Shown here in pieces: positions 1 through 64,000 of a DNA stretch of 64,000 nucleotides. The stretch spans positions 1-64,000 of the forward strand of contig CAJXLV010000001.1 of the NCBI GenBank assembly GCA_913056185.1, read 5' to 3'. The notes under the pieces are model-generated. The model ran no database searches and had not been told where the DNA came from. It saw only the letters and a list, made by a program, of their open reading frames with translations. How positions within the stretch are numbered: position 1 is the stretch's first letter; the number at the start of each line of letters is the position of its first letter. This DNA is from an uncultured Bacteroidota bacterium (GTDB lineage: Bacteria > Bacteroidota > Rhodothermia > Rhodothermales > Salinibacteraceae). A program made the translations under genes and the position numbers.

Positions 1-132
1 ATAACATATCTTCTACTGAACCCTTCCGCCATATTCCATTATGCTGATCGGCATAATACCAATCGACAAGTCGAATAAAGCTCAGGATTCCAGTAGTTTG
101 GGAAATTGGCGCGGATGTTATCTCGATCCACT

Positions 133-153
133 CGGCATATCAACGTTATGCCG
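133..153. promoter_or_regulatory. Inverted repeat upstream of intI, possible recombination or operator site
   Basis: CGGCATA and TATGCCG form a perfect 7-bp inverted repeat around a 7-base centre that contains CAACGTTA. It lies 85 bases upstream of the integrase start, where an attI site or the integrase promoter is expected. The GTTATGC here resembles the GTTRRRY core of integron sites only loosely (the second R is T). The CGGCATA half also occurs alone near position 50. The assignment is a guess from position; bases 1-237 are visibly poorer in GC than the genes to the right. Confidence 0.25.
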
Positions 154-237
154 ACCGGTCTGCGTGTGTCTACACCATACGGGTTTTTGCTGTGCGCGTC
201 AAACCAAATGATCTGCGGGTACAATTTTCCTTTGCCC

Positions 238-1223
238 ATGTCGAATTCGTCCTCTGTCTCAAACGACTCGTCTCCATTTCTGAATCGGGTTCGGGCGGCC
301 TGTCGCCGAAAGGGATATACCTACCAGACCGAGAAGACCTACCTCCGCTGGATCGTCCGCTATGTCAAGTATCACGGCACCGAACATCCTCGGGGGTTCG
401 GGAAGTCGGAGGTGCGAAGGTACCTATCACATCTCGCCACGGAACGGAATGTGGCCGCCTCAACCCAGAACCAGGCCCTCAGTGCCCTTCTCTTTCTCCA
501 TCGCGACGTGCTCGGTGCCGACTGGGACGAGGTGTCGGACTTCGATCGCGCCCAGGAACCGGAGCGGCTTCCGGTGGTGCTCACCCAAAACGAGATCGCA
601 ACGGTACTCGGGCAGATGGAGGGCCCGAACGGGCTCGTGGCTCGTTTGCTCTACGGGGCGGGACTTCGGCTCTCGGAGGGGCTTCGGCTCCGGGTGAAAG
701 ACCTGGATTTTGAGTACGAGCAGATCACGGTCCGGCAGGGCAAGGGCAAAAAAGATCGACGGACGTTGCTTCCCGAGGCACTTGTAGACCCGCTTCGCCG
801 ACAGCTTCGAAAGAGCCGAGCCCTCTGGGAAGAGGATCTGGAAGCTGGGTACGGCGCCGTCTCGATGCCGAAGGCTCTTGCCCAGAAGTACCCGAATGCG
901 GCGAGGGAGTGGGGGTGGCAGTACGTATTCCCATCCGTTCGACGGAGCGAAGACCCGCGGAGCGGAGATGTCAAGAGGCATCACCGCTCCCCCTCGGCCG
1001 TGCAGAAGGCAGTGAAGCGGGCAGTAGAAGAGACCGACATTACCAAGTCCGCCAGCTGCCATACACTCCGTCATTCCTTCGCCACTCACCTTTTGGAGCA
1101 GGGCACGGACATCCGCACCGTCCAGGAGCTGCTTGGGCACCAGGACCTCCGCTCCACGCAGGTCTACACCCATGTGCTCCAGGACGGGCACGCCGGGACA
1201 GCCCACTGGACACCCTGGCGTAG
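238..1223 (+). CDS. intI: Integron-type tyrosine recombinase (IntI), apparent C-terminal frameshift
   Basis: Site-specific recombinase of the tyrosine family that would integrate or excise attC-bearing gene cassettes. From the ATG at 238 the N-terminal SAM-like core-binding domain (about residues 15-95) is followed by the catalytic domain with R144, H275xxR278, H301 and Y310 all present. The stretch ALAQKYPNAAREWGWQYVFP (about 213-232) is the extra segment that distinguishes IntI from XerC/XerD. The expected IntI ending SPLDTLA-stop is present at 1200-1223 but in another frame. One missing base in the G run at 1195-1197 would restore it. As written the frame runs on to 1563 over the start of argS. 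All catalytic residues precede the break, so activity could survive with an altered tail. The 5' side, where attI and cassettes normally lie, is almost at the window edge. Confidence 0.85.
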
Positions 1224-1367
1224 CTTATCAGAGAGTCTCTGGGAGGGTCCCCGAATGCGTCCCTTCCACAAAAACCCGTCGAAACACCGGGCTGCCCGTT
1301 TCGGAGAATCGTCCGGATCTGTAGCTTGGAGCAACACGTCCGGGTTCTCCAATCTTCCCCGCTTTCC

Positions 1368-3056
1368 ATGCAGGACTCTCTCCGCCCCCACCTCCGCGCC
1401 ATCCTCGATACGTTCGAGGCCGTGCCGGACAATTTTGAGATCACCTTCGAAGAGCCCGACCGCCCCGAGCACGGCGATCTCGCCACCAACACGGCCCTCC
1501 GCCTCGCCAGCGTGCTCGGCGACAACCCGCGCTCCATCGCTGAGCGCTTGGCCGAGCGGCTGAGCGAGCGCGTCGATCCGTCGCGCATCCGGAGCGTGGA
1601 GGTCGCGGGGCCCGGCTTCATCAATTTCCGCTTCGCGCAGGACTACCTCTTCGACGGCCTCGCCGACCTGCTGGCCGAGGGCGACGCCTTCGGGCAGACG
1701 GACGTTGGGGCCGGGCAAACGGCCCTCGTCGAGTACGTGAGCGCCAATCCCACCGGCCCTCTCAACGTGGGCCACGGCCGCAACGCGGTCCTCGGCGACA
1801 CCCTCGCCACCCTGCTCGACTGGACCGGCTACGACGTCACGCGTGAGTACTACTACAACGACGCCGGGCGGCAGATGCGGGTGCTCGCCCGGTCGGTGCG
1901 CGCCCGCTACAAGGCGCTCGCCGGGGCCGCAGGCACCACGACGATGACGCTCGACGACGGGACGACGGTGGAAGTGCCGGAGGGCTTCCCGGAGGACGGG
2001 TACCTGGGCCAGTACATCATCGACATCGCCCGGGACCTCTCCGACGAGCACGGCGACGCCCTGCTCGACACGGAGGACCTGACGCCGTTCCGAACGGCGG
2101 CCGAAGAGGCCATCTTCGCCGAAATCGAGGCCACCCTGCGGCGGCTCAACATCGAGATGGACGGCTTCGCCAACGAGCAGGCCCTGCACGACGATGGCAC
2201 CGTGCAGGAGGTGCTCGACGGCCTCACGGACGCGGGCCTCACCTACGAGAAGGACGGCGCCCTCTGGCTGAAAACCACCGCGTTTGGCAAGGAGGACGAC
2301 ACGGTGCTCGTGAAGCAGAGCGGCGAGCCCACCTACCGCACCCCCGACATCGCGTACCACACCACCAAGTTTGAGCGCGGCTACGACCTGATGATCGACG
2401 TCTTTGGGGCCGACCACCACGCGGCCTATCCCGACGTCCTCAATGCGCTCGGCGCCCTCGGGTACGACCAGGAGCGGGTCGACGTGGTGCTCTACCAGTT
2501 CGTCACCCTCGTGCGGGGCGACGAACCCGTGAAGATGAGCACCCGCCGCGCCAACTACGTCACGCTCGACGACCTGATCGATGAGGTGGGGGCGGACGTG
2601 ACACGCTTCTTCTTCCTCATGCGCTCGCCCGATACGCATCTCAACTTCGACCTGGAACTGGCCGAGGAGGAAAGCGAAAAAAATCCGGTCTTTTACCTCC
2701 AGTACGCCCACGCCCGCATCTGCTCCGTGCTCGACAAAGCGGAGGAGGTGGGCTTTTCGCACGACGACGACGCGGACCTCTCGCTCCTGACCCATGCGGA
2801 CGAGATTGCCCTCATCAAGGAGCTGCTCCGCTTTCCGCAGGAGCTACAGAACGCCGCGGATGCGCGGGCGCCCCACTTCGTCCCCAACTACCTGCGCGAC
2901 GTGGCAACGGCCTTCTCGCAGTTCTACGACAACTGCCGCATCATCGGGGAAGAGGACGCCCTGGCCTCCGCCCGCATGCGCCTCGCCCTCGCCGCCAAGA
3001 CGGTCCTGAAAAACGGACTCACCGTGCTCGGCATCGACGCCCCGCGCCAGATGTGA
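1368..3056 (+). CDS. argS: Arginyl-tRNA synthetase
   Basis: Class I aminoacyl-tRNA synthetase that charges tRNA-Arg in the cytoplasm; 562 residues, normal for the family. The N-terminal Add-1 domain is followed by the HIGH-type motif in SANPTGPLNVGHGR. The KMSK-type loop is VKMSTRRAN, and a DALR anticodon-binding domain closes the protein (FLQYAHARI to the end APRQM). The ATG at 1368 was chosen over a TTG at 1326 because family proteins begin close to QDSLRPHLRAIL, and the upstream codons overlap the frameshifted tail of the integrase. The protein is markedly acidic, consistent with a salt-in halophile. It probably has its own promoter within the integrase 3' end; none was recognised. Confidence 0.97.
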   Translation: MQDSLRPHLRAILDTFEAVPDNFEITFEEPDRPEHGDLATNTALRLASVLGDNPRSIAERLAERLSERVDPSRIRSVEVAGPGFINFRFAQDYLFDGLADLLAEGDAFGQTDVGAGQTALVEYVSANPTGPLNVGHGRNAVLGDTLATLLDWTGYDVTREYYYNDAGRQMRVLARSVRARYKALAGAAGTTTMTLDDGTTVEVPEGFPEDGYLGQYIIDIARDLSDEHGDALLDTEDLTPFRTAAEEAIFAEIEATLRRLNIEMDGFANEQALHDDGTVQEVLDGLTDAGLTYEKDGALWLKTTAFGKEDDTVLVKQSGEPTYRTPDIAYHTTKFERGYDLMIDVFGADHHAAYPDVLNALGALGYDQERVDVVLYQFVTLVRGDEPVKMSTRRANYVTLDDLIDEVGADVTRFFFLMRSPDTHLNFDLELAEEESEKNPVFYLQYAHARICSVLDKAEEVGFSHDDDADLSLLTHADEIALIKELLRFPQELQNAADARAPHFVPNYLRDVATAFSQFYDNCRIIGEEDALASARMRLALAAKTVLKNGLTVLGIDAPRQM

Positions 3057-3164
3057 AATTGTGGGCGCGTGGGGCCGGGAGCAAAGAAGAGGAAGGGGAG
3101 CCAGAACGAAAACGACACACGCTGCGCCCCTGAACACTCAGCCTTCTTTCGTTTTCCTCGCCGC

Positions 3165-3524
3165 TCACGAGCGACGATCCGCCGCCGTCGGACGAGAAAT
3201 GGAGGTCTCCTCAAGAATTGAACTCAGTTCCAGCATCGCCACCGCCCCGTCCAGCAGCGCATCGAGCCGGAGCACCTCGTCGGAATCGAGCACCACGGTC
3301 GGGTGGCCCTCCACACGCAGCTGCCACCGGCACTCCCGCTGACAGTGGTACACTTCGCTCGCCAACGATCGGGCGGTAGCGCGCAGCGCCGACACGTCCG
3401 TGGGAGCCAACGTCCAGTGCATGCTTCCAAACACGAGCCGAACGTTGCCTTGTGCCGTGTACGCTGCGGAGCCGTGGTCGGTAGAGAAGAGCGCGGAGGT
3501 CTTCTCGGACGAAGTAGAAGGCAT
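3165..3524 (-). CDS. Hypothetical protein, 119 aa
   Basis: I do not recognise a family. The product is a soluble-looking protein of 119 residues with a Ser/Thr-rich start and no signal peptide. A central segment contains a cysteine pair (YHCQREC), followed by alternating beta/alpha text such as GHPTVVLDSDEVLRLDALL. It stands alone and converges with argS. A perfect palindrome at 3563-3581 lies 39 bases upstream of the start and suggests that the gene is under a dedicated repressor or activator. Codon use matches the neighbours, so it is probably a genuine gene. Confidence 0.65.
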   Translation of the reverse strand: MPSTSSEKTSALFSTDHGSAAYTAQGNVRLVFGSMHWTLAPTDVSALRATARSLASEVYHCQRECRWQLRVEGHPTVVLDSDEVLRLDALLDGAVAMLELSSILEETSISRPTAADRRS

Positions 3525-3562
3525 GAGGGGACCGGCAGGGACAGCAAAGAGTAAATCCAGCT

Positions 3563-3581
3563 ATTTAGATCGAATCTAAAT
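3563..3581. promoter_or_regulatory. Perfect 19-base palindromic operator candidate
   Basis: ATTTAGAT-CGA-ATCTAAAT is a perfect 8-bp dyad with a 3-base centre, in an AT-rich island between divergent genes (the 119-aa orphan on the minus strand and lgt on the plus strand). The form TTTAGAT...ATCTAAA resembles sites of DtxR/MntR-type metal repressors, but that is an analogy and no such regulator is in the window. A smaller dyad, CCTTT-TGT-AAAGG, follows near 3610. Confidence 0.5.
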
Positions 3582-3696
3582 CAACGAGGTTTCCCGCTCA
3601 CGAACACCCTTTTGTAAAGGTTGAGCGAAGCGCTGAACGCAACGGCCCCAAATCGCTTGGTACAATGCCGAATACTCGATTCTCCTCCGCCCGCGC

Positions 3697-4524
3697 ATGC
3701 TTTTACAGATTTACTGGGACATCGACCCGACGCTCTTTCGCCTGGGGCCACTGGCGCCACGTTGGTACGGCTTGCTGTTCGCCTCCGGCTTCCTAATCGG
3801 GTTTTACTTGATGCGCCATGTATATCGGCGCGAGGATAAGCCGGTGCAGGACCTCGACATTTTGCTCTTTTACTTGCTGGGCGGCACCATCATCGGGGCG
3901 CGGCTCGGCCACATTCTCTTCTACGCCCCGGGCTACTACTTCAGCAACCCTGTCGAAATCCTAATGATACAGCGAGGCGGGTTGGCCAGTCACGGCGGGG
4001 TGATCGGGGTCGTCTTTGCCATTTGGCTCTACTGTCGACGCCGGGAGAATCAACCGTTCTTGTGGTTGTTGGATCGCCTGGCCGCCCCCGTCGCTCTTAC
4101 GGGCAGCCTCATCCGGCTCGGCAACTTCTTTAATTCCGAAATCCTCGGCACGCCCACCGATCTTCCCTGGGGCGTCGTCTTCGAGCGAGCGGCTCGCATT
4201 CGGCAAGGCATCGAGGCCATCCCGCTTCACCCCGTCCAGCTCTACGAGTCGCTTTGTTACCTTCTGATTTTCGGGGTGCTCTGGCGCCTGTACCAGCGCT
4301 GGGGCGCGGAGACCCCGCGGGGCCTCCTCATCGGCATGTTCTTTGCCCTGATTTTCGGCGCCCGCATTGTGCTGGAGTTCTTTAAGCTCCGGCAGATTCA
4401 TTTTGAGGCCGCCCTCCCCCTCGGGATGAGCATGGGACAGCTCCTCAGCATCCCTGTCGTCGCACTGGGCCTCTGGCTTTGGATTCGGGCAGAAACACCG
4501 TCCTCCTCCCCCGTCCGCTCGTAG
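3697..4524 (+). CDS. lgt: Prolipoprotein diacylglyceryl transferase
   Basis: Inner-membrane enzyme that transfers diacylglycerol from phosphatidylglycerol to the lipobox cysteine of prolipoproteins, the first step of lipoprotein maturation. The 275-residue product has about seven hydrophobic segments. Family signatures visible are GARLGHILFY, GGLASHGGVIG, the RLGNFFNSEILG block and HPVQLYE. It would serve lipoproteins such as the SusD-like protein in this window. The TAG stop is followed in the same frame by a 46-codon open stretch with a membrane-like segment, listed separately. Confidence 0.96.
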   Translation: MLLQIYWDIDPTLFRLGPLAPRWYGLLFASGFLIGFYLMRHVYRREDKPVQDLDILLFYLLGGTIIGARLGHILFYAPGYYFSNPVEILMIQRGGLASHGGVIGVVFAIWLYCRRRENQPFLWLLDRLAAPVALTGSLIRLGNFFNSEILGTPTDLPWGVVFERAARIRQGIEAIPLHPVQLYESLCYLLIFGVLWRLYQRWGAETPRGLLIGMFFALIFGARIVLEFFKLRQIHFEAALPLGMSMGQLLSIPVVALGLWLWIRAETPSSSPVRS

Positions 4525-4665
4525 GCGTCGGCGAGCCCTGGACCCGGGGCTGTAGCCGCACTCACGGCCACGCTGGATCCATCCCTCGCTCCTCGGTGGG
4601 CCGAGCTGGTCGTCCTTGTCTATTTCGTCGTCCACGGCCTCATCGGCCATCGCTTCTGGACCTGA
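4525..4665 (+). other. In-frame open extension after the lgt stop, membrane-like
   Basis: Directly after the TAG of lgt the same frame stays open for 46 codons and ends at TGA 4663-4665. Its last part, AELVVLVYFVVHGLIGHRFW, reads like a transmembrane helix. There is no ATG, GTG or TTG in this stretch, so it cannot be an ordinary separate gene. It may be the decayed end of a formerly longer Lgt, a remnant of another gene, or chance. Confidence 0.25.
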
Positions 4666-4793
4666 CGGGCGTCCGAGCGACGGCTCCCGGCACACGTTTT
4701 CCCGCAGTCCCCTTTCCGCCCTCCCAAATAGTTGACCCTCTCCTTGCGCTGTGCAAGATTGTGGGCGGTTTCGATGGCGCTTCCCCACTGGTA

Positions 4794-5999
4794 ATGCTCC
4801 CTGTGCTTTCGTCCCCCCTGGTGTCCGACCCGATGGCCATCGCCGCGCTCTTTAGCGCCGTCCTCGGGGTCGTCTTTTGGCTGGACTCGTTCGATGTCTT
4901 CGAGCCGGTCTTCAAGTACCTTCCGCCTGTCATCTGGGCGTACTTCGTGCCGATGCTCTTGACCACCGCCGGCATCACCCCGGCCGAGAGCCCGGTCTAC
5001 GACTGGATGTCGACCTACCTCCTGCCCTTCTCGCTCTTCCTGCTGATGATCACGGTCGACCTGAAGGCGATCCTCCGGCTGGGGCCGATGGCGCTGTTCA
5101 TGATGTGCGCGGGCACGCTCGGCATCATGGTGGGCGGCCCGGTCGTGTTTGCCCTCTTCGGGGGCTTCTTCGAGGACCCGGTGGCCTGGAAAGGGTTCGC
5201 CGCGCTGTCGGGCAGCTGGATCGGCGGCACGGCCAACATGATGGCCATGAAGCAGAGCGTGGGCACGCCGGACAGCACGCTGGGCCCCCTCCTGGTGGTG
5301 GACGTGGTGGCGGGGTACGGCTGGATGGGCGTGCTCATCTTCCTGAGTGCCTATCAGGCGCAGTTCGACGGCTGGATGGACGCGGACACCTCGGCCATGG
5401 ACCGCCTCAACGAGAAGATGAAAAACGCCGACGACAACCGGCGCCCCGTCATGCTCCGCGACTTTGCGGTGATGATTGGCATCGCCCTCGCGGCCACCGT
5501 CGGGGCAAAAGCCCTCGCCGGTACGCTGCCGGAGCTGGGCAATCCGACGGTCATCACCACGAGTACGTGGGCCATCCTGATCGTGGTGACCGGAGGGCTG
5601 CTGCTCTCCTTCACGCCGCTGCAGGACATGGAGGAGGTGGGCGCGTCGCGGCTCGGCTACTTTGCCCTGTACCTGCTCCTCACGTCCATCGGCGCCAAGG
5701 CCGACCTCGCCGCGGTCCTGGATGTGCCGCTCTACCTGCTCGCGGGTGTGGTCTGGATTCTCATCCACATTGCGTTCCTCATGGCCGCGGCGCGAATGGT
5801 GAAGGCGCCCCTCTTCTTCGTGGCCACCGGCAGCATGGCCAACGTGGGCGGGGCTGCCAGCGCGCCCATCGTGGCGGGCGTCTACCTCCCGGCCATGGCC
5901 CCGGTGGGCCTGCTCATGGGCGTAGCGGGGTACATCCTCGGCATCTACGCGGCGCTCGGCTGCAGCTGGCTCATCGGGCTGGTGGCCGTGGGCCTCTGA
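4794..5999 (+). CDS. DUF819 family membrane protein (YjcL-like)
   Basis: Integral membrane protein of 401 residues with about ten to eleven hydrophobic helices. It belongs to the DUF819/YjcL family of bacterial and plastid membrane proteins, which resembles sodium-coupled carrier folds; the substrate is not known. Characteristic glycine-rich segments are visible (LSGSWIGGTANMMAMKQ, TGSMANVGGAASAPIVAGVY) together with a loop near the middle (about residues 195-225) rich in Asp, Asn and Lys. The ATG at 4794 opens directly into the first helix; upstream in-frame codons look non-coding. It follows lgt by about 270 bases on the same strand. Confidence 0.85.
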   Translation: MLPVLSSPLVSDPMAIAALFSAVLGVVFWLDSFDVFEPVFKYLPPVIWAYFVPMLLTTAGITPAESPVYDWMSTYLLPFSLFLLMITVDLKAILRLGPMALFMMCAGTLGIMVGGPVVFALFGGFFEDPVAWKGFAALSGSWIGGTANMMAMKQSVGTPDSTLGPLLVVDVVAGYGWMGVLIFLSAYQAQFDGWMDADTSAMDRLNEKMKNADDNRRPVMLRDFAVMIGIALAATVGAKALAGTLPELGNPTVITTSTWAILIVVTGGLLLSFTPLQDMEEVGASRLGYFALYLLLTSIGAKADLAAVLDVPLYLLAGVVWILIHIAFLMAAARMVKAPLFFVATGSMANVGGAASAPIVAGVYLPAMAPVGLLMGVAGYILGIYAALGCSWLIGLVAVGL

Positions 6000-6018
6000 G
6001 CCGTCGGGGGACGGAGGG

Positions 6019-6855
6019 TCAGAACGGGAGATCACTGTCGGGCTCGAAGCTTTCATTCTGCCGCAGGACCTCTTCGTCCTTGATCATCTCAATCGCGTCG
6101 TCCACCTGTCCTACCGTGAGCCGCTCTACCGACGAGACGCCCATCGCATCCAGCACGCGACTGAGGTAGCCCTCGTCGCGCCCTGCGTACTGCACAAAGC
6201 CGCGTAGCTTGTCGGCGAGGGGCCCGTCCGGAATCGTCGTCTCCCCAACAAGCTGGTCCGACGGGTGCCCCTGCACGCGGGCCTGGAGGGCGGTTGCGGC
6301 GCGCTCGATCTCGGCCCGGGATGCCCCTTGCTCCGCCTGCGGCGTGCGCTGCTCCTGCGCGGACGATGGGCTGGACGACGCGGCGGCCTCGGGGTCGGCG
6401 GGCGACACGGCGGGGGACGATTCCGGCGGGGACGCCTCGGTCCGCTGTGCTCCTGCGTCGGCGTCTCCCCGTGACGGGCCCTGCTCCGCAGACGTCTCTA
6501 CGCGATTGCCCTCTGGGTCAATCTCCCACGTCCTCCCCTGCTCCCGGTCGTAGGCCTCGATGTTTTGGTCGTACCCCACGTAGATGCCAAGGGGGTTGTT
6601 GTCGGTCACGCCGATGTCGAGGGTGTAGTTCGTGGACCCGTCGTAGGCGCGCAGTCGCATTTTGTCGAACGTACCCCGCTCGCCCTCCAGGTCGCGATCG
6701 TAGATCAGGCGCACCTCTTTCGCCCCCGCGGCGCGGCGCAGCCGCTGTTCGGCGCGCTGGATCTCGCGGATGATCTCCTGGCAGTGGGCCAGCTCTTTGA
6801 GGTCGCCCTCGAACGAAAACGAAAGGTCGCCAATCGTGAAGTGACCGGTTGGCAT
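6019..6855 (-). CDS. Uncharacterised protein with SSB-like acidic C-terminal tip
   Basis: No family recognised. The 278-residue product has an N-terminal domain (about 1-118) predicted to be mixed alpha/beta with text such as VRLIYDRDLEGERGTFDK. A long low-complexity linker rich in Ala, Ser, Pro, Glu and Gln follows (about 118-175), then a second small helical domain (about 180-265). The last residues, FEPDSDLPF, closely resemble the acidic DDDIPF tip with which single-stranded-DNA-binding protein recruits replication and repair partners. Domain, disordered linker and tip is also the layout of SSB. Whether the N-terminal domain binds nucleic acid cannot be told from the sequence. It converges with the DUF819 gene. 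Confidence 0.75.
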   Translation of the reverse strand: MPTGHFTIGDLSFSFEGDLKELAHCQEIIREIQRAEQRLRRAAGAKEVRLIYDRDLEGERGTFDKMRLRAYDGSTNYTLDIGVTDNNPLGIYVGYDQNIEAYDREQGRTWEIDPEGNRVETSAEQGPSRGDADAGAQRTEASPPESSPAVSPADPEAAASSSPSSAQEQRTPQAEQGASRAEIERAATALQARVQGHPSDQLVGETTIPDGPLADKLRGFVQYAGRDEGYLSRVLDAMGVSSVERLTVGQVDDAIEMIKDEEVLRQNESFEPDSDLPF

Positions 6856-7171
6856 GGGTCTGTTGTCAATCCGCGGCAGAGTGTCGTAACGGTTTCCCTC
6901 GAACGCCCCCTACGCCCACCCTCCGAGCGAGCGTTGCCCTTTGCGAAGGCACGACCCGCCCAAACAGCGCGGATGCCCGGCGCCGGAAAGGCAGCGCGAG
7001 GCGCAAACGCAAGCGGGGCATCTGCATTCGCTGTGCGCCCCCTGTGCATGCGTGCATGTGCGTGATGTGTCTGTGGGGTGTACGGAGCGGCCCCGCATCG
7101 GATCCTGAGGCGGCCCCTGTCGCCTCCCCGCATTTCTCCGCGGACGCGTGCGTTTGCTGTGGGCGCAGCCC
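6856..7171. other. Intergenic region without a supported gene
   Basis: This separates the end of batE from the start of the SSB-tip gene, both on the minus strand. Short frames cross it but none looks coding. A 6-bp hairpin (GAGGCG...CGCCTC near 7109-7128) lies just downstream of batE and could serve as a weak transcription end. I see no clear promoter. Confidence 0.5.
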
Positions 7172-7993
7172 CTACAGCCGGCGCAGGGCCCGCCGGGGCA
7201 CCCATCCCGCCGTCCGGTCTCGCAGTTGTACGCGCACCCAGTCGCCCTGCGGCCGACGAATGCGCAGGACGGCGCCCTCGGGCAGTGTGGTGTCCGCGGT
7301 GGCAGTGGCGGCCGGGCCGCGACGAACGGGCACCGAGTCGCCGACTGCTACGGCCCGAGACTCGCCGGCGTACAGGACCGAGCCCCCCACGGAGACGGCC
7401 AAAAGCAACAGCCCGCCGCCGACCGCCCCCTGCACCGTGCCCGTCCGCCACGCACCCCACTGGTCTGCGTCGGCCCGCCCCGTGGCGACGAAGAGACCCA
7501 CTCCGAGCGCGAGCGCGCCTCCCCAAAACAGAAGCAGCGGCCATCCGCCGCTTCGGAAAACAGAAGGACCGCGCGCCGGGTGTCCTCCCTGCGGCAGGCC
7601 CGCCTGTCCCCGCACGTACTGCAGGTTGTGTCGCAGGCGCAGGTCTTCGGGACGCAACTGGCGCGCCTTCTCGTAGGCCCAGACGGCCGGTCCGGTTCGG
7701 CCAAGCCGCACGTAGGCGTTGCCCAGGTTGTGGTAGAGCGCCGCGCTCGCCTGTCCGGCGTCGAGCACCGCCCGGTAGCCGTCCACGGCGCGCTTGTACT
7801 GCCCCTGCGCGTACGCTTCGTTGGCAATCTCGAAGCGGGCCGGCGCCGCGTCGGGCTGCGCGGCCGCCGGGGCGCCCCACAGGGCAAGTCCCCCGATAAG
7901 GAGACCGAGGCGAAACCAGAACGATGAAGAGTGGAGCACGGGGCGCATGAAGGGGGGGACGCCTGGAGGAGCAACGGGCACGACCCAGCGCAT
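7172..7993 (-). CDS. batE: BatE-like TPR/SH3 membrane protein
   Basis: Last gene of the Bat cluster. From the ATG at 7993 (273 residues) there is a hydrophobic signal segment (about residues 24-38, ending AAAQ). TPR repeats with the typical ALYHNLGNAYVRLGR text follow at about 45-115, then two transmembrane helices (about 140-200) and a C-terminal SH3-like domain (DSVPVRRGPAATA to GWVPRRALRRL). The start shares one base with the stop of batD (TGATG), which points to translational coupling. An internal ATG at residue 16 would give a shorter signal peptide. Bat proteins were named for Bacteroides aerotolerance; their biochemical role is unsettled, and an envelope complex is inferred. Confidence 0.85.
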   Translation of the reverse strand: MRWVVPVAPPGVPPFMRPVLHSSSFWFRLGLLIGGLALWGAPAAAQPDAAPARFEIANEAYAQGQYKRAVDGYRAVLDAGQASAALYHNLGNAYVRLGRTGPAVWAYEKARQLRPEDLRLRHNLQYVRGQAGLPQGGHPARGPSVFRSGGWPLLLFWGGALALGVGLFVATGRADADQWGAWRTGTVQGAVGGGLLLLAVSVGGSVLYAGESRAVAVGDSVPVRRGPAATATADTTLPEGAVLRIRRPQGDWVRVQLRDRTAGWVPRRALRRL

Positions 7994-9810
7994 CAGTGGG
8001 GAGCGGCGGGGTCCTGCCGATCGAGGTCGCGAAGGAGGGCTTCGGCAGCCTCGAGCAATGCATCGGGATCGGCGGCCGGCGCTGTGTCGGCGGGGGCGTA
8101 CCGGGACTCGTTGCAGCGACGGAGCACGGTGCGAAGGCGGTTGCGGAGCGCCCTCGGCACGTCGTGGTGCCTGAGGTGCCGGTCGAGGCGACTCGGCGTC
8201 TGCGGCCACGCGTCAAGGCCGAGCCGGTCCATCACGGCGGTGCGGAGCGCCTGCTCAAGGGCCTCGCAGACCGCCTGCGCGTCTCCGTCTGCACAATGAC
8301 GGCGGGCGGCCTCCAGCCGATCGGGCGCCGCGGGAGCAGACGACGGGGAGGGCACCGAAGCGGGGCGCTGCCGTCTCCAGCGGCGGAACACCAGGCCTGC
8401 CACGGCGCCCCCCACCGGCAGCAGCAGGGCCCAGTAGATCCACGGCCGCCGGTACAGCGGGGCTGTGTTGGTGGGCCCCCACTGCGCCTCGTTCGCCGTC
8501 ATGAGTTCCGCCACATCGCCCACCGGCAGGCCGGTGCCCGTGCGCCCCACGGCCCGCGGAGCCGCCGTCCCCGCGACCTGTAGGACGGGGCCGCGCGCCC
8601 GAAGCGTCTGGTACTGCTGCTTTTCGGGATCGAAATAGGAAAATGCAACCCGGGGAACAGCGTGGCGCCCGCCCGTGCGGGGAACGAGGGTGTACGTGAA
8701 CGTTTTCGTGCCGCGGAGGGAGCGTCCGTTGCGCTCCACGTCGGTCTCAACGGTCGGCTCGTATATATCGAGGCCCGGCACCGAGTCGAGACGCGGGGGC
8801 GAGAGGGTGGTCAGGGTGCCCTGCCCCTCCACCCGCACCGTCAGGGAAAGCGGACGCCCCACCGCCGCACTGTCGGCCTCCACCCGTGTGGTCATGTCGA
8901 ACTGGCCCACAGCACCGTCGAACAATGCAGGAGCAGGGTCCGGAAGCGGGCGTACGCGCACCGAGAGGGTGCGCGAGGCGAGCTGCACCGGCCGGAACCG
9001 TCCGCGCAGGGACGCCCCGCCTCCTCGTGCCTGCATGGGGCCCTGTGCCTCTGTCTCGATGCGAAGAGGGTCGACCCGCAGCGTGCCGGGGCGAGTCGGG
9101 AACAGCGCCACGCGCTTCAGAACGACCGTTTCGTATTGTCGCCCGTAGGCGTGCTGCGTTCGCGGGGTGGGACGAGACGCCACGTTGAGCTCTTCCCGCC
9201 AAAACCCCGGCGCGTCCCACGAGTCGGCCAGGCGGCTGTGCCGGAGGCGGATGCCGGGGCGAAAGAACAGACGGTACTCGACAACGACCTGCTCGTTCTG
9301 GTACGCCTGCCCGGCTGTCGAAGTGGCCCGAACGAAGAGGTCTCGCGTGTCGAGGGAGGCCCGCGCGCCGCCCTCGGGCCCCCGAAGGGTCGGACCAGCG
9401 GCCGTGTCGGAGGCCGGCAGCACCCGGAGTTCAAGAGGAGCGGTCGTGTACTCCTCCCCTCGCACCACCACCGTGACGGGCTGGATGCGTGCGGCACCGG
9501 CCCGTTGCGCCCGAAATCGCCACGAGTAGGTGACCGTGCGGCGGAGCCCTCCCCCCTGCGTGGACCGCGTGCGCCGGACATCGGGGCGCTGCTGGCGCGG
9601 CTGCAGGTGGACGGCGGCAGGGCGCCTGGGGGTGCGAATCACGGTGGCCGGTGCGCCTTGTACCTGCACGGTGAGCACAACGGCGTTGCCCACCGTGACC
9701 TCCATCGGCTCGGCCTGGGCCGTCACGCGCACCGAAGCGTCTTGGGCCTTGGCCCCGAGCACCAGCACGGCGGGAAGGGCAATCAGAAGGACAACAAGCC
9801 GCAGAAGCAT
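7993..9810 (-). CDS. batD: BatD (oxygen-tolerance) family protein
   Basis: Envelope protein of 605 residues with a signal peptide (MLLRLVVLLIALPAVLVLGA, cleavage near AKAQ). Several beta-sandwich domains follow, typical of BatD (VTVGNAVVLTVQVQG near the N-terminus, SADSAAVGRPLSLTVRVEG further on). A transmembrane helix lies near residue 470 and the cytoplasmic tail is helical. A longer start at 9867 is possible, but the ATG at 9810 opens directly on the signal peptide. It lies between the TPR gene and batE in the same direction and shares its stop with the batE start. Confidence 0.88.
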   Translation of the reverse strand: MLLRLVVLLIALPAVLVLGAKAQDASVRVTAQAEPMEVTVGNAVVLTVQVQGAPATVIRTPRRPAAVHLQPRQQRPDVRRTRSTQGGGLRRTVTYSWRFRAQRAGAARIQPVTVVVRGEEYTTAPLELRVLPASDTAAGPTLRGPEGGARASLDTRDLFVRATSTAGQAYQNEQVVVEYRLFFRPGIRLRHSRLADSWDAPGFWREELNVASRPTPRTQHAYGRQYETVVLKRVALFPTRPGTLRVDPLRIETEAQGPMQARGGGASLRGRFRPVQLASRTLSVRVRPLPDPAPALFDGAVGQFDMTTRVEADSAAVGRPLSLTVRVEGQGTLTTLSPPRLDSVPGLDIYEPTVETDVERNGRSLRGTKTFTYTLVPRTGGRHAVPRVAFSYFDPEKQQYQTLRARGPVLQVAGTAAPRAVGRTGTGLPVGDVAELMTANEAQWGPTNTAPLYRRPWIYWALLLPVGGAVAGLVFRRWRRQRPASVPSPSSAPAAPDRLEAARRHCADGDAQAVCEALEQALRTAVMDRLGLDAWPQTPSRLDRHLRHHDVPRALRNRLRTVLRRCNESRYAPADTAPAADPDALLEAAEALLRDLDRQDPAAPH

Positions 9811-9892
9811 GAGTCTTGGGAGGCGCGGGGCCTCGTAAACGGAAGCACAAGCTACGCTGGACGGCACCGGTGGACGCCGGCCGCCCCCAGAA

Positions 9893-10510
9893 TTACCAGT
9901 CTTTCTCTACACGTTCCCCCTCCTGCACCTGTCCCTGCACCGCCCGCAGAAGCGTTTCTTCCTGGTTCTCGAGGGCCCCGAGCAGCCGCGCTGCCTGGGC
10001 ACGGGTGAGGGCCTGTACGCGCTGCCGAGACAGCCCCTCCTCGCGCCCAGGACGCCGCGGCGTCTGGGCCGCATCGGGCGGCTCACCGTCCGCGTCGGGC
10101 CCTTTGGGCTGTGAGCGCGACGACTGCCGGCCGGCTCGTCCCTCCGAGCGGTCGCCCCTCTTTTCTCCTCGCTCCGCCGACCGCTCTTGCCGGCCCTGCG
10201 GCCCGCGTGAAGCCCCGGACTGCTGTTGCGCAGAGGCCCCTTCCGGCGACGACCGCCCTCCCTCCTGCCGATCCTCCGTCGCCAGCTTCTTCCGGAGGGC
10301 CTGCAGACGCGGATCGTCCGGGTGCGCCTCCAGCCCACGCGCCACGGTTTGGCGGGCCGCCTGCGTGTTGCCCCCCACGTACTGTTGCGCGGCGGTGTGG
10401 AAGAAGGTTTGGGCGGCGGGCTGAGCCTCCGCGGGCGGGGCCGGCAGCACGAGCAGTGCGGCGGCGAGCAGTGCGGTGGCATATACGCCGATCCAGCGAG
10501 CATGCGTCAT
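9893..10510 (-). CDS. Bat-cluster exported protein with TPR-like start and charged linker
   Basis: The 205-residue product begins with a signal peptide (about 1-30, ending PAEAQ) and one or two TPR-like helices (FFHTAAQQYVGGNTQAARQTV). A long, very polar low-complexity stretch of Gln, Arg, Ser, Gly and Glu occupies about residues 80-155. The end is a helical tail in which LTRAQAARLLGALENQEE is recognisable. Comparable short proteins occur beside batC in Bacteroidota. Its start overlaps the end of the preceding TPR gene by four bases (ATGA), so the two are coupled. Confidence 0.75.
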   Translation of the reverse strand: MTHARWIGVYATALLAAALLVLPAPPAEAQPAAQTFFHTAAQQYVGGNTQAARQTVARGLEAHPDDPRLQALRKKLATEDRQEGGRSSPEGASAQQQSGASRGPQGRQERSAERGEKRGDRSEGRAGRQSSRSQPKGPDADGEPPDAAQTPRRPGREEGLSRQRVQALTRAQAARLLGALENQEETLLRAVQGQVQEGERVEKDW

Positions 10511-11148
10511 GGGGTGGAGCGGGCAATCTGGGCGATGTCTTCCACGCGGGTGATGAATGCGCGGTAGGCCTGCACGGTCGAGTCTTTGCGGACGCCGTCT
10601 TTGAGAAGGGCCGCGGCGGTGGTGTACTGGCGGCGGGCCACCAGGGTCTCGGCCCGATCCTTGAGGCGCTGGGCAAAGGGCGAGGGCTCGAGGGGCGGCG
10701 GCTCCGCACCTTCGCTGCCTCCCCGCCGACGCTTCAGGTATTCGTAGTTGAATCGGGCGTCGGCGTGGTTGGGCCGGCGGAGGAGCACCTCCTCAAGGTA
10801 CTGGAGCGCCGCGTCCCGGTCGCCCCGCTCGGCCGCGACCGTGGCGGCGTTGAACAAAGCACGCACACGTTGGGGCTCGGTCGTGGCAGCGCGACGGGCA
10901 CGACGGAGGGCCGTCCCGGCAGCGTCGAGGCGCCCCTGACGGTAGAGAGCGAGCCCCAGGTTGTTTTGGAGCCCCGCGTACGTGGCCGTCGTTGTGTCGG
11001 CAAGTGCGCGAAGCCCTGCACGATAGGCCGCGGCGGCCGCGGCGTACTCCGTCTCCGCAAACCGGGCGTTCCCCTCGCGGCCACGCTCCGGGGCGGTATC
11101 GCCCAGCAGGCCGAAGACGAACAAAAGAAGGGCCGTCCGCGCAATCAT
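10507..11148 (-). CDS. batC: BatC-like TPR protein
   Basis: 213 residues: a hydrophobic N-terminal segment (about 4-16) followed by at least three TPR units (EYAAAAAAYRAGLRAL, NNLGLALYRQGRLDAAG, NAATVAAERGDRDAALQYL). The C-terminal region is helical, after a proline-rich spacer. TPR proteins in this cluster are thought to scaffold the VWA proteins in the periplasm. It is the third minus-strand gene after batA and batB and is coupled to the next gene through an ATGA overlap. Confidence 0.8.
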   Translation of the reverse strand: MIARTALLLFVFGLLGDTAPERGREGNARFAETEYAAAAAAYRAGLRALADTTTATYAGLQNNLGLALYRQGRLDAAGTALRRARRAATTEPQRVRALFNAATVAAERGDRDAALQYLEEVLLRRPNHADARFNYEYLKRRRGGSEGAEPPPLEPSPFAQRLKDRAETLVARRQYTTAAALLKDGVRKDSTVQAYRAFITRVEDIAQIARSTP

Positions 11149-11241
11149 GGGCTGTGGGGTCGGTGTCTCCTAGTCGATCCTTTACATGCTCGTACATCGG
11201 CCGCTCCTTCTCGATTCCACCGGGGCCGGACCCCAACCCCG

Positions 11242-12318
11242 CTAAGTGGCGGTCCACGACCGCAACCGTTCTCCAAGGCTCGGCCCAGTGCCGTCGCGCC
11301 CTCGGATTGGCACCGCGTAGCCCGCAGCCAGCAGGAGCAGCGCAACGGCAAGGGGCCACTGGTACAGTTCTTTGTGGTCGACAAACCGTTCCGCGTCGTA
11401 CGTCGTGCGGCCCATCTGGCGGAGCGCTGCGGGCACGTCCGGGAGGGCGCTGGTGGTCGGGCCGATCCGAAAGTACGCCCCGGACCGGGCCAGGCGCGTG
11501 AGGGCGGCCTCGTCCAGCCGGCTCTGCACCGGCTGCCCCTGCGGGGTTTTCTTAACGCCGACCTGCCGTCCTCGCTTGTACAGGGGCACGCGTGCCCCCT
11601 GTTCGGTGCCCACCCCAGCCGTGAGAAGCGTAATCCCGGCCTCTCGGGCCCGCTGACGCACCGCATCGAGATCACCCACGTGGTTCTCGCCGTCCGAGAC
11701 CAACAGAAGTGCCCGCGGGCGGGGCTCTTCAGGGGCGGCGGCCGAGTCGTCGGGCGGGCGGGCCGCCCCGAAGGCCTGGAGGGCTGCGTCGAGCGCTGCG
11801 GTGACGTCGGTGCCGGGGGTGGCAACCTGACCGGGAGCGGCGGCGTCGAGAAAGAGACGGAACGCGCCGTAATCCGACGTAAGGGGGCACTGCACAAAGC
11901 CGCCCCCAGCAAACAGCACCAGGCCCACGCGGTCGCCCGTGAGGCGATTCACCAGGCCTCGCAACTCGCTTTTGGCACGCCGCAGGCGGCTCGGGGGAAC
12001 GTCCTGCGCCCGCATGGAGGCCGACACGTCGAGCGCCACGACCAGGTCCACGCCACGCCGCTCGACGGTGCGCACCTCGGTGCCCCAGCGCGGGCCCGCC
12101 AGGGCCACCCCGCCCAGCAGCAGCCCCGCCCCCACCAGTGCCGCCCGGAGCGTGCGGCGCCCCGGCCGCAGGGCAGGCGCCAAGCGCTGGAGCCCGTCCG
12201 CGCCCCCAAATTGCTCTCGTGCGGCCTGTCGCTGCCGGGCCGCCCGCCAGTACAGCCACGCGGCCCCGGGCACGAGAAGCAGCGCCCAGGCGAGGGTCGG
12301 GTGCAGCCAGTCCATCAT
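11242..12318 (-). CDS. batB: BatB, von Willebrand factor A domain membrane protein
   Basis: 358 residues: one N-terminal transmembrane helix (WALLLVPGAAWLYW), a second near residues 58-75, a VWA domain (about 88-290) and a C-terminal helix (PLAVALLLLAAGYAV). The metal-ion-dependent adhesion site is intact: DVSAS, then the GTDVT threonine and the VSDGENH aspartate. This is the standard BatA/BatB layout, with the VWA domain expected on the periplasmic or cytoplasmic face between membrane anchors. It lies 95 bases downstream of batA. Confidence 0.9.
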   Translation of the reverse strand: MMDWLHPTLAWALLLVPGAAWLYWRAARQRQAAREQFGGADGLQRLAPALRPGRRTLRAALVGAGLLLGGVALAGPRWGTEVRTVERRGVDLVVALDVSASMRAQDVPPSRLRRAKSELRGLVNRLTGDRVGLVLFAGGGFVQCPLTSDYGAFRLFLDAAAPGQVATPGTDVTAALDAALQAFGAARPPDDSAAAPEEPRPRALLLVSDGENHVGDLDAVRQRAREAGITLLTAGVGTEQGARVPLYKRGRQVGVKKTPQGQPVQSRLDEAALTRLARSGAYFRIGPTTSALPDVPAALRQMGRTTYDAERFVDHKELYQWPLAVALLLLAAGYAVPIRGRDGTGPSLGERLRSWTAT

Positions 12319-12413
12319 CGAGGCGTCGTGTCGAATCGCGAAGAACGAAGGCGGGGAGGCCGCCGGGCTCCCTCAGTCCTGAGCGGTCCCAGCGGGCTTT
12401 GCGCAGGACACAC

Positions 12414-13391
12414 TCACGGAAAGCGGCGGAAGAGCGTGGTGGAAAGCGCCACCTCCAACAGCACGAGCCCGAGCGCGCCCCCCAGAAACCAGGGATACTG
12501 CTCGGTACGATCCGTGTAGATGCGCTCGTCAACGGGCGTGGCCTCCATCGCGTCAATCTCTGCGTAGATGCGTTCGAGCGCATCTCGGTCGGTGGCCGAG
12601 AAGTACTGCCCCCCGGTCGACGCGGCGACCGACCGAAGCATTTCGGCGTCGACCCCACCTGTCGTGCCGCGCCGCTCCCCAGGCACCGGCTCCGTCTGCG
12701 CGGGCGACTCGTCCGCCGAGCCCACCCCGATTGCGTACACGCGCACGCTCAGGGCCTGCGCAATCTCCGCTGCCGTCTGGGGATCGATCTGGCCCCGGTT
12801 GTTGCGGCCATCGGTCAGCAGAATGGCCACCTTGCTGTCCGCCTCGCTGTCCTTGAGGCGATTGACGGCGGTGGCCAGCGCCGTGCCCACCGCCGTCCCG
12901 TCTTCCACAGCCCCAATCTCTACCTCTTCGAGCATGCGCCGGAGAAACGAATAGTCGAGGGTGAGGGGCACCTGGGTATAGGCCTTGGCCGCAAACACCA
13001 CGAGCCCCACGCGGTCGGACACACGGCCCTCCACGAAGGCGTCCGCGGCCCGGCGGGCAGCCTTGAAGCGAGTGGGCCGAAAATCCTCCGCCTGCATCGA
13101 CGAGGACGCATCGAGCACCATCATGATGTCGACCCCTTCGGCCGTCTTGGTTTTCGTGGTTTCCTGGGTTTGGGGGCGCGCCAGGGCCAGGATCCCGAGC
13201 GCGAGCGCCCCCATCCGGAGCGCCCCGGGCCCCCACTGCCCCCGCACCGTCCACGCCACAGGCGCGCCTTGCGCCGGCCGGGTATCGCTGTAGCGGAGCC
13301 CGCCGGCACGGCGCCGGCGCCACCACCGCCACGCCCCCAGCGCCGGCACCGCCACCAGCAGCCACAGTACGTACGGGTCGACGAACGTCAC
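12414..13391 (-). CDS. batA: BatA, von Willebrand factor A domain membrane protein
   Basis: 325 residues with N-terminal helices (VLWLLVAVPALGAWRWW and MGALALGILALA), a VWA domain starting at about residue 88 and a C-terminal membrane helix. MIDAS residues are visible in LDASSSM, GTAVGTAL and LLTDGRNNRGQ. Paralogous to the following batB. In Bacteroidota the pair normally follows a MoxR ATPase and a DUF58 protein; here the DUF58 gene is present two genes upstream, but no MoxR is seen. Confidence 0.92.
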   Translation of the reverse strand: MTFVDPYVLWLLVAVPALGAWRWWRRRRAGGLRYSDTRPAQGAPVAWTVRGQWGPGALRMGALALGILALARPQTQETTKTKTAEGVDIMMVLDASSSMQAEDFRPTRFKAARRAADAFVEGRVSDRVGLVVFAAKAYTQVPLTLDYSFLRRMLEEVEIGAVEDGTAVGTALATAVNRLKDSEADSKVAILLTDGRNNRGQIDPQTAAEIAQALSVRVYAIGVGSADESPAQTEPVPGERRGTTGGVDAEMLRSVAASTGGQYFSATDRDALERIYAEIDAMEATPVDERIYTDRTEQYPWFLGGALGLVLLEVALSTTLFRRFP

Positions 13392-13450
13392 AGAATACGA
13401 AGCACGAACTCATTAGACAGCGTCCTGCACAGGGCTGCACGGCGACGGCT

Positions 13451-14224
13451 CTACGGCGCCCCCGCCCCCTCTTCGGACCGGTCGGCCACGGCCTCCACGA
13501 GCGCCGGCAGCACCTCGCCGGCAGGCCCACGAATCGACTCGTCGACGTCCGGGGTAACGCCCGTCGTGTCGGGATTTACCTCCGCAACGTACGCGCCGTG
13601 CTCCCGGGCCCGCACCGGATAGCGGGCCGCCGGGTACACCACGGCACTCGTGCCCACGCTCAACAGCACGTCGGCTCGTGCCGTCGCCGCATCGGCCCGT
13701 TCCACCGCCTCTGGCGGCAGCCGCTCCCCAAACCACACGACGTCCGGGCGAATGAGGCCGTCGCAGGCCGGGCAGCACGCGGGCTCGCCGTTCCGGATCG
13801 CGGCGTCTACGGCCTCCGGGGCCGCCGTGCGCTCGCAATCCACGCAGTAGTTGCGGGTAATGTTGCCGTGCAGTTCGATCACCGCGTCACTCCCGGCCCG
13901 ATTGTGCAGGTCGTCTACGTTTTGGGTGACGACCGAGACCGACGGCACGTGCGCCTCCAGGGCCTTCAGGGCGCGGTGTCCTGCATTTGGCTCGGCCTCC
14001 TCGACCACCTGCCGCCGGCGCTGGTACCAGCCCTGCACGAGCGTAGGGTTGTCGAGAAAGGCCTCCACGTTGGCCAGCTCCTGCGGCTCGAATTCGTCCC
14101 AGAGGCCGTCCGGGTCGCGAAAGGTGGGAATCCCGCTCTCGGCACTGATGCCCGCGCCGGTGAGCACGGCCACGTGGTCGGCCTCGGCGAGGCGGCAAAC
14201 AAGCGTGTCGCTAATTGTGGGCAT
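13451..14224 (-). CDS. cobB: Sirtuin, NAD-dependent protein deacylase (CobB type)
   Basis: 257 residues. NAD-binding motifs GAGISAESGIPTFRD and TQNVDDLHNRAG, the catalytic histidine in ELHGN and a four-cysteine zinc site (CVDC, then CCPAC) are all present. The Y-x-x-R of WYQRRR corresponds to the acyl-pocket pair of class III sirtuins (SIRT5, CobB). Removal of succinyl or malonyl groups is therefore as likely as deacetylation. The ATG at 14224 was chosen; it overlaps the end of the preceding gene by 14 bases, so translation is probably coupled. A sirtuin inside a Bat cluster is unusual. Confidence 0.93.
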   Translation of the reverse strand: MPTISDTLVCRLAEADHVAVLTGAGISAESGIPTFRDPDGLWDEFEPQELANVEAFLDNPTLVQGWYQRRRQVVEEAEPNAGHRALKALEAHVPSVSVVTQNVDDLHNRAGSDAVIELHGNITRNYCVDCERTAAPEAVDAAIRNGEPACCPACDGLIRPDVVWFGERLPPEAVERADAATARADVLLSVGTSAVVYPAARYPVRAREHGAYVAEVNPDTTGVTPDVDESIRGPAGEVLPALVEAVADRSEEGAGAP

Positions 14225-15239
14225 GGCTCTGGCGAAGCGAGGGGTCGGCGTCTGGCGATTGAGCGTCGGCACGGCGCTGCGCGGCTTCGAGGGCGCGGAG
14301 CACGTCCTGTGCCGTACTCAGCACGGAGGCGCTTGCGTCGGGGGCGGGGTGGGCACCGGCAAACTTGACAAGGTCCGCCTGCTGCAGCACCTCGTGCAGG
14401 CGCCGTGCGGCCTGTGCCCCCACCTTAGGCCGGCGGCGAAGCGCAGCCCCCACCTCGGCGGTCGTGCGCTCCGGGGCGGGCAGCCCCATGCGCCGGGCCA
14501 TATAGACTCGAAGCGTGTCGCTAAGGTCCACGTAGAAGGCCGTGCAGGCCTCGCGGCCCGTCGGGTGGCGTCGTTCGAGCCCCTGAAGGCGTGCGATGGC
14601 CGCCTCGTAGGGATCGTCGGGGTCGAGCATCATGTCCACCACCTGCCGCAGCAGTTGCCGCCCCCGCCACACCCACCACGCATACGCGCCTCCGGCGAGC
14701 GTGGCCGCCCCGAGGACAACGAGCAGGGCCCACCCCCAGGACGGCCGCGGAAACGCAGCCAGACGGGCCGGGGTGCGGAGTTCGTCCGCGTCGGGCCCCA
14801 CCACCGAGATCACCGGGATCGTCCGGGGCCCCGAGCCAACAACTGCCGTGTCGCGGTCCGTAGCGAGCCGCACGGGAAGCACCGGCACGCGCACCGAATC
14901 GAGCGCGAAGGTAGTCGCCTCGTAGGCCACACGGTCCACCTGCCGCCCCCCCGGCGTCGTGCGCGTCTGCACAGCGCCCCGCCCCATCACCCGGACATCC
15001 CCGAAGAGCGCCGCGCCCGCGTCCGCTGCGGGGAAAATCGCCGTGCGCCCCGCGGCGTGCGTCGCCACCAGCGCAAGCGTGAAGCGCTCTCCAACCTTCA
15101 CACTGTCGGCCAACACCCGCGCCTCAATGCGGGGGCTGGGCTGGGCCACAACGGGCCGCAGGGCCGCTCCCGTGCCCCCCAGCAGGAGCAACACGCCGCC
15201 AAGCCCGGCCCAAAATACGAGAGGCCACCGGTGCTGCAT
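14211..15239 (-). CDS. Bat-cluster membrane protein (BatD-like N-terminus)
   Basis: 342 residues: a signal segment (GLGGVLLLLGGTGAAL), a periplasmic beta-rich domain (about 35-160; SPRIEARVLADSVKVGERFTL is BatD-like) and a transmembrane helix at about residues 170-192. A cytoplasmic helical region follows, with text such as FYVDLSDTLRVYMARRMGL. Proteins of this layout sit between the DUF58 gene and batA in Bacteroidota. Precise function is unknown. Its stop overlaps the sirtuin start. Confidence 0.75.
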   Translation of the reverse strand: MQHRWPLVFWAGLGGVLLLLGGTGAALRPVVAQPSPRIEARVLADSVKVGERFTLALVATHAAGRTAIFPAADAGAALFGDVRVMGRGAVQTRTTPGGRQVDRVAYEATTFALDSVRVPVLPVRLATDRDTAVVGSGPRTIPVISVVGPDADELRTPARLAAFPRPSWGWALLVVLGAATLAGGAYAWWVWRGRQLLRQVVDMMLDPDDPYEAAIARLQGLERRHPTGREACTAFYVDLSDTLRVYMARRMGLPAPERTTAEVGAALRRRPKVGAQAARRLHEVLQQADLVKFAGAHPAPDASASVLSTAQDVLRALEAAQRRADAQSPDADPSLRQSHAHN

Positions 15240-15254
15240 GGAGTCGGGGAAACT

Positions 15255-16130
15255 TTATCCGCGCCGGGCCCGGCGCCGAAAGAACGCGATGAGGGGCTCC
15301 AGAGGATCGGCGTCGGTACGCACCCTCACGTGCCCAGCCCCGGCCTGCCGCAGCAGGGTGCGGGTTCGCTCCCGCCGGGCCCGGGCCGACGCCTCAAAGG
15401 CTCGCCGCACTTCCGGATCGCGCGTATCGACCGTCACCATCTCCCCCGTCTCGGCGTCGGTCAGATCAACCAGGCCCACCGGGGGGAGTTCCTCTTCGCG
15501 AGGATCCTGCAACTCCACCCCGACGGTGTCGTGCCGCTGGGCGGCCGCCCGCAGCGTGGAGGCGTACTCGCGGTCGAAGAAGTCGCTTACCACCATCAGG
15601 ACGGAGCGGCGCCGCAGAATGCGCAGCACGCGCCGCAGCGCCTCGCCGATGTCGGTCCCCCGGGACTCGGGCTCCACGGTGAACAGTTCGCGGATGCACC
15701 GAAGCACGTGCCGGCGCCCCGATCCCGGCCGCACGAACCCCTCCACCGTGTCGGAAAACAGCAGCAGCCCCACCGTGTCGTTGTTGCGAATGGCGCTGAA
15801 GGAAACGACCGCGCAAATCTCGGCCGCCACCTCTCGCTTGAGCCTGCCCTGCGAGCCAAAATTCTCTGATCCCGACACGTCCACGCACAGCATGACGGTC
15901 TGCTCGCGCTCCTCCTCGTACACCTTCACGTAGGGCTCATCCATCCGCGCCGACACGTTCCAGTCGATGGTGCGGATGTCGTCGCCCACCTGGTAGGGGC
16001 GCACCTCGGCAAACTCAATGCCGCGTCCCTTGAAGGCCGACTGGTACTCGCCCTGGAAGAGGCTGTCCACCACCCCGCGTGCCCGGACGTCCAGCCGACG
16101 GATTTTTTTGGCAAGCGCGGCGGAGATCAT
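15255..16130 (-). CDS. DUF58 family protein of the Bat/MoxR system
   Basis: 291 residues. The start (RARGVVDSLFQGEYQSAFKG) and the GIEFAEVRPYQVGDDIRTIDWNVSAR region, broken here to keep within limits, are the diagnostic DUF58 text. A VWA-like fold follows with a MIDAS-type DVSGSE. DUF58 proteins partner with MoxR AAA ATPases, and both normally open the Bat operon. Here the gene upstream is instead the CWWCG protein, 52 bases away on the same strand. Cytoplasmic, no signal peptide. Confidence 0.9.
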   Translation of the reverse strand: MISAALAKKIRRLDVRARGVVDSLFQGEYQSAFKGRGIEFAEVRPYQVGDDIRTIDWNVSARMDEPYVKVYEEEREQTVMLCVDVSGSENFGSQGRLKREVAAEICAVVSFSAIRNNDTVGLLLFSDTVEGFVRPGSGRRHVLRCIRELFTVEPESRGTDIGEALRRVLRILRRRSVLMVVSDFFDREYASTLRAAAQRHDTVGVELQDPREEELPPVGLVDLTDAETGEMVTVDTRDPEVRRAFEASARARRERTRTLLRQAGAGHVRVRTDADPLEPLIAFFRRRARRG

Positions 16131-16182
16131 AGGAGAGCGGAGGAGGCCTGTGCAGCCTGAAGGAGCAGGGGACGAGTCGGCG

Positions 16183-17028
16183 TCAATGGCGCCGCGACTG
16201 GCGAATGGACACCTCCACCGCCTCCGGAAGCTGGACCTGTGCCAGCCGGGCCACCAGATTGGGCCCCGCCTCCCACACTTCTATGGCTCGGTGATGGTGG
16301 TGTTGGGTGAAGGGCACGTCGTCCGCCTTGTCCTCTTCCTCGGTCGGCTCTTCCTCGGTCGGCTCTTCTTCGGCCAACATCTCCGATTTTCCTACAGGCA
16401 GCGGCAGGGCCACAGGCGTGCGGTGGTGGTGCGCAGACACAAACCGAATAATCTGCTCGACCGCTCCGTCCACAATCTGGTGATCGGTTCCGGAGAGCCG
16501 GATCTGCAGGGCGGGCGGGTCGCGCCGTGCCTGCGTGGGCATGGCATCCGGCACCGCCGACGGAACGACCCCAATCAGATGCCCCCGGCCCTGATAGCCG
16601 CGGGCGCGCAGGTCCGTCTCCGTTTGCAAGAGGGCACGATCTTGCTCCGCCCGGTGCGCGTGCCAGCACGAGTGTGCCGGCCACGGCCATCCCAGCGTCT
16701 CGAAGAGGGCAAATGATCCCGCTCCATTCGTATGCAAAAACGCCGTGTCTCCACACCACCAGCACTCAAGCCGATACGTGAGCGGATGCCCCAGTTCCTG
16801 TAACGTCCAGCCCTGGCGGATTTGGGGCACGGTGGCGCAGTCATGCTCCTCGCCCGCAGCCGCCCTCACGGGCCGAACGTCCGGCTCGAGTGGTGTCCAC
16901 GTGCCGTCGGTGCCCTCCACCATCCGAACGAGCTGATCGCATTCGCGACACCTCTTCAGGTAGGTATTTGGGGAGGAGGCGGGGGAAGCTCCGCCCGACG
17001 TGTCGGAAGAAGGACGTTTGCGGACCAT
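16183..17028 (-). CDS. CWWCG zinc-binding protein, function unknown
   Basis: 281 residues from the ATG at 17028. Two cysteine groups look metal-binding: CRECDQLVRM with a later cysteine (HDCATVP), and CWWCGDTAFLHTNGAGS ending in GWPWPAHSCWH. The CWWCG...GWPWP-x-H-x-C signature occurs in uncharacterised bacterial proteins. A short tandem acidic repeat (EEEPTEEEPTEEED) precedes a His-rich stretch (TQHHHHRAIEVWE) and a C-terminal strand segment. It is the first gene of the minus-strand run leading into the Bat cluster; whether it is functionally linked is unknown. Earlier in-frame codons (to 17352) look non-coding. Confidence 0.7.
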   Translation of the reverse strand: MVRKRPSSDTSGGASPASSPNTYLKRCRECDQLVRMVEGTDGTWTPLEPDVRPVRAAAGEEHDCATVPQIRQGWTLQELGHPLTYRLECWWCGDTAFLHTNGAGSFALFETLGWPWPAHSCWHAHRAEQDRALLQTETDLRARGYQGRGHLIGVVPSAVPDAMPTQARRDPPALQIRLSGTDHQIVDGAVEQIIRFVSAHHHRTPVALPLPVGKSEMLAEEEPTEEEPTEEEDKADDVPFTQHHHHRAIEVWEAGPNLVARLAQVQLPEAVEVSIRQSRRH

Positions 17029-17370
17029 AGAAACAGTCTCTACAAATGAAGGACGACGACATCTCGGGACCCTGTACGGACGTCGTCGAGATGGGATCGT
17101 TGTGCCCGCCTTCTTCCACACGTTTTGCATGCGTCTCTTCTCTTCGCCCTCCTCGCACGGCCCCCGACGCGATTTCAGCACGGTGTGCCAAACCGTAGCC
17201 TCGCCCCCGAGCCCCGCTGCCGAAGTGTCAGGAGACACCATGCGCGCTGGGGCCGAATGAGGCATTCTCCGTGCTGGTCCGGATCTTGCTCCAGACGCCC
17301 TTCCCGATCTACAAGAACGGTCTTCTCGTTTTCTTCTTCGATTTGCTCTCACGCACTACAGGTTCGCTCC
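17029..17370. other. Divergent intergenic region
   Basis: This lies between the start of the minus-strand CWWCG gene and the start of the plus-strand small acidic protein, so it should carry both promoters. No confident promoter or operator was found. Several frames are open across it but their composition is unlike the flanking genes. Confidence 0.5.
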
Positions 17371-17700
17371 ATGCACCACTACCTCAAAACTGAGACCGAT
17401 CACGTCCTCGGCCTGCGTCTGGACGCGTCCGTCCTGGGCGATGAGTTCTACGATGTGCTCGCGTGGGCCGACGACCGCTTTCCGTCGTATTTTGTGAAGC
17501 AAACCGACGATCACGTGTACGTGTGCGCCGACACTGTGAAGGAGATGGATGCCTCCGACCGTGCCGCTCTGCACACCGCTCCTCTGACTGCTGATGGAGC
17601 CGGGCCGACCACCGCCGATTCCTCAGGGGACGCAACTACGCAGAACGATCAGGACGACTCCGACGATGACGGTGCTGTGGCCGAGCCGACGGGCCTGTAG
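17371..17700 (+). CDS. Small acidic hypothetical protein
   Basis: 109 residues. The first 60 form a plausible folded domain (LKTETDHVLGLRLDASVLGD, YFVKQTDDHVYVCADTVKEM). The rest is a low-complexity tail rich in Asp, Thr, Gln and Ser. No signal peptide or membrane segment. I do not recognise it. It is convergent with the dehydrogenase gene to the right, and two hairpins occupy the space between them. Confidence 0.6.
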   Translation: MHHYLKTETDHVLGLRLDASVLGDEFYDVLAWADDRFPSYFVKQTDDHVYVCADTVKEMDASDRAALHTAPLTADGAGPTTADSSGDATTQNDQDDSDDDGAVAEPTGL

Positions 17701-17734
17701 CCCCTCGTGTGGGCCCCGCTGATGCAGGGATCAT

Positions 17735-17823
17735 GCCGCACCGCACGGACTGCCGCGGTGCGGCCCTCAGAAATACGCGGCACATCTGAGCCGTCACGTG
17801 GCTCGCCGCGTGCGGTACCGCAC
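17735..17823. terminator. Two strong palindromes between convergent genes
   Basis: GCCGCACCGC (17735-17744) pairs perfectly with GCGGTGCGGC (17755-17764) across a 10-base loop. A second perfect 14-base palindrome, GTGCGGTACCGCAC, sits at 17810-17823. They lie between convergent genes, where a bidirectional transcription end is expected, but neither has a T tract. A DNA-binding role cannot be excluded, since both contain the GTGCGG/CCGCAC half. Confidence 0.4.
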
Positions 17824-17951
17824 CGGAGCGGCCACCGATGGCCAGTGCCCCCCGAAACGACGTTGCCATTGAGGGCCCGTGCGCGGTTTTCTTCAGGGCC
17901 GGAACGGGCCGCTGTGCGCTCGGGGCAGGGCATCGGGGGCGTCCGACTGCC

Positions 17952-19004
17952 CTACGCGGAGGAAGAGGCCTCCTGGGACGGCGTCGTTGCGAAGGCGCGC
18001 GGAACGGGCAGATCGGCCATCGTCTGCAGTCCGGGCGCCGCCTGCGCCGCGAGAGGGGCCGTATTCACAAGCATTCCCACCGTGGCAGTGTCTCCGAAGA
18101 TGCCCCCCTCAAACCGCAGGTTGATAGGCGGCTCGCCATCCACCCTGACCACATCGTACGACGCGTCTGCCCCCACGTACATCTTCAGATCGAGACTGAG
18201 CTTGGGGCCTCCGTGGATGTGTCCCGTTGCGGAATGATGAATGCCCGCGACCTCCCCGGCCTTCACCTCACGGAAGCCCGTGTCGACGTACGCTTCGGCC
18301 TGCACCGGCTGCAGCTCTTCCTCCACCGACTCCACGGGCCACCCAAGCCCATCGGCCAGCATCAGGAGCGATTCGCGGAGCCCGATGTGCCCAAACGTAC
18401 CGCCAGCCTTCTTTTCTTCGAAGGCGGCCGTAGAGATCCCCGCCCCGACCTTCTCCTGAAGCGGCCGCCGCCGTTCGCTGGCGTTCACGACCCGCTCCAC
18501 GTGCACCGCCTGCACATCGGTACATACACCTGTGGCCATTAGTGGCAGGGTGTCCATCGCATATCCGGGGTTCACCCCTGTTCCCACAATGACAACTCCC
18601 TCCTCGCGCGCCACCTGATCCAATCGCTCGGCCCGCTCCGGACTCCGACCATAGGGGAAGGACAGCTCTTCGGTCGAGGATACGACGTGTGCCCCAGCCC
18701 GCGCACACTGCACCAACTGGTCGGTCATCCCTTCGAGGAAGGAGGTCGTGGTGTGCAGCACCACGTCCGGCTCGGTGGTGCCGAGGACGTCCTCGGCGTC
18801 TCCGGAGACCGATACGCCCGTGAGGGGATGCTCCGCCCCTACCACGGCCGCCACATCACGCCCCACCTTTTCGGGATCAATATCAATAGCGCCGACAAGC
18901 GTCAAGCCATTCGTTTTGGCCAAAACGGCCTCGGCAACGGCCTGGCCAATCGGTCCGAGGCCATACTGAACAACGCGAAGAGAGGAATCGCTACTCACAA
19001 GCAT
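17952..19004 (-). CDS. DapB-like dehydrogenase, 2,4-diaminopentanoate dehydrogenase family
   Basis: 350 residues. The N-terminal Rossmann fold has the dinucleotide motif GLGPIGQAVAEAV and an acidic residue after beta-2 (GAIDID), like dihydrodipicolinate reductase. The central GVNPGYAMD and the conserved histidines of the C-terminal domain fit the 2,4-diaminopentanoate dehydrogenase branch (COG3804) rather than true DapB. Substrate unproven; amino-acid or diamine metabolism is inferred. The ATG at 19004 gives a start just before the Rossmann strand. It is downstream of a serine hydrolase and a SusCD pair on the same strand, 134 bases from the hydrolase. Confidence 0.8.
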   Translation of the reverse strand: MLVSSDSSLRVVQYGLGPIGQAVAEAVLAKTNGLTLVGAIDIDPEKVGRDVAAVVGAEHPLTGVSVSGDAEDVLGTTEPDVVLHTTTSFLEGMTDQLVQCARAGAHVVSSTEELSFPYGRSPERAERLDQVAREEGVVIVGTGVNPGYAMDTLPLMATGVCTDVQAVHVERVVNASERRRPLQEKVGAGISTAAFEEKKAGGTFGHIGLRESLLMLADGLGWPVESVEEELQPVQAEAYVDTGFREVKAGEVAGIHHSATGHIHGGPKLSLDLKMYVGADASYDVVRVDGEPPINLRFEGGIFGDTATVGMLVNTAPLAAQAAPGLQTMADLPVPRAFATTPSQEASSSA

Positions 19005-19138
19005 GCAGGTTGGTTGATTCGAAGAGAAAAAAACGCACAACGGACTGTCCGTTTGCGCTGCTTCGGAGCGTGTTCTTGTTGGCGGTTCTGGGCAGCCTCG
19101 CGGCGAGGAGCCTGGAGCCTCACGAATACCTTGGAGAT

Positions 19139-20008
19139 TCAGTCGCCCCCCACCAGGCTGTCAAAAACGCGTCGGGATACACGGGCACAGGCGTCTTTCC
19201 CAGCTCTTCCGGCCCCCAGGCCCTTTGCGAGAAACACAAGCACGTATGTCGGCCCTCCTGGAACGTACACAATGCCGGCATCGTGGCGAACCCCTGGGAT
19301 CCACCCCGTCTTGTGGGCCACCTCCACCGCCTCCGGGAGCCGGGCGGGGATCATGTCGGTGTGCTCTTGCTTCTTCAAGAGAGCGACCATCTCCTGGGAC
19401 GCGTTTTCGCTCACGGCCCGGCCCCGTGCAATCCGCTCGAAAAGCACCAGCAGATCGTGAGCCGAGGTTTCGTTGTTGCTCCCCCGGCGGTAGGCCCGCA
19501 TGTCCTCAACGCCTCGTCGGACCTGGATGCGCTTCGCTCCGTAGCGGCGCATGGTCTGAGTGATCGCGTCCGCCCCCACAATTTCCAGAAGAAGATTGGT
19601 CGCCAAGTTGCTACTCGCAGCAATCATCTCCCGCATCAGGGTGCGGATGGGCCGCTTCTCGCCAATGCAATCGTACAGGGCCTCGTCGCTGTCCTCGTCC
19701 GGGGAAAGCGAAAAGCGTGCTCCCTCCACACTACTGCGGAACGTGTTCTTCACGCGAATCGAGTCGTCCAGCCGAAAGAATCCCTCCCGCGCCTGCCGGT
19801 AGAGCTCAATCATGACGGGCACCTTCATCATGCTGGCTGCATGGAATGATTCGTGCCCATTGAGCAGAACCGTCGTGCGCGGATCCTCGACCTTGCGAAC
19901 GGCCACGGCGAAGTCGCCGGGAACGGCATCGAGTATGGACTGAACGTCACGTTTCAGCACGTCGATGGGCCGGTCGTGCCCAGGGGGCAAAGCAAGAAGA
20001 GTACGCAA
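19139..20008 (-). CDS. Serine hydrolase, class A beta-lactamase fold
   Basis: 289 residues. Catalytic motifs of the serine beta-lactamase/DD-peptidase fold are in order: S-x-x-K (SMMK), S-x-N (SSN) and K-T-G (KTG). The omega-loop glutamate region is atypical (GVEDMRAYRRGSNN lacks the ExxLN of classical class A enzymes). A general peptidase or esterase role is therefore as likely as antibiotic hydrolysis. The start is a TTG at 20008, preceded within a few bases by GGAGG. The N-terminus (RTLLALPPG) is too short for a good signal peptide, which is odd for this family and could reflect a start error. It follows the SusD gene by 61 bases and is probably co-transcribed. Confidence 0.82.
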   Translation of the reverse strand: MRTLLALPPGHDRPIDVLKRDVQSILDAVPGDFAVAVRKVEDPRTTVLLNGHESFHAASMMKVPVMIELYRQAREGFFRLDDSIRVKNTFRSSVEGARFSLSPDEDSDEALYDCIGEKRPIRTLMREMIAASSNLATNLLLEIVGADAITQTMRRYGAKRIQVRRGVEDMRAYRRGSNNETSAHDLLVLFERIARGRAVSENASQEMVALLKKQEHTDMIPARLPEAVEVAHKTGWIPGVRHDAGIVYVPGGPTYVLVFLAKGLGAGRAGKDACARVSRRVFDSLVGGD

Positions 20009-20069
20009 GCCCCTCCTTCGTGAGGCCGTTCCCTTGATCGTACAGGGGAAGGAGAACGCAGGGGGACCG

Positions 20070-21500
20070 TTACGACTGGTCCCACCAGAGGAGCCCGTCG
20101 AGCGACACCTCCGGAACGTTCGAGCGGTTCCGTTCCACCTCCGAGAGGGGGTATAGCGCCCGGCGAATGTGGTCCGTACTCAAGTTCGGATTTTGATCAA
20201 CGGGCGGTTCGAAGTCCGGATATTCGTAGTCGTGTCGTCGGTGGTCCACCCATGCCTCCGGACTCAAGAACGTCGCTACGTTTTTTTCTTTAAAGACCAA
20301 GTCGAGAGTCAAGTTGCCTGCGCCCACATCTACAGCGGGGTGCGTTACGTATGCCTCTCGCTGAGTCGTGGAGACGCCCACCTTGTCCATGTGGGCTTGT
20401 ATGCCCTCCAGATACGCCGTGTATGCCCGGCTGCGGTCATTGGCTCGCAGGGCCGCTTCCGCCTCGATGAATTTGACCTCCGCGTACGTGATCCAGAGAA
20501 TGGGCGCATTCTGCGTGGCGTAGTACTTGTCGCCCTCAAGGTGGTTGTAGAACTGCCCCGCCCCTTCTCCATTCCGGGTGCCGGCATATGCTGGCGGAGT
20601 GTCGCCCGTCCCCTCAAGATCGGCAGAATCGGTAATGGCGACCTGGAGCCGCGGATCAAACACCCCGTAGATCGTCCCGTCCATCTCCTTCACCAGCTGT
20701 TCCGAGAGGTGCCCCCCAAGAATGCCGCCCTCTTGGGCCTCGAACACATTGTACCAGGGATTCTCCATCGGATCGTTGTTATAATCCATTTGTGCATCGT
20801 CCGCAGTGCTCGTCATCGCATTGTCCACAGCACTGAGGACGGACGAAGCGTCGTAGGCGGCCTTCTTCGTGAGATGGTTGTGGTACCGGGCCTTGAGGGC
20901 CCAGGCCGTGCGCTTCCATTTGTCGAGATTCCCCCCATGCACAAAGTCGTCGTCCCCAGGGGCAAACGTGGAGGCCTCTGCGTTCAGATCCACGAGGGCA
21001 TCATCGAGAAGTGTCTGCACGCGCTCATACAAGGCGGCCTGCTCGTCGTAGCTCGGTGTTATCTCTCCGTCCTCGCCGTTCAGTGCCTCCGTATAGGGAA
21101 TTGCCCCCCACAGATCCGTAGCCAGGCCCACATTGTAGGCCTGTATGACGCGGGCAATGCCGCTGTAATGCGGGGAGCTTTCCGCGGTGGCCTTCTCGAT
21201 GAGGGCATCCGTATCGGCCAGGGCCTCGTACACGCTCGACCAGGTCGCGCCGAAGCGCGACTCGAAGTGCCGGTCGAGCGAGCTTCCACTGGGAGACGCC
21301 AGGTGTTGCACGTAATAAGAGGTTGTGCTCGCGGCACTGGGAATGACATCGTTGCTCGTCGTCAAAATCGACGACGAGAGCAGCCCAGAGAGGGAGGGGT
21401 CCGTGGTCGCATTTGGATCCTGATTCTGCACGAGAAGCCCCCCGTCACACCCGACGGCGATTAGCCCAACGATGGAGAGGAGAAGAAGAGCGCGTTTCAT
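20070..21500 (-). CDS. SusD/RagB-like outer-membrane lipoprotein
   Basis: 476 residues. A lipoprotein signal peptide ends in the lipobox IAVGC, so the mature protein is anchored at the outer-membrane surface. The body matches the SusD-like type 2 family (TPR-rich alpha-helical; AYNVGLATDLWGAIPYTEAL and WITYAEVKFIEAEAALR are recognisable). It forms the lid over the SusC-like TonB-dependent channel encoded immediately upstream and binds the imported oligomer. Substrate cannot be deduced; there are no glycoside hydrolases beside it. Confidence 0.93.
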   Translation of the reverse strand: MKRALLLLSIVGLIAVGCDGGLLVQNQDPNATTDPSLSGLLSSSILTTSNDVIPSAASTTSYYVQHLASPSGSSLDRHFESRFGATWSSVYEALADTDALIEKATAESSPHYSGIARVIQAYNVGLATDLWGAIPYTEALNGEDGEITPSYDEQAALYERVQTLLDDALVDLNAEASTFAPGDDDFVHGGNLDKWKRTAWALKARYHNHLTKKAAYDASSVLSAVDNAMTSTADDAQMDYNNDPMENPWYNVFEAQEGGILGGHLSEQLVKEMDGTIYGVFDPRLQVAITDSADLEGTGDTPPAYAGTRNGEGAGQFYNHLEGDKYYATQNAPILWITYAEVKFIEAEAALRANDRSRAYTAYLEGIQAHMDKVGVSTTQREAYVTHPAVDVGAGNLTLDLVFKEKNVATFLSPEAWVDHRRHDYEYPDFEPPVDQNPNLSTDHIRRALYPLSEVERNRSNVPEVSLDGLLWWDQS

Positions 21501-21560
21501 AGGACTCTGCAGGGTCGACGATAGAAGAAGCTACGAGGAGGATCCGGAGGCCCTGTGGCG

Positions 21561-24500
21561 CTAAAACGTCAGGTTGAGTTTGACGGTGTACGTTTCCACA
21601 GCCGGGGTGCGCAGCCCCTGGAAGCCCTGAGTATTGCTGTCGGCGTCATACTGACGAGACTCAGGATCGAACCCGTCGTAGGGCGTCCAGAGGAGCAAAT
21701 TGCGCGCCCCCACGCCAATGCTTGCGCGTTGGAGCGGCGTGTTGCGCATAAGCGACTGCGGCAGCTGGTACGACAGCTGGATGTTTCGGAGCTTGATGTA
21801 CGAGGCATCCTCGACAAAATTTTCGGCGACGCGGCGGTACACATTTCGGTAGTAGTCCTGGCCCGGCACCACCGTCGTCGTCACCGGGGTGCCGTCCGGA
21901 GAGACCCCCGAGAAAGCGACCTCTTCGTCTCGGTTCGCCGTAATGGGCAGGGTTCCTTGCGAGGCGTGGAACGCGGCGGCCTGGTTGTAAAGATCGCCGC
22001 CCTTCTTGATGTCGACCAGTGCGGACAGGGTCAGATTTCGGTACGAGAAGGTGTTCTGGACGCTGCCGGTCCAGTCCGGCTGCACATTTCCGATGACCTT
22101 AAACCCATCCCCACTCGGTCGATAATAGCCCGTCGAGGGATCGATAATCCGCGGCCGACTCCCATCGACAATAAACTCTTGTTCGTCGTCCGGATTGGCG
22201 TAGTAGCGGTCGTACACCGATCCGTACAAGTTGCCGTACTCCAGCCCTCGACGCAGCTGCATGGTCAGGCTCCCCCCGTACGAGTAGGAAGACCCGAAAA
22301 GGGTGATCGACTCCACCCCCTCGCGAATGGAGATGACCTCATTGTCATTCATGGACCAGTTTAGGGTCGCGTCCCAGGAGAACTCCTCCGTTTCGACGGG
22401 CGTCAGCCCGGCCGTGACCTCGATGCCCCGATTCCGAATTTCGCCTGCGTTGGTCACGAAGGCATCGAAGCCGATGGCCTCCGAGATGGGAACCTGGATG
22501 ATCTGGTCTCGGCTGTTGGACTGGTAGGCCGTCACGTCCAGGCGGACCCGTTCGTCCAAAAAGCGCAGGTCTGTCCCCACCTCGAAGGCGAGCGTCGTTT
22601 CGGGCTTCAGGTTGGGATCGCCCAGGACATTGGCCTGGGTCTCGAGCGTCTGTCCCTTGAAGGGAAACGAAGTAAACGCGATGTTTGTCTCGTACGGATC
22701 CGCGTCCTTGCCCACCTCGGAGGCAGAGACGCGAACCTTGCCGTAGTCGAAAAACGTGGGCAGGTCCACCACATCGCTAAACACAAAGCCCAGGCTGGCC
22801 GACGGGTAGAAGAAGGAGCGATTGTCCTCCGGCAGTGTCGACGACCAGTCGTTCCGGCCCGTAAGTGTGAGAAAGAGATAATCCTGGTACTCGAGGGTCA
22901 AATCGCCGTAGACCCCGATCACACGCCGTTCGGCCTGCGCCTCAGAGGTGGAAATGTTGGACGTGTTGCTGAGGTCGAAGAAGCGGGGGGTCCCAAAATC
23001 GCTCCCATTGACCGACACCCGATCATAGTCGGAGTCGAAAACATCATTTCCGACGCTCAGCTCTGCATCGAGGCCGTCGGCAAGTGTCCGCGTCGCGGTA
23101 AGGCGCAGCGTAGAGGTAAGCTCCCGATTGGTGATCTTTTCGCGACTCAACGACCCAACCGAGGAAATCGCATTCTCACCGTCCCGAACTCCCAGCGGGC
23201 CCGGAATCACCTCATCGCGGCCACTCTGGTATAGGTCATTCCCAAACCGATAGTTGACCGTGAGCCACTCTGCGGGGGTGTAGTTGACCGCCAGGGTTCC
23301 GATGAGCCGATCCCGGTTGTTCTCGAGGTTGTGGTTTTGCGCGACGAAAATCGGGTGGTCCAGAAACGGAAGAGGAGAGAACTGAGACCCGTCTTCGTTC
23401 TTGTACTTCCGCGTGACGTCCACACTCGTGGGGTAATACATCAGTTGCCCGAGCTGCGCGTCTACCGGCAGCTTGGTGCCCTGCGCGTTCGCATACTTCG
23501 CAGAGGCCGATACGCGGAGGTTGTCCCGGACGTCCAACTGCCCCGAGGCTTTTGCGGAGACAGTCTCGTTTCCCGCCTCGGGAATGACGCCCTTGTGGTC
23601 CCCGTAGTTCATGGACAAGCGAAAGGTGGACCGCTCCGTCCCCCCGGACACTGCAAGGGTGTTGGTGAACCGCCGTCCCATTCCGCCTCGTTCGAAGTAG
23701 TTCTCGTAGTTGTTATAGAACTGCGCATCCGGGATCGTATCCGCTTTGGGGCCCCAGGCATGAAAAGAGGGAAAACTGAAGTATCCAAAATCTCCGCGCC
23801 AGCCGTCCATAAACTCCGTCTGCTGTGGCGGATACTTGCCCACGCGCTGGAAGCCCATTGAGCTGGAATAGGTGACCCGCGTTTCGCCCGGCTGGCCGTT
23901 TTTCGTCTCAATCACAACGGCCCCATTTGCCGCACGGACCCCGTAGAGAGCCGCCGCACTTGGGCCTTTGAGAACGGACACCGACTCGATGTCCTCTGGG
24001 TTGATGTCAACCGCACCGTTGGAAAACGCAAAGCCGCCAGAGCCCCGTCCCCCCGAAAACGTTTCGTTGCTGATCGGGATGCCGTCCACCACGAAAAGGG
24101 GCTGGTTGTCGGCCCCGGGATCCAAAGACGTCACTCCGCGCAGGACAATCCGAGTCGACTGCCCGGGCGAGCCTCCTGTGCTCGTGATCTGTGCCCCCGC
24201 CACCTGGCCCTGAAGGGCGTCGATGAGATTGGACTCCTGGGTGCCTGCAATCTCCGCCCCACTCACCTCCTGCACCGCATAGCCGAGGGAGCGCTGTTCG
24301 CGCTCTACGCCGAGGGCCGTCACTACCACATCGCCCAGCTGCGCCACAGTGGGCTGGAGCGTGACATTGATAACGGTACGGGTGTCGATGGCCCGAGTGG
24401 CCCGCTGATACCCAACAAAGCTGAAGGCCAGCGAGTCTGCCTCCTGCGACAGGGATAATTCATACCGGCCGGACACGTCCGTTGTGGTGCCCACACTGGT

Positions 24501-24662
24501 GCCGGGCACCGTCACGTTCACTCCAGGAAGCGGCGCCTCCGTGCTGCCGTCGGTCACTGTTCCCGTCACCGTTCGGTCTTGTGCGTGAGCGGCGCCTCCC
24601 CCAAGCAGCAGGAGCACGAGGGCGGCGGTCAGTGCATTCCGCAGCGTCGCAGGCATAACCAT
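21561..24662 (-). CDS. SusC/RagA-like TonB-dependent outer-membrane receptor
   Basis: 1033 residues. Signal peptide (about 1-27, ending AHAQ), carboxypeptidase-regulatory-like beta-sandwich (about 30-112), plug domain beginning LGDVVVTALGVEREQRSLGY, then a 22-strand barrel ending in KLNLTF with the terminal phenylalanine expected for barrel assembly. It imports oligosaccharides or peptides with TonB-ExbBD energy, together with the SusD-like protein 60 bases downstream. A second possible ATG lies two codons in. The upstream region holds a Bacteroidota-type promoter candidate. Confidence 0.95.
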   Translation of the reverse strand: MVMPATLRNALTAALVLLLLGGGAAHAQDRTVTGTVTDGSTEAPLPGVNVTVPGTSVGTTTDVSGRYELSLSQEADSLAFSFVGYQRATRAIDTRTVINVTLQPTVAQLGDVVVTALGVEREQRSLGYAVQEVSGAEIAGTQESNLIDALQGQVAGAQITSTGGSPGQSTRIVLRGVTSLDPGADNQPLFVVDGIPISNETFSGGRGSGGFAFSNGAVDINPEDIESVSVLKGPSAAALYGVRAANGAVVIETKNGQPGETRVTYSSSMGFQRVGKYPPQQTEFMDGWRGDFGYFSFPSFHAWGPKADTIPDAQFYNNYENYFERGGMGRRFTNTLAVSGGTERSTFRLSMNYGDHKGVIPEAGNETVSAKASGQLDVRDNLRVSASAKYANAQGTKLPVDAQLGQLMYYPTSVDVTRKYKNEDGSQFSPLPFLDHPIFVAQNHNLENNRDRLIGTLAVNYTPAEWLTVNYRFGNDLYQSGRDEVIPGPLGVRDGENAISSVGSLSREKITNRELTSTLRLTATRTLADGLDAELSVGNDVFDSDYDRVSVNGSDFGTPRFFDLSNTSNISTSEAQAERRVIGVYGDLTLEYQDYLFLTLTGRNDWSSTLPEDNRSFFYPSASLGFVFSDVVDLPTFFDYGKVRVSASEVGKDADPYETNIAFTSFPFKGQTLETQANVLGDPNLKPETTLAFEVGTDLRFLDERVRLDVTAYQSNSRDQIIQVPISEAIGFDAFVTNAGEIRNRGIEVTAGLTPVETEEFSWDATLNWSMNDNEVISIREGVESITLFGSSYSYGGSLTMQLRRGLEYGNLYGSVYDRYYANPDDEQEFIVDGSRPRIIDPSTGYYRPSGDGFKVIGNVQPDWTGSVQNTFSYRNLTLSALVDIKKGGDLYNQAAAFHASQGTLPITANRDEEVAFSGVSPDGTPVTTTVVPGQDYYRNVYRRVAENFVEDASYIKLRNIQLSYQLPQSLMRNTPLQRASIGVGARNLLLWTPYDGFDPESRQYDADSNTQGFQGLRTPAVETYTVKLNLTF

Positions 24663-24757
24663 GGTGGTATAGTAAATGCGTTGGAAGAACGGCCGACCGT
24701 CCGACGCAGCGCCCGTAGGCTGCCGCTCGGACGAGCATCACACGAAAGGCTTGCTAA

Positions 24758-24797
24758 CAAACTGTGACTATATAGTTAACCAAGTGACATGAACAAA
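24758..24797 (-). promoter_or_regulatory. Candidate Bacteroidota-type promoter for the SusC gene
   Basis: On the minus strand TTTG (24797-24794) is followed after 19 bases by TATATAGT (24774-24767). This resembles the -33 TTTG / -7 TAnnTTTG promoter of Bacteroidota, although the second element is only a partial match. It sits in a distinctly AT-rich stretch about 105-135 bases upstream of the susC start. Confidence 0.35.
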
Positions 24798-24988
24798 AGC
24801 CCCAATTTTTAATTTTGCAAGGGTCCAATTCATGAAGTTCACGGATCACGCCTGTCGGCGTTGCCGCGCGTCACACGAATGGACCTGTGATGCTCTCTGT
24901 CGCCCATGCGCCTCAAACGAGTGTCCCACCGGCGTCCCGCCGGCCTCCCGCTCTACGCCCCCCAGCCGCCCCCGTAGCGACGACGCCC

Positions 24989-25123
24989 CTGTGCTTTCTT
25001 GTGGAGAAGCTCTTTGAATCGAGCCTCAACGTCTTCCTCCACCACTTTTCCCACCAACACTTTGTGCCGACACTTCGGGCACCAGGGGATATGGTAGCAG
25101 ACACTGTAGATTGAGACACTGTA
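24989..25123 (-). pseudogene. IS200/IS605 TnpA N-terminal fragment
   Basis: Read on the minus strand, this gives SVCYHIPWCPKCRHKVLVGK followed by VVEEDVEARFKELLHKKAQ. That closely matches the first 45 residues of IS200-type TnpA (consensus around YHIVWCPKYRRKVL). The HUH histidines and catalytic tyrosine that should follow are missing, so it is a remnant. Its beginning carries a tandem duplication of AGACACTGTAGATTG, which doubles the IYSV sequence. Together with the TnpB-tail repeat at 25398 on the other strand it may be one decayed, divergently organised IS605-type element. Confidence 0.7.
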
Positions 25124-25397
25124 GATTGTTGGTGTGCTTATCGCAATGTGTACACGCGGAATCTTTCTCGGACCTATTGAGTGTGATATCGACAGAAAAA
25201 ACGAGAGAGCTGTACTCCTCCCCGATTCACGGAGCTGTCGCTCCCTGGGAGATCCACAGACTCTCTCCCTGGGCCCCACCAAACAATGTGCTCCCCCTGA
25301 GGCAAACCCTGGTTTCATCCCGACAGGCCAGGAGGGATGCAGGTTGCTTTTGAGAATCTGTATCGTCGGGCGACGGGAGCGCTGGAAGGTGCCAACG

Positions 25398-25565
25398 TCT
25401 GCGGAGAGCACCGGCGATTTTGCACCGCCTCAAGACGTCGATCCGCCTCTGGCTTTTGAGCTCCGCGAATGATCGACGCAGGTCTTGCAAAACAGCTTGT
25501 AAAACAGAACGTCTTTTCCCTGAGAAAGAATCCTCCGGGTTTATCCGGGGGGAGACGTGCAAGCC
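25398..25565 (+). mobile_element. IS605-type right end / TnpB tail remnant, copy A
   Basis: Homologous to copy B at 27665. A first block (25398-25460) matches 27665-27727 over 63 bases with about 12 differences. A second block (25501-25533) matches 27756-27788 with 5 differences in 33. The spacer differs by 12 bases, so the frame is kept. The plus-strand translation ends KTERLFPEKESSGFIRGE, resembling a TnpB C-terminus. It closes with a hairpin CCTCCGG-GTTTAT-CCGGGGG (25532-25551) as at IS200/IS605 right ends. The MocR gene starts 5 bases after this copy. Confidence 0.65.
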
Positions 25566-25569
25566 CCGT

Positions 25570-27093
25570 ATGTCTGACGATTCCATTTCCATCGTACGTC
25601 GGTGCGTGACGCTCGACCGCACGTCCAAGGTGCCCTTGTACCGACAGCTGTACCGGGATTTGAGGCGGGCCATCTTGTCCAGCCAGTTGCTCCCTGCGAT
25701 GCGTCTGCCTGCGACCCGACCGCTGGCCGACGAGCTGGACCTCTCGCGCAATACCGTTCAGAGCGCCTTCGACCAGCTCAAAGACGAGGGATATCTGGAC
25801 AGCCACGTCGGGTCTGGGACTTACGTCAGCCAAGAGGTGCCCGACGACCTCAATCGCGTACGGGGCCAAACTCATCTCCGGCGCTCGGTGCGTCCAACCG
25901 CCCCCCAAAGACTCGGCCCCCCCGACGAATCGCAGCTTTCGGAGCGAGGAAAATGCCTGACCGACCTGCAGCTCTCCTTCTTTCGAGCGGGCAAGCAGCC
26001 GCGGGCCTTTCAGCCCGGCCTCCCCGCCCTCGATGCATTCCCGCTGGACACGTGGAGTCGCCTTACCTCCCGGCGCTGGCGCAGCGTGCCAGGGGCCTCG
26101 CTGGGCTACAGGCAGACCGCTGGGTATCCCGCCCTGCGCGAGGCCCTCTCCGAATACCTTCATAACTCTCGGGGCGTCCACTGCTCGCCGGAGCAGGTCA
26201 TCATCGTCTCCGGCACTCAGCAGGCCATCACCCTGGCCGCGCACGTTCTGCTCGACCCCGGCGACCGTGTGTGGATCGAGGACCCGGGCTACCCAAGGGC
26301 CACGGGGGCGTTTCAGTGGGCCGGCGCAGAAACCATTCCCACTCCGCTTGATGCGGAAGGGCTGGACCTGGAGGCCGCCCATGCCCGAGGGGCAGACGCC
26401 CGCCTTGCTTACGTGACCCCCTCGCACCAGTATCCCCTCGGCATGACCATGAGCCTGTCTCGGCGCCTGGAGCTTCTTACCTGGGCCGAGCGCTCGGACG
26501 CATGGATCCTGGAGGACGACTACGAGAGTGAGTACCGCTACGAAGGACGGCCCATTGCGGCCCTTCAGGGGCTCGACAATGCCGGGCGCGTCATCTACGC
26601 CGGCTCGTTCAGCAAAGTCCTCTTCCCCGCCCTGCGCCTGGGCTACCTCGTGGTTCCCCAGGCACTCGTCGGTCCCTTTCGCGCAGCGAAATCGCTCATC
26701 GCCCGCTCTCCCCCGCTTGCCCCACAAATGATTGTCACGGACTTCATGACCGAGGGCCATTTCGCGCGTCACCTGCGACGCATGCGAACCCTGTACGCCG
26801 ACCGGCAGTCGGCCCTCGTCGAGGCGCTGGAAGAAACCGTGAGCGATCTTCTCACGGTCCACTCTGAGAAGGCGGGCCTGCACCTGACGGCCTTCTTTCG
26901 CCAATCCTGGAGCGGCCGCGCTGTATCGGCTGCGCTCCAAGACCAAGACATCGTCGCTCCCCCGCTGTCTTTCTACGCCGCTGAGTCCCTGGACCGGGAT
27001 GGGCTTGTGCTTGGCTACGGCGCGGCCAGCAAGGACGATATTCGGAAGGGGGTTCACGTACTCAAGCAGACGCTACTGAAGCGTCAACCGTGA
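25570..27093 (+). CDS. MocR-family transcription regulator (GntR HTH fused to aminotransferase domain)
   Basis: 507 residues from the ATG at 25570. An N-terminal GntR winged helix-turn-helix (about 12-80; PLYRQLYRDLRRAIL, LSRNTVQSAFDQLKDEGYL) is joined through a linker to a fold-type I aminotransferase domain (about 140-507). The PLP-binding lysine lies in YAGSFSKVLFPALRLGYL. MocR proteins sense PLP or amino compounds and often control vitamin B6 or amino-acid genes. The target here is unknown; it is not divergent with any enzyme gene, because IS605 remnants flank it on both sides. The 50 upstream in-frame codons belong to the IS remnant and are not part of the protein. Confidence 0.92.
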   Translation: MSDDSISIVRRCVTLDRTSKVPLYRQLYRDLRRAILSSQLLPAMRLPATRPLADELDLSRNTVQSAFDQLKDEGYLDSHVGSGTYVSQEVPDDLNRVRGQTHLRRSVRPTAPQRLGPPDESQLSERGKCLTDLQLSFFRAGKQPRAFQPGLPALDAFPLDTWSRLTSRRWRSVPGASLGYRQTAGYPALREALSEYLHNSRGVHCSPEQVIIVSGTQQAITLAAHVLLDPGDRVWIEDPGYPRATGAFQWAGAETIPTPLDAEGLDLEAAHARGADARLAYVTPSHQYPLGMTMSLSRRLELLTWAERSDAWILEDDYESEYRYEGRPIAALQGLDNAGRVIYAGSFSKVLFPALRLGYLVVPQALVGPFRAAKSLIARSPPLAPQMIVTDFMTEGHFARHLRRMRTLYADRQSALVEALEETVSDLLTVHSEKAGLHLTAFFRQSWSGRAVSAALQDQDIVAPPLSFYAAESLDRDGLVLGYGAASKDDIRKGVHVLKQTLLKRQP

Positions 27094-27664
27094 CCTGATC
27101 GGTCCGCGACGGATCCTGTCTCCCTCTGATCGCTCGCCCGTCCGGGGAAGGCCTGGGCCCTCTTCAGAACGGGGAGCCGGCCTTCTTTCGACCGTGCCTT
27201 TCGCACCTGCGGTCGTTATTTATTCGTTGTTGCGTATCCGTCGTTGTTCCTCCTCCCGCGCTCGCAGCCTCACACCGCCCTTCTGCCCTCCATTCTGTGT
27301 AGGGCCCCACTCCGTTTTGGGCCAGCGGTCCACTGTATCGTTTCGGCAAACAGTCAACGCATAGCTTTTCAGGACGTATAGCTTTTCAGGACTCTACACA
27401 CACGATGTGGACCCCTTTAACCTACTAATGGTATTATTCTTCTGTCTTGACGATCTACCCTCGTAGTACCGAGGAGGGCACAAGAAGAGTCTGTACAACT
27501 TTCCCCTTTCGGAGTGGAAGACACGGCCCCTTCTTGTACTCCTGGCGAAACAATATGCCTTCCTTGAGATGTTACTTGTTGTCGCACCAATGCCCAAAGT
27601 GTGACGGACTTCCTTTCGAGCATTTGCCTCGTCGGGCTGACAGGACCACCGGACGGGGCCAGTG
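27094..27664. other. Non-coding stretch between the MocR gene and IS605 copy B
   Basis: No supported gene. It contains a perfect 15-base tandem repeat, ATAGCTTTTCAGGAC, at 27361 and 27378 (17-base period). A small hairpin CCTCG-TAGTAC-CGAGG lies at 27459-27474. Composition is more AT-rich than the flanking genes, in keeping with insertion-sequence debris. Near 27550-27606 the plus strand reads CYLLSHQCPKC, faintly like the TnpA start seen at 24989, but this is too short to call. Confidence 0.5.
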
Positions 27665-27815
27665 CCTGCGGAGGACGCCGACGATTTTTCATCGCCTCAC
27701 GACGTCGGCTCGCCTCTGGCTTTCGAGCCACGGGAACCGCCCGGGCCGGTCCATCGAAACAGAACGTCTTTGTCGTGAGGAAGAATCCCCTCGACTCATT
27801 GAGGGGAGAAGTCAA
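27665..27815 (+). mobile_element. IS605-type right end / TnpB tail remnant, copy B
   Basis: Second copy of the repeat at 25398. Its plus-strand translation, HRLTTSARLWLSSHGNRPG followed by IETERLCREEESPRLIEG, aligns with HRLKTSIRLWLLSSAND and KTERLFPEKESSGFIRG of copy A. The terminal hairpin is CCCCTCGA-CTCA-TTGAGGGG (27787-27806), whose sequence differs from that of copy A while pairing is preserved. It is followed by GAAGTCAAC. This pattern is typical of IS200/IS605 right ends, where TnpB and its guide RNA terminate. The UspA gene begins 33 bases later. Confidence 0.65.
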
Positions 27816-27847
27816 CGTCCATCTTCAAAACAATCTTCTCCGGATTC

Positions 27848-28753
27848 ATGGTCGAGACGGTTTTGCTCGCGCACGACTTCTCCCCCTCCTCCGAACGTGC
27901 CCTGGCGTACGCGGTGGACGTGGCCCAGCGGTCTGGTGCAGCCCTTCACCTCATGCACGTCGACCAGACGGCTGAGGGGGTGCTCTTTGAGGGGGGACAG
28001 GCTCCTCCGAGCGATGAGCTTCAGGAGCGGTTTAAGGATCGTTGCCGCACATCGCTCGCCCCCCATCCGTTGTCCCCAGGCGACGAGCAGGTAGCATGCC
28101 ACGCGGTGCGGGGGGTGGCTCCGGCCCCCCTGCTCGTGGAGAAGGCACAGGCGCTTGGGGCCGATCTGTTGGTGACGGGAACAGAGGGCCGCCGGGGCGC
28201 TCGGCGGCTCATTGTGGGCAGCGTGGCGGAGGAGATCCTCCGCACTGCTCCCTGCCCAGTCCTGACTGTGCGAGAGCAAGACGATGCCGACGAGGGATCC
28301 CCGTACGTGGAGGTCGAGAAAGTGATCGCGCCGGTCGATTTTTCGGAGCGGACAGAGACGGCGCTGCAATATGTCTCTCAGCTTTCTTCCCTCTACGACG
28401 CCCCTGTTCAGCTCATGCATGTTGTCGAGGACGCAAGCCTGCCCTCCGTCTACGAAGCGAAATCGTCGAAGGTGCAGGCCCGGGCGGCAGAGGACCGGGC
28501 GGAGGCAGAGCTCCAATCGTTGGGCGAACCGCTGGTCTCGCAGGGCGTGTCCGTGTCTACTCTCGTCCGCCGTGGCGAAACGACCGATACGGTGGTCCAA
28601 GCCACAGGCGAGCCCGGCACCCTCACAGTGATGGGCACGCGGGGGCTCTCGGGCGTACAGCGCATCATGCTGGGCAGCGTGACCGAGGCCGTGATACGGG
28701 CGTCCAGTGGACCTGTGCTGGCGGCCCGCATCTCCCCTTCCGATGCTGACTGA
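27848..28753 (+). CDS. Universal stress protein, two UspA domains in tandem
   Basis: 301 residues made of two Usp domains (about 1-145 and 152-301). Each has the ATP-binding signature G-x2-G-x9-G-S: GTEGRRGARRLIVGSVAEE and GTRGLSGVQRIMLGSVTEA. Each domain opens with the usual strand and acidic motif (VLLAHDFSPSSERAL, VIAPVDFSERTETAL). Cytoplasmic, stress-related ATP-binding protein of unknown precise role. The gene starts just after an IS605-type end, so its promoter may lie in, or have been changed by, that element. Confidence 0.93.
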   Translation: MVETVLLAHDFSPSSERALAYAVDVAQRSGAALHLMHVDQTAEGVLFEGGQAPPSDELQERFKDRCRTSLAPHPLSPGDEQVACHAVRGVAPAPLLVEKAQALGADLLVTGTEGRRGARRLIVGSVAEEILRTAPCPVLTVREQDDADEGSPYVEVEKVIAPVDFSERTETALQYVSQLSSLYDAPVQLMHVVEDASLPSVYEAKSSKVQARAAEDRAEAELQSLGEPLVSQGVSVSTLVRRGETTDTVVQATGEPGTLTVMGTRGLSGVQRIMLGSVTEAVIRASSGPVLAARISPSDAD

Positions 28754-28985
28754 CGGCCGCTGCTCTGAATGCCCTGCCCTGTGTCCGGGGAGATTGTGGG
28801 TCGGCGGTGCTGTCCGGCGGATGTTCCGTGCAGCTTCGTGGACGCATCTCCTGTGTTTCTACGACGCATCACGCCGCCAACACAGACGTTCGGGACCGCA
28901 CGGTGCAGACGGAGGATGCCCCGCATGCGTGATGGCACCGTGTGCCCCTCTTCTCAGGCGAGAACTACAGATGTGAAGGCTGATA

Positions 28986-29063
28986 TGGCGGGCCCGGGAG
29001 GATTCGAACCCCCGACACTCGGCTCCGAAGGCCGATGCTCTATCCAGGCTGAGCTACAGGCCC
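28986..29063 (-). tRNA. tRNA-Arg (anticodon UCG)
   Basis: The minus strand folds as a complete cloverleaf of 78 bases including an encoded CCA. The acceptor GGGCCTG pairs with CGGGCCC. The D arm contains GCTC...GAGC, the anticodon stem TCGGC/GCCGA encloses the loop CTTCGGA with TCG at 34-36, and the T arm GGGGG-TTCGAAT-CCTCC is standard. TCG reads CGA, and by wobble other CGN arginine codons. It stands alone, with no neighbouring RNA gene. Confidence 0.97.
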
Positions 29064-29427
29064 GTTTTGCAGGACAAGTGCGTTCCGTACGGCGGCTGCG
29101 TACAGGGGCCACCGATCGGTTCACACATGTGGGTCTCAGCGGCATGAGGCCTACTGAAGAGCTGGCTCATAACCATCTACGTATACCTCCCTCCTCCTCC
29201 AAGGATCCCACAACAGTCGGCGGAGGCCCTTCTCGCAGACGGGGAATGCGTGAAGACGGGACCGGTACCCCGGGCGTGTGGAACTGAATCGTCCTCTCTC
29301 CCGTGTTACTGATTCCTAATTCAACATGCATCACTATTGCCAGGCCGCTCTCGAATGAACACGGGATCTTCGTTTGTTCTCTTCGTGGTTTGGAACGGGT
29401 GAGGCCTCACAAAATGAAACAGCGATT
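29064..29427. other. Intergenic region between tRNA-Arg and the cold-shock gene
   Basis: It must hold the tRNA promoter (minus strand) and the promoter plus 5' leader of the cold-shock gene (plus strand). Cold-shock mRNAs often have long structured leaders, but no convincing promoter or cold-shock box was recognised. The last 120 bases are clearly more AT-rich. Confidence 0.5.
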
Positions 29428-29652
29428 ATGGAACGCGGAACAGTAAAGTGGTTTAGCAGCGAAAAAGGATACGGCTTCATTGCGCCCGAAAGCGGCGGCG
29501 ATGACGTATTCGTCCACCACAGCAACGTCGGCGGGGGCAAGAGTGACGACCTTCGCGACGGCGAGACGGTAGAATTTGAAACGGAGCAGACGGAAAAGGG
29601 CCTCAGTGCCCTCAACGTCTCCCGCGTCGACGACTCCGGAGGAATGTGGTAG
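29428..29652 (+). CDS. Cold-shock domain protein (CspA family)
   Basis: 74 residues, one OB-fold cold-shock domain. RNP1 (KGYGFI) and RNP2 (DVFVHH) are intact, after the usual start RGTVKWFSSEK. It binds single-stranded RNA and DNA and melts mRNA structure. The ATG at 29428 begins directly at the domain; an in-frame earlier ATG at 29374 would add 18 unlikely residues. A hairpin and a strong intrinsic terminator follow. Confidence 0.96.
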   Translation: MERGTVKWFSSEKGYGFIAPESGGDDVFVHHSNVGGGKSDDLRDGETVEFETEQTEKGLSALNVSRVDDSGGMW

Positions 29653-29663
29653 ATCCTGCTGTA

Positions 29664-29687
29664 CGGGACGGGTGTATTGCCGTCCCG
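29664..29687. other. Hairpin between the csp stop codon and its terminator
   Basis: CGGGACGG (29664-29671) and CCGTCCCG (29680-29687) pair perfectly around an 8-base loop. It lies 11 bases after the cold-shock stop and shares the GTCCCG sequence with the terminator stem 20 bases downstream. Alternative pairing between the two elements is therefore possible. Confidence 0.55.
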
Positions 29688-29704
29688 ATTGCCCAACATG
29701 CATG

Positions 29705-29736
29705 CGCCCGTCCCGCGTTTCGGGATGGGCGTTTTT
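29705..29736 (+). terminator. Intrinsic terminator of the cold-shock gene
   Basis: CGCCCGTCCCG (29705-29715) pairs with CGGGATGGGCG (29721-29731), an 11-bp stem with one G-T pair and a 5-base loop. It is followed at once by TTTTT. This is the clearest factor-independent terminator in the window. Confidence 0.9.
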
Positions 29737-29850
29737 GGTTATAGTGCTGAGTAGAGCGCGACACGAGCAGTAAAATTCCCGGCGTCAGCCGGGGGCGACG
29801 TCAACGCTCCGCCCATTGGGGCACGCCCGGCGCGGACGCAAGGCGCCCCC

Positions 29851-30288
29851 TCATGTCAGGGTGGAGCCCCACCAGGGCGTCGGCCGCGCCGCTGAGCGGG
29901 CAAGGAGCATGCGCAGCGGGGCAGGCTGCAACTTTGCTGCCTCAAGCTGTTCGATCTCCACCCACTCGAATGACAAGTACTCTTCCTCCGATACAGGAGC
30001 GGTCGGCGGCGACAGGGCGGGGAGGCGCGTCGCAAAACAGTGATTGATCTCGTACTGCGGCGTATCGTCCCGCCTCCACCGGTGCTCCACAGCCCCGAGG
30101 TAGGTGTCCACCGTAGCAACGGCCCCGATCTCTTCCCGCAGCTCCCGGCACAGGCACTCCGCAAGTCCTTCGCCCGGCTCTCGGTGCCCACCGGGCAAAA
30201 AGGTGTGCGGAGCCCCCTCTGCCCGAACGAGAAGCACGCAGCCGGCGGCCCGCACCACTGCGCGGGCGAGAATGTGAGTCGTGGGCAT
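29851..30288 (-). CDS. NUDIX hydrolase
   Basis: 145 residues. The NUDIX box is complete: GHREPGEGLAECLCRELREE plus IG fits G-x5-E-x7-R-E-x2-E-E-x-G. The family cleaves nucleoside diphosphates linked to another moiety; the substrate cannot be told. The ATG at 30288 (PTTHILARAVVRAAG) gives a start just before the first strand. It falls inside the degenerate last unit of a 15-bp tandem repeat, so changes in repeat number lie directly in the ribosome-binding and leader region. An alternative upstream start would translate the repeats as TIAHD units. Confidence 0.88.
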   Translation of the reverse strand: MPTTHILARAVVRAAGCVLLVRAEGAPHTFLPGGHREPGEGLAECLCRELREEIGAVATVDTYLGAVEHRWRRDDTPQYEINHCFATRLPALSPPTAPVSEEEYLSFEWVEIEQLEAAKLQPAPLRMLLARSAARPTPWWGSTLT

Positions 30289-30335
30289 TGTGTCGTGGGC
30301 AATTGTGTCGTGGGCAATTGTGTCGTGGGCAATTG
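30275..30335. repeat. 15-bp minisatellite at the start of the NUDIX gene
   Basis: Three identical units of TGTCGTGGGCAATTG occupy 30291-30305, 30306-30320 and 30321-30335. A degenerate fourth (TGAGTCGTGGGCATTG) at 30275-30290 contains the NUDIX start codon. The unit length is a multiple of three, so loss or gain would not shift frame. It would change either the spacing to the promoter or the N-terminus. Confidence 0.9.
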
Positions 30336-30511
30336 TGAGGCGACGTCGTAGGCAAAGGGCGTGCGTGGAGGCCTCCCGTGTTGCTGCGGGGGGGAAGAGC
30401 GACGGATTATAGTATTGAGTAGAGCGCGAGAAGAGCACTCTACAAGCATTCGCTTCTGGGAGAAGACGCATGGAAGCGTCAAAGAACCTCCCGGCTTTGG
30501 CCGAGGGAGTG

Positions 30512-31123
30512 TCATTTCGTGGCTGTTCCGATAATGTGGGGGGACACCACCGGAAGGCCGACGCGGAAGCGTTCGAGCGTGACGTCCGAAAAGCCCGCCT
30601 GATGGAGAAGCGTTCCTGTTTTGCGGTCGGGGCGACAGCCGTCGGCCACGGCTTTCCACACCGGCCGGATGCCGTGCTGCAACCAACAGAGGGGCGTATG
30701 GGACGCCGCCGCCACGTGCTCGATAAACAGAAGCCGCCCGCCCGGCCGCAAGATGCGCCGCAACTCCGCCAGCGTTTCCCCCACGTCGGGGACAGAGCAG
30801 AGCACCAGCGTGCTGATCACCGCATCGACGCTGCAGTCGGGGAGGCCAGTGGCCTGGGCCGGATCGGTGCGCAACGAGGCTTCAAGGGAGCGCTCCGCAA
30901 GACGCTCGCGAATGCGGTCGTGAAAATGCGGATTGGGCTCCAGCCCTACCCACCGCAGATCCTCCGGCAGGTAGGGGAGGTTGATGCCTGTCCCCGGCCC
31001 GATTTCGACCACTGTTCCTTCGAGGCCGGCAAAAAGATGCTGCTTGCGCGCCCCGTAGATGCGGTGCTGCGCGGCGTCGCCCCACGCCAGCGCATGAGCA
31101 AAGAGCCGCTGATGGAGGGACAT
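30512..31123 (-). CDS. Class I SAM-dependent methyltransferase
   Basis: 203 residues of the Methyltransf_11 type. Motif I is VVEIGPGTGINL, followed by an acidic residue after beta-2 (GLEPN). The post-motif DAVISTLVLCSVPD and LRRILRPGGRLLFIEH are typical of methyltransferases related to UbiE and METTL7. Substrate is unknown. It is on the minus strand between tatC and the NUDIX gene with separate spacing, so it is probably transcribed on its own. Confidence 0.9.
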   Translation of the reverse strand: MSLHQRLFAHALAWGDAAQHRIYGARKQHLFAGLEGTVVEIGPGTGINLPYLPEDLRWVGLEPNPHFHDRIRERLAERSLEASLRTDPAQATGLPDCSVDAVISTLVLCSVPDVGETLAELRRILRPGGRLLFIEHVAAASHTPLCWLQHGIRPVWKAVADGCRPDRKTGTLLHQAGFSDVTLERFRVGLPVVSPHIIGTATK

Positions 31124-31412
31124 GGGCTAAGGGGGATGAGAACGTGAAAACGAGGGTGGGCCCAGAAGACTGGGCGCTTGTCGGGAACGCGCCGGAGTCA
31201 GCAGCCGCTCGGAATCGCTCTGGCTTTTAAAGTAGATCTGCGGCTGCTGTTGCCCGTGTGTGCATCGACGGACGGGGGGCGGTCTGCTGGCGCGCAGGAA
31301 CGTACCGGGCAAGGTTCGACGCCGTCGTGCACCGTGCGCCCAGCCTGGGTCTGGTGGGAGTCTGGTGGGACCGCCCCGTCGCGGCCTCCGTGTCCGTCGC
31401 CCCGCCAGGACG

Positions 31413-32270
31413 CTACTCTGCCATGCCCAGTTCCTCAGCCCGGTTCCGCGTGACCCACTTGGCCACGTAAATTGAGAGCTCGTACAGCCCAAGCAGCGGC
31501 AGGGCCACAATGATTTGCGAGATTGGGTCGGGGGGCGTCAGGAACGCCGCGACCGCCAGCACCGCAATCAGCGCGTATTTCCGGTACTCCCGCATCACCT
31601 CGGGCGTGAGGATGCCCACCTTGGCCAGAAAGTACACGACCACCGGCAGTTCGAAAAGCAGCCCCGTGCCCAGCGCCCAAAACGCCACCATGCTGAAGTA
31701 GGTCATGATGTCGAACTGGTTCACAATCTGATCGGAAAGCGTATACTGCGCAAAGAACTGGAGGGCCAGCGGCGTGAGAATGAAGTACCCAAACGCCACG
31801 CCGAGCAGAAAAAAGAACGTGGCGAAGACCGCTGAGAAGCGCATTCCCTTCTTCTCGCTTGGGTACAGGGCCGGCTCGATAAATTTCCACAGGTAGTACA
31901 CCACCACCGGCGATCCGGCGATAATGCCTACGATGATGATGGTGCCGATATCGGCAAAGAACTGGCCGGTAATGGTGCGGTTGAGAAGCTCCAGGCTCTC
32001 CGGCTCCAGCCCCAGCACCCGGTACATGATGAAGTCCGGCCGCGTGGGCCCGATGAGCACGCGATCCACGATCCACTCGCTAAAGAACGAGCAGGCGATG
32101 ATGGCCACCAGCACCCCCGCGCCCGCTTTGATGAGCGTCCACCGCAGTTCTTCCAGGTGATCAAGAAAAGACATGACGCCCTGCTGGTGGGGCGAGGCCT
32201 CGGCGTGCGGCACACCGTCGCCCTGCACACCGGCAGGAGCATCTGTTTGGGAGGACGGGACCTCAGGCAT
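31413..32270 (-). CDS. tatC: Twin-arginine translocase subunit TatC
   Basis: 285 residues. After a polar N-terminal extension of about 30 residues the conserved FLDHLEELRWTLI segment begins, followed by six transmembrane helices. The core TatC text PSEKKGMRFSAVFATFFFLLG and the FELPVVVYFLAKVGI loop are present. TatC recognises the twin-arginine signal of folded proteins for export across the inner membrane. No tatA/tatB gene is adjacent. The region upstream is insertion-sequence debris. Confidence 0.96.
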   Translation of the reverse strand: MPEVPSSQTDAPAGVQGDGVPHAEASPHQQGVMSFLDHLEELRWTLIKAGAGVLVAIIACSFFSEWIVDRVLIGPTRPDFIMYRVLGLEPESLELLNRTITGQFFADIGTIIIVGIIAGSPVVVYYLWKFIEPALYPSEKKGMRFSAVFATFFFLLGVAFGYFILTPLALQFFAQYTLSDQIVNQFDIMTYFSMVAFWALGTGLLFELPVVVYFLAKVGILTPEVMREYRKYALIAVLAVAAFLTPPDPISQIIVALPLLGLYELSIYVAKWVTRNRAEELGMAE

Positions 32271-32830
32271 ACGTTTGCACTTTTGATTGGACTGCTTTCC
32301 CAGCGCCCCCGTTCATCGCAGAGGCCGTACGTAGCGCCTTGCCTCGCCGCCATGCCTCACGAGACTCGGTTGTGTTTGAGTGCGCAGACCGCCCATGGTC
32401 GTTCGTCATGGAACGAATGCACCATCTGGACTACGTTGCCCCGAGTTGTGACTTCCCCGGAAGACGATCCTTCTGATCTTGATTCAGACTCTCTATGAGT
32501 CAGAATTTCTATGAGCCCGTCTGCCTGTTCAAGGAAGGGTCGCTCCTGGAGCACGCGGTCGCTTCCCTCTTGGCGCAGCGTCGAGGCGCGGCGTCGAGGC
32601 GCGGCATGACACACACCTCGGGAGAAGCCACGTGTTTTCCAGCTGTCACGGAGACCTCCTGCCCAAACCTCGCTCGTCGACGCAGCGAAGCGTTTCGGGA
32701 GCCTCTGAGTCGTTGGTGTGAGAGCCCCCGCAGGCAATTGCTTCTTCGCCGCCTGTGTCATCCGCTGAGAGATTGACCGCTGCATGTCAGGTGATCTCGT
32801 TGAAGCGTGAGAGGGCGGGAAAAACCGCCC
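32271..32830. other. Gene-free region upstream of tatC with repeats and hairpin
   Basis: No gene is supported. A hairpin ATTCAGACTC-TCTAT-GAGTCAGAAT (32482-32506, one mismatch) is present. A 13-base tandem repeat GTCGAGGCGCGGC lies at 32580 and 32593. The plus strand from about 32650 ends in a region that leads into an IS605-like end at 32831, so part of it may be a decayed TnpB gene. Similarity to copies A and B there is too weak to claim. Confidence 0.5.
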
Positions 32831-32868
32831 AAGCCCCCACGATCTTTTATCGTGGGAGTGTCAAACAC
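32831..32868 (+). mobile_element. IS200/IS605-like terminal hairpin, copy C
   Basis: CCCACGAT (32836-32843) pairs perfectly with ATCGTGGG (32849-32856) over a 5-base loop, in the setting AAGCCC...GGGAGTGTCAA. The flanks (AAGCCCC before, GAGTGTCAA after) are the usual context of an IS200/IS605 right end. Read on the minus strand, it also lies at the stop of the phosphoribosyltransferase gene and, with GGGCGG-TTTTTC-CCGCCC just beyond, may act as its transcription end. Confidence 0.5.
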
Positions 32869-33472
32869 TGTCCGAGCTGCTGCTGGTGCCGTCCTGCAAG
32901 TTCAGGTCGAGCAGGGAGTCGACCCAGAGCCCCTCCGCCTCAATGCGGGACTGCCCGCTGCTCCAGGTGAAGTTGAACAGTGTGAGCAGGCCGTCCACCG
33001 TAAATTCTGCCTCTCGGAGCAGGGAGAGTGCCTCCGATGCGCTGCGGCCGCTATTAATAATGTCGTCCACCAGCACAACAGGCTCCAGGCGGTCGACGGG
33101 CCCTTCAACGAGGCGGCGGCGGCCATGGGCCTTCCGTTCTTCGCGAATGAGCCCGCCCTTGAACCTGTCGTCGCCGCTGCTTGCCGCCAGTACGCTGCAG
33201 ACCAGGGGATGTGCCCCGAACCCGTAGCCAACCACCTGGGAGTAGCCGCGCTCGCGAATTCGCCCGGCCAGCACACGCCCCACCTCCGTGAACAACTCTC
33301 CATCCAAAGATGGAACGCGGGTATCGAGCAGCCAGCCGATGGGCTTGCCGCGGGGGTCGGTAATGAGCTCTTCGTCGCGGCGCACGAGAGCACGCTCGTA
33401 GAGCCGCTGGCCGACCTCAACGAGGTCGGACCGTGCGGAGGTGCTAAAGGTACCGCGGTCCATGGACGGCAT
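32861..33472 (-). CDS. Phosphoribosyltransferase, orotate PRTase-like
   Basis: 203 residues. The PRPP-binding motif VVLVDDIINSGRSA and a PyrE-like N-terminal half (RLYERALVRRDEELI, QVVGYGFGAHPLVCSVL) are present. Mammalian-type OPRTases are longer and bacterial PyrE is near this size, but several core PyrE residues cannot be confirmed. A salvage or regulatory PRTase is possible. The start at 33472 is preferred, and an ATG three codons later is an alternative. It lies downstream of glyA on the same strand. Confidence 0.8.
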   Translation of the reverse strand: MPSMDRGTFSTSARSDLVEVGQRLYERALVRRDEELITDPRGKPIGWLLDTRVPSLDGELFTEVGRVLAGRIRERGYSQVVGYGFGAHPLVCSVLAASSGDDRFKGGLIREERKAHGRRRLVEGPVDRLEPVVLVDDIINSGRSASEALSLLREAEFTVDGLLTLFNFTWSSGQSRIEAEGLWVDSLLDLNLQDGTSSSSDSV

Positions 33473-33560
33473 GGGGGCGCACGAAGGTGGAGGCGAGGAC
33501 AGACGAGAAGTGAGATCGGTGGTCAACACAAAACCGCTGGAGACGCAGATACGTTCCTGC

Positions 33561-34859
33561 CTACGCTACGGCAAAGTCGTACAGCGGAAACTGATCGCAG
33601 AGGGCGTTTACCTCTTGCTTGACGACCGCCTGCACCTCTTCGTCGGCGGGACGCTGCAGCACTCGATCGATCAGCTCAGCGACGCGAGCAAACTCATCGG
33701 GGCCGAAGCCACGCGTCGTCATGGCCGGGGTGCCCAGGCGCAGGCCGCTCGTGACAAACGGGCTTTTGTCGTCGAACGGAACCATGTTTTTGTTGGCCGT
33801 GATGCCGGCCGCTTCGAGGGCCTGTTCGGCCGTCTTTCCGGTCAGGTCCTTGTTGCGCAGATCGATGAGGACAAGGTGGTTGTCCGTGCCGCCGGAGACG
33901 AGGTCGTACCCGCGTGCCGTCAGCTCGGCGCCCATCGCCCGGGCGTTGTCCACCACCTGCTGCGTGTAGTCGGCGAACGAGGGCTGCAGGGCTTCTTTGA
34001 ACGCCACCGCCTTCGCCGCGATGACGTGCATCAGCGGGCCGCCCTGCGTGCCGGGGAAGACCGCCGAATCGAGCAGTTCGCTCATCTGCTTCGTGCGGCC
34101 GCTCTTGCGCGCTGTCTTGCCGAAGGGGTTTTCGTAGTCGTCCCCAATCAGGATCATGCCGCCGCGGGGGCCGCGGAGCGTCTTGTGGGTGGTGGTGGTC
34201 ACCACGTGGGTGTGGGGCATCGGGTCGTTAAGCACACCGCCCGCAATGAGGCCGGCCGTGTGGGCCATGTCCATCCAGAGGAGGGCCCCCACCTCATCGG
34301 CAATGTCGCGGAAGGCCGCGTAGTCGAAGTCGCGCGGGTAGGCGCTGGCGCCAATCGAGATCATCTTCGGCTCCACCTCCTTGGCCCGGTCGCGCACCTT
34401 GTTCATGTCGATGCGCCCGGTGTCTTTGTCCACGCCATAGTACTCGGCGTTGTAGAGGATGCCGGAAAAGTTCACCGGCGACCCGTGCGTGAGGTGGCCG
34501 CCGTGCGACAGGTCGAGGCCGAGGAACGTGTCGCCCGGCTCCAGGCAGGTGAGGTAGACGGCACTGTTGGCCTGCGCCCCGGCGTGCGGCTGCACGTTCG
34601 CCCAGTCGCACCCGTAGAGCGCCTGCGCCCGTTCGCGGGCCAGCTCTTCGGCCCGGTCCACGTGGACGCACCCGCCGTAGTAGCGCTTGCCCGGCAGCCC
34701 CTCGGCGTACTTGTTGGTGAGGGCCGTGCCCATCGCCTCCATCACAGCGCGGGAGGCGAAGTTCTCGGAGGCGATCAGTTCCAGGCCGTTGTTCTGGCGC
34801 TGCACTTCCTGCTGAATGATGTCGTAGATCTCAGGATCTTGGCTGCGAAGCGCACTCAT
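33561..34859 (-). CDS. glyA: Serine hydroxymethyltransferase
   Basis: 432 residues, normal length. Interconverts serine and glycine while loading tetrahydrofolate with a one-carbon unit; cytoplasmic, PLP-dependent. The PLP lysine lies in [14 protein letters not shown]. The start ([20 protein letters not shown]), the [10 protein letters not shown] motif and the tail are all canonical. The ATG at 34859 matches family starts; the long in-frame extension upstream is non-coding. The folate enzyme folB is also in the window but not linked. Confidence 0.98.
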
Positions 34860-35088
34860 CAGAAAAGGTCGGTTGTGGGCAGTAAGGAGGAGAAGCAGTC
34901 CTGCGGACTCGGCGTGCGTGCCCGGGCCGAATGCCGGTGTGGAACGGGGTGATGCAAGGGTGTCAATGTAGGAACGCGACGGGACAACGTGAACCCCCGA
35001 GCCCCGCCGCAGCGGGCTCTGTTGCCGGTTCGTTAGAGCAGCCGCTCCGGGTCGGGGGCGTTGGGGGCCGAACGGCCGAACGGCAGCC

Positions 35089-35421
35089 CTACCCCTTGTC
35101 CTCAAGCGCAAACTCCTCGAGCACGACGAACTGCCCCGCAATTCCGAGGGCGCGTCCGTTGGGGCGGCCGTCGTTATCGAGGTCCAGTGTGTACAGGCTG
35201 CACACAAGGTACGAGGTTCGGGTCGTGCGCTCCGGCACGCGCCCCGCCATGAGCTCCCCCCCGGCCCCACTGAGCAGGTCGGCGAGCGGACCGCTCCCCA
35301 TTTCGCTCTGGATGCGGTCCGCCGCGTGGGCACGCGCAAAGTCTTGAAACGCGCTCATGCCCGGATTGGTCACCGCCAGAAACGCAATCGCAATCACAGC
35401 GAGGGTCAGTAGGCGTCGCAT
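35089..35421 (-). CDS. DUF4359-like small exported protein
   Basis: 110 residues with an N-terminal hydrophobic segment ([14 protein letters not shown]) immediately followed by [12 protein letters not shown], the hallmark of DUF4359 proteins. The rest is soluble and contains a Cys ([15 protein letters not shown]). Likely anchored in or exported across the inner membrane; function unknown. It lies downstream of the DUF4159 gene on the same strand, about 60 bases apart. Confidence 0.75.
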
Positions 35422-35481
35422 ACCGGCTCAGGACTGCGTGAAACGGATCGTGGGGAAGTAAGTCGCGAGGGCCCCGAGGCG

Positions 35482-36162
35482 TCAGTGCGTCATGGCGTAC
35501 ACCAGCACATTCGTTCCCATCCGCAGGGCCGCCCGTCTCTTTTCTGGCGGGTTGTTGTGCACCGAGGCCGGCTCCCAGCCATCCCCCAGATCGCTCTCGA
35601 CGGAGAAAAACACCATGAGCCGGCCCGTGTCGGCGAACACGCCGTATCCTGTGGGCGCCTCTTCCGGATCGTGCTCGTGAATGGCCGGAAGCCCGTTGGG
35701 AAAGTCGTAGCGGATGTGGTAGATGGGATGGTCGAACGGCACCACCTCGAGCGTCTTGTCGGGAAAGACGTTCTTGAGCTCGGCGCGCACGTGCTTCTCA
35801 AGGCCGTAGTTGTCGTCGATGTGCAGAAAGCCGCCCTGCTGCAGGTAGCGGCGCAGGCGCTCGGCCTCGGCGGCCGAAAACGTGACGTTTCCGTGCCCGG
35901 TGAGGTACAGGTACGGGTAGGAGAAGACCTTGTCCGTCGTTAGCTCTACGACATCCTCGGACGGTCCCAAATCGAGAAGGGTGTGCTGGCGCGCAAACGC
36001 GAACAGCTCCGTCAGCGATTCTTCGTCGCTGTACCAGTCGCCGCCCCCGTCGTATTTCACGCGGGCCACCGGCACGGTCGGGGAGGATTGGGCGGAGGCG
36101 TCCGGTGCTGCGCCTCCGACCCCAACGAGGACGGCCAGCAGAATGAGGAACGGGCGGCGCAT
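35482..36162 (-). CDS. DUF4159 family exported protein
   Basis: 226 residues from the ATG at 36162, which opens a clear signal peptide (RRPFLILLAVLVGVGGAA, cleavage near ASAQ). The body has the DUF4159 features: GGGDWYSDEESLTELFAFA, YLYLTGHGNVTFS, GGFLHIDDNYGL and FFSVESDLGDGWE. The fold resembles class-I glutamine amidotransferase-like domains without a catalytic cysteine. These proteins are frequent next to Bat/MoxR-type genes; here it stands apart. Function unknown. Confidence 0.88.
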   Translation of the reverse strand: MRRPFLILLAVLVGVGGAAPDASAQSSPTVPVARVKYDGGGDWYSDEESLTELFAFARQHTLLDLGPSEDVVELTTDKVFSYPYLYLTGHGNVTFSAAEAERLRRYLQQGGFLHIDDNYGLEKHVRAELKNVFPDKTLEVVPFDHPIYHIRYDFPNGLPAIHEHDPEEAPTGYGVFADTGRLMVFFSVESDLGDGWEPASVHNNPPEKRRAALRMGTNVLVYAMTH

Positions 36163-36368
36163 GGCGGGGCAGCGTTGGAGGGCCTGGAAAGAGCGCATGG
36201 AGTGGGCGCGGCGTGGTGCGCGCCATGCCGGGCGGGAGCGAGACGCCCCAAAATGCCCGGCGCATTCTGAACCTGCCTGCCCCTCTCAGGTTCGCTCGGG
36301 GCGCGAACTCCACCGGGCCCGTGCCGTTCACGGAGACGCTTGCTCTTTGAACGCTCCCTTTCGTCCCC

Positions 36369-36557
36369 ATGCGTACCGTCTTCCGCGCCCTGCTCGTGTC
36401 CGCCGCAGCCACCGGGGTGGCGGCCCTGCTCCTCGACCAGCTTGACCTCGACGCGGCCCGCCCGCGCCCGGACGATGGGGTTCCCGGCCCCAACCCGGAC
36501 GACATGGCCGAAGAAGATGTGGCGATGATGCTTAACGAACTGGCCTCGCAACTCTGA
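36369..36557 (+). CDS. Small protein with one membrane segment and acidic tail
   Basis: 62 residues: a hydrophobic start (ALLVSAAATGVAALLL) and an acidic, proline-rich tail ending MMLNELASQL. No known family. Codon use and the position between a divergent exported protein and a zinc-ribbon gene make it plausible as a real small gene. Confidence 0.5.
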   Translation: MRTVFRALLVSAAATGVAALLLDQLDLDAARPRPDDGVPGPNPDDMAEEDVAMMLNELASQL

Positions 36558-36618
36558 TTGCGTTCGCTTCTCCACGCGCCTGCCCACGCGCTCGGTTTCA
36601 TGCGCCCCACACCGCCTC

Positions 36619-36804
36619 ATGTCATCCCTCCGAGAGTGCCCGTCCTGTGCCCTTGAGTTTGAGGACACCGGCGACGTGACGGAGTGCCCGTACTGCGGCT
36701 ACGAGTTTCCGCAGCGCACTGCAAGCGTCCGCTGGGTGGCGTGGCTCCTGGCGCTGCTTCTCCTGTGGCCCGCGATCAAAGGGCTGATGTACCTTTTCGG
36801 GTGA
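36619..36804 (+). CDS. Zinc-ribbon membrane protein, 61 aa
   Basis: Two CxxC knuckles (CPSC at residues 8-11 and CPYC at 23-26) form a zinc ribbon in the first 30 residues. A short linker and one transmembrane helix (VAWLLALLLLWPAIKGLMYL) follow. Small tail-anchored zinc-ribbon proteins of this kind are common and mostly uncharacterised. It lies 61 bases after the preceding small gene and may share its transcript. Confidence 0.75.
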   Translation: MSSLRECPSCALEFEDTGDVTECPYCGYEFPQRTASVRWVAWLLALLLLWPAIKGLMYLFG

Positions 36805-37038
36805 GCGCCTCGCCCACACGGGAGGCCGGGCCTCCACAGCGGATGGGCAAAAGCGAGGCGCATGGACCCATGAGGCGTGAACCGTGGAGCGCAGGCCGTG
36901 GGCGACCGCCTCTGTCGGCGCTGTCGGCATCGAAACGGCCCTCTCTCGGGCTTCCCGATTCTCGCACCGCAACGGATCGTCACGCCCCCACGGACAAGAC
37001 GATCGTTTCGTTTTGAACCTGGCAACGTGCTCCCCCCC

Positions 37039-38223
37039 ATGCAAACTGTGTCCCCCACGTCTACGCTTCTTGGCGACCGCTCCCCGGCCGAATTCCTCGA
37101 CACCTACTGGCAGAAAAAGCCGCTCGTCGTGCGCGATGCCCTGCCGGACTTTGACGCGCCGCTTTCGCCGGAGGAACTGGCAGGGCTGGCCTGCGAGGAC
37201 GGCGTGGAGAGCCGCCTTATTCTCGAAGAGGGCGGGGCGCATCCGTGGGAGTTGCGCCACGGCCCGTTCGATCCGGCAGCGTTCCAGGCCCTCCCCGAAA
37301 CGCACTGGACCCTCCTCGTCCAGGAGGTCGACCGCCTGCTCCCGGAGGTGGGCGCCCTGCTCGACCGCTTCCGCTTCCTGCCCGACTGGCGGCTGGACGA
37401 CGTTATGGTGAGCTACGCCCCGACCCACGGCACGGTGGGGCCGCACATCGACAACTACGACGTGTTCTTGATCCAGGGCGCGGGCCACCGGCGCTGGCAG
37501 ATTGGCACGGAGCCGGTGGAAAATGAAACCATTGTGCCGGACCTCGACGTGCGCATCCTTGCCGACTTTGAGGCGGAGGCGGAGTTCGTCCTCGGGCCGG
37601 GCGACCTGCTCTACCTTCCGCCGCGTGTGGCCCACTACGGCGTGTCGACCGACGACGCATGCATGACGTACTCGGTCGGCTTCCGGGCGCCCCGGCACCA
37701 GGACCTCGTGGCGAATTTCTTGCAGACGGCCCTCGAGCGCATCGATCCGGACGCGCGCTACGGCGATCCCGACCGTGCGCCGGTGGAGCATCCGGGGGCG
37801 CTGGACGAGACCACCCGGGCGACGGTGCGTGCGCTCCTGCGCGACCTCGTCCGCGACGATGCCGACATCGACCGCTGGTTCGGCACGTTCATTACGACGC
37901 CCGACCGGGGCCGCGAGGCGGTGCCGCCCGAAACGCCCATCTCGGCGTCGGCCCTCACGGACATGGTGCGCGACGGACGCGGCCTGCAGCGCGGCCCCGT
38001 ATCGCGGCTCGCCTTCATCGAGCACACCGACGGCTCGGCCACCCTTTTTGCCAACGGCGAGGCCCTCTCCCTCCCTCCGGAGCAGGCCCCCGTGGCGCGG
38101 CTGGTGGCGGGGCGCGAGCAGATTCCGGCCGACGACCTCCGCCCCCACCTCCACACCGACGCCATCGTCGACCGGCTTACGGCCCTCGTCAATGATGGCC
38201 TGCTGGAACCGGCTGCCCACTGA
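37039..38223 (+). CDS. roxA: Cupin/JmjC-type 2-oxoglutarate oxygenase, RoxA (YcfD)-like
   Basis: 394 residues. The N-terminal FLDTYWQKKPLVVRDAL and the iron triad H-x-D...H (HIDNYDVF, later VAHYG) are those of the ribosomal oxygenases that hydroxylate an arginine of protein uL16. A dimerisation segment and a C-terminal winged-helix domain complete the family layout, and the length fits. The ATG at 37039 is preferred; in-frame codons upstream of it look non-coding. Substrate inferred from family. Confidence 0.9.
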   Translation: MQTVSPTSTLLGDRSPAEFLDTYWQKKPLVVRDALPDFDAPLSPEELAGLACEDGVESRLILEEGGAHPWELRHGPFDPAAFQALPETHWTLLVQEVDRLLPEVGALLDRFRFLPDWRLDDVMVSYAPTHGTVGPHIDNYDVFLIQGAGHRRWQIGTEPVENETIVPDLDVRILADFEAEAEFVLGPGDLLYLPPRVAHYGVSTDDACMTYSVGFRAPRHQDLVANFLQTALERIDPDARYGDPDRAPVEHPGALDETTRATVRALLRDLVRDDADIDRWFGTFITTPDRGREAVPPETPISASALTDMVRDGRGLQRGPVSRLAFIEHTDGSATLFANGEALSLPPEQAPVARLVAGREQIPADDLRPHLHTDAIVDRLTALVNDGLLEPAAH

Positions 38224-38234
38224 TCCGCCCTCTC

Positions 38235-38795
38235 ATGCACCCGCAACTCGACGGCTACCGGTCCGACTTTGCAGCCCTGCAAGAGGACGCCCGCACCCTG
38301 GCGGCCGACGTGCCCCCGGAGACGCTGCGGGCCCGCCCTTCCCCCGAGCGGTGGTCTGCCCTTCAGTGCCTCGACCACCTCAACACGGCCGGCTGGCTGC
38401 TGCTGCAGTCCATGGAGCGCGCCATCGAACGGGCGCAGGCCGAAGGCCCGTACGGCGAACCGCCCTTCCAGTACGGCATCGTGAGCCGCTGGTTTGTGCG
38501 GGCCCTGGAGCCCTCCTCGGGCTGGACCTTCGACGCGCCGTCGCTCTTTGAGCCCGAGGCCCCGAGCACGCTGTATCCTGGCGAGGTGGTGGACGAGTTT
38601 GTGGCCCTGCAGTCTCAGTGCGCCGGGTGCGTGGCGGAGGCTGAAGGGCTCGATCTTCGCCGCATCCGCCTGCCCTCGCCCGCCATCCCCCTGCTCCGCA
38701 TCAGCCTCGGGGCGTGGTTCGAGGCCACCCTCGCCCACGAGCGCCGCCACCTGAGGCAGGCCCGCCGCGTGCTTACGACGGTCGCGGCGGCGTAG
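38235..38795 (+). CDS. DinB-like domain protein
   Basis: 186 residues forming a DinB/YfiT-type four-helix bundle. Putative metal-binding histidines are seen in LDHLN (about residue 50) and in LAHERRHLRQ near the C-terminus. Members include thiol-dependent transferases and many uncharacterised proteins. It begins 11 bases after the RoxA-like gene, so the two are probably co-transcribed. Confidence 0.85.
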   Translation: MHPQLDGYRSDFAALQEDARTLAADVPPETLRARPSPERWSALQCLDHLNTAGWLLLQSMERAIERAQAEGPYGEPPFQYGIVSRWFVRALEPSSGWTFDAPSLFEPEAPSTLYPGEVVDEFVALQSQCAGCVAEAEGLDLRRIRLPSPAIPLLRISLGAWFEATLAHERRHLRQARRVLTTVAAA

Positions 38796-38848
38796 CGCCC
38801 CGTCGCCCCCCTTTGCTTTCGTTTCTTCCCCACCACTGTCCCCCGCGC

Positions 38849-39412
38849 ATGTCGTCCATCTGTGTCTACTGCTCCTCCAGCAATGCCATTGCCGAAACAT
38901 ACCCACCGGTGGCCGAGGCGCTTGGGCGCACGCTGGCGCAGCGAGGGCACGACCTGCTGTACGGCGGCGGGGCTGTGGGGCTGATGGGGGTGACGGCCCG
39001 GGCGGCGCATGAGGCCGGCGGGACGGTCACGGGCGTCATTCCGGCAAAGCTGCAGTCGCGCGAGGGCATCGCCTACGATGCCGACGAGTTGATCGTGACC
39101 GACACCATGCGGGAACGCAAACGAATCATGTACGAGCGGGCCGACGCGTTTGCCGTGCTGCCGGGCGGCTACGGCACCCTGGAGGAGTTCATGGAGGTGC
39201 TCACGCTCAAGCAACTCGGCTATCACGACCACCCCATCGCCCTCGTGAACGTGGATGGGTTTTTTGAAACGCTGCTCTCGTTTTTCGGGGAGTTGGAAGA
39301 GGGCCGCTTTGCGCGTGCTCCTGTGACCGACCTCGTGCACGTCGTTCCCTCCGCGGAGGCGGCCCTGGACCGCCTCGAACGCACGCTGGCCCCGGACGGG
39401 CATCTGTCGTAA
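38849..39412 (+). CDS. LOG family protein (TIGR00730)
   Basis: 187 residues. Rossmann-like fold with the signature PGGYGTLEE and the upstream MRERKRIMYERAD motif. Named for cytokinin nucleoside 5'-monophosphate phosphoribohydrolases. Bacterial members hydrolyse AMP or other nucleoside monophosphates to base and ribose phosphate. Follows the DinB gene in the same direction. Confidence 0.92.
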   Translation: MSSICVYCSSSNAIAETYPPVAEALGRTLAQRGHDLLYGGGAVGLMGVTARAAHEAGGTVTGVIPAKLQSREGIAYDADELIVTDTMRERKRIMYERADAFAVLPGGYGTLEEFMEVLTLKQLGYHDHPIALVNVDGFFETLLSFFGELEEGRFARAPVTDLVHVVPSAEAALDRLERTLAPDGHLS

Positions 39413-39456
39413 GGCCGTTTCGCTCTCGCTCAGTTCCTGCACTGCCCCTCTCCCCC

Positions 39457-40113
39457 ATGCCCGCCCCTTCCACGCATACCCTGCGCGTCGCCCGCACGGC
39501 CCGGGTGGCCACTTTGGGCACGCCCCGCACGGCGCGCACCTGGTGGGTGGGGCTGCACGGATACGGACAGCGCGCGGCGGACTTTGCCCAGGCGCTCGCG
39601 CCCCTCGCGGGCCCGAATCGGTGCGTAGTGGCGCCGGAGGGGCTCTCCCGCTTCTACGTCGACGGCCTCGACACGCACGAACAGGTGGGGGCGTCCTGGA
39701 TGACGCGCGAGGCCCGCGAGGCAGAGATCAACGACTACGTTGCGTACCTCGACGCTGCGGTTCGCCACCTTCGCCCTGAGGGCCAGCCCCCGCGCCTTCG
39801 GGTGCTCGGCTTCTCGCAAGGGGCCGCCACTGCCAGCCGCTGGGCATTGCTCGGGGACTGCCCCGTAGATCAGCTGGTGCTGTGGGGCGGGGCCCCGGCG
39901 CACGACCTCGACCTTGCGACCCACGCCGACGTGCTCCGAGACCTGGACCTCACGCTGGTATTCGGCACAGACGACCCGTACGTGTCTGCCGAGCGGCGCG
40001 CAGCGGTGCAGCAGCGCCTCTCTGCCCACGACATCCCGGCGTCCACCCGCACCTTTGCGGGCGGGCACCGACTGGATGCGGACGCGCTGCGGGCCCTCGG
40101 GGAGGATGCGTAG
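39457..40113 (+). CDS. Carboxylesterase/phospholipase of the alpha/beta-hydrolase fold
   Basis: 218 residues. The catalytic serine is in GFSQGAA, the aspartate probably in FGTDDPYV, and the histidine in AGGHRLD. HGYGQRAADF near the N-terminus supplies the oxyanion region. This is the pattern of the phospholipase/carboxylesterase (Abhydrolase_2) family. No signal peptide, so cytoplasmic. Same direction as the LOG gene, 44 bases downstream. Confidence 0.88.
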   Translation: MPAPSTHTLRVARTARVATLGTPRTARTWWVGLHGYGQRAADFAQALAPLAGPNRCVVAPEGLSRFYVDGLDTHEQVGASWMTREAREAEINDYVAYLDAAVRHLRPEGQPPRLRVLGFSQGAATASRWALLGDCPVDQLVLWGGAPAHDLDLATHADVLRDLDLTLVFGTDDPYVSAERRAAVQQRLSAHDIPASTRTFAGGHRLDADALRALGEDA

Positions 40114-40312
40114 CAGAATTCACGCAGTTGAGGCGCCCTCGTCGGTTGCATCGGTCTGGTCTTTGCCTATAAATTTGGAAAGACATAGGACATTCTCCCA
40201 TCGTCGGACCCGCCTCCCATGCGGGTCCCCGCTCATTCCGTACACGCTCCGTACAGCGGTGGGCCACGAGCCGCCCGCCCCCTCTTTCGTCTCCCACACC
40301 CCGCACGCAATC

Positions 40313-40582
40313 ATGACTCGTTCTCCCCTTCGCTTGGCCGGTGCGCTTCTCGCGCTCACCCTCGCCGCTCTTGTGATGCCCGATGCGGCCCACGCGTACG
40401 GCGGGCCCGGAAGTGTGATCTCCGGCATCGGCGCTCTGCTCGCGGCCGCCGCCGCCCTGCTCGCTTCCCTCTTCGGCTTCCTGTGGTTCCCCCTGAAGCG
40501 GCTGTACAAGCGGATGTCGAGCGAAGAAGAGCCGACCGCCGCTTCTGCCGACTCCTCGGCCGACGCACCGGCGGGCCAATGA
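40313..40582 (+). CDS. Small exported or membrane protein of the sulfotransferase operon
   Basis: 89 residues: a signal-like segment (about 8-28, ending AHAYG), a strong hydrophobic helix (LLAAAAALLASLFGFLWF) and an acidic Ser/Ala-rich tail. No family recognised. Its stop overlaps the next start by four bases (ATGA), so it is translated together with the following two genes. Confidence 0.65.
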   Translation: MTRSPLRLAGALLALTLAALVMPDAAHAYGGPGSVISGIGALLAAAAALLASLFGFLWFPLKRLYKRMSSEEEPTAASADSSADAPAGQ

Positions 40583-40962
40583 ACCTCGTCCTTGCGCTTT
40601 TTGTGGTGGTGGGCTTCGCCGCGACGCTCGAACGGCTTCGGCTGCCGGCGCGGGCCCGCGAGGTGGGCGAGCACAGCACCGCCTGCCTCCATGTGCTGCG
40701 CGACGACTCGCTGGACGACGCAGGGAAGGAGCAGGCCCTGCAGGCACGCTCGCGCCAACTCTTTCGGCTGTTGGGCATCCTCACGGGCGGTAGCGCCCTC
40801 GCGCTTGGCCTTCCCCTGGCGGGCGTGTGGCTGCTGTCCCGCATGGGCGTGGGCACCTTTACGGGCACCCTCCACGTCCTGCAGCGGATCGACTTTCTGG
40901 TCGCCACCACGGTCGTCGGCCTGCTCGCATACCTCCTCGTCCAACAGGTCCGCTCCCCATGA
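40579..40962 (+). CDS. Membrane protein of the sulfotransferase operon
   Basis: 127 residues with an N-terminal helix (NLVLALFVVVGFAATL), a helical soluble segment and two further helices (LLGILTGGSALALGLPLAGV; FLVATTVVGLLAYLLV). No family recognised. Overlaps both the gene before it and the sulfotransferase after it by four bases each, which is strong evidence for one coupled operon. Confidence 0.7.
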   Translation: MNLVLALFVVVGFAATLERLRLPARAREVGEHSTACLHVLRDDSLDDAGKEQALQARSRQLFRLLGILTGGSALALGLPLAGVWLLSRMGVGTFTGTLHVLQRIDFLVATTVVGLLAYLLVQQVRSP

Positions 40963-42053
40963 CCTTCGACGACCGCTACGGCTGGCTCGACCGGCTTCTG
41001 CACCGCACGGCCTTCCGGGCCGGCACGGCCCAGCACGCCCTGGCCGATATGGAAGAGACGTTGTACCGGGATCGCCTGGCGAGCATTCAGGCGGACGATC
41101 CGGTCTTTGTGACGGCGCTCCCCCGCTCGGGCACCACCATTCTTCTGCGCTTGCTCTGGGACACGGGCCGCTTTGCGAGCCACACGTACCAGGACATGCC
41201 GTTCGTGCTGTGCCCTCTCTTCTGGGACCAGTACACCGGCCAGTTTGGCGTGGAGGCCACGGCCCGCGAACGGGCCCATGGAGACGGCCTGGAGGTGTCG
41301 GAAACAAGCCCGGAGGCCTTCGAGGAAATGGTGTGGAAGCATTTCTGGGGCGACCACTACCGGGCCGACCACATCCGTCCGTGGACCGAGGACGACCAGA
41401 ACGCGGAGTTCGACCGCTTCTTTCGGCGCCACATGCGCAAGATCATCGCCGTGCGTCAGTCGGACGCCCCCGAGCGGCGGCGCTATCTCTCGAAGAACAA
41501 CCTCAACATTGCCCGCCTCGCCGCCCCACCGGCTCCGCTGCAAGCCGGCACCATGATCGTCCCGTTTCGGGCCCCGGTGCAGCAGGCCGCCTCCATGCGC
41601 CGCCAGCACGACCGCTTCCTGGAGATTCACACAGAGGACGATTTTGTGCGCACGTACATGGAAGCCATCGGGCACCACGAGTTTGGAAAAGGCCTCAAGC
41701 CGGTTAACTTCGACGACTGGCTGGCCGACGCCCCGTCGCCCGACCGGCTTGCGTTCTGGGTGCGCTACTGGATTGCTGCCTACCGGTACGTTCTGCAGCA
41801 CGCCCCCGACACCACCGTCCTGCTCTCCTACGCGCGCCTCACGGACAACCCCGAGTCCGCCCTGGCCCGCCTGGCCGAGATTCTGGATCTGCCCGCGGCC
41901 GCCCTCACGTCACAGGCCGACCGCCTCCAGCCCCCCCGCACGCATTCCGTCGATCCAGGCGCACTCTCTCCGGCGCTCCGCGAGGAAGCCGACGCGGTGT
42001 ACGCCCGCTTGCGGCAGCGCGCAGCCATCTCGTCGGCCACCGCCCGCTCGTAG
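40959..42053 (+). CDS. Sulfotransferase family protein
   Basis: 364 residues. The 5'-phosphosulfate-binding P-loop ALPRSGTTILLRLL is at about residue 53. The 3'-phosphate-binding region (VPFRAPVQQAASMRRQHDRF) follows at the usual distance, and a helical C-terminus ends the protein. Donor is PAPS by family; acceptor unknown. The two membrane proteins encoded just upstream suggest an envelope-associated acceptor such as a lipid or glycan, which is inference only. Confidence 0.85.
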   Translation: MTFDDRYGWLDRLLHRTAFRAGTAQHALADMEETLYRDRLASIQADDPVFVTALPRSGTTILLRLLWDTGRFASHTYQDMPFVLCPLFWDQYTGQFGVEATARERAHGDGLEVSETSPEAFEEMVWKHFWGDHYRADHIRPWTEDDQNAEFDRFFRRHMRKIIAVRQSDAPERRRYLSKNNLNIARLAAPPAPLQAGTMIVPFRAPVQQAASMRRQHDRFLEIHTEDDFVRTYMEAIGHHEFGKGLKPVNFDDWLADAPSPDRLAFWVRYWIAAYRYVLQHAPDTTVLLSYARLTDNPESALARLAEILDLPAAALTSQADRLQPPRTHSVDPGALSPALREEADAVYARLRQRAAISSATARS

Positions 42054-42100
42054 CCCCTCCCGTTGGGTCGTCCTCGCGTTGGGTCGCCCTCACCTCGTGC

Positions 42101-43285
42101 CTACGCCGGGTCGTTCTGTACAAGCGGCGGGGCCGCAAGCAGCAGGGCGAGCAGGGCGCAGCGGTCGAGGGTTTCCTCGATGCGAATGTGCTCGTGGTCG
42201 GCGTGCGCCCCGTCCCCGACCGCCCCGAGGCCGTCAAGCGTAGCGGTGTGCTGGCTCGTGAAATTGCCGTCCGACGCCCCCCCGGCCCGCCCTTCTTCCA
42301 GGGAGAGCCCGAGCCAGGCACCTCGCTCCTGTGCCATCTGCCAGAGGCGCCGGTTGGCGGCGGTGCGCTCCAGCGGAGGGCGCTCGATCCCGCCCTGCAC
42401 CTCCACCCGCACGCCCGGGGTGGCGGCCTCCAGCGACCGAATGGCCGCGCGGAGCCGTGCCGCATCGTCGTGGGTGGGCACCCGCACGTCCGCCACGAGG
42501 CGTCCCCGCGCCGCCCCGTTCGGCCCGCCGCCGTACTGCCCGTCGATGGTGCCCACGTTGATGGTGACGCCGCGGTCGGGGTCCTGCAGGTCGTACAGCC
42601 GCTGCACGAGGCGCGAGAGCTCCAGCACCACGTTGCCCTCCGGGGCCGGGTCGGTGGGGCGCACGAGGAGCGTCATCTCACCGGTGCCCTTGCGGGCCGT
42701 CTTGATTCGGCCCTCCAGCCCCAGGGCCGGCTCCAGCACAAACACGCGCTCGGCCGCCTCCGCCAGCCGCTCAATGTGGCGACGCGACTCCGGGCTGCCA
42801 ATCTCTTCGTCGCTCGTAACGAGCACCAGCGGGCACACGGCAGGCGTGCCCCCGAGGGCGTCCAGCGCCCGGAGCGCAAACACGATGTTTGCCAGGCCCG
42901 CTTTCATGTCGAACACGCCCGGCCCGCGCAGTTCGTTGCCGTTCCTCTCCGCCGACATCGTATCGAGCGTGCCGACGGGCCAGACCGTATCGCTGTGGCC
43001 CAGCAGAAGCTGGCACGGCGCCCCCTCAGAACGATCGACCGGCCGTGCATACACAGAGCCGCCCGTGTTCGTCCCCGGCAGGTGGGTCGCCGCAAAGCCA
43101 AGATCAGCGAGCGCCTCGGCCAGGAGGCGCTGCACACGTGCCTGCGTCCCTGGATCGGTCGAGGGCGACTCCGCCCGCACGAGTTGGCCCAAAAACTGAA
43201 GGTAGGCGTCCGCGTGGTCGTGCACGTACGCCTGCAGGGCGTCGGCAGACACAGGGCGGTCCGTCTCGGGGGAGGCGGAAGGCAT
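42101..43285 (-). CDS. M20 family metallopeptidase (carboxypeptidase G2-like)
   Basis: 394 residues. Zinc-binding motifs are in order: GHSDTV, GPGVFDMKAG, the catalytic ...TSDEEIGS, and the late H in GDGAHADHE. A dimerisation domain (about 190-300) interrupts the catalytic domain, as in carboxypeptidase G2. Substrate unknown, probably acyl- or glutamyl-amino acids. The ATG at 43285 gives a normal start. The gene converges with the sulfotransferase operon. Confidence 0.92.
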   Translation of the reverse strand: MPSASPETDRPVSADALQAYVHDHADAYLQFLGQLVRAESPSTDPGTQARVQRLLAEALADLGFAATHLPGTNTGGSVYARPVDRSEGAPCQLLLGHSDTVWPVGTLDTMSAERNGNELRGPGVFDMKAGLANIVFALRALDALGGTPAVCPLVLVTSDEEIGSPESRRHIERLAEAAERVFVLEPALGLEGRIKTARKGTGEMTLLVRPTDPAPEGNVVLELSRLVQRLYDLQDPDRGVTINVGTIDGQYGGGPNGAARGRLVADVRVPTHDDAARLRAAIRSLEAATPGVRVEVQGGIERPPLERTAANRRLWQMAQERGAWLGLSLEEGRAGGASDGNFTSQHTATLDGLGAVGDGAHADHEHIRIEETLDRCALLALLLAAPPLVQNDPA

Positions 43286-43374
43286 GCAGTACGGGGTGAC
43301 GAACGGCAGAACGGGATGGGCTCTTTCACGACCGGCGGCGCGCAACGTTCGCGGGCCCTTCGCCGGGCGCGTCG

Positions 43375-43668
43375 CTACGACCGTTCCCGCTCTACGAGCT
43401 GCTCCACGTCAAGCGCCGACTCCAGCTCCAGTACCTCCAGCATTTCGTAAAAAATGGCGGGCGGCTCCAGGAGCACCACCTCCACCCCCTGCTCTCGGAG
43501 CCGGTGGAGCGCCATGATGGCCTCCGTATCAACCAGGCGGGCGCGCGCCAGGTCAATGCGGACGCGGCTCGCGTCGTCCAGGTGGTACGTCAGGTGGCGC
43601 ACCGCCATCAGGTTGAAGTCGCGTCGGGGGCGGACGGTAAGGGTGTCTCCGTGGCGTTCGAGGTCCAT
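43375..43668 (-). CDS. STAS-domain protein (anti-sigma antagonist-like)
   Basis: 97 residues. The pattern fits a STAS fold: TLTVRPRRDFNLM, then VRIDLARARLVDTEAIMALH, where the conserved Asp-x-Thr/Ser lies at the switch helix, then VEVVLLEPPAIFYEML. Its start lies inside the end of the RsbW/GNAT gene (61-base overlap), so the two are made together. This fits a partner-switch pair. No sigma factor is nearby. Confidence 0.75.
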   Translation of the reverse strand: MDLERHGDTLTVRPRRDFNLMAVRHLTYHLDDASRVRIDLARARLVDTEAIMALHRLREQGVEVVLLEPPAIFYEMLEVLELESALDVEQLVERERS

Positions 43669-45122
43669 GACAGCTCCTCCAAGATGTGCTGCTTGAGAGT
43701 TGTGGCGAGGTCCGAGTACACCGTGATGGCGTCCGGATCGAGCGACACCAGCGGGCGCTGCAGGCGCAGGTAGTCGCGGTCGTGATGAAAGCGCGGCATG
43801 AGCCCGGCGAAGACGAAGCCATGATCGCGGAGCATCGCCGTGGCGGCGGGAGTGGAGGGGGCATCGAGCGGCAGGTCCACGCACGCCACCGACATGTCCT
43901 CGTCCTCCAGGTCGTCGAGGGCCTGCTGCACCTGTGCCGGAAGGTCCTGCCCGACGGTCTCCACCACAAAGACCACGTGGCCGTAGGTGTAGCGGATGCG
44001 CGCATCCATCTCGGTGGTGTCGGCCACCGCCTCGCGGGGCGTTGCGGCCGAGGCGGGCGGCACCCGAAGCGCCTCCACCCCCAGTGCGTCGTAGATCTGC
44101 CGCAGCACATCGGCATAGGGGGCCGGCAGGTAAGCCGTGACCGTTTCGTAGGGCACCAGCGGCCGGAAATCGATCACAATGCTGATGGGCTGGGTGTGAT
44201 CGTCGGCCAGCGACCGGAAGCGCTCCGGGGGAAAGAGCCCCAGCAGCAGGGCCGTAGACACCATGCCGAAGTGATGGTTTACGCGCTGGCTGATGTCGTG
44301 CACCGTCACTGCCTCCCCAAACACCCCGCTCAGGCCGTTTGCGTTGGCCTGGTCGATCAGCGTACGCAGCATTCGCTTCATGAGGCCGCGTCGCCGGTGG
44401 TTCACGTCCACGGCCGCCTCCCCCACCTCCCCGATGGTGGAGTCCGACGACCGGAGGACGGCGAAGTAGCCCACCGTGCGCCCCGATTCGCTGCGCACGA
44501 CCACCCCAAACTTTTCGTTCTGCTCCAGCGCCCGCTCGATGCGTTCGGGATAGTAGAGGTCTTCCTTGGCGTAGGTGTACCCGTACGTGCGGTAAATGAG
44601 CTTTGCAATGTCCTCGGCGTCGCCCGGCTCCACCGGGGCAAGCGTATAGGACACGTCCTCGCGGTCGGCATCGGGGTCCGGCTGCTCAGTGGGGTGAAGC
44701 TCCGCGATGTGCTCCGACTCGATGCGCTGCATGATCCGGAACTCCTTTCCCTCCCGGCCCCGGTTCAGAAAGGCAAAATCGTCCACGCAGTGCTGCACCA
44801 CGGCAAACCCCGCCCCGTCGAAATGGTCTTCCTCGATGGCACGCTGCGGATCGTACGCGTGCTGCGATGGGTCGAAGGGCTCGCCCTTTTCGTGAATAAT
44901 GACCTCTGCCGTGGAGAGGTCGGCCCGGAAGGCAATGGTGAAGGCCCCTTCCTCGCCGGGAAACGCAAACCGCACGACGTCGGTCACAAGCTCGTCGACA
45001 GCGAGCGCGAGGCGGAGGGCCTTCGTGTCAGAAAGGCCCACGTTGAGGCCCCATTTGTAGGCGTAGTCCGTCGTGGGCCCGATGATGTTGACGTGGTTGG
45101 GGAGGTGCAGGGTCTGGTCCAT
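43608..45122 (-). CDS. RsbW-like ATPase domain fused to GNAT acetyltransferase
   Basis: 504 residues from the ATG at 45122. The first 150 form a histidine-kinase-like ATPase of the anti-sigma type (KALRLALAVDELVTDVVRF carries the N-box; DHFDGAGFAVVQHCVDD the G region). Residues about 165-330 form a GNAT domain with EAAVDVNHRRRGLMKRML as acetyl-CoA loop. A third region (about 340-500) is acetyltransferase-like but degenerate. The linked STAS protein suggests that phosphorylation or sequestration of STAS controls, or is controlled by, an acetyltransferase. Such fusions exist but are uncommon. Confidence 0.8.
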   Translation of the reverse strand: MDQTLHLPNHVNIIGPTTDYAYKWGLNVGLSDTKALRLALAVDELVTDVVRFAFPGEEGAFTIAFRADLSTAEVIIHEKGEPFDPSQHAYDPQRAIEEDHFDGAGFAVVQHCVDDFAFLNRGREGKEFRIMQRIESEHIAELHPTEQPDPDADREDVSYTLAPVEPGDAEDIAKLIYRTYGYTYAKEDLYYPERIERALEQNEKFGVVVRSESGRTVGYFAVLRSSDSTIGEVGEAAVDVNHRRRGLMKRMLRTLIDQANANGLSGVFGEAVTVHDISQRVNHHFGMVSTALLLGLFPPERFRSLADDHTQPISIVIDFRPLVPYETVTAYLPAPYADVLRQIYDALGVEALRVPPASAATPREAVADTTEMDARIRYTYGHVVFVVETVGQDLPAQVQQALDDLEDEDMSVACVDLPLDAPSTPAATAMLRDHGFVFAGLMPRFHHDRDYLRLQRPLVSLDPDAITVYSDLATTLKQHILEELSWTSNATETPLPSAPDATST

Positions 45123-45275
45123 GGCGCGCAGAGGGGCGTTGGGCGCGACAATCGATCCGGAATGTTCTCGCTCATGCGAAGATCGCGCAAAGGACCATGT
45201 TCCGACACAGGGAAATCCCTGATTCTGATGCCCGGGCGCGCCCGATGCCGGGGCCACGATCAGCATGCCAGGCTG

Positions 45276-46469
45276 TCAGCCTCCAGCCGCGTGCTCACGC
45301 CCGTACCGCCACGTCAGGTACGCCATGAATCCGACCCCCGTACGGAGCGCCTCCTCATCAGGGGTGAACTGTGCGGTGTGAAGGCCGTGCTCACTGCCCA
45401 CGCCAAGCTGGTAGAAGGTGCCTGGGCACTCCTGCAGGATGTAGGCGAAGTCTTCGCCCGCGAACCACCGATCGGCCGCCACCGTGCGGTCCGGCCCTAC
45501 GTACTCGCGGGCAGCCTTCTGGACGAGGGCCGTCGTCGACTCGTCATTCCGGAGCGCGGGGTAGCCCTCCCGCACCTCCACCGTAGCAGTGGCGCCGTGA
45601 GCCTCGGCGGTGCGGTGCACGAGCCGCCGGAAGAGATCGTGCGCCCGGAAGCGCCAGTCCTCGTCCATGGCCCGGAAGGTGCCCTCCAGCCGGGCCGTGT
45701 CGGGGATGACGTTGGTGGCCCCGTCCGCCACAAAGCGCCCGAGGGTAAGCACCGACGGCACGCCGGGCGGACACCGGCGACTGACGAGCGACTGAAGGCC
45801 GGTGACGATTTCGCTGGCGACGTAGACCGGATCGATCGCTGCGTGGGGATCTGCTGCGTGGCCGCCCTCTCCGTCGACCGTGACGTATACCTCATCGGTG
45901 GAGGCCATGAACCCGCCCGGGCGCACCCCAAGGGTTCCGGGCGGGAGATCCGGCTTCACGTGCTGCCCGAAGGCCGCGCTGGGGGCCGGCACGCCCTCGC
46001 TCGCATCGAGCACGCCTTCGTCGATCATGAACGGGGCCCCGCCCGGGATGCGCTCTTCGTGCGGCTGGAAGCAGGCCCGCACCTGCCCGTGCACCGCCTC
46101 GCGGTGCTCCGCCAGAATTGCGATCGTGCCAAGCAGAGACGACGTGTGGAGGTCATGCCCGCAGGCGTGCATCACCCCGTCTTGTTCCGAGGCAAACGCG
46201 AGCCCTGTCTCTTCGCGGATGGGCAGCGCGTCCATATCGGCCCGCAGAAGCACCGTGGGCCCCGGTCGGCCGCCGTCCAGCGTCGCCACCACCCCAGTGC
46301 CGTACACCCCCGTGCGCACGTGCAGGTCGTACGCGTCCAGCCACGCCGTCACCCGCCGGGCCGTCTCCTGCTCCTCCCCGGAAAGCTCCGGGTGGCGGTG
46401 CAACGCGCGGCGGAGGGACACGACCTCGGGATACACGTCGTCGGCAGCAGTTTTGATCTCGTCGATCAT
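45276..46469 (-). CDS. M20D amidohydrolase (hippurate/IAA-amino-acid hydrolase type)
   Basis: 397 residues. The diagnostic RRALHRHPELSGEEQET start, the metal-binding Cys/His pair in HACGHDLHTS, QPHEERIPGG with the catalytic glutamate, and GQHVKP are all present. Hydrolyses N-acyl amino acids; exact substrate unknown. It is transcribed leftward, ending 153 bases before the RsbW/GNAT gene on the same strand, and diverges from the NSS transporter. Confidence 0.94.
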   Translation of the reverse strand: MIDEIKTAADDVYPEVVSLRRALHRHPELSGEEQETARRVTAWLDAYDLHVRTGVYGTGVVATLDGGRPGPTVLLRADMDALPIREETGLAFASEQDGVMHACGHDLHTSSLLGTIAILAEHREAVHGQVRACFQPHEERIPGGAPFMIDEGVLDASEGVPAPSAAFGQHVKPDLPPGTLGVRPGGFMASTDEVYVTVDGEGGHAADPHAAIDPVYVASEIVTGLQSLVSRRCPPGVPSVLTLGRFVADGATNVIPDTARLEGTFRAMDEDWRFRAHDLFRRLVHRTAEAHGATATVEVREGYPALRNDESTTALVQKAAREYVGPDRTVAADRWFAGEDFAYILQECPGTFYQLGVGSEHGLHTAQFTPDEEALRTGVGFMAYLTWRYGREHAAGG

Positions 46470-46715
46470 CGAAGAACAGCGTTCGCGAGCAAAAACACGA
46501 GGGAATTCCGGAGTGCGGACGGATTTGTTTCGGCAACCGGCCCACCCCTACAGTGGTCCGGCCTCACGCCCCACGTCCATGCGTCTTGTACGGCGGTCCT
46601 CTTGTACGGCGTCTCGCCTTTCTCTTCCTCCCCCCTGGAAGCGGCCATTCGAAATTTCGGTCTGTCGCTCCTACTTTGGGGGCGATCATACAACACACAC
46701 AGCTGTCCCGCTTCG

Positions 46716-48164
46716 ATGTCCGACTCAACCGTAGAGCTTTCGCGGGCCCAATGGGGCTCGCGCTTCGGCTTTTTGATGGCCATGCTTGGTGCCATGGTGG
46801 GGGCCGGCAACATCTGGCGCTTTCCGTACGTGACCGGCGAAAGTGGGGGCGGTGCGTTCATTCTGGCGTACTTCGTGCTCCTGCTCATTTTGGCCATTCC
46901 CGGTCTCATCGCCGAGGTCGGCTTTGGGCGGTATGCCGGGCAGGGCGTGATCGGGGCCTTCCGCGAGGGGGTGTCCTCGCGCGGACTGGTGGGGCTTGGG
47001 GTGGTGGTGCTGGTCGTGAACGTGGCCCTCATGTCGTACTACTCGCCCGTCGTCGGGTGGACGCTCTACTACGCCGTGCATGCGCTGATGGGCACGTTTA
47101 CGGCGGGCGGCTTCGAGCCCGCGGCATTCTGGGACGGGTTCCGCGCGAGCGCCGCCCTGACCATCGGTACGCACACGGCCACCATGGCGCTGGTGGGGGC
47201 GGTGCTGTACCTCGGCATTCGGCGGGGTGTGGAGCGGCTCGTAATCTACGCGGTGCCCGGGCTCGTGCTTGCCCTGGTGGCCATCACAATTCGGGCACTC
47301 ACGCTGGAGGGGGCGGCCGACGGGCTCGCCTTCACGTTTGGGGTGGACTGGAGCAAGCTGGCACTCGGCCAAACCTGGATCACGGCGCTCGGCCAGGTCC
47401 TCTTCTCCACGGGGCTGGGCTGGGGCATCGCGCTCACTGTGGGCAGCTACCTGCCGGACTACGACGACATTCCCATCGGGGGCGGCGTGTTTACGGTGAT
47501 CGGGAACTCGAGCGTGGGCATCCTGGCGGCCTTCGCCATCTTCCCGATCGTCTTCGCATTCGACCTAGACCCCGCCTCGGGGGCGAGCCTCACCTTTGTG
47601 TCCCTGCCGCAGGTCTTCCCGCAGATGGCCGGCGGCCTGCTGTGGGCCCTTCTGTTCTTCGTTGGCTTCTTCTTCGCTGCCTTTACCTCGGCCATCCTGA
47701 TCACAGAGGTGAGCGTGACTACGCTGAGTGAGGAAACGGCGTTCAGTCGCGAGCAGACGGTGGTGGTGGTGTGCGGTGCCATCTGGCTGCTTGGCATTCC
47801 CAGCGCGTACTGGCCCACCGTCTTCGGCTTCCTCGACTTCGTGTTTGGCAACTTCGGCCTCCCCCTCGCCACTCTCGCCATCATTGGCGCCATCGGGTGG
47901 GCCCTGGGGCCGGAGCGGCTGCGGGTGCTGGAGATCAACCGAAACGCCGGCCTCTACGTGCCGTCCGTCTGGAACCCCCTGGTGCGGTACGTCATCCCGC
48001 TGGTGATGCTCGGCATCGTGGCCAATTACGCCTGGGCCAATTTCGGCACGCCGCAGATGATTGGGGGCGTGGCCGTCTTTGTGGGCGTGCCCGTCTTCGG
48101 CTACGCGCTCATGTCGTTCCTGGAGGGCCGCCGCGACCGCCTCGCGGAGGACGAAGCCCGATGA
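46716..48164 (+). CDS. Sodium-dependent transporter of the NSS family
   Basis: 482 residues with about twelve hydrophobic segments. TM1 carries GNIWRFPYVTGESGGGAF, the sodium and substrate site of neurotransmitter:sodium symporters, as in LeuT and MetP. Substrate is probably an amino acid, by family. The ATG at 46716 lies just before SRAQWGSRFGF, the usual NSS start. A one-helix protein gene follows at 70 bases. Confidence 0.94.
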   Translation: MSDSTVELSRAQWGSRFGFLMAMLGAMVGAGNIWRFPYVTGESGGGAFILAYFVLLLILAIPGLIAEVGFGRYAGQGVIGAFREGVSSRGLVGLGVVVLVVNVALMSYYSPVVGWTLYYAVHALMGTFTAGGFEPAAFWDGFRASAALTIGTHTATMALVGAVLYLGIRRGVERLVIYAVPGLVLALVAITIRALTLEGAADGLAFTFGVDWSKLALGQTWITALGQVLFSTGLGWGIALTVGSYLPDYDDIPIGGGVFTVIGNSSVGILAAFAIFPIVFAFDLDPASGASLTFVSLPQVFPQMAGGLLWALLFFVGFFFAAFTSAILITEVSVTTLSEETAFSREQTVVVVCGAIWLLGIPSAYWPTVFGFLDFVFGNFGLPLATLAIIGAIGWALGPERLRVLEINRNAGLYVPSVWNPLVRYVIPLVMLGIVANYAWANFGTPQMIGGVAVFVGVPVFGYALMSFLEGRRDRLAEDEAR

Positions 48165-48233
48165 TGCAGGACTGCTCCCATCCGGAACTGCCCTCGCCTG
48201 CCCCCGCTCCCCGTCTCCCGTTCCCTCGTTCCA

Positions 48234-48569
48234 ATGCCTGCCATGCTCGGACTCTCTCTGGACGTATGGGCCACGATGCTCTTCTGCGTCGTGGCCTTCT
48301 TTGGCGTCTCCATTTGGGTGCTCTTCTACACGCTCCGTCAGGAGGACAAGAAGCTCGCGCTGATCGAGACGGACGGCGACCTGGATACGTACTCGCCCCG
48401 TGCCCTGCGCGACCTGCGGCACTGGATAGAGGCCCATCCCAACCCGGCCCACCCGGACGTGCAGACGGCCCGCACCCTCTACAACGACTGTGTAAACACC
48501 CTGAAGGCAACAGACCGCCACTTCTACGACTGGTCGGCCGCCGAGATTGAGTCCCTCGACACGATTTGA
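48234..48569 (+). CDS. Single-helix protein downstream of the NSS transporter
   Basis: 111 residues: one N-terminal transmembrane helix (WATMLFCVVAFFGVSIWVLF), then a basic/acidic soluble helical region. Several bacterial NSS transporters are encoded with a small one-helix partner (MetS beside MetP). This protein has the right place and topology but is longer. A transporter accessory role is inferred from position. Confidence 0.7.
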   Translation: MPAMLGLSLDVWATMLFCVVAFFGVSIWVLFYTLRQEDKKLALIETDGDLDTYSPRALRDLRHWIEAHPNPAHPDVQTARTLYNDCVNTLKATDRHFYDWSAAEIESLDTI

Positions 48570-48625
48570 CTTCTTCCCCGGCCATCGCCCGAGGGAGGCC
48601 TTCTCCCTCGCGCCTCCTCCATACT

Positions 48626-49489
48626 CTAATTTGCCTGCGAGCTCAAGATCTCTCGCAGGTCCGACGCATTCTTGGAGGCAGCCTGTGCCGACGTGCGCAG
48701 GTCCTCGGGGACGGGCTCGTCGACCTCGGCCCCCGCCTGCATGCGCCCGACCAGCTCATCGGTAACATTTGCGTAGTCCACCGCGCCCCGGGCATTGGGG
48801 TCTCGGTCAAACACCGTCGTTCGTCCGTTCTGTGACTTCGCCAGGGACGAACTGGTGCGTATCTCATTTTCTAATACCAACCGCCCATATTTTTCGCGAA
48901 TGTATTCCCGATACGTCTGGTGCATTCGCTTGCGAGCGTCCACCTGCGTAAACACGAAATGCGGCGACTGAAGCAGGGGATTGAGCTTGTCCTCCACAAG
49001 CTGGACCGTCTGGTAGGTCTGCTCTCCTCCCACAATGGATTGGTACTCGGGCAAAACGGGGATCACCACATGCTCGCTGGCCACCAGCGCATTTAGGCTG
49101 TAGACCGTGAGTGCCGCCGCCGTGTCAAACAGCACCACGTCGTACTCAAGGTCTATCGTTTGCAGCACCTCTCGTACCCATAGCACATCCGTGGGCTTGT
49201 TCAGATCCCGCATGCGGCGGGTCAGGATGCTGGACGACGGAATCAGGTCAAATCCTTGGGTACTCTTCGGGGTAATCTGCTGCGGGTCGTGCTCCGCCTC
49301 AAAAAACCCGGCGACCGACTGGCTGGGGGCCGGCTCCCCAAACCCCATTGCGCGCGTGAGAAAGCCTTGCGGGTCAAGATCGATGACAAGAATGCTGCGC
49401 CCGGAGAGCCCCAGGGCTGCGGAAATGTGAATTGCGGTGGTAGTCTTTCCCGTGCCGCCCTTGTGGTTGCAGACAGACAAGACAGTCAT
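48626..49489 (-). CDS. ParA/Soj-type ATPase without ParB
   Basis: 287 residues. Deviant Walker A KGGTGKTTT at residues 10-18, Walker A' IDLDPQG and Walker B VVLFDTAAAL. The C-terminal ParA text is less conserved and ends in an Ala/Ser-rich acidic tail. No parB follows or precedes it. Orphan ParA proteins position cargoes or belong to mobile elements. The coding sequence is visibly lower in GC than its neighbours, so acquisition by transfer is possible. Confidence 0.88.
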   Translation of the reverse strand: MTVLSVCNHKGGTGKTTTAIHISAALGLSGRSILVIDLDPQGFLTRAMGFGEPAPSQSVAGFFEAEHDPQQITPKSTQGFDLIPSSSILTRRMRDLNKPTDVLWVREVLQTIDLEYDVVLFDTAAALTVYSLNALVASEHVVIPVLPEYQSIVGGEQTYQTVQLVEDKLNPLLQSPHFVFTQVDARKRMHQTYREYIREKYGRLVLENEIRTSSSLAKSQNGRTTVFDRDPNARGAVDYANVTDELVGRMQAGAEVDEPVPEDLRTSAQAASKNASDLREILSSQAN

Positions 49490-49687
49490 GACCTGTAGCC
49501 TCGGATGTGCTTGAAGGTACGGGTACGGTAATTCCTTCTTACCCCGGCGTCAATCACCGAGATAGACATTTCAGCGACCGCACGTTGTCGTGCAGCCGCG
49601 TTGAACAACTTTCGCGTGACCAGTGGCGTTTCCCCCCGCCAGGATTCCCGAACGCCTCGGCGCACTTTTTTCCCATTCTTTCGGTAC

Positions 49688-50311
49688 ATGTCTTCTCTAT
49701 TCTGCATCTCACCCCAATTTGTTCTCGCCTCCGCGTCGCCCCGCCGGCGCGCCTTGCTGGAGCACACCGGCCTCGCGTTTACGACCACCACGAGTCCTGT
49801 AGACGAAACCCTGCACGCGCCGCATACGCCCGATGCTGCCGTCCAAACACTCGCCCGACGGAAGGTGCGCCCGGTGGCCCAGTCCCACCCCGCAGCGCTC
49901 GTCCTGGCGGCCGACACTGTAGTGGCTCACGACGGTGACATCCTCACCAAGCCGGAGGACGCCGCCCATGCCCGCGCCATGCTCTGCCGCCTCAGCGGCA
50001 CAACGCACACAGTGCACACCGGCCTTGCCCTCGCACATACGGCCTCGGAGCGCGAAGTGACCCGCGTGGAGACCACGACGGTTGCGCTCGCCTCCCTTTC
50101 GGGGTCGGAGATCCGGGCATACGTCGAGTCGGGCTCCCCGATGGACAAGGCCGGTGGCTACGGGATTCAAGATCACACGGCGCCTTTTTTTGTGAAGCAG
50201 ATCAAGGGTGACTACTTTAACGTTGTGGGACTGCCGCTACGTTGTCTCTACTCCACCCTCCACCAATCGTTCGGGGACCTGCTGGACTCGCCGACTGCCG
50301 CCCAGCCGTAG
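49688..50311 (+). CDS. maf: Maf family nucleotide pyrophosphatase
   Basis: 207 residues. LASASPRRRALL at the start, the acidic catalytic DTVV and the SGSPMDKAGGYGIQ motif identify Maf, a house-cleaning enzyme that hydrolyses nucleoside triphosphates such as dTTP or modified pyrimidine nucleotides. The ATG at 49688 is preferred over an earlier one in-frame at 49601. Diverges from the ParA gene. Confidence 0.94.
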   Translation: MSSLFCISPQFVLASASPRRRALLEHTGLAFTTTTSPVDETLHAPHTPDAAVQTLARRKVRPVAQSHPAALVLAADTVVAHDGDILTKPEDAAHARAMLCRLSGTTHTVHTGLALAHTASEREVTRVETTTVALASLSGSEIRAYVESGSPMDKAGGYGIQDHTAPFFVKQIKGDYFNVVGLPLRCLYSTLHQSFGDLLDSPTAAQP

Positions 50312-50414
50312 CCCCCAACTTTTCACGGGACTCGCCGTGTACGAAACATTCCATCGCATCTGCCTCCATTCATTTTGCAGGGATCGGCTTCGTCCGGTCG
50401 GTGCGGCTCCTCCT

Positions 50415-51251
50415 ATGCTCCACTCCCCTCTCACATCTCCCCCCATCCAGGTGCTTCTGCTCCAATGCCGGAGCGCTCCCCGCATGGAGGCCCAGGAGCG
50501 GGCGTGCTTCCTGGAGCGGGGCCGCCTGTCCCCAGCCCAGCTGCACACTGTCAATGTCGCGCGTGGCGACCGTCCTACGCCGGCCCGCCTCGAAGAGGTC
50601 GACGCCCTTCTGATTGGAGGTGCCGGAAAGTACTCGGCCACGGACTCCTACCCGTGGACCGAAGCCCTCCACACCCTGGTCCGCCATGCCGTAGAGCAGC
50701 GCGTTCCCACCCTGGGGTCGTGCTGGGGCCATCAGGTCATTGCGCGAGCCCTCGGGGGACGCGTGGTGCACGACCCCGGCCGCTCTGAGCTGGGATGCGG
50801 CTGGGTCCGCCGCACGAAGGCCGGCACGCACGACCCGCTTCTGGGCCGCTTTCCGCCGCGCTTTCGCGCAAACATGGGCCATCACGACCGTGTGGTGGAG
50901 CTGCCGCCCTGCGCTACCGAGCTGGCCCACAACGACCAGCCGCATCAGGCGTTTCGCCTCGACGAGGCCCCCGTCTACGGCACACAGTTTCATAGCGAGC
51001 TGGACGCCCGGCGGGAGCGAGAACGCATCTTGGTGTACCGGGAGTATTATCGTGACGCATTGCCGGATGAGGAAACGGTCCAGCACGTACTGGACAGTCT
51101 TGCCGACACCACGGAGGTGGACAACCTGTTGTACGACTTTCTTGCGACGTATGCGGTGCCCCCAGCCCCTCCCATGAAGGCCTCTGCCTTGCATGCCCCT
51201 TCTCGCCCCCCGAGCGCCGCCGCTCAGCAGCGCGCCGCCCCGTCGTCCTGA
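50415..51251 (+). CDS. Class-I glutamine amidotransferase-like protein
   Basis: 278 residues. The nucleophile elbow GSCWGHQVIARALGG holds the cysteine; the His-Glu pair is in GTQFHSELD. This is the GMP-synthase-type GATase fold without a synthetase domain. Free-standing members act as gamma-glutamyl hydrolases or amidotransferases of unknown partners. A Pro/Ala/Ser-rich tail of about 25 residues follows the domain. Convergent with folB, whose stop is one base away. Confidence 0.85.
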   Translation: MLHSPLTSPPIQVLLLQCRSAPRMEAQERACFLERGRLSPAQLHTVNVARGDRPTPARLEEVDALLIGGAGKYSATDSYPWTEALHTLVRHAVEQRVPTLGSCWGHQVIARALGGRVVHDPGRSELGCGWVRRTKAGTHDPLLGRFPPRFRANMGHHDRVVELPPCATELAHNDQPHQAFRLDEAPVYGTQFHSELDARRERERILVYREYYRDALPDEETVQHVLDSLADTTEVDNLLYDFLATYAVPPAPPMKASALHAPSRPPSAAAQQRAAPSS

Positions 51252-51252
51252 A

Positions 51253-51684
51253 TCAGGTACCGGGATCATCGATCGTATAGGTGGCCTCCGCCCGGTCGCA
51301 AGGGCCTCCCACGGGCGGGTTCGGCTTGCGAACGGTTACTTCCACCCCCTCCACATCCGGATAGGTGTCGCGCACCTTGTGCGCAATGCGGTAAGCCAGC
51401 TTTTCGATGAGGTAAAACTTGTTCTCCGTGACCAGCCGCCGCACAAACGTGTAGACCTGCTCGTAGTCCACTGTGCGCGTCAGGTCGTCGTGAACGGCCG
51501 CCGCCTCAAAGTCCAGCCCGACGCTGACGTCCACCTCGTAGCGCCCCCCCACGCGGTGCTCTTCCTGCATCACGCCGTGATGGCCGTAGAAGACGGCATT
51601 GACCAGGCGCACAGTCCCGGTGGTGGAATGCTCGGACGACGCTGAAGCCGTGGGGGGCGCAACGGACGATTCGGACTCGGGCAT
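51253..51684 (-). CDS. folB: Dihydroneopterin aldolase
   Basis: 143 residues, of which the first 20 are a polar extension. The family text is RLVNAVFYGHHGVMQEEHR (catalytic region), DYEQVYTFVRRLV and FYLIEKLAYRIA with the conserved Glu-Lys. VTVRKPNPPVG carries the C-terminal lysine. Enzyme of tetrahydrofolate synthesis. The gene follows the PfkB-type kinase on the same strand after about 100 bases. Confidence 0.92.
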   Translation of the reverse strand: MPESESSVAPPTASASSEHSTTGTVRLVNAVFYGHHGVMQEEHRVGGRYEVDVSVGLDFEAAAVHDDLTRTVDYEQVYTFVRRLVTENKFYLIEKLAYRIAHKVRDTYPDVEGVEVTVRKPNPPVGGPCDRAEATYTIDDPGT

Positions 51685-51787
51685 TGGGCAGCAGGAACGA
51701 ACAACAGGGCAACAACAAGGGCAATGAAAAGAGCCCGGAGCGCGGGCCGTCACGCGGGCCGTCACACACGGAAACTGCGCACATGCG

Positions 51788-52726
51788 TTACGCAGGGTGT
51801 GTATCGAAGGGGACCAGCTGAGGAATGTCGGCCAGTTCGCGAAAGGCCGAGGACCGCTCAGCGATGGCCTGGGGGTCGATGTCAAGGAGGCGGTCGGGGC
51901 CGTAGCGCTGCACCACGTAAGAGGCCATGACGCTGCCGTAGATGACGGCGCGGCGGAGGGCTTCTTCATCAATCGAGCCCGTGCGGTGAAGGTGCCCGGC
52001 AACCCCCCCGGCAAATGCATCGCCAGCCCCCGTGGGGTCTTGGAGATCCTCAAGGGGATAGGCCGGGGCGCTAAACACGGACCCGTCGGTAAACAGCAGG
52101 GCGCCGTGTTCTCCCTTCTTGATGATAAGGATCTCCGGCCCCATCTCGCGAATCAGGCTCGCGGCCCGCACGAGGTTGGGCTCGTCGGCCAGCTCCCGTG
52201 CCTCCGCGTCGTTGATCACCAAACAGTCCACCGCCGAGAGAGTGGTGCGGAGGCTGTCCGGCGTGTTTTCGATCCAGTAGTTCATCGTGTCCGCGATCAC
52301 GAAGTCCGGATCGTCGGCTTGCGCCAGCACCTCCCGCTGAATTCCGGGTTCCAGGTTGCCGAGACACACAATGGTGCTGTCTCGGTACGAGTCGGGAATC
52401 TCGGGCTCGAACGACGCCAGCGCGTTTAGCTGCGTATCGAGCGTATCCCGCTCGTTCATGTCGTAGTGATATTCCCCGTGCCAGAAAAAGGTCTTCTCGT
52501 CCTCGTCCACCTCCAGGCCTTCGAGATCCACCCCTCCCTCGGCAAGCACTTGCCGGTACTCGTCGGGAAAGTCGTGCCCCACTACCCCCACCAGGCGCAC
52601 GTCCTCGCAAAAGGGACGGGCGGCGAGCGTGAGATACGAGGCACTGCCGCCCAGCACGCGCTCGGCGGACCCGAAGGGGGTATCGATGGAGTCGAAGGCA
52701 ACGGTCCCGACGGCGAGAATGCTCAC
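51788..52726 (-). CDS. PfkB-family sugar or nucleoside kinase
   Basis: 312 residues from a GTG at 52726 (an ATG at 52798 would add 24 residues unlike the family). The start SILAVGTVAFDSIDTPFG and the DPTGAGDAFAGGVAGHL signature with its catalytic aspartate identify a PfkB kinase of the adenosine-kinase-like branch. Substrate unproven. Related to the kinase gene on the other strand at 53151, but the two are divergent in sequence. Confidence 0.88.
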   Translation of the reverse strand: MSILAVGTVAFDSIDTPFGSAERVLGGSASYLTLAARPFCEDVRLVGVVGHDFPDEYRQVLAEGGVDLEGLEVDEDEKTFFWHGEYHYDMNERDTLDTQLNALASFEPEIPDSYRDSTIVCLGNLEPGIQREVLAQADDPDFVIADTMNYWIENTPDSLRTTLSAVDCLVINDAEARELADEPNLVRAASLIREMGPEILIIKKGEHGALLFTDGSVFSAPAYPLEDLQDPTGAGDAFAGGVAGHLHRTGSIDEEALRRAVIYGSVMASYVVQRYGPDRLLDIDPQAIAERSSAFRELADIPQLVPFDTHPA

Positions 52727-53150
52727 AGGCGAGGAGGAGTTCTGAACGAGGGCAAACGCAAGAGGGGCACTACGATGTGTGCGAGGCGCACGACACATGC
52801 GCCCCGCGTGCGAATTCTACGCAGCGCAAACAGTTCCCGGCCCTGTATCGGCAAGGTGTGTTCTGCGTGTGATTCTCTGAGGACACCCGGTTTTTGTCCT
52901 GCTGGCCCACGACATCGGACACTCCCTCCGCACGCGCCTGCCAGACCCTGGCGTCCCGCCGGGGGCTCGATGGCCGTTCTCCGATGGATTGCGGTTGACA
53001 AGCGGTGCTCCCCTCCCCAGGCAAGGCGGGTGGATGATGCGAGACCTGCCTTTGTGCCTCACGTTGGAGGCCCTCGGGACCTACACCATCGTCCCGGCAC
53101 CGCGCACGCCAATCGCCTCCCGCACTGCGTTCCGCGCCCCCCTGCGTCCC

Positions 53151-54086
53151 GTGCCTGCTCTCGCAACCGTAACCCTCAACCCGGCGGTGGACAAGAACAC
53201 GTCTATCGATCGGGTCATTGCGGACGATAAGCTCCGATGCGCGCCTCCCTCCCGCGAGCCAGGGGGCGGAGGCATCAATGTATCGCGTGCTGTGCAGCGA
53301 CTCGGCGGCGCGGCCCAGGCGCTGTACACCTCCGGCGGCCCCACGGGCGCCATCCTCGAAAAACTGCTCTCACAAGAGTCTCTGTCGCACCGTCCGGTCT
53401 CCATCCGCGACTGGACCCGCGAAAACCTGATCGTCTCCGAAACCTCAACCGGGCGCCAGTTCCGGTTTGGGATGCCGGGGCCCACGCTCGCGGCGGCGGA
53501 CGTGGACGCTGTGCTGGATGCCCTGCGTGCCGTAGAGCCTACACCGGCCTACGTCGTAGCAAGTGGGAGCTTGCCCAACGGAGTGCCCAGCGATGCGTAT
53601 ACGGCCGTGGCTGAAACGGCCCATGCCCTTGGCGCGCGTTCCGTTCTGGACACCTCGGGCGCGGCGCTGCGCGAGGCGCGAGCGGCAGGCTGGTACCTGC
53701 TGAAGCCCAACCTGCGCGAACTGCAACAGCTTGCGGGCCGGACGCTGGAAACGGAGCCCAAACGCGTCGAGGCAGCACGGGGCTTCATCGACCAGGGGTG
53801 GTGCGACGGCATCGTGCTGTCCATGGGCGCCGCGGGCGCACTGCTCGTGACGGCCGAAAAGGCCCTCCGCGTGCGCTCGCCCACCGTCCCCATTGAGAGC
53901 CGCGTGGGGGCCGGAGACAGCATGGTAGGCGGCCTTGCCCTGGCGCTGAGCCGCGGCCAGCCCCTCCCCGACGCCGTGCGCTTCGGGGTCGCGGCCGGTG
54001 CCGCTGCCGTCATGACGCCCGGCACAGAGCTGTGCCGCCGCGCCGACACTGAGCGGCTCTACAAACAGCTGCAGGCAGACGCCTGA
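53151..54086 (+). CDS. pfkB: PfkB-family phosphofructokinase (6-/1-phosphofructokinase type)
   Basis: 311 residues from a GTG at 53151. The start ATVTLNPAVDKNTSIDRV, the EPGGGGINVSRAVQRLGG loop and RVGAGDSMVGGLALAL with the catalytic aspartate fit the PfkB/FruK/LacC subgroup. That subgroup phosphorylates fructose-6-P, fructose-1-P or tagatose-6-P. Which hexose phosphate is used cannot be told. Upstream in-frame codons have no family similarity. Confidence 0.9.
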   Translation: MPALATVTLNPAVDKNTSIDRVIADDKLRCAPPSREPGGGGINVSRAVQRLGGAAQALYTSGGPTGAILEKLLSQESLSHRPVSIRDWTRENLIVSETSTGRQFRFGMPGPTLAAADVDAVLDALRAVEPTPAYVVASGSLPNGVPSDAYTAVAETAHALGARSVLDTSGAALREARAAGWYLLKPNLRELQQLAGRTLETEPKRVEAARGFIDQGWCDGIVLSMGAAGALLVTAEKALRVRSPTVPIESRVGAGDSMVGGLALALSRGQPLPDAVRFGVAAGAAAVMTPGTELCRRADTERLYKQLQADA

Positions 54087-54205
54087 CGTGTCCTCGCACA
54101 GCGCCCCGAACGGCTCTCCCTTCTCGTGAGCCTTGATGTCGCCTGGCCGAGCTGACATGGCTGCTCTCCGACGTTTTCGATCCTCTTCCCCGTGCCTTCT
54201 GCCCA

Positions 54206-54685
54206 ATGCCCGACTCTCTTCGCGTCACCGCCGCCCCCTTCGCCTCCCACGCCTCCATTCCGCACGAGTACACCTGCGAGGGAGCAAACGTCTCCCCCGC
54301 GCTGGAATGGGCCGATGTGCCGGACGGCACCGCCACAATCGCGCTGATCGTGGACGATCCCGATGCCCCCGGCGAGACGTTCACGCACTGGGTGCTCTTT
54401 AATCTGCCGCCCGACACCACGCGGCTGCCCCGGGCCGTAGATGTACGCGCCGAGTTCGCCGACCACGTCCCGCCTCCCCGCGAAGGCAAAAACGACTTTG
54501 ACGACGTGGGCTATGGCGGCCCCTGTCCCCCACCCGGCGACGCCGCCCACGACTACGTGTTTCAGCTCTACGCGCTCGACACTGCCATCGACCTGGACGA
54601 CGGCGCCCCGAAGGCGGAGGTGCTGCGTGCCATGGAGGGCCACGTGCTCGCCGACGCCCAGCGCGTAGGCACCTACAAACGCTGA
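54206..54685 (+). CDS. YbhB/YbcL family protein (PEBP-like)
   Basis: 159 residues. The ligand-pocket motif DDPDAPGETFTHWVLFNLP and the later GYGGPCPP are diagnostic of phosphatidylethanolamine-binding-protein relatives. No signal peptide, so cytoplasmic. Function of bacterial members is poorly known. Ends 28 bases before polX and is probably co-transcribed. Confidence 0.93.
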   Translation: MPDSLRVTAAPFASHASIPHEYTCEGANVSPALEWADVPDGTATIALIVDDPDAPGETFTHWVLFNLPPDTTRLPRAVDVRAEFADHVPPPREGKNDFDDVGYGGPCPPPGDAAHDYVFQLYALDTAIDLDDGAPKAEVLRAMEGHVLADAQRVGTYKR

Positions 54686-54713
54686 CTCTCCCGGTCGCTC
54701 TCCGCCTGCTCCC

Positions 54714-56435
54714 ATGCCTGTTCACAACGCCGATGTCGCCGCGCTTTTTGAGGACGTGGCCGACCTGCTCGCCATCCAGGGCGAGAATGCGTTTCGCATC
54801 CGTGCGTACCGCAATGCCGCCCGTACCCTCAACCAGTTGTCGCGCCCCGTGGCCGATCTGGTCGCAGCCGGGGAGGACCTCAGCGACCTGCCCGACATCG
54901 GGGACGACCTGGCGGGCAAGATTGCGACCATCGTGGAAACGGGCAGGCTCCCGCTCTACGACGAGCTGGCCCAGGACATTCCCCCATCCGTGGCCGATCT
55001 TCTGCGCATCCCGGGCCTCGGCCCCAAACGAGTGCGCCGGCTGCGCGACGCCCTCGGTGTCGACTCGCGGGCTGCCCTAAAGCGCGCCGCGGAAACCGGC
55101 AAGGTGCAGGCACTCGATGGGTTTGGCGAGACGATGGAGCAGAACATCCTCGACGGCCTCGCCCAAATGAGCGACGACGCCCGATGGCTTCTGGCCCGCG
55201 TGGAGCCGATCGTGGCCTCGCTGCACGACCACGTGTCCGCCCACGACGCCGTAGAGCGGGTGGACGCGGCGGGCAGCTACCGGCGCCGCAAGGAAACGGT
55301 GGGCGACCTCGATGTGCTGGCACTCGCGGACGACGGCCCGGCCGTCACGGAGCACTTTGCCGCCTACGAAGATGTGGCGGAGACGCTCTCGCAGGGCGAC
55401 ACCCGCGCCTCCGTCCGGCTCCGCTCGGGCCTGCAGGTGGACCTGCGCGTGGTCCCGCCCAAAAGCTACGGCGCTGCCCTCTTGTACTTTACCGGCTCGA
55501 AGGCCCACAACGTGGCGCTGCGTGACCGGGCTGTGGCGGCGGGGCTCAAGCTCAATGAATACGGCGCCTTCCGCGACGATACAGAAAAACGAGTGGCCGG
55601 GACCACCGAAGACGACATCTACGACCTGTTCGACCTGCCCTATATCGTGCCGGAGCTCCGCGAAAATCGGGGCGAGCTGGACGCTGCCGCCGACGGCACC
55701 CTGCCGGACCTGGTAACGCGTGCGGACCTGCGGGGCAACCTGCACACCCACACCACCTACAGCGACGGCCTCCACTCCCTCGAAGAGATGGCCGCGGCGG
55801 CGCAGACGCGAGGGCTGGAGTACCTCGCCATCACCGATCATTCGCCCGCCGTGGCCGTGGTGCAGGGCCTCGATGCCGACGCGCTGCGTGCACAGATGGA
55901 CGCCATCGACCGCCTGAACGAGGACCTCGACGACCTCCGGGTGCTCAAGGGCATCGAGGTCGACATTCTGAAAGATGGATCGCTGGACCTGCCGGACGCG
56001 GTTCTCGCCGATCTGGACCTCTGCCTCTGCGCCCTCCACACCGCACTCGACCTGGACGAGGAGACGCAAACCGAGCGCGTGCTGCGCGCCCTGGACAACC
56101 CCCACGTTCATGTACTGGCCCACCCCACCGGACGGCGGATCAACGAGCGTCCCCCCATCGAGATCGACCTCGACCGCGTGATGGAGGCCGCCGCGGACCG
56201 CGGCTGTGTGCTCGAGCTCAATGCCCAGCCCGAGCGGCTCGACCTCTCGGACGTGCACTGTCGGCGCGCGAAAGAGCTGGGCCTCCCCCTCGTCATCGGC
56301 GCCGATGCGCACTCAACCGACGGCCTCGACGTCCTGCGCTACGGCGTGGACCAGGCGCGGCGCGGCTGGCTGGAGGCCGATGATGTGCTCAACACGAAGC
56401 CGTGGGCCGACATTGCTCCTGTCTTCGACCGCTGA
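54714..56435 (+). CDS. polX: Family X DNA polymerase with PHP domain (PolX)
   Basis: 573 residues. Helix-hairpin-helix motifs (LPDIGDDLAGKIATI, IPGLGPKRVRRL) precede the polymerase palm, with metal aspartates in GDLDVLAL and QVDLRVV. A PHP domain (about 345-573; LHTHTTYSDGLHSL, ITDHSPA, GADAHS) provides 3'-5' exonuclease or AP-endonuclease activity. Acts in gap filling and base-excision repair. First of three replication/repair genes in the same direction. Confidence 0.95.
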   Translation: MPVHNADVAALFEDVADLLAIQGENAFRIRAYRNAARTLNQLSRPVADLVAAGEDLSDLPDIGDDLAGKIATIVETGRLPLYDELAQDIPPSVADLLRIPGLGPKRVRRLRDALGVDSRAALKRAAETGKVQALDGFGETMEQNILDGLAQMSDDARWLLARVEPIVASLHDHVSAHDAVERVDAAGSYRRRKETVGDLDVLALADDGPAVTEHFAAYEDVAETLSQGDTRASVRLRSGLQVDLRVVPPKSYGAALLYFTGSKAHNVALRDRAVAAGLKLNEYGAFRDDTEKRVAGTTEDDIYDLFDLPYIVPELRENRGELDAAADGTLPDLVTRADLRGNLHTHTTYSDGLHSLEEMAAAAQTRGLEYLAITDHSPAVAVVQGLDADALRAQMDAIDRLNEDLDDLRVLKGIEVDILKDGSLDLPDAVLADLDLCLCALHTALDLDEETQTERVLRALDNPHVHVLAHPTGRRINERPPIEIDLDRVMEAAADRGCVLELNAQPERLDLSDVHCRRAKELGLPLVIGADAHSTDGLDVLRYGVDQARRGWLEADDVLNTKPWADIAPVFDR

Positions 56436-56571
56436 CGTCTTCCCTCGCGAACAGTGGGTCCAGGGGGCCTTGGGGGCCGCAGGGCGACGGTCTCCTCTTG
56501 CGCTTTGTCCAGTGCCACATGCCGGCTCCCACCATGGCGTGCCGGGCTGTCCCCCGGCTGCCGAATCCTGA

Positions 56572-58785
<2,214 letters not shown>

Positions 58786-58955
58786 TCCCTCCTCCGCCCC
58801 CGCCGATTCCCCGTGGCGCCCTCGTCCCCACCGGCCATTTTCAACACCGACTTTTCAGGCACCGGCGTTGACTCCGGCACGGGCATCTCTTTACTTGGGG
58901 AATGCTCTGTCGCCCTTGTCGCCACGCGTCTCGCCCCCCCTGACGCCCCAGCCGT

Positions 58956-61900
58956 ATGCCCGAGTTTTCCCACCTCCACTGCCACACGCAGTATTCGCTC
59001 CTCGATGGCGCCGCCGGCATCGACAACCTCATCGAAAGCGCCGAGCGGCGCGGCGTCAACTCGGTCGCCATTACCGACCACGGCAATCTCTACGGCGTCC
59101 CCGAGTTCTACACAACGGCGGAAAAGTCCGACGTCGACCCCATTATCGGCTGCGAATTCTACTTGACGCCGAGCGGGATTCAGGACACCTCGGACCCCAC
59201 CCGCTACCATCAGGTCCTCCTGGCCAAGGACCAAACCGGCTACGACAACCTGATGCAGCTTTCCTCGACCTCCTTCCTGGAGGGCTTCTACTACAAGCCG
59301 CGCATCGACCGCGCCCTCCTGCGCGAGCACCACGAGGGCCTCGTGGCCACCACCTGCTGCCTGCAGGGCGAAGTGCCGCAGGCCATCCTCAACAAGGGCG
59401 AGGAGCGGGCCCGCGAGCTGTTCGAAGAATACCTGGAGATCTTCGGGGACGACTACTACATCGAGATCCAGAACCACGACATCGACGACCAGCACACCGT
59501 CAACGAGGTGCTGCTGCGATGGGCCGAGGAGTACGACGTGAAGGTGCTGGCCACCAACGACGTGCACTACGTAGACCGGCAGGACCACGAGGCACAGGAC
59601 ATCCTCCTCTGCCTGCAGACCGGGGACGACTACAACGACCCGGACCGGATGCGCTTCAGCAACAACGAGTTTTACCTGAAGGGCGAGGAGGAGATGATGG
59701 AGGCGCTCACCGGCATCCCAAAGAAGTTTCAGCGGGAGGCGCTCGTCACCACCAACGAGGTGGCCGACAAGTGCACCTTCGAGCTCCCGATGGGGGACCT
59801 CCTGATGCCCCATTACCCCATCCCGGACGGGTTCGAGGACATGGACGGGTACCTGCGCCACCTCACCTTCAAACGGGCAAAGAAACGCTATGGCGACCCG
59901 CTGCCGCAACAGGTGGTGAGCCGCCTCAACCATGAGCTGGGCATTATCGCCGACGAGGGCTACTCCGGCTACTTCCTCATCGTGCAGGACTTTACGGAGG
60001 CCGCCCGCGAGCTTGACGTGCGGGTGGGGCCGGGCCGCGGCTCCGCGGCGGGCAGCTGCGTGAGCTACTGCCTCGGCATCACCGACGTCGACCCCATTGA
60101 GTACGACCTTCTCTTCGAGCGCTTCCTGAACCCGGAGCGCGTGTCGATGCCCGACATCGACATCGACTTCGACGACCGCGGGCGCGAAGAGGTGATCGAC
60201 TACGTGGTGCAGAAGTACGGGCAGGAGAACGTCTGCCAGATCATCACCTTCGGCTCCATGGGCGCGAAAACGGTGGTGCGCGACGTGTCCCGCGTGCTCG
60301 ACATTCCGCTCGACCGCGCCGACGAAATCGCCAAGATGATTCCCGACGGGCCGGGCGTGGATCTCGAAAGCACCTTCGAGGACAACCCCGACTTCCGCGC
60401 GCTCAAAGAGGCGGACAACCCGGAGGTGCGCAAAATGATGCAGTATGCGGAGGTGCTGGAGGGATCGGTGCGCCACACCGGGGTCCACGCCGCCGGCGTC
60501 ATCATCGCCCCGGGCGAGATCAGCGACTACGTGCCCGTCTCCGTCTCCAAGAGCAAAGGCGAGAAGGTGGTCACGACCCAGTACGACGGCGACTGGGTGG
60601 AGAAGTTTGGCCTCCTCAAGATGGACTTCCTGGGCCTCAAGACGCTGACGCTCATCGAAGATGCCGTCGACCTCGTGGAGGACACGCGAGGGGTGGAGGT
60701 CGACATCGACGACATTCCGCTCGACGACGAAGCCACGTTCGAGCTCTTCCAGCAGGGCGACACGGTCTCGATCTTCCAGTTCGAGTCGACCGGCATGCGG
60801 GAGTGGCTCCGCAAGCTGAAGCCGACGGAGATCGACGACCTGATCGCCATGAACGCGCTCTATCGGCCGGGGCCAATGGAAAACATTCCCACCTACATCG
60901 CCCGGAAGCACGGGCACGAAGAGGTGGAGTACCCGCACCCGATGCTGGAGGACATCCTGGAGCCGACGTACGGCATTCCGGTCTATCAGGAGCAAGTCAT
61001 GCAGATGGCCCGCGAGATGGGCGGCTTCTCGCTGGGGAAGGCCGACATTCTGCGCCGGTGTGTGCCGGGTAATACCCGTGTTGTGGATGCCGAAACGGGT
61101 GAGCGTCGCCGCGTCGATTCTATTGAGCCGGGGACATCGATACTCACGCTTGACGATGAGTATGAACTGACGGAGACCACCGTCGCTGAGCGGTTCGAGA
61201 ATGGAGCAAAGCCAGTTTTCCGCATCACGACTCGCAGCGGTCGAACGATCGAGCTCACTGAAAATCACCCTCTCCGAACCGTTGAAGGATGGGAGCACCT
61301 TTCCGATCTCTCGGAGGGGGACGAAATTGCCGTTCCCGCTTCCCTTCCGGTGAGCGGTACCGATAGCCCTTCCAGTGCTCGAATCCGTATCCTCGCATAC
61401 CTGCTCGGTGATGGCCAGACCATGAATGACCGAGGCCATGCCGTAGCGCGCTTCTACAACAGTGATCCGGACGTACTTGCGGATTACCGAGAGGCGGTGA
61501 CCGACTTCGGGGGACAGACGAGCACCTACGATTATCCTACTTCAGATGTAAAAACGGTTACGGCCCGCGGCGCCGAAGAGGGGAATAACCCCATCACTGA
61601 CCTCGTGCGGAGTGCTGGAATGGTTGGACAAGCAGAAGAGAAGCACCTTCCCCGCGAGGTTTTCCGCTACGATTCGGAGTCGCTCGCGCACTTTCTCGGG
61701 GTTCTTTTCAGCACGGATGGATCGGTCGAGAAGACGCGCATCTCTTACAGCTCTTCGAGCCCGGCTTTGATCGATGACCTCGCTCATGCACTCCTGCGTC
61801 TCGGCGTCGCCACGGTGCGGCGACACCGTGAAACGACACACCAGGACAATACCGAACTCATCGTCACCGATCAACGAGACATCGTACAGTTTGCAGAGGT

Positions 61901-63713
61901 CATTGGACCGCATCTTTGTCCTCAAAAAAGAGAGGCTCTCAACGTCCTGTACGAAGATGCTCTTGACCGGTCGCGCAACCAGTCGATCTACAATCTTCCC
62001 GCAGACGTAACCCACGAGGTCCGTCGAGCCAAGTACGAAAGCGGACGCACCTGGCGCGAGGGAGGCGAAGAAGTTGGCATTCCAGGAAGCAATCTGTCGT
62101 CGGGTCTCAACTTCAAAGATCCTAACCACAAGCTCAGTCGGCATCGCCTAGAGGCACTCGGACGCGCGTTTGACAGCGATGAGCTCGTCAATATCGCGAA
62201 CGGAGAGATCCTCTGGGATCCAATTGTCGACATTGAGTACGTCGGGGAGAAAGAGGTGTACGATTTGTCCGTCCCTCCCCACTCCAATTTTGTCGCGTCG
62301 GATGTGGTCATCCACAATTCGATGGGCAAGAAGAAGGACAAAATCATGAATCAGATGAAGGGGGAGTTCGTCGAGGGAGCGCGAGAGCGTGACGTTGACG
62401 AAGATACCATCGAACATGTGTGGGAATTGATGGCCAAATTTTCGGGGTATGGCTTCAATAAATCTCATGCCGCGGCCTATTCGATCGTCGCCTACCGCAC
62501 GGCCTACCTGAAGGCCCACTACCCGCCGGAGTTTATGGCGGCGGCGATGACCAACGAGATGGACAACACCGACAAGCTGTCGAAGGTGCTGGAGGAGGCA
62601 CGGACGATGGGCCTGGAGGTGCTGCCCCCCTCTATCAACCGCAGCAGGGCGCACTTTACGGTCGAACAGGGCGAGGACGGCACGTACCGGGTCCGCTTCG
62701 GCCTCGCCGCCATCAAAAACGCGGGCGCGACGGCGATCGACGCGCTCATCGAGGCGCGCGAAGAGCACGGCCCGTTCGACTCCATCTTCGACGTGGCAAA
62801 AAACGTGGACCTGGGCACGGTCAATAAGCGCACGCTGGAGGCCTTGGCCCAGGCCGGGGCGCTCGACGACCTGGAGGGCCACCGCGCGCAGCTCATGGAG
62901 ATCATGGACACGGCCGTGCGCTATGGCCAGAAGGTACAGCACGACCGCATGGCCGGGCAAAACTCGCTCTTTGGCAACGGCGATGCGGGCACGGAGGCCA
63001 TGCAGCCCGGCCTGCCCGACGTGGAAACATGGTCCAAGTCGCGGCGCCTGAAGGAGGAGCACGACGTGCTTGGGTTTTACGTCTCCGGCCACCCGCTCGA
63101 TGAGTACCGCGCCGAGGCCGATGCCTTCGCCACCGCCCACTTCGGCGAGCCCGACCAGCTGGAGACGATAATCGAGCAGGCGGCGAGCGGGGACGGTCGA
63201 TCCCGCGGCCCTGTGCGCACCTTCTGCGGCATCATCACCGACGTGGACCGCAACACCACCAAGTCCGGCAAGCCCATCGCGTTTGCCACCATCGAGGACT
63301 TTACCGGCCAGGGCGAGATGGTAATCTTTTCCAGCATCCTCGACCGCGTACAGCCCTACCTGCAGGTTGACAACGTCGTTCTCGCGAAGGGCAATGTGGA
63401 GGTGCGGGGCGGCACCGTGAAGGTGCTCGCGAAGGACATTAGCCCCATGTGGAAGGTGCGCGAGCAGATGGTGGACGAGGTGGTGCTCACCGTGGACCTC
63501 GAGCAGGTTGTGCCGGAGGCGCTTCGCACTTTCCAACAGCTCTGCGAGCACACCGATGGCACCTGCACGCTTTACTTCGACGTCGAGGCCCCCCAGCTCC
63601 GCGGCCAAGAACGCCTGCGCAGCCGGGCATACGTCGTGGAGCCCACGGCGGAATTTATGCGACACGCCCAACGCCTCTTTGGAGCGGACAGTATTTCGCT
63701 GAAGGGGCGATGA
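58956..63713 (+). CDS. dnaE: DNA polymerase III alpha subunit with intein
   Basis: 1585 residues as translated, 1165 after removal of the intein at residues 702-1121. N-terminal PHP domain (HLHCHTQYSLLDG), palm with the catalytic aspartates in MPDIDIDFDD and a further one downstream, fingers, beta-clamp-binding region and OB domain (about 1400-1500; ITDVDRNTTKSGKPIAFATI). Replicative polymerase. The intein splits the conserved LRR-AMGKKK segment of the fingers, where the +1 residue here is serine instead of the usual alanine. Codons just after the intein are AT-richer than the rest of the gene. Confidence 0.97.
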   Translation: MPEFSHLHCHTQYSLLDGAAGIDNLIESAERRGVNSVAITDHGNLYGVPEFYTTAEKSDVDPIIGCEFYLTPSGIQDTSDPTRYHQVLLAKDQTGYDNLMQLSSTSFLEGFYYKPRIDRALLREHHEGLVATTCCLQGEVPQAILNKGEERARELFEEYLEIFGDDYYIEIQNHDIDDQHTVNEVLLRWAEEYDVKVLATNDVHYVDRQDHEAQDILLCLQTGDDYNDPDRMRFSNNEFYLKGEEEMMEALTGIPKKFQREALVTTNEVADKCTFELPMGDLLMPHYPIPDGFEDMDGYLRHLTFKRAKKRYGDPLPQQVVSRLNHELGIIADEGYSGYFLIVQDFTEAARELDVRVGPGRGSAAGSCVSYCLGITDVDPIEYDLLFERFLNPERVSMPDIDIDFDDRGREEVIDYVVQKYGQENVCQIITFGSMGAKTVVRDVSRVLDIPLDRADEIAKMIPDGPGVDLESTFEDNPDFRALKEADNPEVRKMMQYAEVLEGSVRHTGVHAAGVIIAPGEISDYVPVSVSKSKGEKVVTTQYDGDWVEKFGLLKMDFLGLKTLTLIEDAVDLVEDTRGVEVDIDDIPLDDEATFELFQQGDTVSIFQFESTGMREWLRKLKPTEIDDLIAMNALYRPGPMENIPTYIARKHGHEEVEYPHPMLEDILEPTYGIPVYQEQVMQMAREMGGFSLGKADILRRCVPGNTRVVDAETGERRRVDSIEPGTSILTLDDEYELTETTVAERFENGAKPVFRITTRSGRTIELTENHPLRTVEGWEHLSDLSEGDEIAVPASLPVSGTDSPSSARIRILAYLLGDGQTMNDRGHAVARFYNSDPDVLADYREAVTDFGGQTSTYDYPTSDVKTVTARGAEEGNNPITDLVRSAGMVGQAEEKHLPREVFRYDSESLAHFLGVLFSTDGSVEKTRISYSSSSPALIDDLAHALLRLGVATVRRHRETTHQDNTELIVTDQRDIVQFAEVIGPHLCPQKREALNVLYEDALDRSRNQSIYNLPADVTHEVRRAKYESGRTWREGGEEVGIPGSNLSSGLNFKDPNHKLSRHRLEALGRAFDSDELVNIANGEILWDPIVDIEYVGEKEVYDLSVPPHSNFVASDVVIHNSMGKKKDKIMNQMKGEFVEGARERDVDEDTIEHVWELMAKFSGYGFNKSHAAAYSIVAYRTAYLKAHYPPEFMAAAMTNEMDNTDKLSKVLEEARTMGLEVLPPSINRSRAHFTVEQGEDGTYRVRFGLAAIKNAGATAIDALIEAREEHGPFDSIFDVAKNVDLGTVNKRTLEALAQAGALDDLEGHRAQLMEIMDTAVRYGQKVQHDRMAGQNSLFGNGDAGTEAMQPGLPDVETWSKSRRLKEEHDVLGFYVSGHPLDEYRAEADAFATAHFGEPDQLETIIEQAASGDGRSRGPVRTFCGIITDVDRNTTKSGKPIAFATIEDFTGQGEMVIFSSILDRVQPYLQVDNVVLAKGNVEVRGGTVKVLAKDISPMWKVREQMVDEVVLTVDLEQVVPEALRTFQQLCEHTDGTCTLYFDVEAPQLRGQERLRSRAYVVEPTAEFMRHAQRLFGADSISLKGR
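61059..62318 (+). mobile_element. DnaE intein with LAGLIDADG homing endonuclease
   Basis: 420 residues in frame. It starts with Cys in CVPGNTRVVDAETGE (block A), has the block B histidine in ELTENHPLRT, and ends VYDLSVPPHSNFVASDVVIH-Asn (blocks F/G). Ser at +1 completes the splice chemistry. Two LAGLIDADG-like motifs, RILAYLLGDGQ and LAHFLGVLFSTDGSV, mark the endonuclease domain at about residues 100-300. It is lower in GC and has less biased third codon positions than the exteins. Self-splicing is expected; endonuclease activity is uncertain. Confidence 0.95.
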
Positions 63714-64000
63714 GAAACCGGGGGCAGCCTGCCGGAGGGAGCCTGCGCCACCGCACAGGAGCGCGACGGCCCTCGGAAGCCCCGACGCATCCACTCACGA
63801 TCTCCGACGTCCCCACAGCGCCGTCCCCACAGCGCCGCCTCCTCCCTACAGCCCGGCGGCGCGATTGCCCCTGTGCATCTCGTTGCAGAGGAGCAACGGC
63901 CTGGCCCCGGGCCGCTGCGCCCCACGCCCCCATGCTGGAACCCCTTCCAGCACACAACCTTCGTTAGTTATCAAGGAGAATAATGCGCGACGGAATGTAA
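63714..64000. other. Region after dnaE without a supported gene
   Basis: Mixed short frames, none convincing. Close to the end an AAGGAG followed by ATG (63983) looks like a translation start, but the frame stops after five codons (ATG CGC GAC GGA ATG TAA). A real gene may start beyond the window. Confidence 0.4.

Follow-up and report, generated by a model that had tools for sequence, protein, structure and literature searches.

The dnaE gene and its intein sites

The window, the whole 64,000-nucleotide stretch of DNA that was analysed, contains a salt-loving bacterium's dnaE gene for the replicative DNA polymerase III alpha subunit, interrupted by an intein (intein A). The features at this locus are as follows.

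58956..63713, + strand: dnaE, replicative DNA polymerase III alpha subunit; a single frame of 1585 codons including the intein, with Pfam PHP, DNA_pol3_alpha, finger, HHH_6 and OB domains
60933..61058, + strand: putative 5' co-converted tract; foreign DnaE version with normal GC3, left edge between ~60924 and 61016 (HMM; 5/5 separating residues foreign; AU p = 0.02)
61059..62318, + strand: intein A; 420 aa, Cys1 to His-Asn, LAGLIDADG homing endonuclease domain, inserted between RR and SMGKKK
62319..62321, + strand: codon (TCG) of the +1 Ser, the predicted splicing nucleophile; Ala in 10 intein-free congeners
62319..62489, + strand: putative 3' co-converted tract; foreign DnaE version, right edge between ~62481 and 62495 (HMM; AU p = 2e-14)
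62376..62489, + strand: subsegment of the 3' tract with AT-ending codons; GC3 19/36
62460..62465, + strand: empty second intein site, site B, between FNK and SHAA; filled by a different intein in G004, G023, G001 and G009

Intein A has the characteristics of a large intein, an in-frame splicing domain with Cys1, a C-terminal His-Asn and Ser at +1, and it matches the Pfam families Intein_splicing (1.7e-21) and LAGLIDADG_3 (PF14528; 6e-18). It is predicted from its sequence to splice and to cut the empty site. Site B lies 48 codons downstream of site A, at 62463, inside the AT-rich part of the 3' tract. Intein B is absent from the dnaE genes of G000, the genome of the window, and of G019, the two carriers of intein A in the genus that were checked. 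Across the order, site B is filled in several genera and families (L110, L111, L112, L113, L225, L226, L237).

The family search covered 27 genomes. The C-terminal extein was found in 24 of them, and no dnaE match was found in G020, G007 and G008. The genus was represented by 13 genomes, of which G020 (62% complete) gave no match, leaving 12 dnaE genes for comparison. Intein A is present in two of the 12 (G000 and G019) and absent from the other ten. G010 and G006 are partial contigs and were left out of the extein set, and G009 is partial at its N end. Two versions of the DnaE protein were distinguished, genus-type and type-2, the latter in the relatives G002, G003, G004, G005 and G023. These five genomes formed the donor set, which was picked after inspection of the alignment; the order-wide ranking is independent of it.

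Extent of the foreign DnaE version

The sequence at ~60933-62489, leaving aside the intein, encodes in both G000 and G019 the DnaE version that is typical of other genera in the family, and the outer flanks are genus-typical. According to an HMM applied to the nucleotide sequences, the foreign run covers codons 659-757 of G000 and codons 669-754 of G019. G000 has a sharp right edge, at codons 755-759; the left edge is uncertain, lying at codons 656-686 in G000 and extending up to 710 in G019. The import is two-sided, with 57 codons (171 bp) on the 3' side and most likely 42 codons (126 bp) on the 5' side, where the edge is less sharp and the minimum is at least about 42 bp. Some 300 bases of donor dnaE thus appear to have come with the intein, on both sides of it and including the +1 residue required for splicing. 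The first-pass annotation had described a one-sided import, but foreign sequence flanks the intein on either side, and it is the AT-rich composition alone that is one-sided.

Residues that distinguish the ten congeners from the five type-2 relatives were scored along the extein. Within codons 659-757, G000 is foreign at 26 of 27 such residues; of the 58 that lie outside, 53 are genus-like, 3 foreign and 2 neither. G019 is foreign at 24/27 inside and genus-like at 55/58 outside. A host-like residue within the 5' tract is the Arg at codon 685. Nucleotide identity between G000 and its congener G022 is 94.5% over codons 600-673, 58.9% in the 3' tract and 94.6% over codons 757-800, and 28 of the 56 residues just downstream of the intein differ between these two genomes. 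Against all ten congeners, the residue identity of the G000 extein, taken segment by segment, is 67-100% outside the tract; it is 74-84% over the last 31 codons upstream of the intein and 46-53% over the first 59 codons downstream. Over the same 59 codons, identity with type-2 DnaE is 81-85% for G002, G003, G004 and G023 and 73% for G005. Foreign sequence adjoins the insertion site and gives way to host sequence on each side, with the weaker edge at the 5' end.

The tract is absent from all ten intein-free congeners, as judged by HMM leave-one-out analysis and by the separating residues. The same tract in intein-minus relatives is what the first-pass annotation had named as evidence against homing, and its proposal passed this test. 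The leave-one-out runs (n = 10) span just 5-8 codons, and the sole run in the tract region is at codons 747-751 of G018 (5 codons). Further donor-like runs were called at codons 1151-1164 of G000 (weak, posterior 0.79) and at 817-823 and 910-917 of G019 (7-8 codons). An assembly artefact is unlikely because G019, a separately named genome, has the same mosaic.

Trees of the segments were built with the paralogues G015p and G021p left out. In the N-segment tree, G000 joins G022 (98/97) and G019 joins four other congeners (99/97), all within the genus (100/100), and placement among the type-2 lineages is rejected (p = 2e-153). The tract, by contrast, falls with type-2 DnaE (86/83, not starred), and a genus grouping is rejected for it (AU p = 3e-8). 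For the C segment, type-2 is rejected (p = 6e-5), and an exclusive genus clade is weakly rejected (p = 0.03) as G001 falls inside. In the DNA trees, a genus grouping is rejected by the 3' side (AU p = 2e-14) and by the 5' side (AU p = 0.02); the 5' side does not group strictly with the donor set, but such a grouping is not rejected (p = 0.34). The outer flanks, ~100 codons on each side, support the genus and reject type-2 at 9e-4 (DNA). Transfer of the whole dnaE does not describe this gene, the N segment lying in the genus and the C segment too, with G001 nested. The dnaE of G001 (L112) is a further mosaic, its N part grouping with G003/G004 (89/85) and its C part falling inside the window's genus (100/98).

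The first-pass annotation expected the tract to cluster with intein-carrying lineages instead of the host. The tract does leave the host genus, but the DnaE version that it belongs to includes carriers and non-carriers alike, and carriers are singled out only by the residues nearest the intein. The type-2 clade that groups with the tract contains the intein-bearing G002, with the carrier G046 next, but also G003, G004, G005 and G023, which are free of intein A. An order-wide search with the 3' tract (114 genomes, 104 matched) ranked the best intein-free congener 47th by E-value, and the genomes from outside the genus that ranked above it numbered 44 by E-value and 42 by bit score. Beyond the two carriers, the nearest DnaE sequences for the 3' tract belong to other genera, G002 (85%; carries intein A) and G003 (83%). 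With the genus-type tract as the query, the phylum draw gave many other families at ~55-69% and the type-2 G003 at 55%; a genus-type tract that is the resident version would suit these matches.

Codon composition

GC3 of the window's dnaE is 0.91 before the intein, 0.61 within it and 0.85 after it. AT-ending codons had been reported from 62319 onward. The anomaly is real, but the first 19 codons (62319-62375) are normal (GC3 14/16), and the AT-rich stretch covers ~114 bases starting 57 bases after the intein. GC3 is 19/36 informative codons at 62376-62489 compared with 922/1032 in the remaining extein (Fisher p = 8e-8). The lowest GC3 window of the G000 extein is codons 719-754 (34 informative codons, GC3 0.50), with a permutation p of 0.0005 that is the floor with 2000 shuffles. 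The seven codons singled out by the first-pass annotation (AAT, GAT, CAT, TTT, TAT, TCT, TTG) are indeed enriched: they account for 10/57 codons at 62319-62489, compared with 36/1108 in the other parts of the extein (p = 4e-5). The return to GC-ending usage that it placed near 62490 was confirmed, GC3 recovering at ~62490, and this point coincides with the right edge of the foreign HMM run. Its statement that no comparable stretch lies upstream of the intein holds for GC3, which is normal at 60933-61058 (34/38 in 42 codons), but the same foreign DnaE version is found there. Inside the imported tract, GC3 differs between the AT-rich part and the remainder, which is normal (Fisher p = 1.8e-4, for a boundary picked after viewing the data).

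Comparable GC3 dips (0.53-0.59, p <= 0.001) were detected at the frame start in 3 of 10 intein-free congeners (G022, G012, G011) and milder ones in G013 and G016 (p = 0.013), in dnaE frames cut from stop to stop so that the dips may partly precede the true start. In the window, 19 of 39 mechanically chosen ORFs, dnaE and the intein counted, contain a GC3 window of <=0.53. Dips of similar depth therefore occur elsewhere, and ancestry, not composition alone, had to decide. Very low GC3 was also seen at 17251-17352 (0.26) and 40848-40946 (0.32), with 34 informative codons each, in ORFs of higher GC3; these are mechanically chosen, stop-to-stop frames, and part of them may be non-coding.

At the codons matching the AT-rich part, congener GC3 is 32/39 to 37/39. 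AT-ending codons number 17 in G000 and 14 in G019, and nine are identical in both. GC3 at the same positions is 34/36 in G002, 29/36 in G004 and 27/36 in G023, the last two being type-2 genomes that carry intein B. A low-GC donor of AT-rich composition was not found in the order, the phylum draw, or the plasmid, phage and viral-contig searches. The proposed foreign origin of the tract is supported, but a uniformly lower-GC donor fails to account for the part of it that is GC-rich. AT-richness is limited to codons 720-757, and the donor gene may itself have been a mosaic, or two conversions may overlap. Constraint at the homing site was rejected as the origin of the AT-rich codons because these sit 57-171 bp downstream and GC-rich codons adjoin the site.

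Probable homing with co-conversion, and the alternatives

The +1 residue was surveyed at 96 loci, with some genomes represented twice and the window gene lying outside the set. The site was matched at 91 loci, and no site-pattern match was obtained for L072, L104, L105, L117 and L225. At the 83 loci that lack intein A, the +1 residue is Ala (78), Gly (4) or Ile (1, L074). Ser is found at all eight intein-A loci (six genomes) and also in the window gene and two paralogues, and is restricted to intein-A carriers among the loci surveyed. Placed before Ala, an intein is without the second nucleophile of the splicing reaction. Since the intein-free alleles of the genus have Ala at +1, the intein had to bring at least one extein codon, so co-conversion would also have supplied the splicing nucleophile (Ser). 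Ile at codon 709, eight codons past +1, occurs in the window, G019, G002 and G046, all of them carriers, and at 0/83 loci without intein A. It is present at 4/8 intein-A loci, and codon 709 is Glu in the carriers G061, G045 and G063.

Relatives of intein A were sought in several collections. The order search (114 genomes) gave eight matches above 50% identity besides the window's own (G019, G002, G021, G015, G046, G061, G045, G063). Judged by the 3' tract, G002 is the nearest intein-bearing relative found, and its intein is 72% identical to that of the window. In the phylum draw (395 genomes), an intein match at E 1e-60 was obtained in five genomes, the window's included, all from the same order. 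Two stretches of viral contigs matched a pattern and none was confirmed as a relative, and matches in plasmids (12 records) and phages (34 records) were all below 60% identity. For the 3' tract region, 80 of 92 viral-contig relatives were kept, the best with 61% identity over part of the query. The closest inteins reside in dnaE-like paralogues of the congeners G015 and G021 and are sister to the G000/G019 intein (100/99), with G002 outside. These dnaE-like genes (L238:7646-13927 in G015, L105 in G021) have intein A at the same site, and the G015 gene is without a PHP match. The G015 paralogue has a phage-type integrase and an HTH regulator nearby; it may be on a mobile island and act as a vehicle for intein A within the genus. 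The paralogues were rejected as direct donors of the tract, their extein being just 31-37% identical to G000 in the 3' tract.

Endonuclease-driven homing with two-sided co-conversion from another lineage of the family is very probably the correct explanation for the mosaic. The homing endonuclease of intein A would cut an intein-free, genus-type dnaE between RR and AMGKKK. Gene conversion would then mend the break, the template being an intein-bearing dnaE from a different lineage in the same family, with a DnaE of the 'GIPVYQ...MGG...SMGKKK..IMN..MKGEFVEGA..VWELMAKF' type. Together with the intein, repair would copy extein from both sides, 171 bp downstream and most likely 126 bp upstream (at least ~42 bp), and would swap the 28 of 56 downstream residues that differ from G022 and turn the +1 Ala into the Ser needed for splicing. 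Co-conversion is the expected outcome of the homing mechanism. The first-pass annotation had reached the same proposal from codon usage, and the comparison with relatives backs it more strongly than codon usage does. From their position and association, we infer that the intein, the tract and the +1 Ser arrived in one homing event.

The association of tract and intein rests on at most two events, with two of the 12 dnaE genes of the genus carrying the intein. Because G000 and G019 are not sisters in the N tree, acquisition happened either twice, or once with at least two losses. The nine identical AT-ending codons and the similar edges make it probable that both tracts go back to a single mosaic or a single donor type. 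The two genomes differ at 15/46 third positions of the 3' tract, compared with 136/501 and 94/308 for host segments and 163/359 for the intein.

A variant of this explanation, which does not exclude it, has two steps: an AT-rich 3' import came first, perhaps via site B (62463), and homing of intein A then overlaid a shorter, GC-rich tract. The composition break near codon 720 of the imported tract would mark the overlay, and site B does lie in the AT-rich part and is filled in four relatives, but one protein version runs throughout the tract, G000 and G019 are without intein B, and GC3 in the type-2 carriers of intein B is the 29/36 and 27/36 given above. We regard the two-step order as unlikely.

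Ordinary homologous recombination, without any cut by an endonuclease, could have swapped a dnaE segment that included the intein. The endonuclease domain of the intein, together with a tract that straddles the intein and occurs in 2/2 carriers and 0/10 non-carriers of the genus, makes a cut-free exchange quite improbable, even though the family contains another dnaE mosaic (G001, with its differing N and C tree positions) and the size of the tract would also suit ordinary conversion.

It is very unlikely that G000 and G019 keep an ancestral, genus-wide tract and intein and that the other congeners were converted back to the Ala type. Such a history would need about four separate replacements on the N tree, the Ala-type tracts of the congeners diverge like their flanks or slightly less and so look vertically inherited, and the surviving AT-ending codons favour import after the genus had formed. 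The separate positions of the two carriers fit ancestral retention, as does their third-position tract divergence, which resembles that of host segments and would allow an old shared allele. A later loss may have occurred in G022 or in the G011-G016 group. The G022 tract is slightly closer to those of G021, G014 and G013 (9.3-9.7% difference) than to G011-G016 (11.0-12.7%), unlike the outer segments of G022, and these distances are no more than a hint of a loss followed by a regain there.

Local relaxed selection or chance, unrelated to transfer, is an extremely improbable source of the codon anomaly, for all the dips of similar depth elsewhere in the window and near congener dnaE starts, because the protein version itself switches over the same stretch, G019 shares the nine AT-ending codons, congener GC3 there stays at 32/39 to 37/39, and the protein and tree evidence contradicts it.

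Homing with co-conversion is an already known process, and the window holds a clear natural footprint of it. The angiosperm mitochondrial cox1 group I intron, in the excerpted account of PMC3192709, likewise has a patchy distribution and foreign exon sequence beside the element as the footprint of horizontal homing. The excerpt gives a canonical 3' tract of minimally 3-21 bp, one tract of minimal length 78 bp, and a 5' tract that is weakly supported at best; in dnaE the element is instead an intein, half of the residues downstream are replaced, and the tract extends 171 bp to the 3' side and, most likely, 126 bp to the 5' side (PMC3192709). For the haloarchaeal MCM-d intein, the available portion of PMC10643990 describes occupied sites with Ser always at +1 and empty sites mostly with Pro, an invasion that requires co-conversion of the +1 codon, and a few invasions of this type. 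The dnaE case resembles MCM-d in having the +1 Ser only with the intein and in the second-nucleophile argument, and differs from it in its bacterial DnaE host, in an empty-site residue of Ala or Gly, and in a long extein tract with both edges mapped (PMC10643990). Actinophage methylase inteins are also insertion elements tied to recombination within the host gene, and the accessible text of PMC9957025 describes no flanking tract, whereas here the edges are mapped around one element. A long extein tract with both edges mapped was not seen in the source excerpts of a small literature search, which is no proof of absence.

The footprint records a selfish element that changed half of 56 residues of an essential polymerase, apparently in one step. 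Its tract lengths are measurable, and the +1 residue explains in concrete terms why the flank had to be copied. It is conceivable, if rather doubtful, that the ~100 dnaE codons around sites A and B have been rewritten repeatedly by homing elements across the family; if so, selfish elements would be a principal force in the amino-acid evolution of part of a replicative polymerase. The two deep DnaE versions are 39% identical at codons 720-750, compared with 57-94% across the 22 windows that precede codon 660 and 47-84% beyond codon 750, and they are scattered against the gene phylogeny, with the genus, G001 and G009 having one version and G002-G005 and G023 the other.
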